Source of the DNA: Alloascoidea africana
Taxonomy: Eukaryota; Ascomycota; Alloascoideomycetes; Alloascoideales; Alloascoideaceae
Length of the DNA: 64,000 nt
NCBI GenBank assembly: GCA_030581615.1
Contig: JAKTTT010000008.1
Coordinates: 1 to 64,000, forward strand
Direction: 5' to 3'
Shown: piece after piece, positions 1 through 64,000 of the stretch
Layout of the letters: each line of letters starts with the position of its first letter
Position numbering within the stretch: the first letter of the stretch is position 1
Notes under the pieces: model-generated
Databases searched by the model: none
What the model was told of the DNA's origin: nothing
What the model saw: the letters and a program-made list of their open reading frames with translations, nothing else
Program-made: the position numbers and the translations under genes

Positions 1-2537
1 TGAGAGTTTGTCTTTTGAAGCTGATGTATTAGACCGCGATCCTGCCTCGACGAACCAGTCTCAAGTGTCGAGCTCCACACATCGTCAATAGAAGAAAGAA
101 TTCAATATACCACAATATCTCTTCTCTCTCCAACTAGCCATGGCGAGCGCAAGTTCCAAATAGATGCGAATTTGAATCAACCACTTTGTGTGAGCTCTGT
201 GCCCGGAATTACTCTCCGTGTATACTTCTGAACGAAGAATGATGGTTTTCTCATTCTGATTGCCAATAGCTATCAACATGTTTGGCACTTCCAGCTAGGC
301 CAGACTGTTCAATCCAAATGTTGTTCAATGTTTTATTATATCCAACACCCTGGAACAGACAAAAATAGATTCGCATTGTATGCCGAATATAGAGGCTGAT
401 TGGCATGGGGCTGGCTAATGGATAAAACGCAACTGACCATAACCGCCGCAGCCAACAAAGACCGAAATCCAAGGCTCTAGCTCACATCCCGACTTGTCAA
501 GTTGGAAGCCATCAAGGTTCAAGTTCTTCTCCTGTCTCTAGGCCAGCCCATGTAACTCCTCCAGAGCCTCCTAGACAAGATATATATGAAGATTTCTCAG
601 ATGAGCTGACCGATACTGTGCAAATCGCTATACTCCCCCTTCTGTGCCAGCATTCACGCCCACTATTCCACGGCTCCTTTAAGCGGACAACACTGGAATG
701 GCTCTTTGGGGCCAAACCGCAGATGCTGACTCCACTCTCAGCGTATAGAGGACATACGCTAGCCAGCACGTCTTCAGACGGGAGGTTTGGACGAGTGTCT
801 ACCATTTATGAAGGAACATGAGAATCAAAGATTGACATGAACGAGTTGGAGCCGAAGACAGCATCGGCATGACTACCTTTGCGATATGGCTTCGTTTTGC
901 GATGCCAGCATCTGGCTTTTCAAACGTAAGTTTGCAGATTATACCAAAGAAAACAACTGGGCAGGATTTGGATTACGTTTTTTAGTACAAGTTTGAGCAA
1001 GTCGGGCTGGGGAATCGTGAAGCATGGTATTTGGGCCAACTTAATCTTCCGTTCCAGTAGACACGGGAATGGGAACAGATTCTGCCTGCACCGGTACAAG
1101 TTCTACAATGCCAATGGCATCAAAGGCGGCGCGTGGGAACGGATAAAAGTTCTTGCATGTTTTGTTCGTTGCTATACTTGTTTCTGTTGTTCACCTTTTG
1201 TTTTTACAAAAAAGCAGATTTCGCTCACTGGCAAGACCAGCAATGAGCGTGAAGCTCTGAGGCTGAGCATCAATTATGCCTGTTGACGATTGATAATTGC
1301 TAAATTAGGCAATGATCCTTTTAGTCTCTGATAATTCAATATTCTGCTTGATCAGTAAAATATGTGTGGTTTCAAGAAGAAAATGTAGGTGGTTAAATTG
1401 AAAATGACCAGAATGAACATATAGTGGAATGAATTTGTAAGGTGAAAAATCACTAACAGTACTATGTCATGAGACTCGAATTAGTCGCTCTTTATACAAA
1501 GCTCATCTCCTCTGTACATTTCAATCAAGCCAAATAGCCAGTGCAAGCCTTCGCTATTTGCTTTATCTGTATGGTATGATTTCCTACTCTGTTTGCCTCG
1601 ACATGCTCTTCAAGCGCTTTTGTTTTCTTGCAGTCGCTTCAACAGATTTCTCTTAAACCAAATAACTTTCCTTGTGTAGCCTGTAATTGCTTTTAACTAT
1701 TTTTTTGTTTATCGTGAGGAAATAGTTCTTATTGTGAATGCCACTATTGGAAAAGCATAAATGAATCTTGACATGCCATGTACATGCTTTGCCTTGAAGA
1801 TACTAGAGATAGTACATAAAAACCAGAAGTTAAGACTTCATTCTAGTTTCATTATTGTAGTTTTATTCACAGTAAACATTCAACTTTCCAACTGAACTAA
1901 CTCTTTATAGAGTATATCCTTTTCATTTTCAGCCACCAGTTTCCTCTTCCAAAAGGAAATGTTAAACCAAAAATGCAAATTAAAAATATACTGGTGTATA
2001 ATGGTAGATTCTTGTTTTATAATTCATTGTCCTTTTTCTTTCATTTGCTCTGTTGCCACAAAAATTTACGATCCCACTTGTGCTAGTATAAGAGCTCCTA
2101 TCATTTATCAATTATTTGAATCAATTTTCGTCTGCTAGATAAACACGACCAACAACTCTTAGAGTACTTTAAAAATTCCACCCAAAGCAACACTAGTACT
2201 TGTCTATTTCCAAAATTATTCTTGTTAAAAAATGGAATCATTTGCAAATTCTAATGATTTAACGAGCAACGGGAAAAGAGTGCCAATTACTTAGGTAATC
2301 ACAGAAAATGATTGTGAATCGAGAGAAAATCAATAGCAAATTATGTTTATTCAAAAATAATACTTCACTGTGTATCTTGGAGGAGAAAGATCTACTGGTC
2401 TGTTCAGACATGCCATGATATAGCACTAGCTGCACTGTACTGCCAACCTCCTCCACACCAACACCAGATTTTTCTCCTTCGTGAACATTCACACACTGAT
2501 GGCTTCCCAGAGTCGTGAAAAGTGACATAAGCTAGAA
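1..2537. other. gene-poor interval, no supported gene
   Basis: Only short open frames on both strands (at most about 97 codons) are present, with no recognisable domain, no intron chain that would extend them and no tRNA-like B box. The last 1.2 kb is clearly AT-rich with many A and T runs. I see nothing I can name here. Confidence 0.6.
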
Positions 2538-3435
2538 ATGAAATCAGCCAAGACAGCCCCCAAAGTGGGCGCCAACACTTATCAAGCAAGAATGGAAAAA
2601 AAGGTAATGATCGCTAAGAAGACAATTCGCAAAGCCGCGGAAATGGCCTCCCGCGGAAAACCAGCTCCATCGGCAATTACCAATGATGGAACGCTTCTGT
2701 ATCTAAAATATCCCACACCTTTCATTGAGAAGGCGAAAGAAGACAGGCTTTGGGAACTAAAGCTTGTAGAAATGTTACACGAAGCCTGCCCCGAACTAGA
2801 GGGCAAGTTAGAGAGAGTTAATCTTTACAACAAAACAGGTGCTCTGATTAAAATGGCCCGGAAGGAAGATGCGACGGCAATGGCAAACCAGGCAAGGAAG
2901 GTTAAGGGTCAAGACCTGCTCTTCCGCTTCCTGCCTTACAAAGGGAACCAAAACACCTTCCACGTCTTCTTCCACACCCCCGACAACCATGGTGGATTGG
3001 TTAGAGTCCTGTAGGAGCCTCTACCCAAATCACAGCGGATCGATCTACGTCCCATATATCGACCAATTGGAAATACCCCACACTCTTATACATTTTGATG
3101 CCCCGGTGGACTTCAAACTGCCCGTCCTGGTAATACGCACAGCGGAGAACCTAAGACGTGAAGAAGAACTCAGGAAACAGGGAAAAGAAATGGAGCTTGA
3201 AAAAGCACTATTAACCCTCCATTTTACAGTTGCTAAAGGAACGGAATGCGACTTTCACCCCGGGAAAACACACGGAGACGGCTGGAATGAGATTGGCTAC
3301 TTCAACTGCCCAAACTTGGTTCTTCGAGGCAAATGGACTGCCGAGGGAGTAACTGAATATGTTCATAGATCTGATACTGGTAAATCTGATGATGAAATCA
3401 AGCGAGAACCAAACAGTGTTGAAGAGAGAATCTAA
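2538..3435 (+). other. two overlapping uncharacterised ORFs
   Basis: Two ORFs overlap in different frames: a 158-codon one (2538-3014) beginning at a true ATG, and a second that is open to 3435. The first is basic at its N-terminus (Lys/Arg-rich, about residues 1-40) and then mixed; the second has a charged Glu/Lys stretch in its middle and an acidic tail. The two together look like one older reading unit, because the compositional character continues across the overlap, but I recognise no family. They sit alone in a gene-poor stretch. They may be a decayed or lineage-specific gene, or a piece of a mobile element; the sequence alone does not decide this. Confidence 0.35.
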
Positions 3436-4598
3436 AATAGATGATAGTCTTACAGAGTCTCTTCACTAAAAGGAACACGGGTCTTTCTTTAATCACAGTA
3501 ACCAGTATTTCAACCTTTCCTTTGTTCGAGGGTTGAAGTGGTAACTTCTGGGGTTTGCAAGAAGTTAGCGAAATACGAATTGGTTGGCTAGAAGAATGCA
3601 AATTCCGGTGCATCATATTGGCCAAGAAGCCAAAGAGCAGTGGCGGTTGTGAGAATTACTACTACACTGGGTCTCACAACAGACGTTAGAATCTACACAC
3701 AGGAGAAACTATATATGGCTTGGCAAGCGAATGGGAAATCACAGCCAGCTTTACACAGCCAGCTTTGTGAGGTTACATGGCTCCATGAGGAATAGTTGGC
3801 GCTGGAATCCATTTGGTTTACAGGGCAGAGGTTCACATAAAGTGATATTCAAAGATCCATTCATCTACTGATTCTCTCGTAGGCGAATATTTCGCTAGGA
3901 TAAGCCGCAAGTCCAGAGAGGGATCAACGCTAGTTCGTTAAAATGGTCGTGGCTCTCGGGAATTGGAAAGAACATGGAGGCTACACTAAAGAACATTGGG
4001 GTGATACAGTTTGAGAAGTATAGATTCGTCTGTGCTTTCGGACCTAACTGTTGAAAATTATCTATTCAACTTGAGGCCTCGAAGAGATACTGATCATAGG
4101 TTTGGCCACATTGTTTGAAACTGCCAACCATGTTTGTCTCTCGTAGACTCTTAGTTGAGTTTCGTTACACATGAGTCTTCCGAGCCCGGCATGCGTGCTC
4201 CAATTGGGCCTCGTCAACGAAATGGTGCTTAAGAGGGGAGACATTAAAAATCTAAAAAACAATACTTAGAACTCAATGGCCAAAGAACAACGCCTATATT
4301 CAGAAATCATCTCTTCGTATCCAGTTATTTTTGATGATCCTTTCCAACTCAAATGTGAATCTTGTTATTTTCATCAGAGGGATATTTTACCTCTTCCACA
4401 TAGGTTCAAGAGTTGAATTCGCACAAAAGAGTCAAAGCGTTGGTGCAACTTGAGCAAATAATGATGAGTTGTGATTATATGAATCTATAAAACATATGCT
4501 AGTTGATAAAGAGGATGGATTTTCTCTACAACAGTTTCCGGGGGGAGCGGCCCCTTTCCTTTATTGCAGAAATCAGACCGCTTGACTTGTTCATGTGT
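3436..4598. other. intergenic, nothing recognised
   Basis: No ORF above 75 codons and no RNA gene signature. It lies between the unrecognised ORF pair and the 3' end of the BCS1-like gene. One short AT-rich stretch near 4240-4500 probably contains the downstream region of that convergent gene. Confidence 0.5.
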
Positions 4599-6215
4599 TT
4601 ACTTGCAAACAAAACCATCTTGACAAATTTCAGCAATGTGAGCTTTTCCGTTCTCTTTGCAAACGCCATTGGCATAAGGGGTAACTGTATGGTTTTTATT
4701 GATCTTCTTCTTTACCCAGTTATCCGCTGCTTCCACAGCCCCCAAAGGATCATCGTGGTGAGCGAGGAGATACCCTTGGATTTCGGCAGGACTGAAAAGT
4801 TTGTCGGGAATTTTTTTTCCAAACTCAAGCGCCAGAAAGTGTGGCGATTTGCTCGCATCAGTAAGTGAAAGGGATAGAATTTCAGCATGCTTCTCTGTAA
4901 GTTCTCTGCTGCCCTGCTGACAAGATTTGGGGGTGTTTGTGTACACTTGCGTGAATAGCGACGAGGCTGCTTTGCTAGTGGCAAGTCCAAATTTGATAGA
5001 AAAGTCAACTCTGCCAGGACGGAGCAGCGCAGCATCAATATTCTCGGTATGATTAGAGGTCATGACCAGCACTCGACCCTCTTGAGAGCATGCTCCATCA
5101 ATCACATTGAGAAGCGTTGACAGCGAGATAGACTTGAAGTTTTCGTTTTTTGGGCGAGGCTCCTTGTTCGCTTTTGCTCGAGAGTGTGCCACCATTGTTG
5201 CGTCTATGTCTTCTAGCAGTACGATACATGTATGGGGCAGGTCATCAAAAAGAGAAAGAAGGGACTCTTCGGAGAGCAAAGGGGAATCGAGATTGAGCAT
5301 GTAAATATCCAGGCCCATCAATCCCGCGGCCGCGAGGGCCAAACTGGTTTTGCCCGTGCCTGGAGGACCAGAGAAGATATAGCCACGGCGGTAAGGAATG
5401 CCTCTATCGGTGTACCAGTTCTTGGTCTTTGCGTTCAAGTACCAATAAAGATCTTTAACAAAGCTCTCCTTCACGGACTCGTCAAGCGCGAGCGTAGACA
5501 TAGGCCGAGGCGATTTCGTCATACCTCTCTTCCACTTGGAATCATCATTTGATCCAGGACTACCTCGGTAAATGCTGATCTTCCCGGTCTTCCTTCTCTG
5601 GCTACTCTTGCGTGCTTCCAGTATGAGTTCCTTCAAGGGCGTTGCATCTCTTCCAAAACAAGAAATGGTGAGCTTTTCAGATTGACGACGGCGGTAAGGG
5701 TCATTGCTGTTATCACAAGACCTTTTGAAGGCCATAAGTCGGCTCTTGTAGCGAAAGTAATGGCGGCCCATACTTGGAGTCCAATATATAGGACGGATGT
5801 TTTTAAGGTACAGCTTGGAGCGTATATCGTTAATGTTGGATATCATTTGGTCATCATTATTAGCATTTTCAGTTTCAGTTTCAGTTTCGTTTTCTGAATC
5901 CGAGTCGGACTCGGAGTAGTAATAGGCCTCATTTCGAAGACTTGAAGATGCTTCTAACTTGTAGCTCTCTAGCGAGAAGGTTTGTTTGTTAACCCAGAAC
6001 ATCAGGTAATTGTATACTTCATCATTGCCATGAATCTCAATTGTTGATGTGAACGTATCTTTGAGGGTAGGTCCCCAAGTCTCAACAATGTACTGGATGA
6101 AGCGAAACAGAACATAAAAATATGGAAGATTTACCAATTGAGGAAAAAGCCGCTCGAGAAGCCAAGTGTGTATGCCTTGGTGTAGGAGGTTCTCGGAAAA
6201 ACTTGTAGATGGCAT
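4599..6215 (-). CDS. BCS1-like AAA ATPase
   Basis: A 538-residue intronless gene. The N-terminal part carries the BCS1-type region (a moderately hydrophobic segment at about residues 20-45, then the YNYLMFW stretch typical of BCS1_N), and the C-terminal half is an AAA module with Walker A GPPGTGKTS, Walker B VLLEDIDA and the arginine-finger region LLRPGRVD. True Bcs1 is a mitochondrial inner-membrane chaperone that inserts the Rieske protein into complex III. This copy has long Ser/Glu-rich and basic insertions between the N-domain and the ATPase, as in the divergent BCS1-like paralogues common in filamentous fungi, so I call it BCS1-like and not BCS1 itself. Start chosen: the first ATG, from which the frame is open throughout. 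ATPase assignment is sure; the substrate is unknown. Confidence 0.85.
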   Translation of the reverse strand: MPSTSFSENLLHQGIHTWLLERLFPQLVNLPYFYVLFRFIQYIVETWGPTLKDTFTSTIEIHGNDEVYNYLMFWVNKQTFSLESYKLEASSSLRNEAYYYSESDSDSENETETETENANNDDQMISNINDIRSKLYLKNIRPIYWTPSMGRHYFRYKSRLMAFKRSCDNSNDPYRRRQSEKLTISCFGRDATPLKELILEARKSSQRRKTGKISIYRGSPGSNDDSKWKRGMTKSPRPMSTLALDESVKESFVKDLYWYLNAKTKNWYTDRGIPYRRGYIFSGPPGTGKTSLALAAAGLMGLDIYMLNLDSPLLSEESLLSLFDDLPHTCIVLLEDIDATMVAHSRAKANKEPRPKNENFKSISLSTLLNVIDGACSQEGRVLVMTSNHTENIDAALLRPGRVDFSIKFGLATSKAASSLFTQVYTNTPKSCQQGSRELTEKHAEILSLSLTDASKSPHFLALEFGKKIPDKLFSPAEIQGYLLAHHDDPLGAVEAADNWVKKKINKNHTVTPYANGVCKENGKAHIAEICQDGFVCK

Positions 6216-9088
<2,873 letters not shown>

Positions 9089-9227
9089 ATACCGAAGTCC
9101 ACCACTCAATGTCTGATATTGTCTTGGTGTGTTGGGCTGTTTATGATTAATTGATACCCATGGAGACAATGAAATTTGAAGAGTTTTGAAAGACTAGTGT
9201 TTTATAGGTACAATTCAGTACAGTCTT

Positions 9228-9774
9228 ATGGAAAATGAGCTCAATATCACAGACGAGAAAGTTGAATCAGGAGTAACGGTAGGTATGATTTGTTCAATCT
9301 AGTTGAGTCCTGCTTTTTTTGTTTATTACTGTTTCTTTATTTTTTCTCTTCAAAAACAGTTATAGCGGTATTGTTTAATAGTTTCACCAGGCCGTTGGTG
9401 TTCTGGTTCGATGGCTTAATTTATTTCTTTTTCTTATTAACATTTATCATCTGGCTAGACGTTTAATCCTTGCTTTATAAGGACTTTGCTGACGGTCTCT
9501 AGCTCTGGCTGTCAAGCTTGTTTATTGCTTGCTTTCTTTTATCTTTTGACATTCATTTTTTTTCCCCCTCGCTTCAATTCATTTTTCAATTCCAAATTTG
9601 TGGTCTTGCTAACTGCGTATGAAGGATATTAAAAACTTGAAGCAATACTGCCTGATGCAGCAACAGCGAAGAGAGCAGCAGCAAAGCTTTCACTTACAAC
9701 AAGAACTGGAGCCTCAGCAGCGGAACGAACTGGAAAGGTATTTAAAAATCATCAATGGGTTTATGTATCGTTAG
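9228..9774 (+). CDS. small spliced hypothetical protein
   Basis: Two short coding blocks fit one spliced gene. Exon 1 (9228-9278) starts MENELNITDEKVESGVT; an intron starting GTAGGT ends after a TGCTAAC branch-like site and an AAG at 9624; exon 2 (9625-9774) begins DIKNLKQYC, has a Gln/Arg-rich amphipathic helix (Q runs and RREQQQ) and stops at 9772-9774. The product would be about 66 residues. Phase is kept across the junction and the branch site is well formed, but GTAGGT is a weaker donor and the intron (346 bp) is long for this genome. No family recognised. Exon 2 can alternatively start at its own ATG at 9619. It lies between PAP1 and the OSH gene, all on the same strand. Confidence 0.4.
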
Positions 9775-10128
9775 TACTCTAAACATAGTATGGTAATAGC
9801 CAGATACTCTCCGTAGACGCTAACTAAAATGCGGGAGTGGATGGAGGAAACCAGCTTGCCTCTCTCTCCTTGCTATCCGCAATACATAACAACGAACAAA
9901 ATGGTGCTCCATGGCTTGTCCTCCTCTGCCAAAGGCTTGATCGGTATGTGATGGCTGGTTCTTGTAAGCTCTGGGATACTTGCCAATGTCCTGTTTGGCG
10001 ATGGCAGGCTCCTCCGGTTCCTAGATACAGTTGCATGAACCACCACGTTCTACTTACTACTCTTCTCTTCTCTTCCACGCTCATCACCACCAGAATCGGA
10101 TCCCACATTTGCCACATTCCATCCTCTC

Positions 10129-11584
10129 ATGAACTATCTCTGTATGGCCATTCGTCAGATGCGTAAGCCTCTCAACTAATGCCCTCTTTTTTTGTACATT
10201 TCTAGGGAAAGCGGTTCCTAAATCGCCTCAGCCTCAGAAGGCAACCCTCAATGTCGCCCCTAACTCCAACTCCCAAGGCACCGCTACCACTGCTGCCGGA
10301 AACAAAGCTGACGAGGTGGATAACATTGATGATATTGATGAAGTCGGGGACGAGAACCAGAATATCATAATGGGTATCATTTCCCAGCTTCGCCCAGGTT
10401 GCGATCTGAGCCGAATCACTTTGCCAACATTTATTTTGGAAAGGAAGTCAATGTTGGAAAGGATAACAAACCAGCTCCAGCATTACCAGATTTTGCTTGA
10501 CGCTTCGATAACCGAAGATCCAATTGAGCGATTTGTTCTCGTGCTCAAGTGGTACTTGTCCGGCTGGCACATTACTCCAAAGGCGGTTAAAAAGCCATTG
10601 AACCCCGTGCTTGGAGAATGGTTCACCTGCTACTGGGATATTCCGGATGAGAAGAAATCAAGAGCTTACTATATCAGCGAACAGACATCACACCATCCTC
10701 CCAAATCCTCTTACTTTTATATGGTCCCGAACTACGGAATCAGAATAGATGGCAAATTGGTACCCAAGTCCCGATTTTTGGGAAACTCGGCGGCCAGCAT
10801 TATGGAGGGCATCACACATTTGCAATTCCTGGATCGCAAAGATAAGAACACAAACGAACCGGAATTGTACACCATGACCCAACCAAATATGTACGCCCGT
10901 GGGATTTTGTTTGGCAAGTTCAAGTACGAAATGGGAGACCATTCTTATATCAAGTGTCCCACACATGACCTGATCGCGGACATTGAGTTTAAGACCAAGG
11001 GTTTCATTTCTGGCACGTACAATGCTATAGAAGGGCAAATCAAAAGACAGAGCACGGGCCAGGTGTTGTATGAGCTTAGTGGAAAGTGGAATGAGGTCAT
11101 GGAGATTAAGAATGTCAAAACTGGCAACAAGAAGGTGTTTTTTGACTCGTTCAAGGCAAAGCCCCAGAAGCCTTTGGTAAGACCTCTTGACGACCAGGAC
11201 AAGTACGAAAGCAGAAAGCTTTGGATCCATGTCACCGACGCATTGGGCGCCAGAAACCACGAAACTGCTACGAATGAAAAATTCAAGATTGAGGATAATC
11301 AGCGCGAGTTGGCAAAGAAGAGAGAAGAGGAAGGCGTGGAGTTCCACCCCAAGCTGTTCAGGTCGACTGCAAATCATGCCTCTGCCGAGATGAGAGAACT
11401 AGAGTTTGTGATTTATAAAGATATTCCAAACGATGCAACCCCCAAAGAGAAAACTGCGTTGATTTTGGACATTGCGCCGATTCTCCCTGGACAGGATTTT
11501 AAGAGTGAACATTTTGACATTCCTGGCTTTGAAAAGCTCCATATCGAGGATAGGGGGAGCGAAGGAGAAACAAAGAAGGAGTGA
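10129..11584 (+). CDS. OSH6: oxysterol-binding-protein homologue, OSH6/OSH7 type
   Basis: Exons 10129-10162 and 10206-11584 (470 residues; S. cerevisiae Osh6 has 448). It is a short OSBP-related protein without PH or ankyrin domains. The lid/pocket motif LPTFILE, the NPVLGEWF region and the family signature SEQTSHHPP are all present, and the C-terminal LFR/LPGQ region aligns with Osh6/Osh7. These proteins exchange phosphatidylserine for PI4P at ER-plasma membrane contacts. A small intron (GTAAGC ... CAACTAAT ... CTAG, 43 bp) was inferred because the frame is open upstream of the conserved core to that AG, and joining gives an ATG. A second in-frame ATG at 10144 is an alternative start. The N-terminal 60 residues are low in complexity (Ala/Thr/Asn) and probably disordered. 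Osh6 and Osh7 cannot be separated from sequence, so the symbol stands for the pair. Confidence 0.88.
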
Positions 11585-11768
11585 TGAAATGTGTATTTTT
11601 TATATTAGTTTCTATTTTTCTTATGGCTTTCTAGAGATTCTTCATAAATAGCAGTTTCCGTTGAAGTACACTATCGCTGTTCGTGTTTGGTGCTCTGGTC
11701 CACCCAACCACTCAGCGCGGAGATAGATACCACTCCAACTCTACAAACTCCGTAGTCTCCTCCACAAA

Positions 11769-13445
11769 ATGACCAAAGTCGAGCAGCGCTACCAGGCACG
11801 TTCTGCTGAGTGTTTCGATCTATGCCTAATTCCGCACCGGCTAACATTCATCTAGATTCCAACAGTTGCTTCCCCTTGGGACACAATCCCGGATCTCGAA
11901 GAAGCGGTAGGTCTTTCATCACCCGAACAAAGACGAGCCAGCTAACCATTACAATCTTAGGTTTCCAGGTCTTCAACGAGGGAACTGAAGCTAGAATCGG
12001 TCACTGTCAATGGGAAAGATTCAAGCTTGTCAGATCATTTCTGGGAAACGCAGCTCGCACCGATCCTCGAGACCCAAAACCACACAGTCAAATCGCTTTG
12101 GGAAGGTTCCAAAAATGTAACCTCAAAGCTGGAGAGATTTGATCTTTTTGATTCTGTAAAGTTAAAGATCGAAGAAGTGGAAAAACTTACAGAATTGGGC
12201 GCAGCAAAGAGCCTTGGCTCGGACCCAATCACTGTAAAAGCAACTCTGAACTTGATTCCTCAATCTTTTGAAACGCTGAATCTATCTTGGATCTCCACAA
12301 ACTCGAGCGCAAACTTCCTGGGTGCTTCTCTCAATTTTAAAAATTTGATTTTTGGAACTGGCGAGAAGCTAGGTTTGAATTTGATTTGGAATACAAACAT
12401 TGAAAACTCTCAGTCCTTCAGAATTGGATTCTCGACAAATGTAAACGGTCTTCCTGAGCTCAAGTGGTATGTAAAAGGCTTTAGCAAGCTTGTGAACTCA
12501 AAGGAATATGGCAACGATGGACATGGAGAGGGGAACGAGGAACAGGTGAGCGTTGTTCGAGGATGGGTCACTTCGCTCGTCCATTCTACCAAAACCAGCC
12601 ACTTTACAGCAACTACAGAGGCCGGTTTGGATGGTGTTTATCGCTCTCTAACTTCTATTGGGCTCAACCCCTCGGAGTTGGCGAATTCGGGGGCACTTGT
12701 CGACTCCACCTACAAGGCTTCCATCTTTGGGAAGGTGACCCTGGACACAAGAAACTCAAAGAGTTTTCCGACTTTTGGGCACTTGGCATACTTAAAGTCC
12801 GAGCTCTCTCATCCTTCTTTGCTGAATAGTGGCAGCGATTACGACTGGCTAAAATTTACAAGCTCATGCCAAAAATGGTTCACTGCAAAGGTGGGGAAGG
12901 ACGAGTTGGCGACTTTGGCTCTTGGATTCAAAGGCGGTTTAATCCATTCCACTTCCCACGTTGTAAACGAGTTGGACAAGTTGTACACCGGCTACGGCGA
13001 AAGAGTAGGATCTGAATCCGAAACAGAGGGCAAGCTAAACATTGGACAGAGTCAGCACAGCCCAAACGGTGCTTCTTTGCTTCTATCAGATTTGCTGTTT
13101 AGGAACCGTGTTGGAATAAACAATGCAGGAGGCGAGGCATTCTCCACTCTCTCGACTGACCTGTACTTTAAACTACCTTCTTCATATTTCGCATCCCCAC
13201 TGTTCTCACCTCGATTTAAGGACAGTAGGCTCCGATTCCGACTATTCGGGAATGCCTCAAATGTACAGCCCACATTCTCCCTAGCATCAACCAGTGATGG
13301 GTCTGTCTCCGATCTTTTGGATCTCAACCAGTACGAAGTTCGTTATGGCACAGGTCTTGTTTACACAGGAGATGTTGCATCGATGGAACTTTCAATCACA
13401 AACTCTGGTCCTAGGTTTGGAGTTGCCATACGCGCTGGAATTTAA
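11769..13445 (+). CDS. SAM50: mitochondrial outer-membrane SAM complex core, Omp85 family
   Basis: Preferred exons 11769-11795, 11856-11906 and 11961-13445 (520 residues). The product has an N-terminal POTRA-like region (about residues 30-115) and a C-terminal Omp85 beta-barrel ending in a strand GPRFGVAIRAGI, as in Sam50, which inserts beta-barrel proteins into the mitochondrial outer membrane. Intron 2 (GTAGGT to CTTAG) is fixed by frame. Intron 1 has no usable GT that keeps the frame with the nearest AG. The best model is GC-AG, with donor CAG|GCACGT and branch GGCTAAC ten bases before CTAG. The alternative is donor GTTCTG at 11800 with acceptor CAACAG at 11865, which also keeps the frame. 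Either way only about ten N-terminal residues change. The barrel is divergent, but the order of regions is that of the family. Confidence 0.85.
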
Positions 13446-13597
13446 AAGTATTCGACAAGTGTAAAAGTTTTATAGAATGCGATGTTGAGTAAATAAAAAT
13501 GTTTTGCCGATTTCGCGATTCATAGTGGGGTCACATGATTTGTTTCCCTTTTTCAGTAAGGTGAGAGAAACTTCACCAGCTTCATCAGATTAACGCA

Positions 13598-14292
13598 ATG
13601 GAGATGGAGATAGACCAGCCACAGAATCCACAGGGTTCTGTACAGACAGGTAACGCGTTTTTACAAGTATCCTTTTTGTATGGAGTGCTAACATTGTGGC
13701 AGAGGCGAAAACGCGGCAGGCTGAAGATGAAGGCGAACATTTACAGTTGAAAACACGAACCCAAGAGGGAGTGCCAGCATCAAAATCTATTGAAGGATGG
13801 ATAGTGACGATTTCAAATGTCCACGAAGAATGCACAGAGGAAGAGCTTGCAGATCTTTTGGATGAGATTGGCACTGTGAAGAATCTACATCTCAACCTGG
13901 ATCGGAGAACAGGATACGTGAAAGGGTATGCCTTCTGCGAGTACGAGACGCTGGCTGAAGCGACCAAGGCGGTCACTCAGTTGAATGGGACCGAATTTTT
14001 GGGATTGGATATTAAAGTAGACTTTACATTTGTTCGGTCTAGAGATAAAGACAAGAATAGACAGTACAATCGGAGGCGAGTGGACGCTGAGCCCAAGAGC
14101 TTAAAAAGCTTTGAAAGCCGTATTTCAAAACCACACACAACATCGATAAGCTACGATGATGATGGAGATGAGGATATGGAAGTGGATGAGGAAAGCGAAA
14201 GAGATAGGAGAAGGAGAGCCAGTGGGTCAAGCAGGGACTTGTCAAAGAGGTTGAGTCTAAGAGAGCGGAGCACCAGCCCTTCTAGAAAATGA
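13598..14292 (+). CDS. RBM8A: RBM8A/Y14, exon junction complex RNA-binding protein
   Basis: Exons 13598-13649 and 13703-14292 (213 residues) joined by a 53-bp intron (GTAACG, branch GTGCTAAC, CAG). A single RRM spans about residues 50-125. Its sequence is clearly Y14: the lead-in SIEGWIVTISNVHEE, then [17 protein letters not shown] and CEYET, which match the human [22 protein letters not shown] region almost word for word. Y14 pairs with Mago and binds eIF4AIII in the EJC, deposited upstream of exon junctions. The C-terminal tail is Arg/Ser-rich with an acidic patch and ends in an SR-like run, as in other Y14 proteins. S. cerevisiae has no Y14, so its presence supports an early-diverging, intron-rich yeast. 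The EJC role is inferred from family; Mago is not in this window. Confidence 0.92.
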
Positions 14293-14409
14293 ATGTACAA
14301 TATAACTAGCTTTTGCGATTTCTCTAGATGATCCGCAAACACTACAAATTTGTTTGTTTAACTAGAGAATAAATATAGCAAAACGGTGAATGCAAACTAC
14401 GTAAACTGC

Positions 14410-16302
14410 TCAACTGGAGTTTTCAACTTGCTTGAGCTCATCGTCTAGAGCTCCTTTTCTATACTTGATTCGTATGTCGGGGACGTTTGTTTGCTCAATG
14501 TGATTAACCGTGAGGTAATCTTCCCCAAGCCAACGAGTTTTCAATTCCCCCTCAAACCCAGATTGCAGCACCGAGTTTCTCGCAAGTTCACAAAGATCGA
14601 CTGCTGACAATTTGTATATCTGTGCTGCGACAGAATACTCTTCGATCAGGGGCTCCCTGGTGAACGAAAACTGTAATGGATCGTCTGTTGATAATGAGAC
14701 ATTGAGACCGCGCTTGAAATAGCTATGAAAAGGATTCTTGTCATAAGTCAAAAAAAGCGCATTGTTGGAAAGAGGAGACATTGCAATTCCAATTTGGTCA
14801 AGATAGTAAAGGTACTGAACCAATGGCACTTTCCGGAGTAAAATTCCATGGTTGATGCCTTGTGCTACCAGATAGGTTGATATGAGATGTTCAGGATCTC
14901 CTGCTTCACCGCAATGAGGTCTGAAATGGAAAACGTTAAAGCCCCTGGACTTTCTCCAATTGTTTAAAGACGTCATGCTGGCATAAATATAATACATGTA
15001 GTAAGAGTAAGGGGGGTTGTTCTCGCCATTCCAGTTGATAGGACTAGGGAACTTTTTGTGAATCCGCTTGTCTGGTTTAGATTCGTCATCAACAGAGTCA
15101 AAGCCAACAACTCTTTGCAAAAACACATGAAGCTTGGGATGTGAGGAAGGATCCCTTGTGACTTCAAAAAGAGGTTGGAACAGGTTTATAACAATATCAT
15201 TGAAACTGTCTATAATATGAGCAGACTTGTAAATGTTGTAGAGCCTTGGGATCTGAACCAGCCAGCGCACGTTATGAGAAAGCACATTATTGTCAACAAC
15301 CCAGCTTGCCAGCTTATCCCACTCATCAATAGATTTCCCATAAATTGAAATACGATACTCTGCCATCTGATATTTGCTTTGCTCCAAATCATCAAAAACC
15401 TGTTTAGTAATCTCCGCCAGATAACGACCTTGGATGTAATTATCTGTCTTTAAAAAAATTTCCCTCAATCTTGCCTCCCCTATTGGGTTATACTTGAGAT
15501 TGAACTTGTCAAATCTGTGAAAAGCATCCCTATGGGCATGCATATCCAAAGTATCAATACTGAGATCATAAGCAGTCAAATTGAGCGATTGAAAAACTTG
15601 GGACAATGTGAGAAGCTTTCCATCTCTATGAATAACAACCTCGTCGGGATTTCTCTTCATCTTTGACTTTATGAATCGAAGCAAATGCTTTTGATTCATA
15701 CAAGCGGAATGATGAATATGTGTATCAACTTTTCGGACATTATAAAAATCTCGATGGGGGTTACTTTTTGAACAAGCTATTTCTTTGTACTCATTTAACA
15801 GAGAATTGATATCCCAAAGAGACTCCAGGTACTGAAGTTTTCTAAAAGCAAAGGTTTTGGTTGGGCCATGATTACTGACAGACGAGATTTTTTCCAAATC
15901 CCCATAGTACTCTGCAACAGAAGGAACGCTCACAATAGTCTCTCCCTCGTTGCTGTTGGCATGAAATACCTGGTACACGCCAGTGTCTTCCAGCCTAAAG
16001 TTCTTGCTGCCGTCTGGTCCAGGAATTTCAAAGTCTCCCAAATCGAAAGCATCGCTGCATTTTGCTACAGAAGGCTTATCAATCAGGATATCGTGATGTC
16101 CGGTATCGTCAGGAAGATGTCTCCAAGTAGGGGGTGGAGGTGAAGGAATAATCTTCCAGGTTTTCGGATCATCCTTCGGGTTATCGCCAGCACGTTGCAG
16201 AGATAAGAGCTGGTACTTGGCGCGGAGAGAGCGGCAAAGAGCTACTTTGGAATAAAACTCTGGATCTACAGGAGGAGAAGAAAAATCTGTGAATAAATCC
16301 AT
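14410..16302 (-). CDS. AMD1: AMP deaminase
   Basis: Intronless, 630 residues; shorter than S. cerevisiae Amd1 (810), the difference being the N-terminal regulatory extension. It converts AMP to IMP and ammonia in the cytosol and keeps the purine pool balanced. Metal and active-site motifs are intact: VDTHIHHSACMN (zinc HxH), FHFRPHCGEAGDPEHL and NVSLSTDDPLQF. The gene ends head to head with SRC1, sharing about 200 bp of promoter. The start is the only ATG before the conserved N-terminal block FYSKVALCRSLRAKYQ. Confidence 0.95.
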   Translation of the reverse strand: MDLFTDFSSPPVDPEFYSKVALCRSLRAKYQLLSLQRAGDNPKDDPKTWKIIPSPPPPTWRHLPDDTGHHDILIDKPSVAKCSDAFDLGDFEIPGPDGSKNFRLEDTGVYQVFHANSNEGETIVSVPSVAEYYGDLEKISSVSNHGPTKTFAFRKLQYLESLWDINSLLNEYKEIACSKSNPHRDFYNVRKVDTHIHHSACMNQKHLLRFIKSKMKRNPDEVVIHRDGKLLTLSQVFQSLNLTAYDLSIDTLDMHAHRDAFHRFDKFNLKYNPIGEARLREIFLKTDNYIQGRYLAEITKQVFDDLEQSKYQMAEYRISIYGKSIDEWDKLASWVVDNNVLSHNVRWLVQIPRLYNIYKSAHIIDSFNDIVINLFQPLFEVTRDPSSHPKLHVFLQRVVGFDSVDDESKPDKRIHKKFPSPINWNGENNPPYSYYMYYIYASMTSLNNWRKSRGFNVFHFRPHCGEAGDPEHLISTYLVAQGINHGILLRKVPLVQYLYYLDQIGIAMSPLSNNALFLTYDKNPFHSYFKRGLNVSLSTDDPLQFSFTREPLIEEYSVAAQIYKLSAVDLCELARNSVLQSGFEGELKTRWLGEDYLTVNHIEQTNVPDIRIKYRKGALDDELKQVENSS

Positions 16303-16508
16303 CTTTAAAAAAAGCTACGGCCCCCGAAACGGAGAAAAGAAGGTGTCAACGTTTTTCAATTCGGCCGAAACCCTCGCTGGCACGGGGCCGGGTAACGTCA
16401 GCCCTGGCTCCCGCGCTGGTGTGTTCCTCCGTACACCCGCGGGATCGCGTTTTGTTTGCGTGTTCTGCCCATCACAGCCAAACAATCTCTAAACAGCCAA
16501 CAATACTC

Positions 16509-19468
16509 ATGGACTCGGAGGAGTATCTCACCCCAGGCATGTCTCCCTCTGTTACTTGGCAAGGCGTTGGAGCTTTGAGGTGTGTTTACTAACAAGCGCT
16601 GCGCTGTTGTGTATAGGCTTTGAACCCAGCTCGTTAAGAGTTGCGGACTTGCGCCGCATTCTCGCTCACCACGAGGTTGAGTTTCTGTCGTCATCCAAAA
16701 AAGCAGACCTGGTCCGATTGTTCAATACACACGTTGCTTCGCAAGCTGTTGCAAAGGCCGATTCTCTGTTGGACTTGCCGGAGAAAAGGAACTCGACAAA
16801 GTCTCCTTCCAAGAGAAAGGCCTCTGCTGGAAGACGAACGCGCTCTAGATCTCCAGCAAAAAAGTCTAAATCGGTTACTCCAGACCCAGACTCTGAGACT
16901 CCGTCTCCAACAAGGTCGCCTAGAAGAAGAGCAGCGAAGCGAAGTACCCCTGCTCCCCAAAGCGCGGCCTTTCTTGATGTCCCAAAGCTCGAACCACCGA
17001 AGACCCCATCGCGTGTAACCAGATCTAGATCTCCTCGGGCTCGCAAACCGTCTGCTGAAGAGGAAGCGCCTCCGACCCCGTCTCCAATCAGAAGGTCGAG
17101 GAGAACTTTAGCTGCACAATCGCTGCTCGATGAGGAAAATGTTCTGGCTGAACCAGTTTTGAAAAGTGGAAAGAAGGTCAATGCCAGACTTGACCAGCTA
17201 AAGTTTGAATCCCCACCGGAGGTAGAAAAGCTCTCACCAGAGCAGATTGCTGATATCTCGAGTGAAATAGAGAAAAGATTGAACCAAGATCAAAATGACA
17301 CAAACAAGGTCTCAGAACCCTTGGAGGTAAAGCCAAAGGATGCCAAGTCTGAAGGGAAAACTCAGAAAGAAAGGATAAAGAATGAAGTAAACGCTGAAGA
17401 GCCGAAAGCATCGCCATTTGTCAAGTCAGAGAGCAGCATGGACACTCCCAAAGAGAAGAGCTCGTTTTCATCTCGTAATGAGTTTCAATCATCCAAGAAG
17501 AAAAGAAGGTACTCTCTCTTATCCGAGGAAGATACTAAGTCAACGACCCCCTCAACTCAACAAAGGCCAAGAAAGAAGATGGCAACTTCAAAGAACGCGA
17601 CTCCTTCAACTAAAAAAGGCTCATCTAAGCGGATATCGCCTTTGGACCAGAAAAAGTTTGAGGTTAAAGAAGAATTTGCTTCTGGCTCTCCAGCCAGATT
17701 TACTGGTATTGATTTGTTTGACGCGAAAAGCAGTATACAGGATATTCCAGCTCTTGTTGACGAACTGCAAAAGAATTCGCCAATCGCAACACCGAGCTCT
17801 AAAGCTAGGTCGTCGAACGTTCCAACTCCTGTTGAGACTATACCTCAATCGTCATATGTTAGCCGTGAAAAGATTTTATTCTCGGATTCTCAACCAAGCT
17901 TTAGTGCTCCTCCGGAGCATAGCATTGTGGATCAAGCCAAGTATAGCTCAGAAGTGATTGAAACACCCCAAAATAACAGAAGAAAAAGTTTTATGCCTCC
18001 GCTTTCATCCCTTAAACTCTCAAGCGCGTTTGCTGGGCAGCTTGGGTTTTCATCCCCTCAGGTGGCCCCAATACCTGATCTAGTGTTCAACTCTGGTACT
18101 ACCAAACCACAAACTGAAATTCCTTCTGTTGGAGATGATTCTGAGTATTACTCCCCAGAACCTGAGCAAGACATTTTTGAGCCTAAAGATTATGATAAGC
18201 AGATCAGCGAAGAGCGCGCCAAAATTGAAAACATAAGGAAAGAAATCACCCAAGAGATTCAACAGATTGCTCAAGAAGAGATAGACAACAGCAGCAGGGA
18301 AAAACACTTGATAGATCTTTTGGGTCTTTTTAAAATTTTACTGTTCTTTTTTGTTTTTGGATCCTTGTTGTCTTATGTGGCGTTTTGGAGAAACGAGCGG
18401 TTTAGTATCGGGTTCTGTGAGGCACCTTCCTCTTCATACGAACCTTTCTTGAAAAACTCTTACCTGGATCAATTTGAGGTTTATGAACGGTTTAGGAAAT
18501 GGATCACTCCGCATTGTATCCCTTGCCCGATTCATGCAACCTGTTTCTCCAACTTTGAGGTTGTTTGCAATCGAGACTACGTTAAAAGTGAAAGCATATT
18601 TTATTTCAACGGTCTCTGGCCTGTTCCCCCTAGTTGTATCCCAGATACAGAGCAAGAGGGAAGAGTGCAGGCTATAACTATTAAAGCTCTAGAAATGTTG
18701 CAGCAACAAAATGCTGCTGTTGAATGTGGTGAAGGAGACTTCGATAAGGCTGGACTATCCTCCTCAACCATTCGCGACCGATTGTTTTCAATGAGAGCCA
18801 GAAAAGCAGGCTCGCTAAGCGAGGAAGAGTTTGATCGTCTATGGGAGATTTCAAAATCCTACCTTGATCAGTATCCTGAAGTTACCGTAAGTTTGATTCT
18901 TTTTTGCGATTCCTATTTTGCCACTAACTCTGCCATCTAGAAGAAAAATATTTACCAAGACCAAGTCCTAGATGACTATGGCGATCAAGAGCCTGAAATT
19001 TTAGATACGATATTCCGGTCGACTTCCACTTCCCGTATTGGATTCCGCTGTCACCTAAAGAATATGTTTTACAATTATATTAAGTACCTGTTCTCTACTA
19101 TTGCGTTGGTCATTGGATACTATTCTCTTGTTTTCGAATGGAGAAATCGAAAGCGTTTGAGTTCCGAGTCCAAAAAATTGGTTCGAATTGCCATTGGAAG
19201 ATTAGCCAAACAGAGACAGGCCTGTATTGAAAACGATGACGGGAAAATTGAGTCATACATTGGAGTAGCGCCTCTTCGAGACATTTTGTTGTTTGACAGC
19301 TCCGACAGCAGTGACACCGCTTTTGCAGGCGTGAATAAGATTAAACTTTGGGACGAAGTGTGTCGACAAGTTGAGGGGAATACCAATGTTAGAGCTAGGC
19401 AAATGGAAGTTCACGGCGAGATTATGAGGGTTTGGGAATGGGTTGGGGATTCTGTTTCAACGATATAG
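16509..19468 (+). CDS. SRC1: inner nuclear membrane protein, HeH/LEM and MSC domains
   Basis: Exons 16509-16536, 16617-18886 and 18941-19468 (941 residues). The N-terminus reads EYLTPGFEPSSLRVADLRRIL, the HeH/LEM-like motif of Src1/Heh1, Heh2 and S. pombe Lem2. A long basic disordered linker with SP and RS repeats and likely nuclear import signals follows (about residues 55-590). Then come TM1 (about 600-620, LLGLFKILLFFFVFGSLLS), a lumenal Man1-Src1 domain with paired cysteines, and TM2 encoded in the last exon (FSTIALVIGYYSLVF). These proteins tether chromatin and rDNA to the inner nuclear membrane and serve nuclear pore quality control. Intron 1 must be GC-AG (CAG|GCATGT ... TTTACTAAC ... 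TATAG), since no GT gives the conserved junction. Intron 2 (GTAAGT ... CCACTAAC ... CTAG) lies between the lumenal domain and TM2. SRC1 or HEH2 cannot be told apart here. Confidence 0.9.
16537..16616 (+). other. GC-AG spliceosomal intron in SRC1
   Basis: Donor CAG|GCATGT, branch TTTACTAAC at about 16585-16593, acceptor GTATAG. The joined product continues TPG-FEPSSL, as demanded by the family. Sliding the boundary one or two bases either way gives no GT-AG pair, so the GC donor is forced by the protein. Confidence 0.85.
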
Positions 19469-19659
19469 ACTTTATGTTCGAAAGTTTTTGAAGCCTGTAC
19501 TAATCTCAAGTTTGGGAATTCTCAGAGCCAAATGACAACAGATTCAAAAACTGGTGATACCGCTTTCAATGATTGTTTACAATAATAAAATGTAGTATAA
19601 AAGATTTGAAATATAATATGTGTGGAATAGTTTTAGCTTAGTAGTGTTGTGTATGTAAT

Positions 19660-20156
19660 CTACGAGGAGTTGAATTGCCTGTTCACCAAGGCATCTTCCA
19701 AAAATCGAACATGCCTTTCTAATTCCAAAACCGAATAGCGCAATTCCAAAATATCCTCATTCACACTTGACTTTGATTGTTTGAGATTATTGAGGGAAAA
19801 GGAATATGCGGCGGTCCCTGCGATTACAACCCCAAAGACGAATCCTAGTATACTTCAGATAGTTAGAGGACCAAAAGGAAGGCTAAGCAACTGTGTTACT
19901 CAAAAGCTTACCCACCACGAAATGCTCCTGGTTTTTTCGATTGGATTGAGTTATCAAATTGCCTTAATATTGGAGAGTCATGTATTGTTCTAATGTTCCT
20001 CACACTGGCGCTTGACGTGAAACCTGGTTCAGTATTTGCAGAACTAGATGGGTTCCCGCTTACAACGCAGGGCAAATTCATACCGCTGCGAGGAATTGTC
20101 GAAATCATGCAAATCTGGCTTTGCACCAGCCGTGAAATCAGTTTGGTTTGGCTCAT
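19660..20156 (-). CDS. small single-pass protein, probably mitochondrial
   Basis: Exons 20156-19912 and 19852-19660 (145 residues). The intron has donor GTAAGC, branch CTCTAAC and acceptor GAAG, and joining gives GAFRGGILGFVFGVVIAG, a Gly-rich transmembrane segment, followed by a coiled-coil tail with LELRYSVLELERHVRFLE. The N-terminal 60 residues lack acidic residues apart from one and carry Arg/Ser, as in a mitochondrial presequence. Proteins of this plan (presequence, FRGG-type glycine-rich membrane helix, short coiled coil) are widespread in fungi without a known function, as I remember them. An upstream in-frame ATG at 20243 would add 29 residues; I chose 20156 because the presequence-like region starts there. 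Location is inferred. Confidence 0.6.
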
Positions 20157-20472
20157 TACACAGTTTAGTGTCTTTGGAGCAAGATACGAGAGATGATCAA
20201 AATGTGGGGAAGCTAGATGAATGGATGATAGGTTGGTTGACATCAGTATTATTAGCTCCTAAAAAAACCATTATGCTACATGTATAAACAAAAAACCTGA
20301 ACAAACAAAAATTGCAGGGCATGTTCCCCAAAACAAAGGCTTGGTTTGAAGAATAGTCAGTCGCGAGTACCGCGCCACAATACTATCACAGACCAAGGCC
20401 TGATTTGGTAAAAGATGCAATGCGATGAAGTCAAACGAGCTCCAAACGTCGTAATTTACCGTATTATCTCCT

Positions 20473-21233
20473 CTAGTTCTCCGTCATTAAAAAGCAGGTG
20501 TTCCCAAATTCCTCTATCGAACATAGCTGTCCAGCTTTAAAAACATCTGTTGTCTCCTTTCCTGTGTCGCTTGGATCAGGAAGAAAGTCTGCAATACACC
20601 CATCAAAGAGCAAATCAAAAGGTAATCTATCAGAAAAGAGTTCGTCATCTCGTTCGTTAACCGACACGGCAGGTGGTTAGAAGTGTGCATTATCTCTGCG
20701 GAATAATGCGGTTCGTTAACAAGATTCGAAAGCTTTTCGTTCAAAACTCCCCCATGCTCATTCTGTGATGTTGGCGTGGAAACTTCTGAATTGGGAGAGG
20801 TAGAAGAGCTGGACAGCTTTTCTGGGGTAATAAAACTCGGTTGTGGAATATCGAGACCTGTCGCTTGTTGACAAATGGATGAAACGAGCATCAATTGACT
20901 TTTCACAGCTTCATGCTGTTTAAGCAACTCCGAGTGAATAACATTAGTCTCGTTCATTTGTGCCCGTAAAGTCGCGTTTTCTCTTTTCAATTTTTCGCAA
21001 CGCTCAGTCAGCTCAACCATCCGCTTCCGCTTTTTTTCTCTAGAGTTGCGTGCGGCTTCCCGGTTTCGCATAATTCGTTCAATTCGTCTCTGCTCTTTCT
21101 CTGTCTCAGTCTGTGCTCTTTTATGGGGAACAAGTGACCCCCGAGGTAAGGGTAGCGAAAGAACTTGCTTTTGTTTGTTGCTGCCGGCTCCCACTGTTAC
21201 AGTGACGGAGTTGGAAATATCATTACTTTTCAT
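20473..21233 (-). CDS. HAC1: bZIP regulator of the unfolded protein response, Ire1-spliced
   Basis: A basic-leucine-zipper factor whose DNA-binding region (EKEQRRIERIMRNREAARNS then REKKRKR) is that of Hac1/HacA. Coding blocks are 21233-20699 and, after a 29-nt non-spliceosomal intron (20698-20670), 20669-20473. Spliced product: 243 residues, ending in a hydrophobic/acidic C-terminus (FSDRLPFDLLFDG ... FLMTEN) like the activation tails of other Hac1 proteins. Unspliced mRNA reads instead to 20514 with an unrelated Leu-rich tail (240 residues in all). Hac1 activates ER chaperone and degradation genes when Ire1 cuts the mRNA and tRNA ligase rejoins it. The two splice hairpins and the promoter element are listed separately. 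The head of the gene faces an 80-bp promoter with TGACGTGGC. Confidence 0.92.
20659..20709 (-). promoter_or_regulatory. Ire1 splice-site hairpin pair bracketing the 29-nt HAC1 intron
   Basis: On the mRNA strand the 5' hairpin (20709-20687) has the stem GCAUUAU/AUAAUGC plus a U-G pair, closing a 7-nt loop CCG|CAGA, cut between 20699 and 20698. The 3' hairpin (20678-20659) has the stem AACCAC/GUCGGUU with one bulged C, closing a 7-nt loop CUG|CCGU, cut between 20670 and 20669. Both loops fit the Ire1 consensus CNG|CNGN. Removing the 29 nt shifts the frame into the conserved-style C-terminus. Confidence 0.88.
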
Positions 21234-21312
21234 AGCTTATAAAATGGTGATGGGACCAAATGAGAGATGCTCGTATCAGTGCTTTTGTATCTGATTCAAA
21301 GCAGGGTAACCT

Positions 21313-21321
21313 GCCACGTCA
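21313..21321 (-). promoter_or_regulatory. UPRE-like element in the HAC1 promoter
   Basis: TGACGTGGC on the HAC1 coding strand, 80-88 bp upstream of its ATG. TGACGTGG is the XBP1/Hac1-type UPR element core. It suggests autoregulation; binding is inferred from sequence only. Confidence 0.5.
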
Positions 21322-21490
21322 TCAACCCCCAAAGCCTATTTTGCCACTGTTTTTGCCACATTCCTGTTCCAAGCCTCCAGACCCAGGACTCGGAATTCTA
21401 TAGAGCTCGCCACATTTGTTTTCACCAGTTCGTCTCTAAAAAATTGGTCTCCAGAGACTGTAAAGGAATGTATGAAGCTACAAAAAAGAA

Positions 21491-21583
21491 AGCCCTACGG
21501 GGGGCTCGAACCCCCAACCTTGTGATGACTGTTATTCCAAAGAACTTAAGAGTCACACGCTCTACCGATTGAGCTAGCAAGGC
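21491..21583 (-). tRNA. tRNA-Lys(CUU) with intron
   Basis: A canonical cloverleaf on the minus strand: acceptor GCCTTGC/GTAGGGC, D-stem GCTC/GAGC with AATCGGTA loop, anticodon stem TGTGA/TCACA, loop CTCTTA-A with anticodon CTT, T-arm GGGGG TTCGAGC CCCCC, discriminator T. About 20 bases (from AGTTCTTT to AACAGTC) interrupt the loop after position 37, the usual tRNA intron site, leaving a 73-nt mature body. A T-rich run follows on the transcribed strand as a Pol III stop. In S. cerevisiae it is the Lys(UUU) genes, not Lys(CUU), that carry introns. Confidence 0.95.
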
Positions 21584-22549
21584 TAGTTTGTGAATATGAA
21601 AACACCTACTAAGTCAGATCCTCTGGATTTGATGTTACATAGTAGATCAAGCTTTATACAGACTACTTTTACGGACTGAAATCCTAACAAACTAGACTCT
21701 GTAATCTAGCGAGTATAACAATATATAGTTGATTTAGATATTTTGGAAGCACTACTTAAAGATCCTGGTTTCCCTAAGGGAAAAGGGGACAAGGAAGAAA
21801 AGAATAAAAAAGAAAATTAATTAAGAAGAAAACTCAAAGAAAAAGTGAGAACAGCTAGACTGGGCTAGTGTTCTTATAATTGACAGCGATGTAAGAAAAG
21901 ATCTAACGACAAAGAAAGCTTCTGACCCATAGCAGAGTATACATCCCACGAACATATATAAGTCTGATTTTATGTTTTTTGTTCCGATACAAAATGATCA
22001 CATGGTCAAAAAAACTATCTTTCATAAGTCACCATTGAATATCAGAAATATGCCAAATTTACTATAGTGTATTCTCAGATCCATAGGCTATCATACATAA
22101 CTAAAAGCAAATCCGTGGCTATAGAAATGGGGTGGTGGTGGTGGTGGTTCAAAAAAAAAGTGCATGCGATCACTGTGCCTTATAAAAGTTTCACTGCTTT
22201 TAGTCTTTTCTAACTATGTGAGTTGTAGTTCTGGAGCTGTGTCCTTTTCCTTGGGCGTAAAACTGCTGTCTGGTCTTGATGAATTTTATAGTATGGTGAG
22301 GTCCATAAGATGTTCCACTGCCGTTTGTATTTCAAGGTAACCTTCTTATTTTATAATTCCTTCTCATTGCTAATGTTGTACATTGTCTTGCTGATTGATT
22401 CAAGTATCTTGGAGATACCAGGGACGCTTCTTTAAGATCATCAAATTGTTCAAAATCATCTCGATCCAGCACAAAATTACCGTAAAGGTCGGTTTATCAA
22501 AGATTTGGTCAAGCAACAGCTTTAAAATAATTAATTCATCATTTAATTT
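21584..22549. other. intergenic, AT-rich, with a GGT microsatellite
   Basis: Nothing coding is supported. A pure (GGT)n tract lies at about 22129-22148, followed by an A run. Such tRNA-flanking stretches are common landing sites for mobile elements, but I recognise none. Confidence 0.5.
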
Positions 22550-23072
22550 TTGATATATTTGCAATGTATCAACCAGAGACAAAGTCATAAAATTCATATC
22601 AATCCGAATGGGTGTATACTTTTGAGTGTCCGAAAAGTTGAGTCTGACAGGTTAAGGGAAGCTCCTATTTTCTTCAACAATGAATCTACTTCTTTCCGAT
22701 TAACGCCAAATATTCTACAGTATATTGGGCATACGGTAATGGAAGATGTCCATGCTGTTTACATGTTGACGATTGATATATGTCTCTCAGAACGTGAGTT
22801 AGACATAGAACATTTCCTTAATTGGCTTGATTGTTGGGACCAAACTTTGGCACACCCAACTAAACAGACCAAACGTACAGGATGGGCAGCTCCGAGAATC
22901 CGTCAAATCAAACGTCGATTTGCTCATTAAAAGAAACTCCATTGTGCACTACGTATCTCAAAACAGTGTTGCGACACTGTGTATTGAATCGATTGCGCAA
23001 GCAGCGAACCCAAGAAATCTAGCGATCCCTGACACATTATGGATGGATCATCTTTGGAAGAGAACTAAATGA
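22550..23072 (+). other. overlapping ORF fragments, unrecognised
   Basis: Two frames are open in succession and overlap by about 100 bp: 22550-22930 and 22827-23072. The first contains an acidic amphipathic stretch around HTVMEDVHAVYML and ELDIEHFLNWLDCWDQ, which has the look of real protein. No family is recognised and there is no convincing intron to link the frames. It may be a relic of a gene. Confidence 0.25.
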
Positions 23073-25176
23073 GAAAAAGCAAAAACTTTTCTTTGCAAAT
23101 AGTTATTGTGTATACTATGTTCTACATAAAATAATTATCAAATGATGCAAAAAAATTGTAAGATAGATTCTTGAAGTTTAGTATGAACTGTAGAGCTAGA
23201 GATGACAATGTCAAAGCTACTACTACAACCCCAATAACCTATAAAATGATATATTCCTAGAAACGATATAAATATAGACTTCAGAGTGCGACTCTTTCCG
23301 CATTATGGAAAGGGGCTAACTAGAAAACAAAGACATTGTTAGTAAACACAAACAGCCAATAAGACGTGATTCTTCATCACCAATGAACCAAGATCCAAAA
23401 CATTCAGACAACAGATCAGTCATGACACAAATCATCGCCTATTTGTCCTTCAGTTCCATCTCCATTACTCTCTACCTTTTGACACCCCCCAGTGCAAAAG
23501 TTAGGAGTAGGGGGGAAGAGAGAAATTAGCGAGGCCAAAAACGAATGATTGCGATATTCATATGCAACCATTGAAAAGTCATCATAATTGAGTGGACTAG
23601 ATCAGTTGGTTTCCTTGAATTTAGGAATATAAATCTTTGTGACTTACCTGAAGGTGAGTGTAGAATGAAAAACTGGAGGTGAAATTTGGAGAGTGCTTCT
23701 ATTTAAATGTGAGTGTAATTTAGAGAACGAGTTGATTGCATCAAGGAGGAAGACTAGTTTAGAATGTGAAATATTCAAGGGCCCATAAACAAAAATAGTA
23801 CAAACAGGAAAAATGCAAGAAACCCTATTATACGTATGATATTCATAGTCAATAGCCTTGAGAAATGAGTAATATCCTCGACCTGTGAAATTGAAACAAA
23901 CTAGAAATCTTCTGTGTTGAATATGCTGGTGCACTTATATGTTGTTATGTTTGTAAGGGTTCGGGGAGCTATACGTTCACAGTCCGGAACCTAACAATGT
24001 TCAGGGAAATGCAAATGAAAAAAGCGGAGGCTTATCGTCCTTTTTCTCACTATTCGACAAACACTGATAACATTCACCTATAACTTATACTAAAGAGATT
24101 GACTAGTCTAATCAAGTAAGTAGATGCTTGTGGCTGATTAATTGGAATAGTTATTGCTCCGAAAAAGCGAGTTCTTTTGATACTTGTACAGATCAAACTT
24201 TATTGTTAGGAGCACAATATCAATAGTGCAGTTGACGACGTTGAAAAACATACCCTACATACATTTAGGCCATAGCTTGAGAACTTCGATATTAACACGC
24301 CGCTGAGATGCCCTTCGTTCACTGCATTGTAAAAAGGTTTTGCAGATTCAACTTGACAAGCATAGACAGGATGTGCCAAGTCATAGAAACCCAAGGTGAA
24401 GAAATCTCAAAGAAAATCATGCGTGTTAAAAGTTTTCCAATGCATCTAAAATAACGAGGTTGCAGTGGGTTCTGTAAGCCGTTAAACTGCTACACACGCT
24501 TCACTTACTCAAAAATTCTACTTAGTCTTTGTATTTTAGCAGGCTTTATTTAAGTACTACCTGTTAAGTTCGCTTGTGCTATATCTCCAAACCGATGAGA
24601 GCTTGATCAAAAATAATTCTTTGCAGTTGGTTTGAAACAAAACTTGCAAGTCATGCTGAATGTACCCGATAAGCTGGAACAATCCAATTACTCCATATGA
24701 AGATCCTATGATTGTACGAACAAAGGCATCATTGATCTGGCTCTCCTTACCGTTGGGGGTAACCACTCTTGGGGCTGGAAACCTTAATATTGACGTCACG
24801 CCCCGAATATAGATCATTGTGAGCGAAGAAATGGTTACAAAAGAGTGGGATCAATTTAAAGATCCCAAGCAAGGCGAAAGAAGATGTAATACGCTTTGAA
24901 GAGTCACTTTTTGGAAGATCACACATTCTTTATCTATATTTAGAAGGAGTTGATATGCAGGCTTACATATACGCAAGCTATAAATAGGAAAGCGCATAGA
25001 CGATGATGACACAATACGAATGACGAAAAGGTTTGATAAAAAAGATGCAATTGATCCGAAGGGAATGATGTATAGGAAGGTTTTATATAACCAAAAAAAG
25101 CAAATACAAAGTCATGAGCGTGAGATAAATGATCCTTAATGCAAAAACAAAAGATGAAAAGCCAGAGATCAGCAGT
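23073..25176. other. gene-poor interval
   Basis: No supported gene over 2.1 kb. ORFs are at most 96 codons and lack recognisable content. A CRE-type palindrome TGACGTCA occurs at 24791-24798, and a short GGTTC/GAACC inverted repeat near 23957-23990. Confidence 0.5.
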
Positions 25177-25938
25177 CTAAAAAGACTTTAATCGAGTTTC
25201 TCTATTCAAGGTCCAGCCTTCCTGTTTCGAGGGTTCAAATGAAAAGGGCTGTCCCAAACCTCCGGTACCAGGACTTAACCGATGTTTTCGTTCCTTTGAG
25301 AAAGGCAAATCTCGGAGCATTGGCTTCTTTCCCAAGGTCATTGAGGAGATGTTCGCATAGCTTTCCATTTCATCGTAGTCGTAACAGTCAAATCTGCTCT
25401 GGCTTTGGACCATGCCCGGTGTGGATATATCAAGGTTGGAGGATGGGGTTTCAAAAGTAGGCGACGTTGGCGAGAACGATAAATCTGGGGCGAACGATGA
25501 ACTGATTGAAGAGACTGACGCGCTTTGTTTGTGGGATGGCTTGTTTCTGTTAACACCAATCACCAAGGGGTGTTCCTGTGATTCGTAAAGAGGCAACACT
25601 GCGCGTTTTTCTGACTCCTTTTTAAACAGAACTGGTATTCGATGGAAAAGCTTGAACTTTTGTAGAAATGCAACTCCAGTAGAGATGCTCGAGCCTTTAA
25701 TACGGAGGAATAGAGAGCAATAGTAAATCGCTAGCATCAAACTGAAAACCCCGATGATTGATTTTACATGGTGCACCAGAAACAACTGGAAGGGGGACAT
25801 GGTGAGATCTTCTTCAAATGGGTACTCAAAAATTGCTTTCCCGCCTGCGCTTTTCGTGAGGACGTAATTTAGAACACCCGTGTCTTTGTAGGCGTGTTCT
25901 CTCAAGAGCAGGATATCGTTTGGCGGTGGAACGACCAT
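25177..25938 (-). CDS. single-pass membrane protein, uncharacterised
   Basis: Intronless, 253 residues, ATG start with an A-rich context. One strong transmembrane segment at about residues 58-80 (HVKSIIGVFSLMLAIYYCSL) preceded by a short N-terminal region of about 50 residues and followed by a basic stretch, then a Ser/Pro-rich disordered tail (SVSSISSSFAPDLSFSPTSP) with several possible phosphorylation sites. No signal peptide precedes the segment. I do not recognise the family. The unbroken frame and composition unlike its flanks make it a real gene. Confidence 0.7.
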   Translation of the reverse strand: MVVPPPNDILLLREHAYKDTGVLNYVLTKSAGGKAIFEYPFEEDLTMSPFQLFLVHHVKSIIGVFSLMLAIYYCSLFLRIKGSSISTGVAFLQKFKLFHRIPVLFKKESEKRAVLPLYESQEHPLVIGVNRNKPSHKQSASVSSISSSFAPDLSFSPTSPTFETPSSNLDISTPGMVQSQSRFDCYDYDEMESYANISSMTLGKKPMLRDLPFSKERKHRLSPGTGGLGQPFSFEPSKQEGWTLNRETRLKSF

Positions 25939-27443
25939 TTCTTTATTCTATTTTGATAAGGCAAGTGCTGAGGATTGTGTAATTGTGTTGTGTTGGGAGG
26001 ATATCGAGATGGTTTTATATGTGGTGGTAGGGTGGAGGGTTGCTTGGACTGTGTATGCGGCTGCAGGCGCTGATGCAAGTAGGCATCACACGGAGTAAAA
26101 AAAAAAAGAAGTTAAAGCAATAATGCAATAAAAGGTAGAGAAACAAAAGAATGGTTACATACAGGTGCCGTTTCAATGGATAGTGACAGATGAAGGGCGA
26201 TTAAAATTATCACGGAAGAAGGAGTCCCCATTTTTTGTTCTTTATTTTGGACAGTCCTCTTTTGATCCAAATGAAGGGAATTCCAACGACCGTGAACCCT
26301 GCTTTCGAAACTATAGATAGAGATGGCACGAATTAAGCGTGATTCTGCACTGACACTTTGAAATTCTATATGGCAGAACATACCGTCAATGGTCATTCGC
26401 CTGCTAACTGCCTTCACAGCCCTATCTTGAAAAATGCTGTCATCGGTTTTCAGAATGGAGTTGTGCGGACTGCTTACGCCCTATCTACATGTTTCTAATT
26501 TCAATCCGATTGTCTTGAGAAGTGTAAATTTTCATCTCAGTGGAACTTTTAAAGCATTTACTTTTCAGCGCCCTATAGACCTCAGGAACTAGTTGCTTTC
26601 CTTGTAGTTACGGGTCCTGTGAAATGTACACTGTTGGAATTCGTTGAGTATTTAAAAATAACTATGTAGGTTGCATTTTGACCTTATTCACGATAACTCT
26701 ATTTCGCGCTTCCCGTTAACTATACCCAGGCATCCTAAAATTATTAAAGTAAAAATAAACCTACAATTTTTCCCCGAGGGTTTGGAAAAACAATGAAATG
26801 AGAGAGCGTAATTTTGACGACCACAAAAGTGGTATTTGCTTTTCTAAGATTTGTTGAAAAAAAGCTGATTTGCCCAGGGCAATGAGCTGACTTTTGTACT
26901 CCAATTCTCAACATTTAGTGTCGACATTTCTACTCTTTGAGCGCGCAGATCTGCATAGGAAAAGAGATCCATTTGCTCAAACAGCAATATAGTGTGAAAC
27001 ATGCAAAACTGTGATACCTTGTATCCAATTCACCATCCATACAATTCCACAATGGAGGTTTCGCACTGAGAAATAAACTACAAGCAAAAGTTAACAGCTA
27101 CACTATAAAATGTTTGAGCACCTGACACAATTAGTTTCACTTGAAGCACTGAATTGGTTTGGCTTTCTCCTTTTGTATTCAATTCTTGCAACTGTATTGT
27201 CTATACACACTTTCTTGATCTTGTACAAGAAGCCGCAATAAAAGAGGCAAAAAACCCACTTGGCACCACTATGCATACATGAATGGCGTTTATGCATTCT
27301 AGCCCGAGTTTTCAATTCATCCTCGGTTTGGTTTTGATCAATCTATTTGTGGCTAATTGCTTTGCTTTCCGGGTTTCGTGCTGAGCCATATTTATATTTC
27401 TTGTGTTTCTGATTGTCTCTTGGCTTTGTCAATGGCATCGCTG
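25939..27443. other. intergenic, nothing supported
   Basis: Upstream of the membrane protein gene and downstream of RPP40. ORFs of up to 101 codons look random. There are A/T runs near 26090-26115 but no recognised element. Confidence 0.5.
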
Positions 27444-28662
27444 TCAACTACTGTTGGGTTTGCTCTTAACCTCCCACACAAGAACCTTGCCTTGTGCTCT
27501 TGCAATAGAATAATTGTTATCTCCAAAGGCGTGCTCCTCGCCAAAGGTAAAAGGTACATTTTCAACGCCTTGGACAGCGATGCAAAACAATGTTATCTCG
27601 CTCTCTAACCGTTGCAGCATGTCCAACACAGAATCTATCAAACCGGAGGGGAACAGTCCATTGCTCCACCGGATCCGGTGCATCGAGACCTGCGACTGTA
27701 TACTTTCATCTCCATCATTTTCTCTTGGAACCTCGTACTGGGAAATGTAGGGATCCAAAGGCCGACCAGCCGGTGAGCTGAGTAGCTCGGACCCTAACAA
27801 AGCCATCCCAATCCATTCTGAAAACTCTTTAAACCATTCTTCAAAATCTTCATGCTTTGTATTTGGAAAGACGTTTTCATTCTCTTTTCCAAGATAAGTT
27901 GGACTTGAAACGGGGCCCAAATCAGTGACAAGGGGATCTAGAGCTTTATACTTTACTAGATGAGTCTTCAACGTGGCTAATTCATCATCATCGATTTTGA
28001 TGCTTTTCCCGTTTTGCTTATCAAAGATCGAAACAACGGACAGCACATCCCAATTAAGTACATTGCTCAGCGACCATATCAGTCTGTCAAATGCATAGCT
28101 CCCTGGGATCATATCCTTGGATCTCAAGTCGTATTTAACAATAAATTTGACCCCGCTCATCCCAATGCTTCCTTTTTTAATCTTTGTGTTCCTGACAAGT
28201 TTTGATTTTTTGCCCTGTAAGCCTGCTCTATAATATGTCGCCTCGGTAAGCGAAAGCACAAGCTGCCCGTTATGTATAGCGAAAACGTCTTCAGAGTCGA
28301 TTTTGCCCACAGTCAAGATGTCACTGTTACCTTCTCTAGGCATTAGAATTTTTGGTTTGTACAGGCGAACAGAGACACATACAATCAACAATGTACCGCT
28401 TTAAAAAAGACACGGTCAAGAAATTCACAAATGGACACCGGAAAACATAGTTGTGAATCTTTGGATACTCCAGAATCTGATTCTTTAACAGTTGGTAGCT
28501 TCGGCTAGGGATTAGGATGTCTACCTGGACATACAATTAGCACTCTGGCAGACAGTATCAACAGAAGCAAATACACACCTGACTCGCAAATCTATGGGTA
28601 TCGATTAATTTGACAGGAGTTATCTTTTCGGAAACAGATACTGTGATGGATGAAGAACCCAT
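27444..28662 (-). CDS. RPP40: RNase P/MRP protein subunit Rpp40
   Basis: Exons 28662-28579, 28524-28397 and 28335-27444 (367 residues). The C-terminal half carries the Ribonuc_P_40 features: SEWIGMALLGSELL, PLDPYISQYEVP, RIRWSNGLFPSGLIDSVLD and CIAVQGVENVPFTFGEEHAF, in family order. Rpp40 is a protein subunit of RNase P and MRP in animals and many fungi; S. cerevisiae has no recognised counterpart. Intron 1 (GTGTGT, branch GTGCTAAT, TCCAG) is clear. Intron 2 uses the unusual donor GTACAT with branch TTCTAAT and acceptor CCTAG; a nearby GTATGT does not keep the frame. The N-terminal 70 residues contain VDILIPSRSYQLLKN. Assignment rests on the C-terminal motifs. Confidence 0.8.
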
Positions 28663-29450
28663 TTGGACCTAGTCGTGAAATTGCAAGATGGGCAACTTTT
28701 CAAACATTGGAGAACACAATACTAAAGACAGGGTAACTTATGGAAGCTCAAAGATAGGTCATGAGCTCTAGGAGAAGCCCAACCGCGGATAACCGGACTA
28801 GCAGCTCTAATCGGAAATAAAAACTGCTACGAAAGGTGGTGGCTCTATCGCTTTAGCCTAAGAATTGATCTGGGTATGTATGCGGCAGCGGGAGGCTGCT
28901 TGCAGTGACCAACGAGGAAGCACTAGTTGGTACCAAAGCTGACTCGAAAAAGGAAAAAAAGAAGATCTTGCTTTTATCCGTGTATTTCATTTCAGAATCA
29001 GCTTTGTAGCTCTCGGCGATTGTAATTTCTCCAAAGGATGGAAGGCACCTGCTCCGGGTGTCAAATCGTGGTGCCTAGTCCTAAGCAGGTCTGCTCTGTC
29101 TTGGGCTGTGCCCATACACTGGCAGCACCCGGCAAACTACCAAAACCATCCGCGGATGTAGGCTCGAAAGGAGAAAATAGAACGAAGACAGGCTAGCGGC
29201 CCTGCGTGGATTTGCGGTTCTCGTCTGGTCCTGGAGGTGTGAAAAACTCACACAGGCTCTTTCTCTTTCCAGCAGGTCACGGGGGCTGACGAATCTTCCT
29301 TAGAGCGCGGCGAGAGGTTTTGGTCTGCCATTCGTAGGCTCGCCAGTGACTAAAGAGATCTGCTCATCTCCCCCTTTATTTAAGCTCTCTCTTGTCTTCT
29401 AGCTGCTGTTTCAAGAACTGCTCAAGAGTGGCTTTCATACCATCCAAGAA
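28663..29450. other. divergent promoter region, RPP40 / MET2
   Basis: About 790 bp shared by RPP40 (minus) and MET2 (plus). The segment 29040-29340 is noticeably richer in G and C than its flanks and holds small inverted repeats such as GGCACC/GGTGCC at about 29043-29074. No CACGTG sulfur-type site was seen. Confidence 0.5.
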
Positions 29451-30951
29451 ATGGTGCTTTCAAAATATGGTAAGTGGATCTGAATATTTTCTTCCGCATC
29501 GGACCCGATGGACATGAGTCACTAAGCTCGGTTCACCAACTAACTGATTGTGTGCTAAAGTGCATATAACACCAAGTGACGAGAAGGAAAATCCCTTTTG
29601 CCAACTGGTGAAAACCCAAGAAATCGTCCTGATTCCCTCGTTCACCTTGGAGTCTGGCGTAACGCTGACAAATTTCCAGGTTGCTTACAAAACGTGGGGA
29701 ACGCTAAACGAAAAAGGCACAAATGTGATGGTTATATGCCATGCCCTCACGGGCTCTGCCGATGTTAACGACTGGTGGGGACCATTAATCGGACCGGGAA
29801 GAGCTTTCGATCCCACGAGGTTCTTTATAGTGTGTCTAAACTCTTTGGGGAGCCCTTACGGCTCGGCATCTCCAGTGACCTACAATTCAGAAACACAGAG
29901 ATACTACGGCCCAGAATTTCCCCTCGTGAGCGTTAGAGACGATGTGAACATCCACCGGCTGGTGCTTGACGATCTTGGCGTGAAGCAGATTGCAACTGTC
30001 ATCGGTGGCTCCATGGGAGGAATGCTGGTTCTTGAGTACGCATTTTTCGGAAAAGACTACGTGAGAAGCATTGTTCCGCTGGCCACCTCGGCTAGACACA
30101 GCGCATGGTGCATTTCTTGGGGAGAAGCTCAAAGACAGTCGATATATTCAGATCCAAACTATTCCGATGGCTACTATTCGTTGGACGACCCGCCAATGTA
30201 TGGTCTTGGTGCTGCGAGAATGTGCGCTCTGCTGACTTATAGGTCTCGGAACAGCTTCGAGACGCGGTTTGGAAGAGAACTGCCTGATCCGACCAGATTC
30301 AAGACTATAAATGGCACACAGTTCCGTATTCCGGTAACCCCAGAGGAAGAGCACTGGCTGATAAACAACCACGGCATCAAAAATGGAAAAAAATTGTCAC
30401 CAAAGCAGACTAACGGCGAGAGCGATGGATTTATACAACGGTCAACTTCATCCGATTCAGTCAGCAGCGTTCTGTCAACCGCCAGCTCTCAAAAAGTTCA
30501 AACTTACTTTACGGCCCAAAGTTATCTGCGATACCAGGCCGATAAGTTTGTGAAACGGTTTGATCCAAACTGCTATATCGCGATAACAAGAAAGCTGGAC
30601 TCGCACGATATTTCACGAGACCGTTTTGATTCGGTTGAAGAAGCACTAGAGTCGATTCAACAACCAGCGCTCGTTATCGGAATAGCGTCCGATGGCCTTT
30701 TCACATATAGTGAACAGGAACTGATCGCAAAACACATCCCAAATGCAAAGCTAGAAGAAATCCTCTCGCCTGAAGGGCACGATGCGTTCCTGTTGGAGTT
30801 TTCTGCTGTCAACAAACTGATTGTAGCATTTTTGAAGGAGAACTTCCCCGAAATTATGAATGCTGAGGGTCTACCTTGGGAAGAAAGCCAAGTGGGACAA
30901 ATTGGTGAGAGCTTATTTGGCGAGGCAGAAGGTGGCGTTACCAATTGGTAG
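29451..30951 (+). CDS. MET2: homoserine O-acetyltransferase
   Basis: Exons 29451-29469 and 29561-30951 (469 residues). An alpha/beta-hydrolase enzyme that acetylates homoserine in methionine synthesis. The nucleophile elbow GGSMGG holds the catalytic Ser; the later Asp lies in IGIASDGLF and the His in SPEGHDAFL. The substrate region HALTGSADV and NSLGSPYGSASP is typical. Between residues about 290 and 325 is a Ser/Thr-rich insertion (STSSDSVSSVLSTASSQ), as in other yeast Met2. The 91-bp intron (GTAAGT ... ACTAAC ... TAAAG) was placed because the core frame has no nearby ATG, and joining gives MVLSKYVHITPSD. Exon 1 codes only six full residues. Confidence 0.93.
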
Positions 30952-31383
30952 TAATATGATCTTTGTTTTTATTCCCTCTCCCATTACAACCGTATAATTA
31001 TTTTTTATGTTTTGATCTAGCTGAGCCAGAAGAGCAAAAGTTGGTTGAAAAGTTGGAGTTCAACTCTCCATCGGTTTCTGAATGATATATCCTCCGGAGG
31101 ACGCACCTGTGACGATTGTTTTTTATTATTATTTCCCTCTTGATTTTACATAGTTATACTCATTTCAAACGTCTCCTAATCAGCCCTGATTTTCAATTCA
31201 TGCCAATGAGTAAAACAGAGTAGTTTGTCTCGCGCAAATTTTCAAATCTGCGCGCATATTTGACATGTGCGCGCATAAAGACGTCCTCTCACACTTTTAC
31301 CTCCCCCTTCCCCTTACTGTCTCCGAGATATCCTGACGAAATACTCTTTTCCTATCCCACGCACACGGGCTTGCAAAAGAGAT
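30952..31383. other. intergenic, MET2 3' region and ATG26 promoter
   Basis: The first part is the T-rich MET2 3' flank. The second is the ATG26 promoter, with a pyrimidine-rich stretch near 31285-31330 and two copies of TGCGCGCATA (listed separately). Confidence 0.6.
31249..31277. repeat. paired TGCGCGCA palindromes upstream of ATG26
   Basis: TGCGCGCATA occurs at 31249-31258 and again at 31268-31277, 19 bp apart start to start. The core TGCGCGCA is its own reverse complement. The pair lies 107-135 bp upstream of the ATG26 start, in otherwise AT-rich DNA, so a regulatory site is likely; the factor is unknown. Confidence 0.55.
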
Positions 31384-34300
31384 ATGGAGCGAAACTCGAC
31401 AAAGTCAAAGTCCTCCAAAAGGGTCACTATGGACCCAATGAGCTTCACGGTTCCCGCCCTCCATAGAAGTCCCGAGCAAAAGCGCACCGCCAACAACTCT
31501 CACAGTTCTGATAACGAATCCCAGACTCGCCACAAAACCGATGATGAAGAGGACGTCTGTGTCTCGTTGATGGCCAAATCTGTAATCAACCTATTGACCA
31601 GTGCTTCTGTTGTCAAGAGCTTGAGCATTCCCGAAGAAGACGAACCCGAAGACGAGTCCTCTAGCCATTTTGGTGGTGTCGATGATGTTGATTCTGCCCG
31701 TGATAAGGTGGACAATCTAACCCAAGCCAGTGGCAATGACCACACGCACAATCTCAGCCAGCATCTTCTCAAAGATAGGCATGACGCTTTTGATAGTAGT
31801 GGCAATTTGATCATCAGCAACACATCTTCATCGATAACCGAGAGACCCGATGACGATAATACCGCTTCAAAAGCCTTGGACAAGCCCATCCATGACGAGC
31901 AACCAACTGCTTTTATGCCTTCCACAACCTTTGAAAAAAGTGTCCTGATCCATTTCCAGAAGAGCTGCCCCGAGTCGGTGTCCATCACTAAAGCAAAACT
32001 TCTCTGCGAAAAACTAAAACAGCTATTCAACGTTGATCCTCAAGATGAGTTCGTTGCTGGTAAGTCGTACTGAGCATCTTTTTGATAGAGCGATTCTAAC
32101 CACTTTCTCTCTCCCTCGTCTTAGACTTTACCACATGGCTGCTACGAGATGTACTGCTTCAGGGCCATTTATACATTACTAATTCTTTTTTGTATTTTTT
32201 TGCTTTTCTGCCGGACCAACAAGGCTCAACCATTTTGGCCACAAACCTCAACTGGAAGACCAAGCAACGACGAAGCGGTTATACCCGGAATTGGGCTGTA
32301 CTGAGAGACAATACCCTGTCGTTTTATTCTAGTTCAAAAGACCTATACTTTCCGACAACTAGAATCGATTTGAGATATTCAATACGCGCAGAGTTTATTA
32401 CCGAGTCCCAGGATATGAAGATTGCTCTTTCAAATGCTGTTTCCTCGTTTCCACTCTCCTTGCCGATCCCTTCCATCTCCATACCATTCCCCTCATTTCA
32501 CAGTCGTAAAACCAACCTAGATGCCAAGGAGAGTGGTGATGGTTCCCAACAGCACAATGACCAGAGCTTAAAAGGTGGTGTCTGTTTTAGGCTCATCACT
32601 GAAGAAAAGACTTTTTACTTTGAAGCGGACTCCCCACAAAGCGCCCAAATATGGGTGAATTCCTTACAGAAGCAAATCTTCAAATCAAAGAATCAGGGCG
32701 ATTTTGTTAAAATTAGCATTCCGTTGGAGAATATCATCGACCTGGAAGAGGCTCCTGTTTTTGATGTGGGCAAAACGTTAAAGGTCAAGGTTATTGAGGA
32801 TGTGGAAAGCTATGCAATAGACGACTACTTTTTTACTTTTTTTCAGCCCTATCACGAGGCTTTGGAAACCATTAAAGCTTGTTTTGCTCGGAAAACCAGC
32901 ATAATCGATGGAAACAGAAAGCTGATGGATACTACCCGATCTTTAAGCAGGGGCGAAGTACCTAGATCGCGGTCATCTAGTGTAGATTCTCGGGAAGGAT
33001 CAAGAGGCCGATCTTCCTCGGTCTTGCTGCCAAAATCGTGTTCCCCGTCTGTATCCAGGTCCAGGTCCAGGTCCAGGTCTAAATCGGTTACTGATCGAAT
33101 ACTGGAACGTAGAAAGACGATTGGAAAGGTATTGGGAGGATATTCAAAACACCGTTCCAATAGCGAAACCCAAAAGAATGCCCATGACCGACATCTATCG
33201 TTGGAGACTAACGATTTGGCATCTCCGCCAATTGCCTCACCTACGCCTGTCATGTCCCCGTTCTCCCAAATTTCGGACAGTTCATCTTCATTGATCCCTA
33301 GCATTGAAATTTCCGAAACTCAAGAAGCTTCACACAGAAGTTCTCCGCTGCCGTCAGTTCTTGGCTGGAAGGAGTTGATGCGACAAAGAAGATTGCTATC
33401 AAAGGCTGTTGGTTCTTCACTAAGCAAGGTTTCTGAAATGTGGATTGCTGGTCATAAGCATTTTGAAGATGCAAATTTGCCAGTTGACGACGATAGGCAT
33501 ATAGTGTCATCTCCAGGAAGCATTCAGTTCAGTAACGAGCGCTTTAGAAACCACTTTGCGCTCTTGGAGTCAGAATCTTTATTGGCTTGTTATTATTCTT
33601 ATTTGCAAAGGACTGTACCCATATACGGCAAAGTTTACTTGAGCAACAGTTTTCTATGTTACCGCAGCTTGATACCAAAGACCAACATCAAGATGATTCT
33701 TCCTTATACAGATATTGAAAACGTTTACAAGGAAAAAGGATTCAGGTTTGGGTATTCCGGCTTGGTTGTCGTGATCAAAGGGCATGAGGAAATATTCTTT
33801 GAGTTTAGCGGATCTTCAGCAAGGGACGATTGTGAAATGGTCATTCTGAAGCAATTGGATCTCGTCGAGTCCAGTGGCGGAAAGGACCGCCACATGTTGA
33901 GAAGCTTTTCTGGTTCAGCTAGAGCTCTTAGTCCAACACGCTCTTTGATTGAAAATGCGAGACTATTCAACAACTATGAGGAAGCTTTGAGAGTTGAAAA
34001 GGGTACATTGCCGCTGATTATTGGAGAGTCTGAGAAGGATAAAGCTTACGGCCATAGAGAGGTGCCGAAATCCAAGTATAGCTTTACAATGCTAACAATT
34101 GGGTCAAGGGGTGATGTTCAGCCCTATATTGCTCTGGGTAAACAGTTGCAGAAAGAAGGACACGCGGTCAAAATTGCAACACACTTGGAGTTTAAGGAGT
34201 GGGTTGAGGAGAACGGCATTTTGTTCGGTGAAGTTGCTGGAAACCCAACCGAGTTGATGCAGCTGATGATTGAGCACGGATCGCTATCTGTTAGCTTTCT

Positions 34301-35546
34301 AAAAGATGCCTCTTCTAGATTCCGGACTTGGATTGATTCCTTGTTGAGCAGCTCATGGGAGGCTTGTCAAGGCACAGATATTTTAATTGAGAGTCCTAGT
34401 GCTATGGGCGGAATACACATAGCGGAGGCGCTGAACATTCCCTACTTTAGAGCCTTTACAATGCCTTGGACACGGACAAGAGCATACCCGCATGCTTTTA
34501 TTGTGCCAGACCAAAAGATGGGTGGGAGTTACAACTATTTGACCCATGTAATGTTTGAGAATGTTTTTTGGAAGGGCATAAGTCATCAAGTTAATAAATG
34601 GCGAGTAGACACTCTGGGAATTGGGAAGACAAATTTGGATCGCCTGCAGCAAAACAAGGTGCCGTTTCTCTATATGGTTAGTCCAACTATTTTCCCGCCA
34701 CCTGTTGATTTTAGCGACTGGATCAAAGTTACTGGTTATTGGTTTTTGAATCAAAAAGATGATTACACTCCACCACAGGATCTTGTTGAATTTATGGATA
34801 GCGCTAAGAAAGAGGGAAAGAAGATTATCTATATTGGGTTTGGCTCGATCGTCATTTCAAATCCATTGGAGTTGACAAAAACAATTCTCAACGTTGTTAC
34901 TACATGCAACGTCAAATGCATATTATCAAAAGGTTGGTCAAACCGTCTGTCAACGGACAAAGACGCAATTGACACCGATAGCGATGAACTTATTTCAAAG
35001 TGTTCTAACGTTTATTCTATTAAATCAATTCCACATGACTGGCTTTTCCCACAAATTGATGGTGCAGTTCACCACGGCGGGTCAGGCACGACAGGTGCGA
35101 CTCTAAGATATGGCTTGCCAACAGTTATCAAGCCTTTCTTTGGAGATCAATTTTTCTATGCAAACAGGGTTGAAGATCTTGGCGTAGGAGTCAACTTGAA
35201 AAAGCTAACTTTTTCATCTCTGCAAAAGGCTATCAAGCAAATAACCACAAACCAAAGAGTCATAAATAAAGCTAAATCTGTTAGCGAAAGCATCAGCAAG
35301 GAGGATGGTGTTGGCGTAGCGATACTGGCAATCTATAGGGATTTGGACTATGCCAGGTCGCTGATCCAGGAGAAGGCAAAGCAGAGTAGGCTTGGCCCTT
35401 CAGAAAAGACATTACCTTCAGTAGATCGTCCAAGTGATAGTGGGTCGCCAACAGATAGCAACGGAAGTAATGAGAAAGAAAGGGAGTATTCCGGAAGCAC
35501 AGATAGTGATGCCGAAGATCTTACAGGATCTTGGATGATTGTTTGA
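31384..35546 (+). CDS. ATG26: sterol 3-beta-glucosyltransferase
   Basis: Exons 31384-32059 and 32125-35546 (1365 residues), intron 65 bp (GTAAGT, branch TTCTAACC, TTAG). Order: disordered N-terminus (1-220), a first GRAM (about 222-290, DVLLQGHLYITNSFLYFF), PH (VLRDNTLSFYSS), Arg/Ser repeat linker with a 6-bp tandem repeat coding RSRSRS, a second GRAM (NERFRNHFALLESESLLA to FEF), then a GT-B glycosyltransferase domain starting TIGSRGDVQPYIALG with the donor-binding signature VHHGGSGTTGATLRYG and PFFGDQFFYANRV. It moves glucose from UDP-glucose to ergosterol at membranes; in some yeasts the protein is needed for pexophagy. Full-length and intact. Confidence 0.96.
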
Positions 35547-35726
35547 ATTGTCAAGTTTTTTTTGTTTGCTGTGTAATGGCTTCCATCATCTCAGTTTTTT
35601 TGCTTATATTTTGGAAATTCTTAACGATTCATGGCTTGATTTTTTTTATTTATTTATATGATATTTATGGGAAATAGAATAAGATTTGAAGTTTCAGATA
35701 GCCATTATGGAGGAGGGATGCGTACA

Positions 35727-37058
35727 TCACAATTTACAAGTTCCATTTTTATTCTTCAAAGCCCATTTTTCAATAAGTGAGATGAGTTGCTTGATTTCTG
35801 ATTTTTCATTGCCAGAGTGAAGGCAGATTCTTACCCGTTCCTTTCCTAAAGGCACAGTTGGGGGAACAATCGGGCGAACCATAAAGCCTGAATTTTGGCA
35901 AATTGAGGCCAGTTCTCTTGGTTTAGTGCACAAAAGCGCAAAAATTGGGGAGCAAGGTTCGGATTTTGAACCTGGAAACTCGAGGAGCGGATGCGAGGAT
36001 TCTTTGAAATGGCTTGTTAGTGATACCAGTTGCCCGTGACAGTATTCCACTAGAAGATGCAATTTTCTGGAGGCTCTTTCATACTCCTCTGAGTTTAGAA
36101 ACGTATAGGAAGCCTTGATCGCAGCTAGGGAGTTGAAGCCGAGTGCAGTTGAGTAGATCAAGGGGCGCGCGTAGTTCACCAGATACTGCTTGATGAGAGT
36201 AGAACAGAGAACCACGGCACCATTACAGGCAAGAGCTTTCCCGAAAGTATGCATTCGAACCAGACACTTCTCCTCCAACTCCAGTTTTGATACAAGCCCC
36301 TTTCCCTTTGGTCCAACGGTTCCAGTGCTGTGAGCCTCGTCTATAAGAAGGTAGCAGTTGCCAAGGCCGAGGGACGACTCCTGAATTATGTCCAGGTACT
36401 GCTTCAAAGGACACAAATCGCCATCCATGCTGTATACACTTTCCACGACAACAAACACATTGGCCTCGCCCATTCTTACTTTTGAATTTGTATCATACTC
36501 AAAGTCCAAAATAGCTTTGAGACCAGGAACGGAATTATGAGGCACCACTATGTTTCTGCTACTTCTCGATAAACGCATCCCATTATGTATGCTAGCATGG
36601 ACGTATTCATCATAGATTATCACGTCGTCGGGCTGGGGTAAACAGGAAAGAACTGATGTGTTAGCGTCGTAGCCTGAGTTGAAAATTAGGGCATCTTCGG
36701 CTCCATGGAACTTGGCAATCTCCTGTTCCAGCTCTTCGGCATATCTAGAATTTCCATCAAGCAGACGAGATCCTCCGCTTCCCAAAACCCCCCCACATTT
36801 CTCAAACTCTTTCAGAAACAGGGATTTGTATAGCGGATTTCGGCGTAAAGAGAGATAGTCATTGCTGGAAAAGTCTGCCTGTCCCTCTCGGGCCAGGGTG
36901 AGCTTTCGGAGCTGGGACTTGGCTTGTCTTCTTAAGAGAGCGCTTTTCAACTGATTGTCCAACTGGGTCATGAGCGAACTTGGCAGACGTGGAACAAGAG
37001 AAAGAGCTAGCGGGCCAAAGGAGCTGGAGGAGATAGCATGACTACCGGGAGTCATCAT
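35727..37058 (-). CDS. 8-amino-7-oxononanoate (KAPA) synthase, BioF type
   Basis: A PLP-dependent alpha-oxoamine synthase of 443 residues (ATG 37058; a later ATG at 36971 is possible and sits just before the conserved core TQLDNQLKS). Family marks are FSSNDYLSL, GVLGSGGSRLLDGNS, DEAHSTGTVGPKGKG and the PLP lysine in HTFGKALACNGA. It condenses pimeloyl-type thioester with alanine, the first committed step of biotin synthesis; the acyl donor specificity puts it with BioF more than with aminolevulinate or serine palmitoyl enzymes because no long N-terminal extension or membrane segment is present. The protein ends CKL, a peroxisomal PTS1 variant, and fungal BioF is known to be peroxisomal. Shares a divergent promoter with PFA5. 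Confidence 0.85.
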   Translation of the reverse strand: MMTPGSHAISSSSFGPLALSLVPRLPSSLMTQLDNQLKSALLRRQAKSQLRKLTLAREGQADFSSNDYLSLRRNPLYKSLFLKEFEKCGGVLGSGGSRLLDGNSRYAEELEQEIAKFHGAEDALIFNSGYDANTSVLSCLPQPDDVIIYDEYVHASIHNGMRLSRSSRNIVVPHNSVPGLKAILDFEYDTNSKVRMGEANVFVVVESVYSMDGDLCPLKQYLDIIQESSLGLGNCYLLIDEAHSTGTVGPKGKGLVSKLELEEKCLVRMHTFGKALACNGAVVLCSTLIKQYLVNYARPLIYSTALGFNSLAAIKASYTFLNSEEYERASRKLHLLVEYCHGQLVSLTSHFKESSHPLLEFPGSKSEPCSPIFALLCTKPRELASICQNSGFMVRPIVPPTVPLGKERVRICLHSGNEKSEIKQLISLIEKWALKNKNGTCKL

Positions 37059-37100
37059 GTGATGACTCTCATGACTCACAGGGATCAAGTTTTCCTCCGC

Positions 37101-37108
37101 CACGTGAC
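37101..37108. promoter_or_regulatory. CACGTGAC E-box between KAPA synthase and PFA5
   Basis: GTCACGTG/CACGTGAC matches the Cbf1-type E-box. It lies about 43 bp upstream of the KAPA synthase ATG. Role inferred from motif only. Confidence 0.35.
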
Positions 37109-37373
37109 CACCTCCGGTTACCCGCCCGTGGTAACATTCCAGCGCGAATCGTTACAAAGGCGCATTTTAATTCTGAACAACCATCGAGCTGGCAACCGAG
37201 AGCGCTACTCAGAGCAGCCACTGCCTCCCGTTTCACCGCGTCCCTGACTGTTGCCAGAGAGTCCGTTCTTTTAAATCCCATCGCGTCGGTCTTGTCGATC
37301 CCAAGCAAGATCAGAACAGCACCCCTACTAATCCTTGGGGCGACCACTGTGGGGTGAAAGTCCTCGATAATTT

Positions 37374-39020
37374 ATGCTTGGTAGCTATTCGTACATCAAG
37401 AAGACTATCAGAAACAGAAGCTCGAGCCACGAACTAGGAGGGCAGTACGCTTTCAAATACGATACGTTGATGAATGAACCTGCCGAAAACGAAAAGCTAG
37501 GAACAAAAAAGAGGTCAAATCTCTATTCTTGCGATAAACACAGCAGCAACAGATTTCCACTGGGGTGCCGCTCCGGAGGCGGCGACGATGGAGAAGAGAA
37601 GAGAAAAGGGCAAACACGCGAAGATAGCAATGGAAGCGAAGGGAGCTTCGAGAAAGAGCGCACCATTCTCAGATTCGGGCACTTTGTACAAAAGTATATA
37701 TATGTCCTGGTGATACTGGGGATTGGATATGTTGCATACATCTATTGCGAGCAGTTTTGCTGGAAAGAGCTGGTAAAACACGGTCACAGGCGAGAAGGAA
37801 TCGCCCTCATCACGACTTTTTCTGTGGTTCAGTTTATGATATCGTTTCTATGGGTCCTTGTACGATACCGAGGACCTGGAATCGTGGAGAAGTTGCCTCC
37901 ATACCGACTGTTCCCCCATTCCACTTCCGGAGATGCACTGGCTGCACAGGATAGGCAAGAAATAGAGCCTCCCGAGGTATTCCTGTGCGACTGCTATGGC
38001 TATCCCATTTACTGCTCAATGTGTGGATCAATCAAGCCCGATAGAGCCCATCATTCCTCTGAGGTAGGAAGATGCGTTCCTCGAATGGACCATTACTGTG
38101 CTTGGTAAGTCAATCTTTGCCATTCTATTTTGCCTATGAATACTAACTTTTTGCCCTTAGGATTGGATGTGTTATAGGGATTGATAACTACCGCCTGTTT
38201 GTCCAGTTCACTCTCTACTTTTGGATCCAATTCATCATAATGGCTGTTTCTATGGCATCCTACGCAAAGCAATCATTTAATAGACGAGGATCTCTAAACC
38301 CCCACTTTATTGTTTTATACATTCTGTGAGTATCCTGTTTTTGCCCGCTCTATGATTCGTTTCGCTAACTGGCTTAGATCTTTTTTCTGGCTTGTAATGC
38401 TGACAAGCCTTATAATTTCACATTTGTCATACATTGCAAAGAACCTAACGACGATCGAGGACCTTAATAAACGGCGTAAACAGTACCCTTATTATAATTT
38501 ACAACTGGACTATCACAGACCTTCTCAATCACATTCTTTGAAAAGAGTGATAATACCGGCTTTACCAGAAGATCAGCCTTATGACCTGGGGTTGGCTGAA
38601 AATGTGAGGCAGACGATGGGCCCAAATGTTCTGTACTGGCTGCTTCCTATTCCTATGATTGTTCGTTACAATAGACTGGATCCCTTAGATTCACGAAAAT
38701 ACGGAAACAAAATGAGCGCAGAGTTTATAATGCTGTTGAAGAGAAGATACAGAAGCGGCATGGGGAGCCTTGTTAGATATCAGGTAATGAGTGGTGAAAC
38801 CGCAACAGAGAGCGCCAGAGGAGAGAGTGAAGCAACTGCACAGCTTCCAACTTTACAAGAAGAAACCTCTTCAAGGGATGCTGACATACACGAGCAGCCT
38901 AGTGAAAATTTCACCATCCTATCCCCAAATTCTCCAAGGTTCCCAAGGCCCGACACTCCAACAACTGCGGTCAACGATACTTCTGCTACCACCTCACCTT
39001 CAGACCGCTGTAGGAGGTGA
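37374..39020 (+). CDS. PFA5: DHHC-family palmitoyltransferase
   Basis: Exons 37374-38104, 38161-38325 and 38378-39020 (512 residues). Four likely membrane segments: IYVLVILGIGYVAYIY, ITTFSVVQFMISFLWVLV, then FTLYFWIQFIIMAV and FFWLVMLTSLIISHLSYI after the Cys-rich domain. The cysteine-rich domain reads CSMCGSIKPDRAHHSSEVGR then CVPRMDHYCAWIGCVIG, so the catalytic tetrad is DHYC, a variant that is also used by active yeast enzymes such as Akr1. Length, order and the IG.VIG.DNYRLFVQF motif suggest Pfa5, though Pfa3 cannot be excluded. It attaches palmitate to cysteines of membrane-bound proteins. Introns: GTAAGT ... TACTAAC ... CCTTAG and GTGAGT ... GCTAAC ... GCTTAG. The N-terminal 90 residues and C-terminal 130 are disordered. 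Confidence 0.85.
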
Positions 39021-39545
39021 TACCGGCCCGTTTCATCACTTTTCCCTTTTTATGTCCGTTTGTTTTGTGTATTTTGTCCTTGTTTAGACCTACTTTTTGT
39101 TTAATGTCCAGACGTTCAAAGATCTTGTTTGCATATTTCCTTCAGCATTACCGTCTTTTTTTATTCTTCATCTTGGTAAATGGTATCACTTTTTTTTATT
39201 CTCTTGATCAGGGTATGTTTGTATTATTGGCTTCTTCTCGCAACGTTTCTCTTTGGCCTTTTGAAAGGTTATCTTGGAAGATTACTTTTTGTTTGCCCTC
39301 TCTTATTATCTTTTGTTACCAAATATATACACACTCTCATCCCGAGCCTATAGCTGTGAAGTAATACTGGCGTTTCCTCATGGGCTCCTCATCTAATTCA
39401 TAATTTATAATGGTCACAATCGTAATTAATCTAGAAGTGAAACGCTCCAACTTTCGAACAACTACAAAGACTACACACACCATTCAAAGTCTTAAGAAAA
39501 AGATGAATATATCATTATTCTTTCCATCTTGTATAACTATATCTC
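39021..39545. other. convergent intergenic, PFA5 / SEC31 3' ends
   Basis: T-rich after PFA5 and A/T-rich before SEC31, as expected for two facing terminator regions. Nothing else is seen. Confidence 0.6.
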
Positions 39546-42500
39546 TCATGTCCTTGCAACTTTACACATTTCAATAATACGTCTTAGACCAGGCATCCAA
39601 TTTCCACACTCTTCAGTCCTTTCCGTAGAAATCTTCAAAGCAATTCCCTTAGCAAGGTCGTAATCTCCTGCTTTCAACGCTTCAACAATCTCATTAAGAT
39701 CCGCTATAGTGGCCTCCGAAAGAAGATCCTCGTTGTTCAAGTGGTCAAACAAAAAGTCTAGACGACGTACAGCATCCGTATAATGGCGCTTGAAATTGGC
39801 AGGAATGCTAGGCTCGATCCGTTTGAGTTCCGAACTCAAAAACTCATAAATTGGAACAGATTTCGCTGGGATATGCGACCTGTCTCCAGCTGGATACTTT
39901 GGTTTTTCAGGCTCTGCTGGAGGAGCAGGAGGCGGGGGGGTAGGCGACACGCCCGGCGTAGCTCGTCCGTGAGCGTGAATAGACGTGACAGAGCTGTTTC
40001 TGTATCGGTTTTGTTGTTGGAGCACTGGAGACCCAGTAACCGGTGGAGGGCCGTGGTGTGCGAGAGGCTGTGGCGGAGGCTGGACTCCAAACGCGGAACC
40101 AGGACGAGGAGGCGGTGGAGCATAAGGGTTGATCGCAGCAGACGAAGATGGACGAGAAATCGAGTGCCCTATTGAAGGCGGGACATTGCCTACAGGGTTC
40201 ATTGGCTGGTACTGGTTAGGCGCTCCGTAAAACTGCGATTGGTGCTGTTGCTGGAATGGCTGTTGTACAGGAGCATATGGGTTCACAGGAGGAGCCGGAG
40301 CCGGAGCCGGTTGAGAGGCTATCGCGGGCTGGGACGACTCGGTTGTGGATCGTTCTCTGCTGAAACTTGGAGCCCTGCTTCCTGTTGGCGGTGGCCTCAA
40401 CGAAGGGGTTATTCGGCTCTGACCAGCAGACGGAACTGTTGGAGGAGAAACTGCCTGGTATGGCTGAGCACTGGCAACACTAACAGCTGCTGGGGTCGCC
40501 CTTCTGCTTGAAGTGACAGGAAGAGCTTGTGGGAGATCATTCCAGCCAACATTACCATCTTTCTTTGGCACAGAGGGTGCCACGGCTCCAGTAGGAGGCG
40601 GAGGAATTCCTGGTCCTGCGCCTGCGCCAGATGACAGACTATTCAAAGCAGTGGACGCTTGGTTGGGGATGGCATAACTGTTATTCTGGTAAGGAGATGC
40701 CCCTAGAGAACCACCAACTGCATTTGTAGGTTGATAAGGATTATGAGCTGGGGCAGAGGCGGCCGGTTTATAAGGATTAGCAGCTGGTACCACAGCCGCT
40801 GGTGCTGGTGCCACCTGTGTTGGAGGTTGGTATGGCTTGGCCAGCCCAACAGGATGAACCGGTGCCTGGATAGGAGCAGGAACCCCGTACGCGTTCAGAG
40901 GTGCGGCCTTGGAAGCTCTTGGTTCAGCAGCGGGTAGAGAACTTGGAGCAGCATATCTACTCCGTGCACCAGTAGCCTTTTTGTAGGTGGAGGCGGCATT
41001 GGTGATGGTGGTAGTAGCACCAGCATTGCTCGACTCTTTGCCGCTAGCCTTGGCAATTCTATCCTTCTCCAACCTGACTTCTGCATTTTCAGCTGGCAGC
41101 AAGTCGAGGAAAATGTTGGCAAGATCGAGCTGCCCCTGTATTGCAACAATATTTGCATATTCTCGATAAAAGTCAAAGAGTTGGTCAAATGAGGACTTGT
41201 CTGATATTCCCAGTGCGTTTTTATAAACTGTTGCCTTTTCAATAAGACCTTGTAATGCCTCGACATGTGCAGCAGCGGGAGAGCTAATATCGGAGGATTC
41301 CAAACGTAATAACTTGGATTCGTAGGAATAAATCTCTTTGGCCCAAAGCGTGCTGAGCTGCTTTGAAGCTCCAGCAACAATATAAAGCAATACAGCATTA
41401 TTTCTACCCTCGATTGAATCGTCGGATCTTAAAAGTCTATCTCCCAACTTTCCAAGATAGGTGTTAAACTCCTCTTCGGACTTGGCAAAAGTTGAAAGGG
41501 CAAGAACAGTCTCTTTCCAATCTTGAACAGCAGCATTCTCAACAAGGTCGGCCAAGTTGTTGGTTGAAACGTTGTATAGAAGTCTTGAAAATGGAACAGA
41601 GTCTAAAGTAGACTTGAAATAAGCCTTTTGGACCCGGTCCTTTAGCCTTGCGGAATCTCCGCTCACAGCAACAACCATGGCGTCGAGGATCCTATCTTCT
41701 GCTAGTAACTTGTCAACAGCTCTCTCAAAGTTTCCAGTCAAAATAGATCTTGAGATTAACTTGTCGGTTTCCGAGGCCGAATCATCAACCAACTTGAAGG
41801 TCTTGCCATCTGTTAAAATGCTGTCAGTAGTCTCTGTCAAATTTTGCTTTTCAGCTGGGAGAGAGTCCAATTGCCCAAAAAAGTCGTTGTCTTTTAAAGA
41901 ATCGCCAAAGGGGTCCTCATTCACAGCACTATCAGTACTTTCAATGCCAACATTGGTTTCGGGTTTCTTTCCCACAACACCCTCTTCGTCTTCGTGGCCT
42001 AGTTTGTTCTTCAAGAAAGCCTTTCTATCTTTTTGATCAAGCAATTCCAACAAAACCTGCCAATCGTAGGTATCATCTTTGACAAGAGGCTTCTCCAACC
42101 TCTTGGAAACAATCGCCTTCATGTCATTTTCTTTCAAAGATTTTGCAAACTCGTCTGCGCCAGTCTGCAAATGGTCGTCGTTCACAAACTTTTTGATGGC
42201 TACAATAGATTTACCCTTTTCCGTCTTGACTGTAACAATATTACCGCCAAAGCCAAATTTAGCGGTGGATGGTCTCTTTAGCCATTTAGGTGCCTGCTGC
42301 AGAGAGAATTGAGGGAGTTGGTTATCAGAATTGCCAACTGAACTCCAAAAGTCTTCTCCTTCAGCAGGGTTGGTCTCCTCTTTTACCGATGGGTTTGTGT
42401 CTTGTAGTGTATTGACAACGATTTTACCATCAAATGAAGCAGTTGCAAAAATATCTGGAGTAATGGGGTTGAATTTGGTTTCGAAAGCCCAGTTTGCAGC

Positions 42501-43500
42501 AATTGGGAACTCACCCAGCTTTTCATTTTCAGATTTTTCAGGATTCCAAACAATAGTTTTATTGTCTTTACCACTGGAGAGGAGAAGGCCGCCATCCTTT
42601 GAACACCAATCAACTGACAGCACTCCGTTCGAGTGGCCGCGCAGAACTGAAGAGGGAGAGCGAGAGTTTCGCAAGTCCCATACCAGGATTACAGGTTCGG
42701 CATCAGCCTCCAATGCAGTGACAAGCTTTGTAGAATTTTCAGGATGCCAGTCGACGCTACTAATAGAGCTGGACACCTGTTGATAATTTAGATGCAGCAC
42801 GTCTCTTTTTGATCGTAAATCTTTAACAGAGGCAAAACCCGAATTGCTGCCGTATGCCAAGATGTTTTCAACTGTGCTGTTCCAAGAAACGCTGTTGATT
42901 TCGTCCTGTCTCGAAGGTTTCCCAGGGGTAATGGGAGTTCCAAATTTTGTCGCATCCCAGACGTACAATTCGCCGTTTGATCCGCCAGAAGCAATTAGGT
43001 GTTTCTTCAAAGGATGAAATTGAAGAGTCTTGACAGATCCAGTATGCTGGGGACCCTTGTGAATGAGAGCAGCTTCGCTTTTGCCACCTTCCAGTAAAAC
43101 GGTGGGGTCCCAAAACTCTACGATTCCATTTTCTGTGGCTCCTGCGATTACGCCATGGGTTTTAGAAGAAAAAGGAGAACTCCAGTCAATCGCATTGTAT
43201 CTAAAATGGGGAGGAAGGTTAATTGGTCTGCAGGCATCAACAAGTAGCTAGAAGGGAATAGGACACAACAAAACAACAAAAACCGCAAAAGTTTGCTTAC
43301 CTGCTTTCAGTGGACACAGATATCTTTGGTTTTGAGTCGAGAGATTTCTCTAATAGATCGAGATCCCAAATGTCCAAGGAAGAGTTGGATGAAAAGTCGG
43401 CGTCAACAGCACCAGAAACAGTGCCTGTGACGAGCAACGGGTTGACAGTGTGGGCCCATGCAAAGGTCGCCGTCGTTGGAAGCTCCTTAACTTTGACCAT
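39546..43500 (-). CDS. SEC31: COPII outer coat protein Sec31
   Basis: Exons 43500-43301 and 43227-39546 (1293 residues). N-terminal WD40 propeller (about 1-380; starts VKVKELPTTATFAWAH and contains the conserved IWDLDLLE, NAIDWS, ASGGSNGELYVWD, SVDWHPENSTKLVTA, VLSVDWCSKDGGLLLSSGKD blocks), an alpha-solenoid (about 480-780) and a Pro-rich region (about 830-1180) followed by the conserved C-terminal helical block (AVRRLDFLFDHLNNEDLL). Sec31 with Sec13 forms the outer cage of COPII vesicles leaving the ER and stimulates Sar1 GTPase. The 73-bp intron (GTAAGC ... GCCTGCAG) splits the propeller near its first blade. Intact and of usual length for yeasts. Confidence 0.95.
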
Positions 43501-43862
43501 TATGATGCCAGAATAGAGATCTGAGAATGCAGTGGCTTTTTATATTGGTTTCTTTCTCTTGTGGTGAAATTCTCAACCAGAACACGGTGAGTGGTGTGTA
43601 TCCTGTTGAGACTTACGTTAACGGAAGAGTCCTTTACAGTTCTGAGGGCAAGAAAACAGAGAGCTCGAGACTAGACCTCTTGAGAATATAGACGCCGTCA
43701 ATGGTTCACGTACCTGCTCAGATCTCCTTTTCGTGTGCGGTCTGAAAGCGAGAAGCAATGGAGAGGAAAAGCGAGTGTTGTGAGTTGGCCTCAGACACCA
43801 CGGGCGTACGGGTGTGTCCCCATGAAAGAACACGTCAACACCAAAACTCCAGACCTGCCAGC
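43501..43862. other. divergent promoter, SEC31 / PRKRIP1
   Basis: About 360 bp upstream of both genes; base composition becomes GC-rich toward PRKRIP1. No recognised motif. Confidence 0.5.
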
Positions 43863-44476
43863 ATGTCGGGCTTGAAGAGCACCAGCGGTGTCGCCAGCGG
43901 CGGCCGGGGCAGCAGGCCCAGCCAGACCGTGCTGGAGGCACAGCGGCGGCAGCTGGAGCAGTTGCAGCGGAACCCAGACCAGGAGATTGTGATCCCGAAG
44001 CCCAAGAAGCGCACGCTTTCGCCGCCGCCCGACCTCGTGTCCAATGTGCTGGGTTCGTACGCCTCTGGTTATTGTTTATTACGTCTGGTCTAACCATTTT
44101 TGTAGGCTCGAGTGCCGCGGCCGGCTCTGGCGAGTTCCACGTCTACAAGCATGCGCGGCGCAAGCAGTTTGAACGGATGAAGATGTTTGAGGAAGAGCGG
44201 AGAGAAGCAGAAGCAAAGGAAGACTTTGAGAAGAAGAAGACTGCCTTTGAGCAGCTGGACAACTCCAAAACAGCAAAGAACAGGCTGCGGCGGCAAAAGC
44301 GGAAGAATGGTAAGAAGTCAAAGAAAGATCCAAGCGGAGGCGAGGAGCGAGGGTCAGAAACCGTGCCCGAAGAAGGCCCAAAGGAGGGCTCTCAGAGTGA
44401 GAATAGAATAGCAGAAACGAACAAACTCGTGGAAGCAAGAGGTTTACAAATAACAGAAGATGACGATGTCTTATAG
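43863..44476 (+). CDS. PRKRIP1: PRKRIP1 family (DUF1168) spliceosome-associated protein
   Basis: Exons 43863-44052 and 44106-44476 (186 residues). The family block follows: a basic N-terminus (PKPKKRTLSPPPDLVSNVLG), then GSSAAAGSGEFHVYKHARRK, which matches the vertebrate GSSAGAGSGEFHVYRHLRR region nearly exactly, then a long charged helix (FERMKMFEEERREAEAKEDF) and basic/acidic tail. Human PRKRIP1 is a catalytic-step spliceosome component. The 53-bp intron begins GTTCGT and has branch GGTCTAACC and acceptor TGTAG; no other GT keeps the frame. The family is missing in S. cerevisiae as far as I know. It ends about 40 bp before BPL1, which is convergent. Confidence 0.85.
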
Positions 44477-44512
44477 TTGTATGTATTTATGAACATGGGG
44501 AAATACAATGGC

Positions 44513-46432
44513 TCAATGTACCTTTTTCTTGATTAATCCTTTGAACATATCAAATGAATTTCCATCCGGTTGCAATTCATACCTCGTGTTCAGCCCGTTT
44601 ACTTCCTCTGCCAGCAGCATTCCGTGATCTGGAGTTATCCCCAGGATCTTTGCTCTCGTATGGTTAAAGTCCTCCAACTCGACAACCTGGTCTGAGTGTA
44701 GCCATCTGGTATAATACAAATGTTCAAATGATCTGAACCCAAACTTGCGAAACTCACGCATCAAGTTTTCAAATACTGTTACGTAGACTGCGAGCAGTCG
44801 TTCGTGTGTGTATGGTTCTAAAGGATGCTTTCGGTTTTTCACTCTTGCTTCGTTTAGTCTCGCCAAAAGCGCATTCAACGACGTTGTTGGAGCTTCGTTG
44901 TCAACATTTACTCCAATGCCATAGACTGCAACATATTCCCCGTCAACAAAGTTTACGGTGAGTAGAAAGCCTCCAACTTTGATATAGTCTGAAGGAGAAC
45001 GGCTAATTCCATCCGTTGTTTCCTCTTCTCCGTCGAAAAGAGTAGGCTTTAAAGCATAAAGGTCGTTTGGCCATTTTAGTCGAACTGGTATGGCTTCATA
45101 TCCCTCTCCATATTCCCGAATCGCCTGGACCATGGCCAGAGATCCGATGTACTGGATAAACACCAAGGGCGACGAGACGATTTCAGAAATCTTCATCCTA
45201 ATTACTCCTGATACGGGGAGCATCCCAAGTGGAGTCACCCAAGCATTGCCGCCTCTTCCCCTTCCACTAACTTGGACAGTGGCTGACACAGTAAAGCCTT
45301 CATCAAGAGCTGACAATAGGTTGCTGTTCTTGTCCATCAAGGATGAGGTAGACGAGACGACTTGGCCATACAAAAGAGTAGATCCGTATTTTGCGTCTTG
45401 CAGATGGAATTGTTTTCTCGCTTCCAGCAAATAGTTGTAGTAATCGGCATGGTTAAATGAAGGGGTTTCACCGGAGGCTGGAAGAGTATCTGCCGAATAA
45501 TAAACCTTCAAGTCTTTTATAATTTTGCTCAAATCCTCCGATAAGTTGAAACGGGCTGACTTTAATCCGGAACTGGATCTGGACACTTCCGCGGCGTCAT
45601 GGATCCGAAAGACATCGGTTGATCCATTCAACATGTTGCTGTTGTGGTCTGTACCAGAACAGTCTTTTAGTTTTGTAACAAGTCTTTGTACTACTCCCTT
45701 TTCAAGAGAAGAAAGATTTAAAGGCGGGATATCAATCTCAAGGATGTGGTTTGATTCAGTATTTACCTTTAGCTGCAGCTTTAACAACAGGGAGCTGAGC
45801 AATTTCGATCTCGCTTCCGTTTCTGTTTGTTCAAGATAAAAGTTACTCAAGATAGCATGGCCATTGCCATACTTTTTGTAAACCACCGAGGGAGAGCTGG
45901 GTAGGGGCTTTTCAAACTCGTAATGCAAAAGGACCTTGAGGTTATCTGAAGAAGAGAATGGGAGCGTAGATTTAGCGGCATAATCAGCACTAAGCTGGCA
46001 ATCAAAGTCTTGGACGTTTGGCAAAAATTCTTTATCAACTTTCAGTTTTACTTTGACAGTGTTTGAGTTATTGGAATTTGAACCGGACACAAACCCAAAG
46101 AAGGATCCTCCCTGCGCAGTATAATCCACCAACCTCTTGCTCAATTTCTCGTTGAGGTTTGCAGTTGCAGAGGATAAAGCATCACGATTAAAATTTTCCC
46201 CAGGAACAAGTCCCAAGTAAATGACCAGGGCTGTTGAGGTCTCCCAGGGTTCATTTTCAAGTTTCTCGGGATCTACACAGTTGACGACATAGTATGGGTC
46301 CAGAAAGCTCTTCAAGGCCGACAACAACAAAGCGTGTGCCGATTCCGTATTATTACTGCCTCCCCGTCCCCTAACAAACAAGACATTTAGCTTCTGAGCC
46401 TCATTTTTCGTGAAACTGTTACTGCTGGACAT
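44513..46432 (-). CDS. BPL1: biotin protein ligase
   Basis: Intronless, 639 residues. The N-terminal 250 residues are the amidotransferase-like BPL_N region (KLNVLFVRGRGGSNN, GGSFFGFVSGS); the C-terminal half is the ligase catalytic domain with the biotinyl-AMP loop GRGRGGNAWVTPLG, KWPNDLY and YGIGVNVDNEAPTTSLN. It attaches biotin to acetyl-CoA carboxylase, pyruvate carboxylase and other carboxylases. Length matches the yeast proteins (690 in S. cerevisiae). Gene is convergent with PRKRIP1 and divergent from the ATP1-like pseudogene. Confidence 0.95.
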   Translation of the reverse strand: MSSSNSFTKNEAQKLNVLFVRGRGGSNNTESAHALLLSALKSFLDPYYVVNCVDPEKLENEPWETSTALVIYLGLVPGENFNRDALSSATANLNEKLSKRLVDYTAQGGSFFGFVSGSNSNNSNTVKVKLKVDKEFLPNVQDFDCQLSADYAAKSTLPFSSSDNLKVLLHYEFEKPLPSSPSVVYKKYGNGHAILSNFYLEQTETEARSKLLSSLLLKLQLKVNTESNHILEIDIPPLNLSSLEKGVVQRLVTKLKDCSGTDHNSNMLNGSTDVFRIHDAAEVSRSSSGLKSARFNLSEDLSKIIKDLKVYYSADTLPASGETPSFNHADYYNYLLEARKQFHLQDAKYGSTLLYGQVVSSTSSLMDKNSNLLSALDEGFTVSATVQVSGRGRGGNAWVTPLGMLPVSGVIRMKISEIVSSPLVFIQYIGSLAMVQAIREYGEGYEAIPVRLKWPNDLYALKPTLFDGEEETTDGISRSPSDYIKVGGFLLTVNFVDGEYVAVYGIGVNVDNEAPTTSLNALLARLNEARVKNRKHPLEPYTHERLLAVYVTVFENLMREFRKFGFRSFEHLYYTRWLHSDQVVELEDFNHTRAKILGITPDHGMLLAEEVNGLNTRYELQPDGNSFDMFKGLIKKKVH

Positions 46433-46766
46433 GAAGTACAGACTCGGAAGCCATCATCGCGGAGAGCGGGCTGTTAAGCAGAGCGTATTTCCCAGCACGG
46501 CCGGGGAAGCCGCTCCCCGGATTTCATGGAAATAAATGCTAACATTAATACCGACTCCTCGACTCTCTTCCATTTCCAATTCGCATCCAGTTGCAATATT
46601 TGCTGCTATTCGCACGTCTCCATTGCGCCAGAATCTTCTTCTGTTTGCCCCAGTCTCTAGATGTTGGTGAGTTCTGCATGTGCTCCCACTCCGCAAAATC
46701 CTTAGTCCATGGCAAGGTTTTTGCGTGTACAGACAATTTACTCCATCAATTGCCGTCTGAATAAGT
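46433..46766. other. divergent upstream region, BPL1 / ATP1-like relic
   Basis: Short ORFs only; an ATG at 46707 opens a 23-codon frame beginning MARFLRVQ that could be part of a former presequence of the ATP1 copy. Not supported further. Confidence 0.4.
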
Positions 46767-48447
46767 TTGTTTATACGTGATATTCGGGGCTGCGTTGACG
46801 GGGTTGGTAGACTGATCGCGTTTTTCGTACCAGCCAAATTCCGGGGAGATATTCCACAAACACAGGCGTATCAGGCTCGTTCAAGCGTGTCACAAGCTAG
46901 TGTTAGTGTTCGCGGCTATGCCACAGCCAAGGCTTCTCCTACAGAAGTTTCGTCTATTCTAGAAAAACGAATCCGAGGTGTTTCCGATGAGTCCAATCTC
47001 AAAGAAACATGGCCGATCTCTGTTTGTGGGGTATGTGACAATGCAATACATCTGGAAAGCTCATTGTCATATGGTAACCTTTGTTTCTAGCGACGGTATT
47101 GCGCGTGTCTTTGGTTTAAACAACGTTCAAACAGATGAACTAGTCGAGTTTTCGTCCGGAGTCGAGGGCATGGCTCTCAATTTGGAGCCAGGGCAGGTGG
47201 GTATTGTACTGTTTGATTCGGATCGTTTGGTCAAAGAATGCGAGACTGTCAAGAGAACCGGCAAGATTGTGGATGTTCCAGTTGGGCCCAACCTTTTGGG
47301 CCGAGTTGTAGACGCATTGGGGAACCTGATTGATGGCAAAGTGCCGATTGGGGCGGCGTCGTCATAATTGCGAGCACAAATCAAGGCACCGGGCACTCTT
47401 CCACGGCGCTCGGTGTTTGAGCCTATGCAAACTGGTCTCACGGCAGTAGATGCACTTGTGCCGATTGGACGAGGACAGCGAGAACTGATCATTGGCGACC
47501 GTCAGACGGGTAAGACAGCAGTTGCGATTGATACAATTCTTAATCAGAAAAGATGGCATGACGGCAACGATGAGTCCAAAAAACTGTGTATGTGGCTCGT
47601 GTAAACATTGGAGCAGAACGATGCTGTCAAATATTCCATAATCGTTGCGGCCACTTCGGAGGCCGCTCTTCTACAGTATCTAGCACCTTTCACGGCCTGT
47701 GCGATGGGTGAGTGGTTCAAAGACAATGGGCGGCACTCGCTAATCATCTACGACGATTTGTCTAAGCAGGCAGTGGCATAACGACAAATGTCATTACTTC
47801 TACGTCGACCTCTAGGACGAGAGGCCTACCCTGAAGATTTGTTTTGCTTGCACTTTTGGAGTGTGCGGCGAAGATGTCAGACAAGCTTGGAGGCGGATCG
47901 CTAACGGCTCTGCCTGTGATTAAGACCCAGGGAGGAGACGTTTCGGCGTACATTCCCACGAACGTGATTTCGATCACGGACGGACAGATCTTTCTAGAAG
48001 CCGAGCTTTTCTACAAGGGCATCATCAGGCCTGCGATCAACGTGGGGCTCTCTGTTTCGCGGGTAGGGAGTGCTGCCCATGAAGCAGGTTGTTGGCTCTC
48101 TCAAGGTTGCTGCTTTTGCCCAGTTCGGCTCTGATCTAGACGCTTCGACCAGGTCGACCCTTGCGAGAGGTGAACGTCTGACGCAGCTGCTCAAGCAGAA
48201 ACAGTACTCTCCTCTGGTGGCCGAAGAGCAGGTGCCGTTGATCTATGTCGGAGTCAACGGGTATTTGGACAGCGTGCCTCTTGATCAGATCGAGAAGTTT
48301 GAGGAGGACTTTCTGGCGTATCTACGGGACAACGAGAGCACGCTGCGGGAGTCGATTGCCAGAGAGGGCAAGCTTTCGAACAAGAACCTGTCCAAGCTGA
48401 AGGGTGTGACGGAGTCGTCTGTGGCCAGAGAAGTCCCGGAGGAATAG
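46767..48447 (+). pseudogene. ATP1: decayed copy of mitochondrial ATP synthase alpha subunit
   Basis: The product, read across frames, is unmistakably the F1 alpha subunit: presequence ending [20 protein letters not shown], then [49 protein letters not shown], the P-loop [28 protein letters not shown] and [17 protein letters not shown]. It is broken: one extra T at 47010, stops at 47365-47367, 47602-47604 (with about 18 codons missing) and 47779-47781, and frame changes near 47850 and 48070 with further small deletions. It keeps an intron at 47031-47090 (GTATGT ... TTCTAG), so it arose by DNA duplication and not by retroposition. ATP1 is needed for respiration, so a working copy should lie elsewhere. 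Assembly error is unlikely with so many scattered lesions and intact neighbours. Confidence 0.9.
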
Positions 48448-48766
48448 ATAAGATAGACCCGTCAGGCGGGACGTAAATAGAGTGAAAAATCAGCGGACCT
48501 AAACATTGTGTTTTGTGCTTTGCACTTTCATGTGAAAAAGCTCTGGTGAGCGTATTTATTCAGCCAGGCTCGCCTTTCTGGATGCAAACCGCCAAACATC
48601 CCGTCCAATGCTCATCTCCTCTACAGACTCCGCCCACCTGCTGTGCTCGGTCCTCGACGTTTGTCTCCAGTTCTCGTCCGGCTCGTCCTACTGCTCCTCG
48701 TGCTCTAGCTCCAGCTGCTGGTGGGCCCCATCGACAGCAATCCTGGAAGGGTTCGAGCCCAAAGTG

Positions 48767-49126
48767 ATGGCAATGGCAATGGCAATGGCCGGCTTCTGGG
48801 TAAAGTTCACCTCTTTTGTGGTCACCACTAGTGTAAGTACTGCTTGGGTAAAAACAGCAATGGTAGATTGTTCTAACAGTTTGGTGTGGCTATTGCAGCA
48901 CATTCTCGCATTCATAACGGGGTTCCCGTTTCTGGCCCTGATACTTGTGGACTTTGCGGTCTACGTCTTTCGCAAGCTTTACAAGGAGGTTTCCTCACAC
49001 ACAATGAAATCCACAACCAATAGAACTAGCAGCAGTGGCAACAGCGGCAGCGGCAGCGGCAGTGTAATTGGCTCTCGTCTCATTATCAGGAACGAGCCAG
49101 TAGACGCCAAGCTCAAGACTAGCTAA
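48767..49126 (+). CDS. small membrane protein, uncharacterised
   Basis: Exons 48767-48832 and 48899-49126 (97 residues), intron 66 bp (GTAAGT, branch TTCTAAC, TTGCAG). The product starts MAMAMAMAGFWVKFTSFVV, has two hydrophobic segments (about 4-20 and 23-42, HILAFITGFPFLALILVDF), then a basic Ser/Gly-rich tail. An in-frame ATG at 48608 gives a longer form (about 150 residues) with a Cys/Ser-rich start; I prefer the short one because the upstream part looks random. A run of three GGCAAT repeats makes the start repetitive. Family not recognised. The frame stays open even without splicing, so the intron is supported only by its good consensus. Confidence 0.45.
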   Translation: MAMAMAMAGFWVKFTSFVVTTSVSTAWVKTAMVDCSNSLVWLLQHILAFITGFPFLALILVDFAVYVFRKLYKEVSSHTMKSTTNRTSSSGNSGSGSGSVIGSRLIIRNEPVDAKLKTS

Positions 49127-49510
49127 AGAGTGTGTTTGGCATGAACACGTAACGAAAGACATTTTACCCTTTTTGTTTTAATTTTTTTTCTTGTAACACG
49201 TTTTGCCGATTTGACTGCCTAGATCTAAAGATACACGTGCCCTGCTTTGACTTGCTTTTACCCTTACATACATTTACATCTTTTTGTTGTGCTGGTTTTC
49301 TACAAGTTTGCCTTTGGTTTTAACATCTACTTATACACACTGTTCTTGGGAGTTTATAAACTGTTTAATATAGTAATAATATCAATAATAGAAAGAAAAA
49401 AAATGATGCAAAACAAAAGCGTAATTGATACGTTCGTAGGAGGCCCACTGGTTTGATCTATACTCAAAAACAAAGTACGGGGAAGAAAAGTGGGAGAAAC
49501 CAGATCGAGA

Positions 49511-49526
49511 ACATGCGCGCGCATGT
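49511..49526. repeat. 16-bp perfect palindrome
   Basis: ACATGCGCGCGCATGT equals its own reverse complement. It lies 11 bp past the stop codon of the DUF202 gene. The GC-alternating core is prone to Z-form or hairpin structure. Confidence 0.75.
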
Positions 49527-49536
49527 GTGGGTACAC

Positions 49537-50343
49537 TTACTGGAGCCCCATGAGCAGGGCAAAAGTGACCAGAACCAGCTGCTTTGTGTTAGTTTTATGC
49601 CAGCCCGTATCGAGAAGACTTTGAGATGGAAAAAGATCTTACGGAAAAGGAGACCAGAAACACAATGGCAATGGAGGCCCTGCTCGCGGGCATTTTACCC
49701 TGTTGCAAAGCAGCCTGGGTGCCGAAATACCGAGATGTCCCCAGTCCGAGGACCAAAATTCCTGCAACAACAAAGAGTCCTTGAATAGAAAGATAAGGGT
49801 TAACCATGGATTACACGCTTTTTGATCGGTATACAATGACTCACCCCCGATTATATTTCCTATCCGGCGAAGTTTGTTTCCTTTATGGGAATGTGAGCTG
49901 TTGCCTGAGCCCGAGTCCGGCTCAGCAACTAATCTGAAGAGCTGGGTGATTCCTACTCCAATAGACGCAAACGCGAGACTTGTTCTGTTCCAGGCGAGGA
50001 ATGTGCGTTCGTTTGCAAGCTTTGAGAAGTGTTAGAACACACGCACAGGTTGTATCTGATAGCGGACGTTAACGATGAATCTGCTCACATGGTCTCTGGC
50101 GACAGCACCTGTGTTCTCAAGAATGACAGATTTGTAGTGGGAGAGGCCCAACTTTATGAGAAGTTTGTCTACGAAGGACTCGACCGTGGGGTCTGTTTCT
50201 TGCTGATCCTCGTCTTGGAGTTGTTCTGGGGTAGTTTGTGCTCTTTGCTGCTCTGACCTCCTTCTGCTGGATGTAGAGGGCGTGGTTGCAGTGGCCACGG
50301 CCGCTGATCCTTCAAGCCTGGGCTGAGATGTGCTATCTGGCAT
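49537..50343 (-). CDS. DUF202-domain membrane protein, four exons
   Basis: Exons 50343-50089, 50019-49845, 49779-49643 and 49578-49537 (202 residues). The joined sequence reads ENTGAVARDHLANERTFLAW followed by NRTSLAFASIGVGITQLFRL, the hallmark of DUF202, and three membrane segments (ASIGVGITQLFRLV, GGLFVVAGILVLGLGTSRYF, ASIAIVFLVSFSLVLVTFALL). Vtc proteins of the vacuolar polyphosphate machinery have a related membrane domain; this one has no SPX or polymerase part and its function is unknown. Introns begin GTGAGC, GTGAGT and GTAAGA; the first has branch GTTCTAAC. All phases match. The N-terminal 60 residues are disordered (Thr/Gln/Ser). Confidence 0.8.
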
Positions 50344-50531
50344 TGGGTGGCTGAGGAAGAGTCCGTTAGTCGGTCACAATCTGGACATGGTGGAAGGTGG
50401 AGCTGAAGGAGGAGGGTTTCGGAGGATCAAAGAGCGGTAGGACATCACGTCATCGTGGGCGATAATGTTGCAAAGCAGGTACGAAAGAAACAAAGAGGTT
50501 TGGTTACAACAACACAGTAAATATATTAGGT

Positions 50532-52346
50532 CTATGGATAGTAATGGTTCAGTCGAAACATACGGATCTTCCCAGCCAGGTTGCCGATCGCGAGCAGCTC
50601 GCCGTGGGGGCTGAAGGTGAGGCTGGTGACTCGTCCCAGCGGAGTACCGGAGGTGGGCCAGTTGCTGAAGACCGTGAACGAGGGGATGTGGGCGAGCCGC
50701 AGAGCATCGCGCTTGGCACGGCTGGCAAACGCCAGAATCTGGCCGTCTGGCGAGAACTGGAGCGAGCTGATGGTCGTGACGAGCTGTTCCAGGCACGCGA
50801 CGGCGACGGGCTTGCCTGCCACGGACCGAGAGCGGTCGTAGACGTTGACGACGCCGCTCTTGGAGCCAACGGCACACCAGCGGTCGCTGGGACCGCCCAG
50901 TGCGATGGAGCACACGCCGAAGCCGGTGGAGTCGGTCCAGCGGGCGGAGAAGTCGCGGGCAGGCAGCGAGTATTCCCAGACCTCGCCGGCAGGACTCACT
51001 ATCGACAGCGAGTCGCCGCCGCGGTGCCACACAAAGTCCGCCACAACGCCCTCGATTTTGGCGCCGGCCAGCCACTGGCCCGACGCCGCAGCGCTGACGT
51101 CCACCCACCCGCCAGCACTCGCCACCGCCACATACCGCCCGCACGGCGACCCGCGCATCCGCTCGAAGCTGCGCAGCTTCCGGGCGCCGCCATGTCGCGA
51201 CGCCTTGGTCACCGCCTGGGTCTCCATGTCCCACCGCCACATGTACCGCCGTCGACCAGCAGCCAGCACGACCCGGCCCTCCGGCCGCTGGAACTCCACC
51301 GCCTGGAACGGCGACCGCTCGATGTGCAGCGTCGACACCTCGCGATTCACCTTGCCGTCGATGTTGTAGATACGCAGCGTCTTGTCGTAACCGCCCGCCA
51401 GCAGCAGCGGGTGTGTCGGGTGGAACGAAAGCGCCTGGACCGCCCCGCGAGCGTACGGCGTCGGATCCTTCAGGCGCATAATGTCGATCCGCGACGGAGC
51501 CAGAAACCGGGGCCGTGCTGAGTCCGCGTATCGGGTTGCCTTCTGCAGAACCTGTTGTAGGTCCTGGCCCGAGCCCTGTGGCAAATCTGCCTCCGACGGG
51601 TCGTCGTCCGATGCATTCGAATCCGAATCCGAATCCGAATCCGCGTTCGAGTCGTCGTCGTCGTCTTCGCCGTTTGCAAGCAGCTTTTCGTCGTCTTTAG
51701 CCCATTTCGTCTTGGGGTACATCTTCTCGTGAAGAGCCCGAAGCCTGCGCACGTACTCCTTGCCAGACACCATTGTCTCGCCCTCTTCCTGTCGTAGCTT
51801 CCTCAGTCTTCGTGATCCCACTATAGAAACCTCCAGCTTGTCATCGTCGCTGTCCGTCCATGCCGCCGAGTCCGGCTCCGACTCTGAGCCCGACTCTGAA
51901 TCCGAGTTCATGTCTGTGTCCATATCCTCCGTCTTCGTCAAGGTCCCATCATCCATAACGAAAAGATCCTCGTCTTGTAGATTCCCCATGTCTCCATCCT
52001 CATCGTCTTGATCGCTGTCGCTGCTGCTCTCATGATCCCGTCCCATTTCTTCCTCATCGCTATCCTCCAGGGTTTTCAAGCTCGCTTCAAACCCTTCAAA
52101 GTCTCCAAACACCGCTCTTTCCAGCGCCAGTTCTTCTTCATCCTTTTCCGGTATTTCCTGCTCTTGCTCTTCATTGATTATCTCATCATCGCTCATTTTC
52201 ATGTCAATGTCCTCATCTGTTCCTATCAAAAGTGAAGCTTTGTCTTGTTCATCTTTATCCTGCTCACGCTTGCTCTTTGTCTCCAGTGATCGAACACTTT
52301 TTTCCACCTGTGTCGCCTTCTTCTTGCTCCGTGTCTTTTTGACCAT
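50532..52346 (-). CDS. UTP18: U3 snoRNP WD40 protein of the SSU processome
   Basis: Intronless, 604 residues. An acidic N-terminus with Asp/Ser repeats (a DNA repeat of ATCCGA units codes SDSDSDS) and a basic start MVKKTRSKKK are followed by a WD40 propeller (about residues 295-604). Its blades carry the Utp18-specific stretch EGRVVLAAGRRRYMWRWDMET and the final LTFSPHGELLAIGNLAGKIR. Utp18 works in the small-subunit processome on 18S rRNA maturation and recruits the Mtr4 exosome. The C-terminal half is strikingly richer in G and C than neighbouring genes, though its frame and motifs are intact. Confidence 0.92.
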   Translation of the reverse strand: MVKKTRSKKKATQVEKSVRSLETKSKREQDKDEQDKASLLIGTDEDIDMKMSDDEIINEEQEQEIPEKDEEELALERAVFGDFEGFEASLKTLEDSDEEEMGRDHESSSDSDQDDEDGDMGNLQDEDLFVMDDGTLTKTEDMDTDMNSDSESGSESEPDSAAWTDSDDDKLEVSIVGSRRLRKLRQEEGETMVSGKEYVRRLRALHEKMYPKTKWAKDDEKLLANGEDDDDDSNADSDSDSDSNASDDDPSEADLPQGSGQDLQQVLQKATRYADSARPRFLAPSRIDIMRLKDPTPYARGAVQALSFHPTHPLLLAGGYDKTLRIYNIDGKVNREVSTLHIERSPFQAVEFQRPEGRVVLAAGRRRYMWRWDMETQAVTKASRHGGARKLRSFERMRGSPCGRYVAVASAGGWVDVSAAASGQWLAGAKIEGVVADFVWHRGGDSLSIVSPAGEVWEYSLPARDFSARWTDSTGFGVCSIALGGPSDRWCAVGSKSGVVNVYDRSRSVAGKPVAVACLEQLVTTISSLQFSPDGQILAFASRAKRDALRLAHIPSFTVFSNWPTSGTPLGRVTSLTFSPHGELLAIGNLAGKIRMFRLNHYYP

Positions 52347-52540
52347 CTTTTGTCGTCCCCTTCCACCTCTGTGAAAAGTTTCAGCTATCTATATATTTTT
52401 TGGCTTTTACGTTCTTGCCAAAATGAAAAAATTCATTTCATCAACTCATCACTAAAGGTAGGGTAAATCATATGGCACGTGATCCCAGTCTACCAATTCC
52501 AACCTTTTTCATCTTCATACTCGTGTTTCCCCGATGCCAA

Positions 52541-53295
52541 ATGGCTAGAGAATTCGTCTCCGAGGACGCGGTCCCAAGCAAACGTGAAGCAGATTTTGCT
52601 GCTGCAAAAGAAAGAGTTGAAGCTCAAAAGCATAGAGACCGTTTGGCGGAACAGAACAGAAAGAGTCTGTACGAAATCTTACAAGAGAACAAAGGTATGT
52701 TGAAGAATATGTCAACCTGTTGCATCAGCTCTAACTTTTGTTAAATGTATAGCGAAAAAAATTGAACAGTATGAGGCAGACTTGGCTGCAAGGCATCGAG
52801 CTCATGTCCTAGATGAAGAAGAAGTCCAATTCCTTGAATCCATTGCACAAAAGGAGAAAGAGAAAGCGGAGATTAGAAAGCGCGAGGTTGAGGAACAGGT
52901 CCAGGTGTTTAAAAAGTATGTTTCAACGCTTTTCCCATCCCCTTTTTGCAAACTATTCTGGTCCTTATCTCTAACTCCCTTTTAGGTATCGTATGGAAAC
53001 TGTCAAAACTGTTGAAGAACCCCAAAGCAAAGTTCCCGCACTTGTACCGACCAAAATCACAAAAAAGAGAAAAACAAAAAAGACAAACAATATTCTTGGT
53101 CTGACTGCTAAACAAACTACAAAAGTTGTCAAAACCAATTCGACAGAATCAAATCGCAAAAAACTTTTGGTTGCTTTGGCCCAAGAACCCTCAGATCAAA
53201 AGAGTGATGATGCCAAGAAGAAGAGTACACCCAAAGTTATAAATCCACTAGTGGGCTATGATGACGACGACGATGATGATGATGATGATGATTGA
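52541..53295 (+). CDS. NIP30/FAM192A family protein
   Basis: Exons 52541-52694, 52753-52915 and 52986-53295 (208 residues). The N-terminal family block is present: FVSEDAVPSKREADFAAAK, then RSLYEILQENK-like, then HVLDEEEVQFLESI, matching the NIP30 N-terminal domain of human FAM192A (PSME3IP1), which binds the PA28-gamma proteasome activator and stabilises its Cajal-body link. The middle is basic (KKRKTKKTN) and the tail ends in a run of about eleven Asp coded by a GAT/GAC microsatellite. Introns are GTATGT ... CTCTAAC ... TATAG and GTATGT ... CTCTAAC ... TTTTAG. PA28-gamma is absent in yeasts, so the partner here is unknown. Confidence 0.75.
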
Positions 53296-54213
53296 GAAGA
53301 TTAGGCTTTTCTTCAGCAGCTATCTACGTCAAGTCATAAGCTTAAGTAAAACAGAAGGGTACTCTCTGTGCCAGTTTTCTGTACAGTTCTTTGGCAGGTC
53401 CTGTTCCAGAGAACACCCCCCCCCCCCACATTTGCAATGGTAGATAGGGAACACCGTTCCATGTATTATCAGTCGCACCATTACTTCTGTGGGATTGAAA
53501 GTCCAGTCTCCCTAGTTGGATTATTGTATCATGGAGAGAAATACGTGCTTTGTATGGATAATTTTGCATAAAATGGATGTATATTATAGACCTATCATTG
53601 TTTGAGACGATGTATCAGTACTCTTTATCATGTTTTGATAATGTGTGAAATATAAAAATGTTGCTATCAGGTTCTAGTGCTCTTGTAGTTCGAGAAGTTA
53701 ACCTACGTACTCGGTCAGATAGTTTGTATGTTTTCAATTACCAATTCTACTAGTCTTTCCAAACTGTTTACATCGATATCGCTTGTCATCTTGCGCTTGA
53801 TCCTGATTCAAATCCGGCATGGTCCTTATATTTTTTCTCATAATTTTTTCATCTAAGAGTCATGTACTCAAGTTGGTATGCCTTTTTACCCTTTCCCTCT
53901 AGGTTGGCTAAAATATGCACTTGAAACACCAAAACTCATTCAGGTTCATGAATTGTCAATGTAAACGTTGCCTTACGGATAAAGTAATTAGTATCTTTGG
54001 ACCAAGTTCATGTCTATGCACAGACTTGCAAATGCTTCTCCCAGAATCTTACCCTTGTTTCTCGAATATTTACAAGCTTTTGTTTAACATTGATCTGTGA
54101 ATAAAAAAATTCATGCATTTTAGCAACCTTTATTTCTACCTCAATTCCTAATTAAACTTGAATTTGATTTTTGATCTCTAAGAAAAATATCAAACATGTA
54201 CTACAGCATCTGC
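53296..54213. other. intergenic, nothing supported
   Basis: 3' flank of the NIP30 gene and 3' flank of the large disordered protein. It holds a run of 12 C at 53416-53427 and AT-rich DNA otherwise. Confidence 0.55.
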
Positions 54214-56988
54214 CTAGTAATGATAGTAGAGTGGCCACGGGTTCATCATTGGTGGACCATACTGGTACTGATAGGGGTAATAACCACCTTCCGGAACGAT
54301 TACAACTTGTGGAGGAACAGGACTGGCTTGGTGGAAATTTGAAACAGATGTTTGGCTTTCTCTGGGTCCTACCATCCCAATTCCTGGAACCAAGCCTGGA
54401 GTAGCCATAACATTATAACTACCGTTGGGAAAAACAGGAGGAAACATCACTCCTGGTCTCCAACCTTCAACATTAGAACCGCCTGGTGAGATCTCGCCAT
54501 TATTTCCATTCATCTCTGATCGGATATAGTTACTGTGGCCACTGGCATGGCTCAAAATCCGCTCTGAGCCCTTCAGTTTCCGTCGTTCGTCAGCTTTGTC
54601 AAGCTCTGCCTCCAAAAGACTCCTATTAACCAGTATTTGGTTCTGAATAGTTGTAGCATTTTTTTGGTCTGCTTCCACAACGTTGTACACCATTTCCTGG
54701 TTTGATGATGTATATTCATGTTTCGTTTCGTGTATATCGTGTTTCCGTGAATCTATAGAGTCCATAAACGTATTTGATGGACATTCACACACACTTTCAC
54801 AAATACAAGCACGGCTTGCTGGTACATGGCAAGAAGCCCCCATTGAGCTTGTGCTATGTCTTGTTCGCAGTCTTTTTGAACCTTGAGAAGACGTCGTTCC
54901 CTTCAGAAGTGGTTTTCTTGACTGTGCACTTGGGGAAATCCCCTTTGGAGTTCGGTCCATGCGAAGACCATTTGGAACTGTATCAGACTTTGAATAACCA
55001 TCCTTCTCGCTCTCAATATGAAGATTGGTAACAGATGACTTTACCTTTCGTACTGTTTTGTACCTCGAACTTGGCTTAGGCGTTTTAGAGACATCTTCCG
55101 TTGGTGTACTGCTTCCCAAAGGAGAAATAGTAGGATCTTGACCATCGCTTGTTTCCGGCTTGCCATTGCTGTTAGATTCTGGGCCAAACTCGAGCTTCAT
55201 TCTAATCTCTTCTCTTCTTCCTTCCTTTTTCAGTTCCAGCTGTTCTATCAGCGACCCCTTAGTTGCATTGAACGAGCAGTATTGCCGATGTAAAACCGGG
55301 ACACTCCTTGCAGTCCTTATCTTCTTCTGCCAATAGTTTACTCCAGCGGAAAAATCTTCTGTAGTGCGTATTTGATAATTGCCGTACGGATCCGAGGGGA
55401 CGGGTATTTTTGAGCATTTAATCTCTCTGTTTTTGGCGTTTAGAATCAGTGGTTGATCGGGGATATTCGCTGGTTTAAACGTTTTAGGGTCATACTTTCT
55501 CTCCTCTTTGGAAATAGAAGAGATGCTACTGTCGTTAGACTCGTCGCTTTCATCCTCTGAGTCAGAAGCAAGACTTCCAAGTGTTACCTCAAGACTATCA
55601 ATTTCAACCAGCATCAATTCTTCTTCCTCTTCTGCCTCATTACCCTTTTCCTCTGTTTTATTTGTTTCGCAGTTCTCTGTTGACTTTTCAGGCACTGGGG
55701 TTTCCACGACAATTCCCATTTCTTTCAAAAACTCATCATCTTCGAGATTTCCAAATGGCAGTAACGAAAGGTCGATTTCTGGCACATCTCGCAATAAGTC
55801 CATGAGTTCATTATTCTGGAGGGTTGCGAAAGGAAACTGCAAGAGTGTCTGTTCTTGCTCTTCGTTTGATTCTGAATTAGCGCAATTCAACAATTCAACA
55901 AGTTCAGAGTCTTCAAGGCTTGTAAATGGCAACGCCAGAGAGTGTAATAATAGCAGCATGTTTGTCTCGACTTGATAATGGATATTGGTTACCTCGAGAC
56001 TCTCGTATGCCTCTAGATTTTCTTTGTTTGAGTCGTTGCCGCTATAAGCAAACTCCAAAGAGGAAGTAGGGGAAACAAAATAATAAGAAGGGATTATTTC
56101 GTTATCTTTATCAGATGTTTCAACTGCTCTTGTCCCTGGCCTGACTTCAAAATCAAATAGTTGCTCATAGGATACGAAAGCTTCCAAATCCTGCGTTTCA
56201 AGCTCTTCTGTTGCATTTTTGACACCTTTGTCATCGGTAATATCAACATTTTCTGATCCACAAACAAGTGAACTAACGCTTCGCCTGGGGATTGATGCAT
56301 TTGCACTTTTGTAACTTGAAAAGGCACTGATACCAACCATTTCGCGAAAAAACTCTACAGCTTTCGTTGCCGCTTCATCTTCATCTGTATCTCCCTTTTT
56401 ATCTGGAGACAGCTTGGAATTGACCATGACATCTTCATTCTCTTCACTCAGCTCGCCTTTGTCATCTAACTCCTCTTGATCTAAATTGTAAAGAAGATCA
56501 AAATGCAATGTTTGGAAAGAAAACGTAGAGTCTCGATTCAGCAAGCTTGGATAAGAAGCTATCTCGACCCTCTCCATATCGTCCTCATTCTGAACAGTAG
56601 CTCTACTCCCGCTTGATTTCCTTGCTCCCTTCTGACCAATCTCTTGTTGCTTAACTACTGGCTCATCCTTTTGTTTTACAGAAGCCTCGGCGGAAGAAAG
56701 TGAAATAGGCTTTGTACCAACTTTTGAATCATGGATCTCCTCCAGAACCGGATTTTTCAATCGATCCTTTGAACTTTCTGCAACTTGCCCCGTTATCCTC
56801 ATCAAACTTATCGATTTTTTCACCTTGTTTCTGGCCTTCTGTTGTGGTTTGACCTCCTTGTCATGATCTTTCTTTTTCACTGCTTCGATTTTTTTCTTAT
56901 CTCTACTTTTACTTCTGGTAAATGCTGACACAGACCTAGACCGGAGACTAGACTTGCCCTCCTTATTCCTTTTCTTCAACCAGAACAT
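54214..56988 (-). CDS. large disordered protein, uncharacterised
   Basis: 924 residues from ATG 56988 (MFWLKKRNKEGKSSLRSRS). The frame is open 52 codons further to 57144, but that extra piece is T-rich and hydrophobic and looks like an intron or leader; a splice acceptor-like TTCTAATCTTCAG sits just upstream. Most of the protein is disordered and charged, with repeats of acidic blocks, including three related patches around LLHSLALPFTSLEDSELVELL, LLQFPFATLQNNELMDLL and LLPFGNLEDDEFL (internal repeats). A conserved-looking block lies at about 550-640 (PANIPDQPLILNAKNREIK to GVNYWQKKIRTARSVPVLHR). The C-terminus is Tyr/Pro-rich (YYPYQYQYGPPMMNPWPLYY). I do not recognise it. Confidence 0.65.
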   Translation of the reverse strand: MFWLKKRNKEGKSSLRSRSVSAFTRSKSRDKKKIEAVKKKDHDKEVKPQQKARNKVKKSISLMRITGQVAESSKDRLKNPVLEEIHDSKVGTKPISLSSAEASVKQKDEPVVKQQEIGQKGARKSSGSRATVQNEDDMERVEIASYPSLLNRDSTFSFQTLHFDLLYNLDQEELDDKGELSEENEDVMVNSKLSPDKKGDTDEDEAATKAVEFFREMVGISAFSSYKSANASIPRRSVSSLVCGSENVDITDDKGVKNATEELETQDLEAFVSYEQLFDFEVRPGTRAVETSDKDNEIIPSYYFVSPTSSLEFAYSGNDSNKENLEAYESLEVTNIHYQVETNMLLLLHSLALPFTSLEDSELVELLNCANSESNEEQEQTLLQFPFATLQNNELMDLLRDVPEIDLSLLPFGNLEDDEFLKEMGIVVETPVPEKSTENCETNKTEEKGNEAEEEEELMLVEIDSLEVTLGSLASDSEDESDESNDSSISSISKEERKYDPKTFKPANIPDQPLILNAKNREIKCSKIPVPSDPYGNYQIRTTEDFSAGVNYWQKKIRTARSVPVLHRQYCSFNATKGSLIEQLELKKEGRREEIRMKLEFGPESNSNGKPETSDGQDPTISPLGSSTPTEDVSKTPKPSSRYKTVRKVKSSVTNLHIESEKDGYSKSDTVPNGLRMDRTPKGISPSAQSRKPLLKGTTSSQGSKRLRTRHSTSSMGASCHVPASRACICESVCECPSNTFMDSIDSRKHDIHETKHEYTSSNQEMVYNVVEADQKNATTIQNQILVNRSLLEAELDKADERRKLKGSERILSHASGHSNYIRSEMNGNNGEISPGGSNVEGWRPGVMFPPVFPNGSYNVMATPGLVPGIGMVGPRESQTSVSNFHQASPVPPQVVIVPEGGYYPYQYQYGPPMMNPWPLYYHY

Positions 56989-57144
56989 AAGTTTGCGGTG
57001 CTTGTCTTTTGGTATCACAGGATAGTTTGAAATCTTAAACTGAAGATTAGAAACGAAAGGAAGGAAAAGACAAAGAAAAGCAGTAAAATCATATGACAGA
57101 AGTCGGTCTAGAAATAAGAAATAGAATTGTGTTCCATAGTTCAT

Positions 57145-57656
57145 CCAAAGTCAATTCCAGACACGTCTACACTGCGTACCTGCAACAGAGGAACAAACGG
57201 TAATTTTCTATTGTTCTGTCACTAAAGGGCATCGTTGGATCTGTGGGGATGAATCTTGGAGCTGATGATGACTCTGTGCATTTGGGGCTATGGACTGAAA
57301 TCTGGTTTGGATTAGGAAAAACACGAAAATTAAAAGATTTCGAGCTTTAGCGCGCAATATCCCAGCATTGATCCGTTTATTGGGGGCGGGGCAAAAACAT
57401 TTCTTACTTTGGAAAAATGGATAACATATTTTACTTTGTGTAACAATTTCAGGCTGGTCCAACTGTCAAAAAACCGGTATTGTTCCTGGAAACCTCTGAG
57501 ATGAAAATCGTAGACATAGAACGTTTCTACAGCACTTTTGAAATGAATGGAACATATATTTTCTAGCTAATCTTAATAAAAAAGAAAACAAAAACATACT
57601 TTAACATCTTGTCAGGCAAAACAACCTATAACAGAACTAGATATCCTAGGCAATCT
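57145..57656. other. intergenic between the disordered-protein gene and the reductase gene
   Basis: Contains the likely 5' leader of the upstream (minus-strand) gene, with a donor-like GTACGC and acceptor-like CTTCAG pair whose joining gives no open frame, so any splicing is in the leader. Nothing else seen. Confidence 0.5.
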
Positions 57657-58694
57657 TCAAAATGTCACAATTACCTTCCCCTTGGTCGTATTCGACTCTA
57701 GGTACAAATGAGCATCAACAATATCTTCAACCTTGAAAACACGGTCAATAAGAACACGGAATTGCCCAGATAAAATCTGAGGAAGGTATTCTCTCTCCAC
57801 GAGTTTCACAATCTCGGACTGGTACTCCAAGCTCCTGGACCGAAGAGTGGTACCTTGGACAGTTATGCGCTTCAAGAGGATCGAAGCCAAATTAACTGGC
57901 TCCGTCGTCTGGTTTCCGCCCATCAATCCTAGCAGGATAATCCGGGCATCAAGGCCTGAAACTTGAAGGTCGCGCTCCAGATAGGAGTTGCCAGCAACTG
58001 GATCAACAACGAGATCTACTTTACCCAGGTATCTGCCATCCTCAAATTCAGCAATGTATTTGGAAAAATCCGGATGAGTTCTATAGTTGATTCCAACAAT
58101 CTTTGTTTGCGATCCAGGCAACTTCAACTCGTTTTCTACAAAATGGACCTTTTCATCAGACCCAACAGTTGTGAAGATGGCTTCCGCCCCCAGATGCTGA
58201 CAAATCTGGATCGCAGCGATGGACACTGAGCTGGCCCCGGCGTGCAACAGGGCAACTTCGCCCTTTTGGAAATTCCCAATTACATTAACACACTGTGAGG
58301 CAGTTACCCAAACCTCACTTACTCCAGCAGCAGTCTCAAAACTCAGGCCAGCAGGCTTGTGCAACAGGTTCTTTGGTGAAATTGCAATCTTCTCAGCATA
58401 GGCTCCTCCATAAGCTAGTCCAAACACTTCATCACCGACTTTAAACCCTTCAATTGGCTTCCCATCGTCCTTTGTTTCGACAACAACACCAGAAAACTCC
58501 ACACCGAGAATTGGAGATGCGTGCTTTGGAACGGGATACATTCCTTCCCGCTGGAGTATATCCATTCGGTTCAGGCCAAATGCATGAACCTGGACGAGAA
58601 CCTCTCCCTCCTGTAAAACAGGTTCAACGACTTCGGTATCGACATAGAGCGAGCTGGCAGGACCTTTGCCACCTTTGATTTGAACAGCTTTCAT
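57657..58694 (-). CDS. NADPH:quinone oxidoreductase, PIG3/TP53I3 type
   Basis: Intronless, 345 residues, medium-chain dehydrogenase without the structural zinc. GroES-like N-domain (FGLNRMDILQREGMYPVP, GVEFSGVVVE) and Rossmann domain (GEVALLHAGASSVSIAAIQI). The nucleotide loop reads AGASSVS in place of the usual AGxSGVG; the rest of the family pattern (NLASILLKRITVQGTTLRSR, SLEYQSEIVKL) is close to human TP53I3. It reduces quinones with NADPH; the physiological substrate in fungi is not known. Divergent from MAK11. Confidence 0.88.
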   Translation of the reverse strand: MKAVQIKGGKGPASSLYVDTEVVEPVLQEGEVLVQVHAFGLNRMDILQREGMYPVPKHASPILGVEFSGVVVETKDDGKPIEGFKVGDEVFGLAYGGAYAEKIAISPKNLLHKPAGLSFETAAGVSEVWVTASQCVNVIGNFQKGEVALLHAGASSVSIAAIQICQHLGAEAIFTTVGSDEKVHFVENELKLPGSQTKIVGINYRTHPDFSKYIAEFEDGRYLGKVDLVVDPVAGNSYLERDLQVSGLDARIILLGLMGGNQTTEPVNLASILLKRITVQGTTLRSRSLEYQSEIVKLVEREYLPQILSGQFRVLIDRVFKVEDIVDAHLYLESNTTKGKVIVTF

Positions 58695-58938
58695 TTGTAA
58701 GCAATATGGAGTTAAGGGAGAAGAAATGGGAAAAGAGGATCGGATAAATTAGAACATACGCAATTATCGCATCTTGCGTATAGAGGTGTATGGATTTATA
58801 TTACATAATACATGACCAAACAAAAACACTAACTCCAGATTCGGACGCCTGCATGCGTCATCACATTTTTTTTTTTCTACTCGCTCTGAATTTTTTCAGC
58901 ATCTTTGGATAGCACCAGTAGCATTGTTGTTGGTAAAG

Positions 58939-60357
58939 ATGGCACAGAAACGCCACAAAAAAAACATAAAAGGATCAGCTTTAAAGAAGGTAAAACTTTC
59001 CGAAGAAGGGAAGCAAAAGACTTTATCAGAAATACCCGCCACGTCTGGTGAGGTTATCAAGTCGATGAAGCCCAAGCCCAATTCACAGGCACCAGAAACA
59101 TTTAGAATAATAACCGGGTCTTACGAGCATCATCTTCTCTGTGTCTCTTTATCACTATACAAGGATTCGCCTCTGTTTACTCCCATATTCCATTTCGAAG
59201 CACATATCCAGCCTATTCGGTGTCTAGCCTGGTCCAATCGATATCTAGTCTCAGGCTCAAACGATGAAATTATCAAAATTTACGACTTGCAAAAGAGGAA
59301 AGAGCTGGCATCTTTGATTAAACATGAGGGAAGCGTCACTGTACTTCGGTTTAGCAATAGAAACACAAGTGCAACAGGTAAGGATGGGAAGAACCAAGAT
59401 CAGGAAGAAAATGCAAACGGGACACCGTCAAGCTCAACGACAAAAGCATTGTCCCCACAAACGGATGGCAAATGGCTTCTTTCGGGCTCAGAGGATGGGA
59501 GAATTTATATCTGGCGCACAAAGGATTGGGAAATGCTTGGAACGCTTAAGGGCCACAAGGGCAAAGTGTTGGATCTTGCAATTCACCCTTCAAACCGACT
59601 TGCGCTTTCAGTAGCAGACGATAGGACTCTACGGCTTTGGAACTTGCTCAGTTGCAAGAAAGCGAGCATGCTAAAGTTTGAGCATGGAACATATGGGGAA
59701 TTTGTGAGATGGAGCCGCGGCTCTGGTGTTCCCCTAAAGGAAGAAACAGAGACAGAATCAACTGGCAAGACTATGGCCACAAAACGTGAGGCTGGTGATC
59801 ACTTTATCGTTGGTTTTAGAAACCGAGTTTTAATCTACAGTACCCAATCCGCAAGGCTCGTTCAAAAGATTGATTTTTTGCAAAAAAGACTCTCGCTAAT
59901 GCACATTGAAATTGAGATTATTTCCGGGAAGGAGTATTTAATTTTGGGCTTTTCTGATGGGTCCATTCATTTCTATGATTTTGACAAGATATTATTGCTA
60001 GACCAGGAAGAAACACAGAAAGAGGAGGAGAGCTTAAAAGCAGAATTTGTGCTTCGCGGACATGCGACAAGGATCAAAGATTTTTGCTTTCAGCCAAATT
60101 CTCAGACCTCGAAATTACAATATCTCATTTCTATCTCTTCTGATGGCAAGATTGTTGTTTGGGATCTTTTAGCTTCTCCATCCTCTCAAGATAAGCCTCT
60201 GGACCCCCAGCAACTTGCTATTTATGACTCCCAAGACCGTCTAACCTGTGCAATTGCAGTTCCGGAATCGGTTGAAAAGTTCCAAACCATGAAGAAGAGG
60301 TTGAATGAGAAGGAGTTTTCTGGTGATGTATCTGAATCTGAGTATGAATCGGATTAA
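58939..60357 (+). CDS. MAK11: 60S ribosome biogenesis WD40 protein Mak11
   Basis: Intronless, 472 residues from ATG 58939. A basic nuclear/nucleolar start (MAQKRHKKNIKGSALKKVK) precedes a WD40 propeller (about 55-440): LVSGSNDEIIKIYD, WLLSGSEDGRIYIWR, TLKGHKGKVLDLAIHPSN then RLALSVADDRTLRLWN. Its layout matches Mak11/PAK1IP1, which act in early 60S assembly and load Rlp24. Low-complexity insertions (SNRNTSATGKDGKNQDQEEN) separate the second and third blades. The C-terminus is acidic. Confidence 0.93.
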   Translation: MAQKRHKKNIKGSALKKVKLSEEGKQKTLSEIPATSGEVIKSMKPKPNSQAPETFRIITGSYEHHLLCVSLSLYKDSPLFTPIFHFEAHIQPIRCLAWSNRYLVSGSNDEIIKIYDLQKRKELASLIKHEGSVTVLRFSNRNTSATGKDGKNQDQEENANGTPSSSTTKALSPQTDGKWLLSGSEDGRIYIWRTKDWEMLGTLKGHKGKVLDLAIHPSNRLALSVADDRTLRLWNLLSCKKASMLKFEHGTYGEFVRWSRGSGVPLKEETETESTGKTMATKREAGDHFIVGFRNRVLIYSTQSARLVQKIDFLQKRLSLMHIEIEIISGKEYLILGFSDGSIHFYDFDKILLLDQEETQKEEESLKAEFVLRGHATRIKDFCFQPNSQTSKLQYLISISSDGKIVVWDLLASPSSQDKPLDPQQLAIYDSQDRLTCAIAVPESVEKFQTMKKRLNEKEFSGDVSESEYESD

Positions 60358-60448
60358 GTTGTAGCACTGAGAGGCCAATTGCTTTTATACACAGGTTATA
60401 GATTATTTAAAATTCTTATTTCTTTATGAAGTACACGCTTTGTATAAA

Positions 60449-62390
<1,942 letters not shown>

Positions 62391-64000
62391 ATGAACAACG
62401 TCTCAGGAGGTCCTCGACGAAGCCAAAGAATTGCAAACACTCTGTCTGCGCGGCCTGTGTCCCAGCTGAGCACACCAACGGCGTCTTCTTCGTCTCTTCA
62501 ACAACAACAACAACAACAACAGTCCATGTTTTCAACGCCGTCCACTGGCGGATTCAGCCCTCATTTAACACACCCAATGGCTCCAAACAGACGAGCCCAC
62601 TCGGGCGGTAATTCCCATTCTTTCCTGTCTGTTACTCCAGGCGCCGAGTCCGAAGACGGCAGGAACTTGGAGGATCAAGCGCACATAAGCACAGATCCAC
62701 AGCCTCTGTCTCAGGCAGACCGATTGCGGCTCTGGCGCCACGATGCGCTGATACAACATCTGTATAGAACAGCGATATACATTGGAGACAAGGTGCTCGC
62801 GCTGACGGGAGACCCCAACGATGCCTTTTGGCTTGCACAGGCACATTACGACAGCGGCAACTACGTGAGAGCGAAACAACTGCTGGATAAAGTGGAAGGT
62901 CTGGACAAGAGTGTTTCGTGCCGGTATTTGGCGGCCCTCTGTCTGACAAAGATGAAGAAATGGGAAGAAGCGCTGGAAGTGATTGGCGAAACCAATCCAT
63001 TTCGCCATCCAGATCACTCCAGCTTTGCCTCTGGGTCTGTTGGAGCCCCAGATTCGGCAGCTCAGATCAAAAACCAGGATGGAGGCATCCGGTTGGAGGC
63101 CTCGATCTGCTATCTTCGAGGCCAGATCTTTGCGAACCAAAACAACCTAGACCGAGCCAAAGAGTGCTATAAAGAGGCAGTCCAGGTGGATGTCAAGTGC
63201 TTTGAGGCGTTTGACGAACTGATATCCAACAACTTGTTATCACCGCGGGAAGAATGGGATCTTTTGCAGAGCATTGATTTCAGTACTCTTGATGAGAACG
63301 CCGATCTGGTGAAAGCGTTGTATACCACGCGCCTGGGCAAGTATCTCAAGGTTTCCAAGTACGAAGAGGCCTCTGCACAGCTTAAAGAAGAGTACAGTCT
63401 AGAAACCAATGGCGATTTGAAGCTGAGCAAAGCGGCGCTTCTGTTTAACCAATGTCGATTTGATGACTGTCTAGGTATATGTGAACAAATTCTGGAGCAA
63501 GATTCTTACAAGTTTGACGTTCTGCCGCTATTGATTGCGTGTCTCTACGAGCTTGGGGGCAAAAACAAGCTGTTTCTTTTGGCACACGAGATGGCAGACA
63601 ACTTCCCCAAGGTTGCGATAACATGGCTTGCAGTGGCCACGTATTACATGATGACGGAGAAGATCAAGGAGGCACGGTCTTTTTTCAGCAAGGCTTCTAT
63701 GATGGACCCGTTGATGGTACAGGCCTGGGTTGGATTTGCGCATTCGTTTGCAGCTGAGGGCGAGTACGAGCAAGCGATTTCGGCTTATTCAACGGCTGTG
63801 AGGCTTTTCCCCGGGAGCCATTTGCCCATGCTGTTTTTGGGGATGCAACATTTGGAGATGAGCAGCTATACACTGGCGGAGCAGTACTTGAATGCGAGTT
63901 TGCACGTTTGCAACACAGACCCGCTGGTGTTGAACGAGCTTGGGGTGGTGCACTTTCACAAGAATGAGCTTGCTGACGCGGAGGGTCTGTTTCTAAAGGC
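62391..64000 (+). CDS. CDC16: anaphase-promoting complex subunit Cdc16 (5' part, runs off the window)
   Basis: Open from ATG 62391 to the window edge (536 codons seen). A disordered start with a CAA-repeat Gln tract is followed by tetratricopeptide repeats: LRLWRHDALIQHLYRTAIYI then GDKVLALTG, DAFWLAQAHYDSGNYVRAKQ, CRYLAALCLTKMKKWEEALE, ICYLRGQIFANQNNLDRAKE, TWLAVATYYMMTEKIKEARS and LVLNELGVVHFHKNELADAE. The last is the N-E-L-G-V motif of the Cdc16/APC6 superhelix. Cdc16 is an APC/C scaffold TPR subunit needed for mitotic ubiquitylation. Its 3' end lies outside the window. Confidence 0.93.
   Translation, partial: MNNVSGGPRRSQRIANTLSARPVSQLSTPTASSSSLQQQQQQQQSMFSTPSTGGFSPHLTHPMAPNRRAHSGGNSHSFLSVTPGAESEDGRNLEDQAHISTDPQPLSQADRLRLWRHDALIQHLYRTAIYIGDKVLALTGDPNDAFWLAQAHYDSGNYVRAKQLLDKVEGLDKSVSCRYLAALCLTKMKKWEEALEVIGETNPFRHPDHSSFASGSVGAPDSAAQIKNQDGGIRLEASICYLRGQIFANQNNLDRAKECYKEAVQVDVKCFEAFDELISNNLLSPREEWDLLQSIDFSTLDENADLVKALYTTRLGKYLKVSKYEEASAQLKEEYSLETNGDLKLSKAALLFNQCRFDDCLGICEQILEQDSYKFDVLPLLIACLYELGGKNKLFLLAHEMADNFPKVAITWLAVATYYMMTEKIKEARSFFSKASMMDPLMVQAWVGFAHSFAAEGEYEQAISAYSTAVRLFPGSHLPMLFLGMQHLEMSSYTLAEQYLNASLHVCNTDPLVLNELGVVHFHKNELADAEGLFLK

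Follow-up and report, generated by a model that had tools for sequence, protein, structure and literature searches.

A HAC1-type gene with a candidate Ire1 intron

The stretch of DNA analysed here, the window, comprises 64,000 nucleotides (positions 1 to 64,000) of contig JAKTTT010000008.1, referred to as C8, from the yeast Alloascoidea africana. On its minus strand lies a bZIP gene of the HAC1 type, the unspliced frame of which (20514..21233) encodes 239 amino acids. The HAC1 identity that had been proposed in the initial annotation is borne out by the Pfam domains bZIP_1 (E=1e-10) and bZIP_2, both scoring above the curated cut-offs, by database matches, which at E<=0.001 comprise 20 relatives and include two named HAC1, and by the placement of the protein among HAC1 proteins in a phylogenetic tree. 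Directly upstream of the gene, and outside the switch described below, a tRNA gene is located on the same strand (21490..21584). It was called tRNA-Stop(tta) by the prediction tool and has been reassigned by eye to what is probably an intron-containing tRNA-Lys(CUU).

Two hairpins in the HAC1 message bracket a segment of 29 nt (CAGAGATAATGCACACTTCTAACCACCTG; 20670..20698, minus strand) with the features of an Ire1-type intron. The 5' hairpin (20687..20709, minus strand) presents the loop CCG|CAGA (20701-20695, cut between 20699 and 20698) on a stem of eight pairs, one of them G-U. The 3' hairpin (20658..20679, minus strand) presents the loop CTG|CCGU (20672-20666, cut between 20670 and 20669) on an imperfect stem of 2+5 pairs around one bulged base. 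In S. cerevisiae, the Ire1 motif is described as CNG|(C/A)NGN in a stem-loop (PMC8104961). Both 7-nt loops of the window gene match this consensus, and cutting each after its third base frees exactly 29 nt. In silico removal of these nucleotides joins 21233-20699 to a second exon (20473..20669, minus strand) and yields a frame of 243 amino acids with its stop at 20473. The two tails part at residue 180, where 60 residues follow in the unspliced and 64 in the spliced form. Thus, the pair of loops, their spacing and the opening of a 64-residue tail by the frame shift, as put forward in the initial annotation, have all been reproduced. The unspliced tail contains a hydrophobic stretch (SFLIDYLLICSLMGVLQTFFLIQ; 20571..20639, minus strand) with a 19-residue hydropathy maximum of 1.92. 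The spliced tail carries the motif LPFDLLFDG (20599..20625, minus strand), which is probably part of an acidic activation tail.

In the RNA-zipper work of Peschek from 2015, the exons around the HAC1/XBP1 intron are reported to pair with each other. The window gene has exon pairing of this type: an exon-1 arm (20710..20739) and an exon-2 arm (20632..20661), both on the minus strand, form a stem of -19.8 kcal/mol as compared to a null mean of -8.8 kcal/mol, and none of 1,000 shuffles was as low. Folding the joined exon flanks also produces this stem. When a larger region is folded to its minimum free energy, the 3' hairpin is absent and a longer exon-exon stem is formed instead; when the 3' piece is folded alone, the same hairpin stem appears with one extra pair within the loop.

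A frame-changing hairpin pair of equal quality was found in 1/4,000 dinucleotide shuffles of 21233-20300, and in 17/4,000 with looser stems. Moreover, CNGCNGN loops with at least five stem pairs each and a distance of 14-100 nt were sought in 448,000 strand-bases that surround the five HAC1 loci of the genome (see below). The survey revealed 1,338 CNGCNGN words, 43 of them with five or more stem pairs, and three close hairpin pairs. One of these pairs belongs to the window gene and one to the paralog on C48; the third lies in the C19 region on the minus strand, opposite to the plus-strand HAC1 gene. The HAC1 genes of C6 and C19 were missed by the survey because their 3' stems fall below the criterion. 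A genome-wide search for the 5' site (TTATCCNGCNGNGATAA, at most one mismatch) led to six places, namely the five HAC1 genes (three exact and two one-mismatch hits) and one place on C3. Since the reversed control pattern likewise hit six places, this search neither shows nor excludes further Ire1 substrates.

Five HAC1-like loci in one genome

When the protein of the window gene was compared with the 23.18-Mb assembly, six matches were obtained, and these fall on five loci: C8 (the window), C6, C19, C48 (two pieces) and C2. An equivalent of the 5' hairpin is found in all five genes, with a broken stem in C2. Both loop motifs are present at four of the five loci and delimit candidate introns of 29 (C8), 32 (C48), 41 (C6) and 26 nt (C19), the 3' sites of the three paralogs having been chosen by eye. 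All four lengths leave a remainder of 2 on division by three, so that removal would shift the frame identically. The 3' hairpins of C6 and C19 are weak when taken alone (-0.9 and -2.2 kcal/mol). The exon-exon stem is present in all four genes although its sequence differs between them; per 1,000 shuffles, 0 (C8), 7 (C6), 0 (C19) and 2 (C48) were as strong.

The gene on C2 differs from the other four. Its 5' stem has a mismatch and reaches only -2.4 kcal/mol as compared to -6.9 to -8.8 kcal/mol in the others, and an exon-exon stem was not found, 497 of 1,000 shuffles being as strong when the second flank was set at an assumed spacing of 32 nt. Because the long HAC1 introns of the CTG clade had been overlooked at first owing to their length (PMC6222058), a distant 3' site was also considered. 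Starting with the 5' loop, a stretch of 1,200 nt contains three CNG(C/A)NGN words. One is the loop itself and the other two have 0 and 1 stem pairs, on which account a distant site was rejected. The frame that would correspond to the spliced form stops after 62 codons, and the unspliced frame is open for 170 codons. A single-sequence structure prediction for the C2 protein reached a mean pLDDT of 59.6, with the tail below 60, and was not used. As far as can be judged from these sequences, three sister genes appear to keep the switch of the window gene, and C2 appears to have lost it.

The initial annotation had described the intron as 'the UPR switch of this yeast'. An Ire1-type frame switch is indeed what the sequence indicates. 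However, the definite article is unsupported because there are five HAC1-like loci, four of them with both loop motifs, and because the window gene is divergent within the family (see below). We are highly confident that the window gene, as one member of a five-gene HAC1 family, contains a cytosolic intron of 29 nt that is spliced by Ire1.

Ire1, tRNA ligases and UPR-element-like motifs

The Ire1 RNase family has one match in the assembly, an open reading frame of 1105 amino acids (L010, ORF 640-3957) with kinase and RNase domains. An alignment to S. cerevisiae Ire1 (2rio, 3fbv) revealed that K992 and H1061 are kept, with residue numbering derived by hand from PMC8104961. The position of S. 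cerevisiae Y1059 is occupied by alanine; in S. cerevisiae, this residue has been tied to RNase specificity if changed along with K992 (PMC8104961). Identities to the named relatives of the protein lie at 37-53%, in some cases across no more than 39-40% of the length, and no close relative was found among them. Two tRNA ligase genes that are 35% identical are present on C18 (L016, 305500-310500) and C61 (L015, 42000-47000). The assignment of the intron to the Ire1 type in the initial annotation is supported by the consensus loops and by their rarity in shuffled sequence, and the genome encodes Ire1 and two tRNA ligases. The C18 ligase reads SIILIH instead of HVTLAH at what we take to be the first HxT-like motif of the phosphodiesterase domain. 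Judging from this motif, the C18 enzyme may have a specialised role or be incapable of end healing on its own.

The upstream regions of several genes were searched for motifs linked to the UPR. A UPR-element-like site, TGACGTGGCA, is located 88 nt upstream of the ATG of the window gene (21312..21321, minus strand). Counting both strands, TGACGTGG occurs once in the window and TGACGTG six times. CAGCGTG is present at -171 and -584 upstream of an HSP70 gene on C66 that, with its signal-like N-terminus, looks like KAR2; of the 12 HSP70 matches, the upstream stretch was examined for four, among which the start of the C117 gene is unclear, and CAGCGTG was present only in the C66 gene. TACGTGG is located at -276 upstream of ERO1. 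The putative sites are short and prone to chance; they precede the KAR2-like gene, ERO1 and the window gene, the basic region of which is altered (see below). Among the HAC1 genes, two of the five (C8 and C48) have such motifs, and none was found within 657 nt upstream of C6 or within 1,000 nt upstream of C19 and C2, the latter length having also been examined for C8 and C48. As only two of the five genes have any, the motifs were rejected as a sign of HAC1 autoregulation.

Pairing between the intron and the 200 nt upstream of the ATG, with 5' ends being assumed, was not above chance in any of the four intron-bearing genes (P 0.22-0.64). Such pairing was therefore rejected as a translational brake, and the unspliced form may instead be silenced through its tail.

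Unspliced tails and possible dual coding

The tails of the unspliced proteins are partly hydrophobic. The 19-residue Kyte-Doolittle maxima are 1.92 for C8, 2.01 for C48, 1.59 for C2, and 1.65 and 1.74 for the database proteins P0001 and P0002; in the hydropathy plot of PMC4138184, a line is drawn at 1.8. These values are in line with selection on the unspliced frame itself. Such selection would add to the explanation by an Ire1-spliced intron and would not replace it: the hydrophobic tail could carry the nascent chain together with its mRNA to the ER membrane, by analogy to HR2 of XBP1u, or could mark unspliced Hac1 for destruction, and C2 would have lost splicing and retained only the hydrophobic tail. 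We regard this as a possibility that falls somewhat short of an even chance. The short and barely hydrophobic tails of C6 and C19 (0.59 and 0.55) argue against it. Among the database proteins, 65 of 73 contain the 5'-site peptide according to the search pattern; in 16 of these (P0001, P0002, P0013 and 13 named Lipomycetaceae proteins), the tail is 60 or more amino acids long and its maximum reaches 1.45 or more, which is not so in the other 49.

The third codon position of the spliced frame is the second position of the unspliced frame, so that synonymous drift in the former should erode the hydrophobicity encoded in the latter. When synonymous codons were sampled gene by gene, a tail that is both open and hydrophobic was obtained with P 0.005 for C48; with P 0.12, however, C8 taken by itself remains within the null. 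Where C8 and C48 share a residue, the codon is the same about as often as expected by chance in exon 1 (23/71 vs 23.0 expected) and more often in exon 2 (14/22 vs 7.9 expected, P 0.005; Fisher's test against exon 1, P 0.009), with all 14 matches among the first 16 sites and none among the last six. In the other five pairs there is no clear excess in exon 2 (6/13, 6/15, 18/41, 6/16 and 9/24 vs 4.7, 5.7, 15.9, 5.7 and 8.3 expected). Two of these pairs are somewhat above expectation in exon 1 (31/72 vs 24.2 and 39/92 vs 30.8), and the codon null is therefore rough.

Within a block of 25 codons around LPFDLLFDG, C8 and C48 are more alike than the null both in their unspliced frames (P 0.0006) and in their nucleotides (50/75 identical, P 0.00013), and the values are similar with the codon usage of exon 1. 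However, the block was picked after the match had been seen, and a narrower one gives 0.015 and 0.0075. The unspliced tails of C48 (125 codons) and C2 (170 codons) were each found open in only 1/5,000 dinucleotide shuffles. For C48, this null ignores the overlapping spliced frame, and with the spliced frame kept fixed, the value is P 0.08. Gene conversion between C8 and C48 would be an alternative source of their likeness. The spliced tail, for which an alignment with relatives had been proposed in the initial annotation, is in part common to C48, namely in LPFDLLFDG. In the initial annotation it had also been reasoned that conservation of the unspliced tail and not of the spliced one would speak against the intron, and a third outcome was obtained, as both tails of the window gene resemble those of C48. 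Taken together, the comparisons suggest dual coding, which we consider a serious lead and not a result.

In 13 Hac1 proteins of the Lipomycetaceae (P0059, P0061-P0068 and P0070-P0073), the annotated frame continues for 213-282 amino acids past the 5' Ire1 site and contains a hydrophobic stretch (1.46-2.23). Compared to P0062, the tails of eight other Lipomyces proteins are 72-91% identical, with 70-89% in the part before the site, and those of P0061 and P0071-P0073 are 23-37% identical, with 42-49% before the site. A wider occurrence of dual coding across the Hac1 proteins of this family is possible in the light of these alignments.

An extension of this reading would be a branched pathway, in which one Ire1 splices four HAC1 messages, some of them with a membrane-seeking unspliced tail like that of XBP1u. 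Without splicing, C2 would then act as an Ire1-independent, membrane-tethered factor or as a built-in repressor, as if the logic of animal XBP1u and ATF6 had been reinvented in a yeast. We consider this rather unlikely and offer it as speculation.

Relationships among the copies

One clade (100/100) of a 48-row tree unites the five loci with the database proteins P0001-P0003; within it, P0001 joins C48 (97/40), C8 stands next to that pair (95/54) and C6 pairs with C19 (82/44). The second support figures of these groupings (SH-aLRT) are low, and the long branches C2, C8 and C48 are of unsure placement. If the tree holds, the split between C8 and C48 would predate the split from the species of P0001. 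The branch of the window gene is long (1.21), and its basic region reads REAARNSR as compared to RQAAHASR in the family, on account of which its DNA targets may differ. By this comparison, the window gene ranks among the more divergent members of the HAC1 family, and it is probably a specialised paralog and not the main UPR factor.

Given the altered basic region and the long branch, the window gene could also be drifting, as a redundant duplicate that has kept its intron by descent and is rarely expressed or spliced. However, both of its forms are open frames, its hairpins and exon-exon stem are intact, its bZIP domain scores above the curated cut-offs, and its position beside C48 and P0001, for which SH-aLRT support is weak, suggests that the duplication is old, all of which makes such a decay improbable.

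Concerning the origin of the five genes, no protein matches besides HAC1 itself were detected between the five regions at E<=1e-8 (64 kb for C8 and 40 kb for the others, frames of at least 150 amino acids). A recent segmental duplication was rejected since only HAC1 matches between the regions. Elsewhere in the assembly, a second RPB2 copy is present at 81% amino acid identity (C11:57750 and C71:29986), as are second copies of the genes for AMP deaminase (70% identity) and biotin ligase (51%), for which C26:92224 and C27:106637 are listed. The duplicated RPB2, AMP deaminase and biotin ligase genes may be taken as signs of an old genome duplication or of a hybrid origin. An ancient whole-genome duplication fits these other duplicate genes; for HAC1 itself it is only a possibility. 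That the five HAC1 genes derive from a mixed assembly of more than one organism, each with fewer copies, could likewise account for the second RPB2, AMP deaminase and biotin ligase genes, but it is highly improbable in view of the single matches found for the Ire1 RNase family and for the ERO1 family, the even composition of the HAC1 regions (five regions of 40-64 kb with a GC content of 0.424-0.444 and comparable trinucleotide usage), the poor fit of five loci to a mixture of two genomes, and the single clade formed by these loci with P0001-P0003. We read the genome as an old duplicated genome and not as a mixture of organisms, which is an interpretation and not a proof.

Proposed mechanism

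Upon ER stress, Ire1 would cut both loops of the window-gene message, and the exon-exon stem would hold the two exons together until a tRNA ligase joins them. The frame would thereby switch from the hydrophobic tail to the acidic tail with LPFDLLFDG, and the product would be an active bZIP factor. What can be read from the DNA is that two hairpins fit the consensus, that removal of the intron switches the frame, that the exons form a stem, that three paralogs have the same arrangement and that an Ire1 gene is present. Cleavage in vivo, ligation, dependence on stress and the activator function are inferred from the known pathway. In S. cerevisiae, HAC1 is cut by Ire1 and joined by tRNA ligase (PMC6627864). 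Silencing of the unspliced form by its tail could involve a degron, as in S. cerevisiae (PMC5114014), or membrane tethering, as in XBP1u (PMC4138184).

With its single Ire1 match and four candidate HAC1 substrates, this yeast would allow one to study how the output of one sensor is divided and whether the paralogs cooperate. In descriptions of S. cerevisiae Ire1, HAC1 is the one message that is cut (PMC10608004, PMC8104961), and a contrary report has not been reproduced (PMC10608004). With C2, which has a long unspliced frame and no 3' site, the debated role of the unspliced protein becomes directly testable. Moreover, HAC1 genes with a short intron and without 5' UTR pairing make it possible to test how the messages stay silent and how they reach Ire1.

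Comparison with known systems

The window intron itself is of a known type. Like the window gene, HAC1 of Yarrowia lipolytica encodes a bZIP factor and has an intron of 29 bp. The Yarrowia intron is spliced on ER stress, and the review that states its length (PMC10608004) agrees with the parallel drawn in the initial annotation. The Yarrowia protein (P0041) also has a similar 5'-site peptide, RHPAVM. However, the hydropathy of its unspliced tail, and of that of its tree neighbour P0034, is only 0.64, unlike the 1.92 of the window gene. As far as the published descriptions are covered by the sources cited here, this yeast departs from them in the number of its HAC1 copies, in that one of these lacks a 3' site, and possibly in dual coding. 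Other yeasts are described in these sources with one HAC1 per species, and that of C. glabrata is expressly called 'single' (PMC6116095), as compared to the five loci found here. Among the titles and abstract openings of the open-licence literature that were searched, none described a yeast with more than one HAC1 gene. A role for the unspliced frame is not a new idea: it has been argued in the case of vertebrate XBP1, and Aspergillus hacA has been discussed in the same light (PMC7580959).

HAC1 of S. cerevisiae shares with the window gene the Ire1 motif in a stem-loop (PMC8104961). In contrast, its intron of 252 bp pairs with the 5' UTR (PMC10608004), whereas such pairing is at the chance level here, and its unspliced tail is a degron of 10 amino acids (PMC5114014) instead of the 60 amino acids of the window gene. 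For hacA of Aspergillus fumigatus, which is described as a single gene, a function of the unspliced form has been argued and overlapping frames have been discussed, and the word 'hydrophobic' does not appear in the main text of PMC7580959. Animal XBP1 resembles the window gene in its short intron, in the coding capacity of both frames and in the hydrophobic stretch of the unspliced tail (PMC4138184, PMC7580959). The likeness to HR2 of XBP1u lies in hydrophobicity, and the membrane targeting that it would imply for the Alloascoidea protein is putative.
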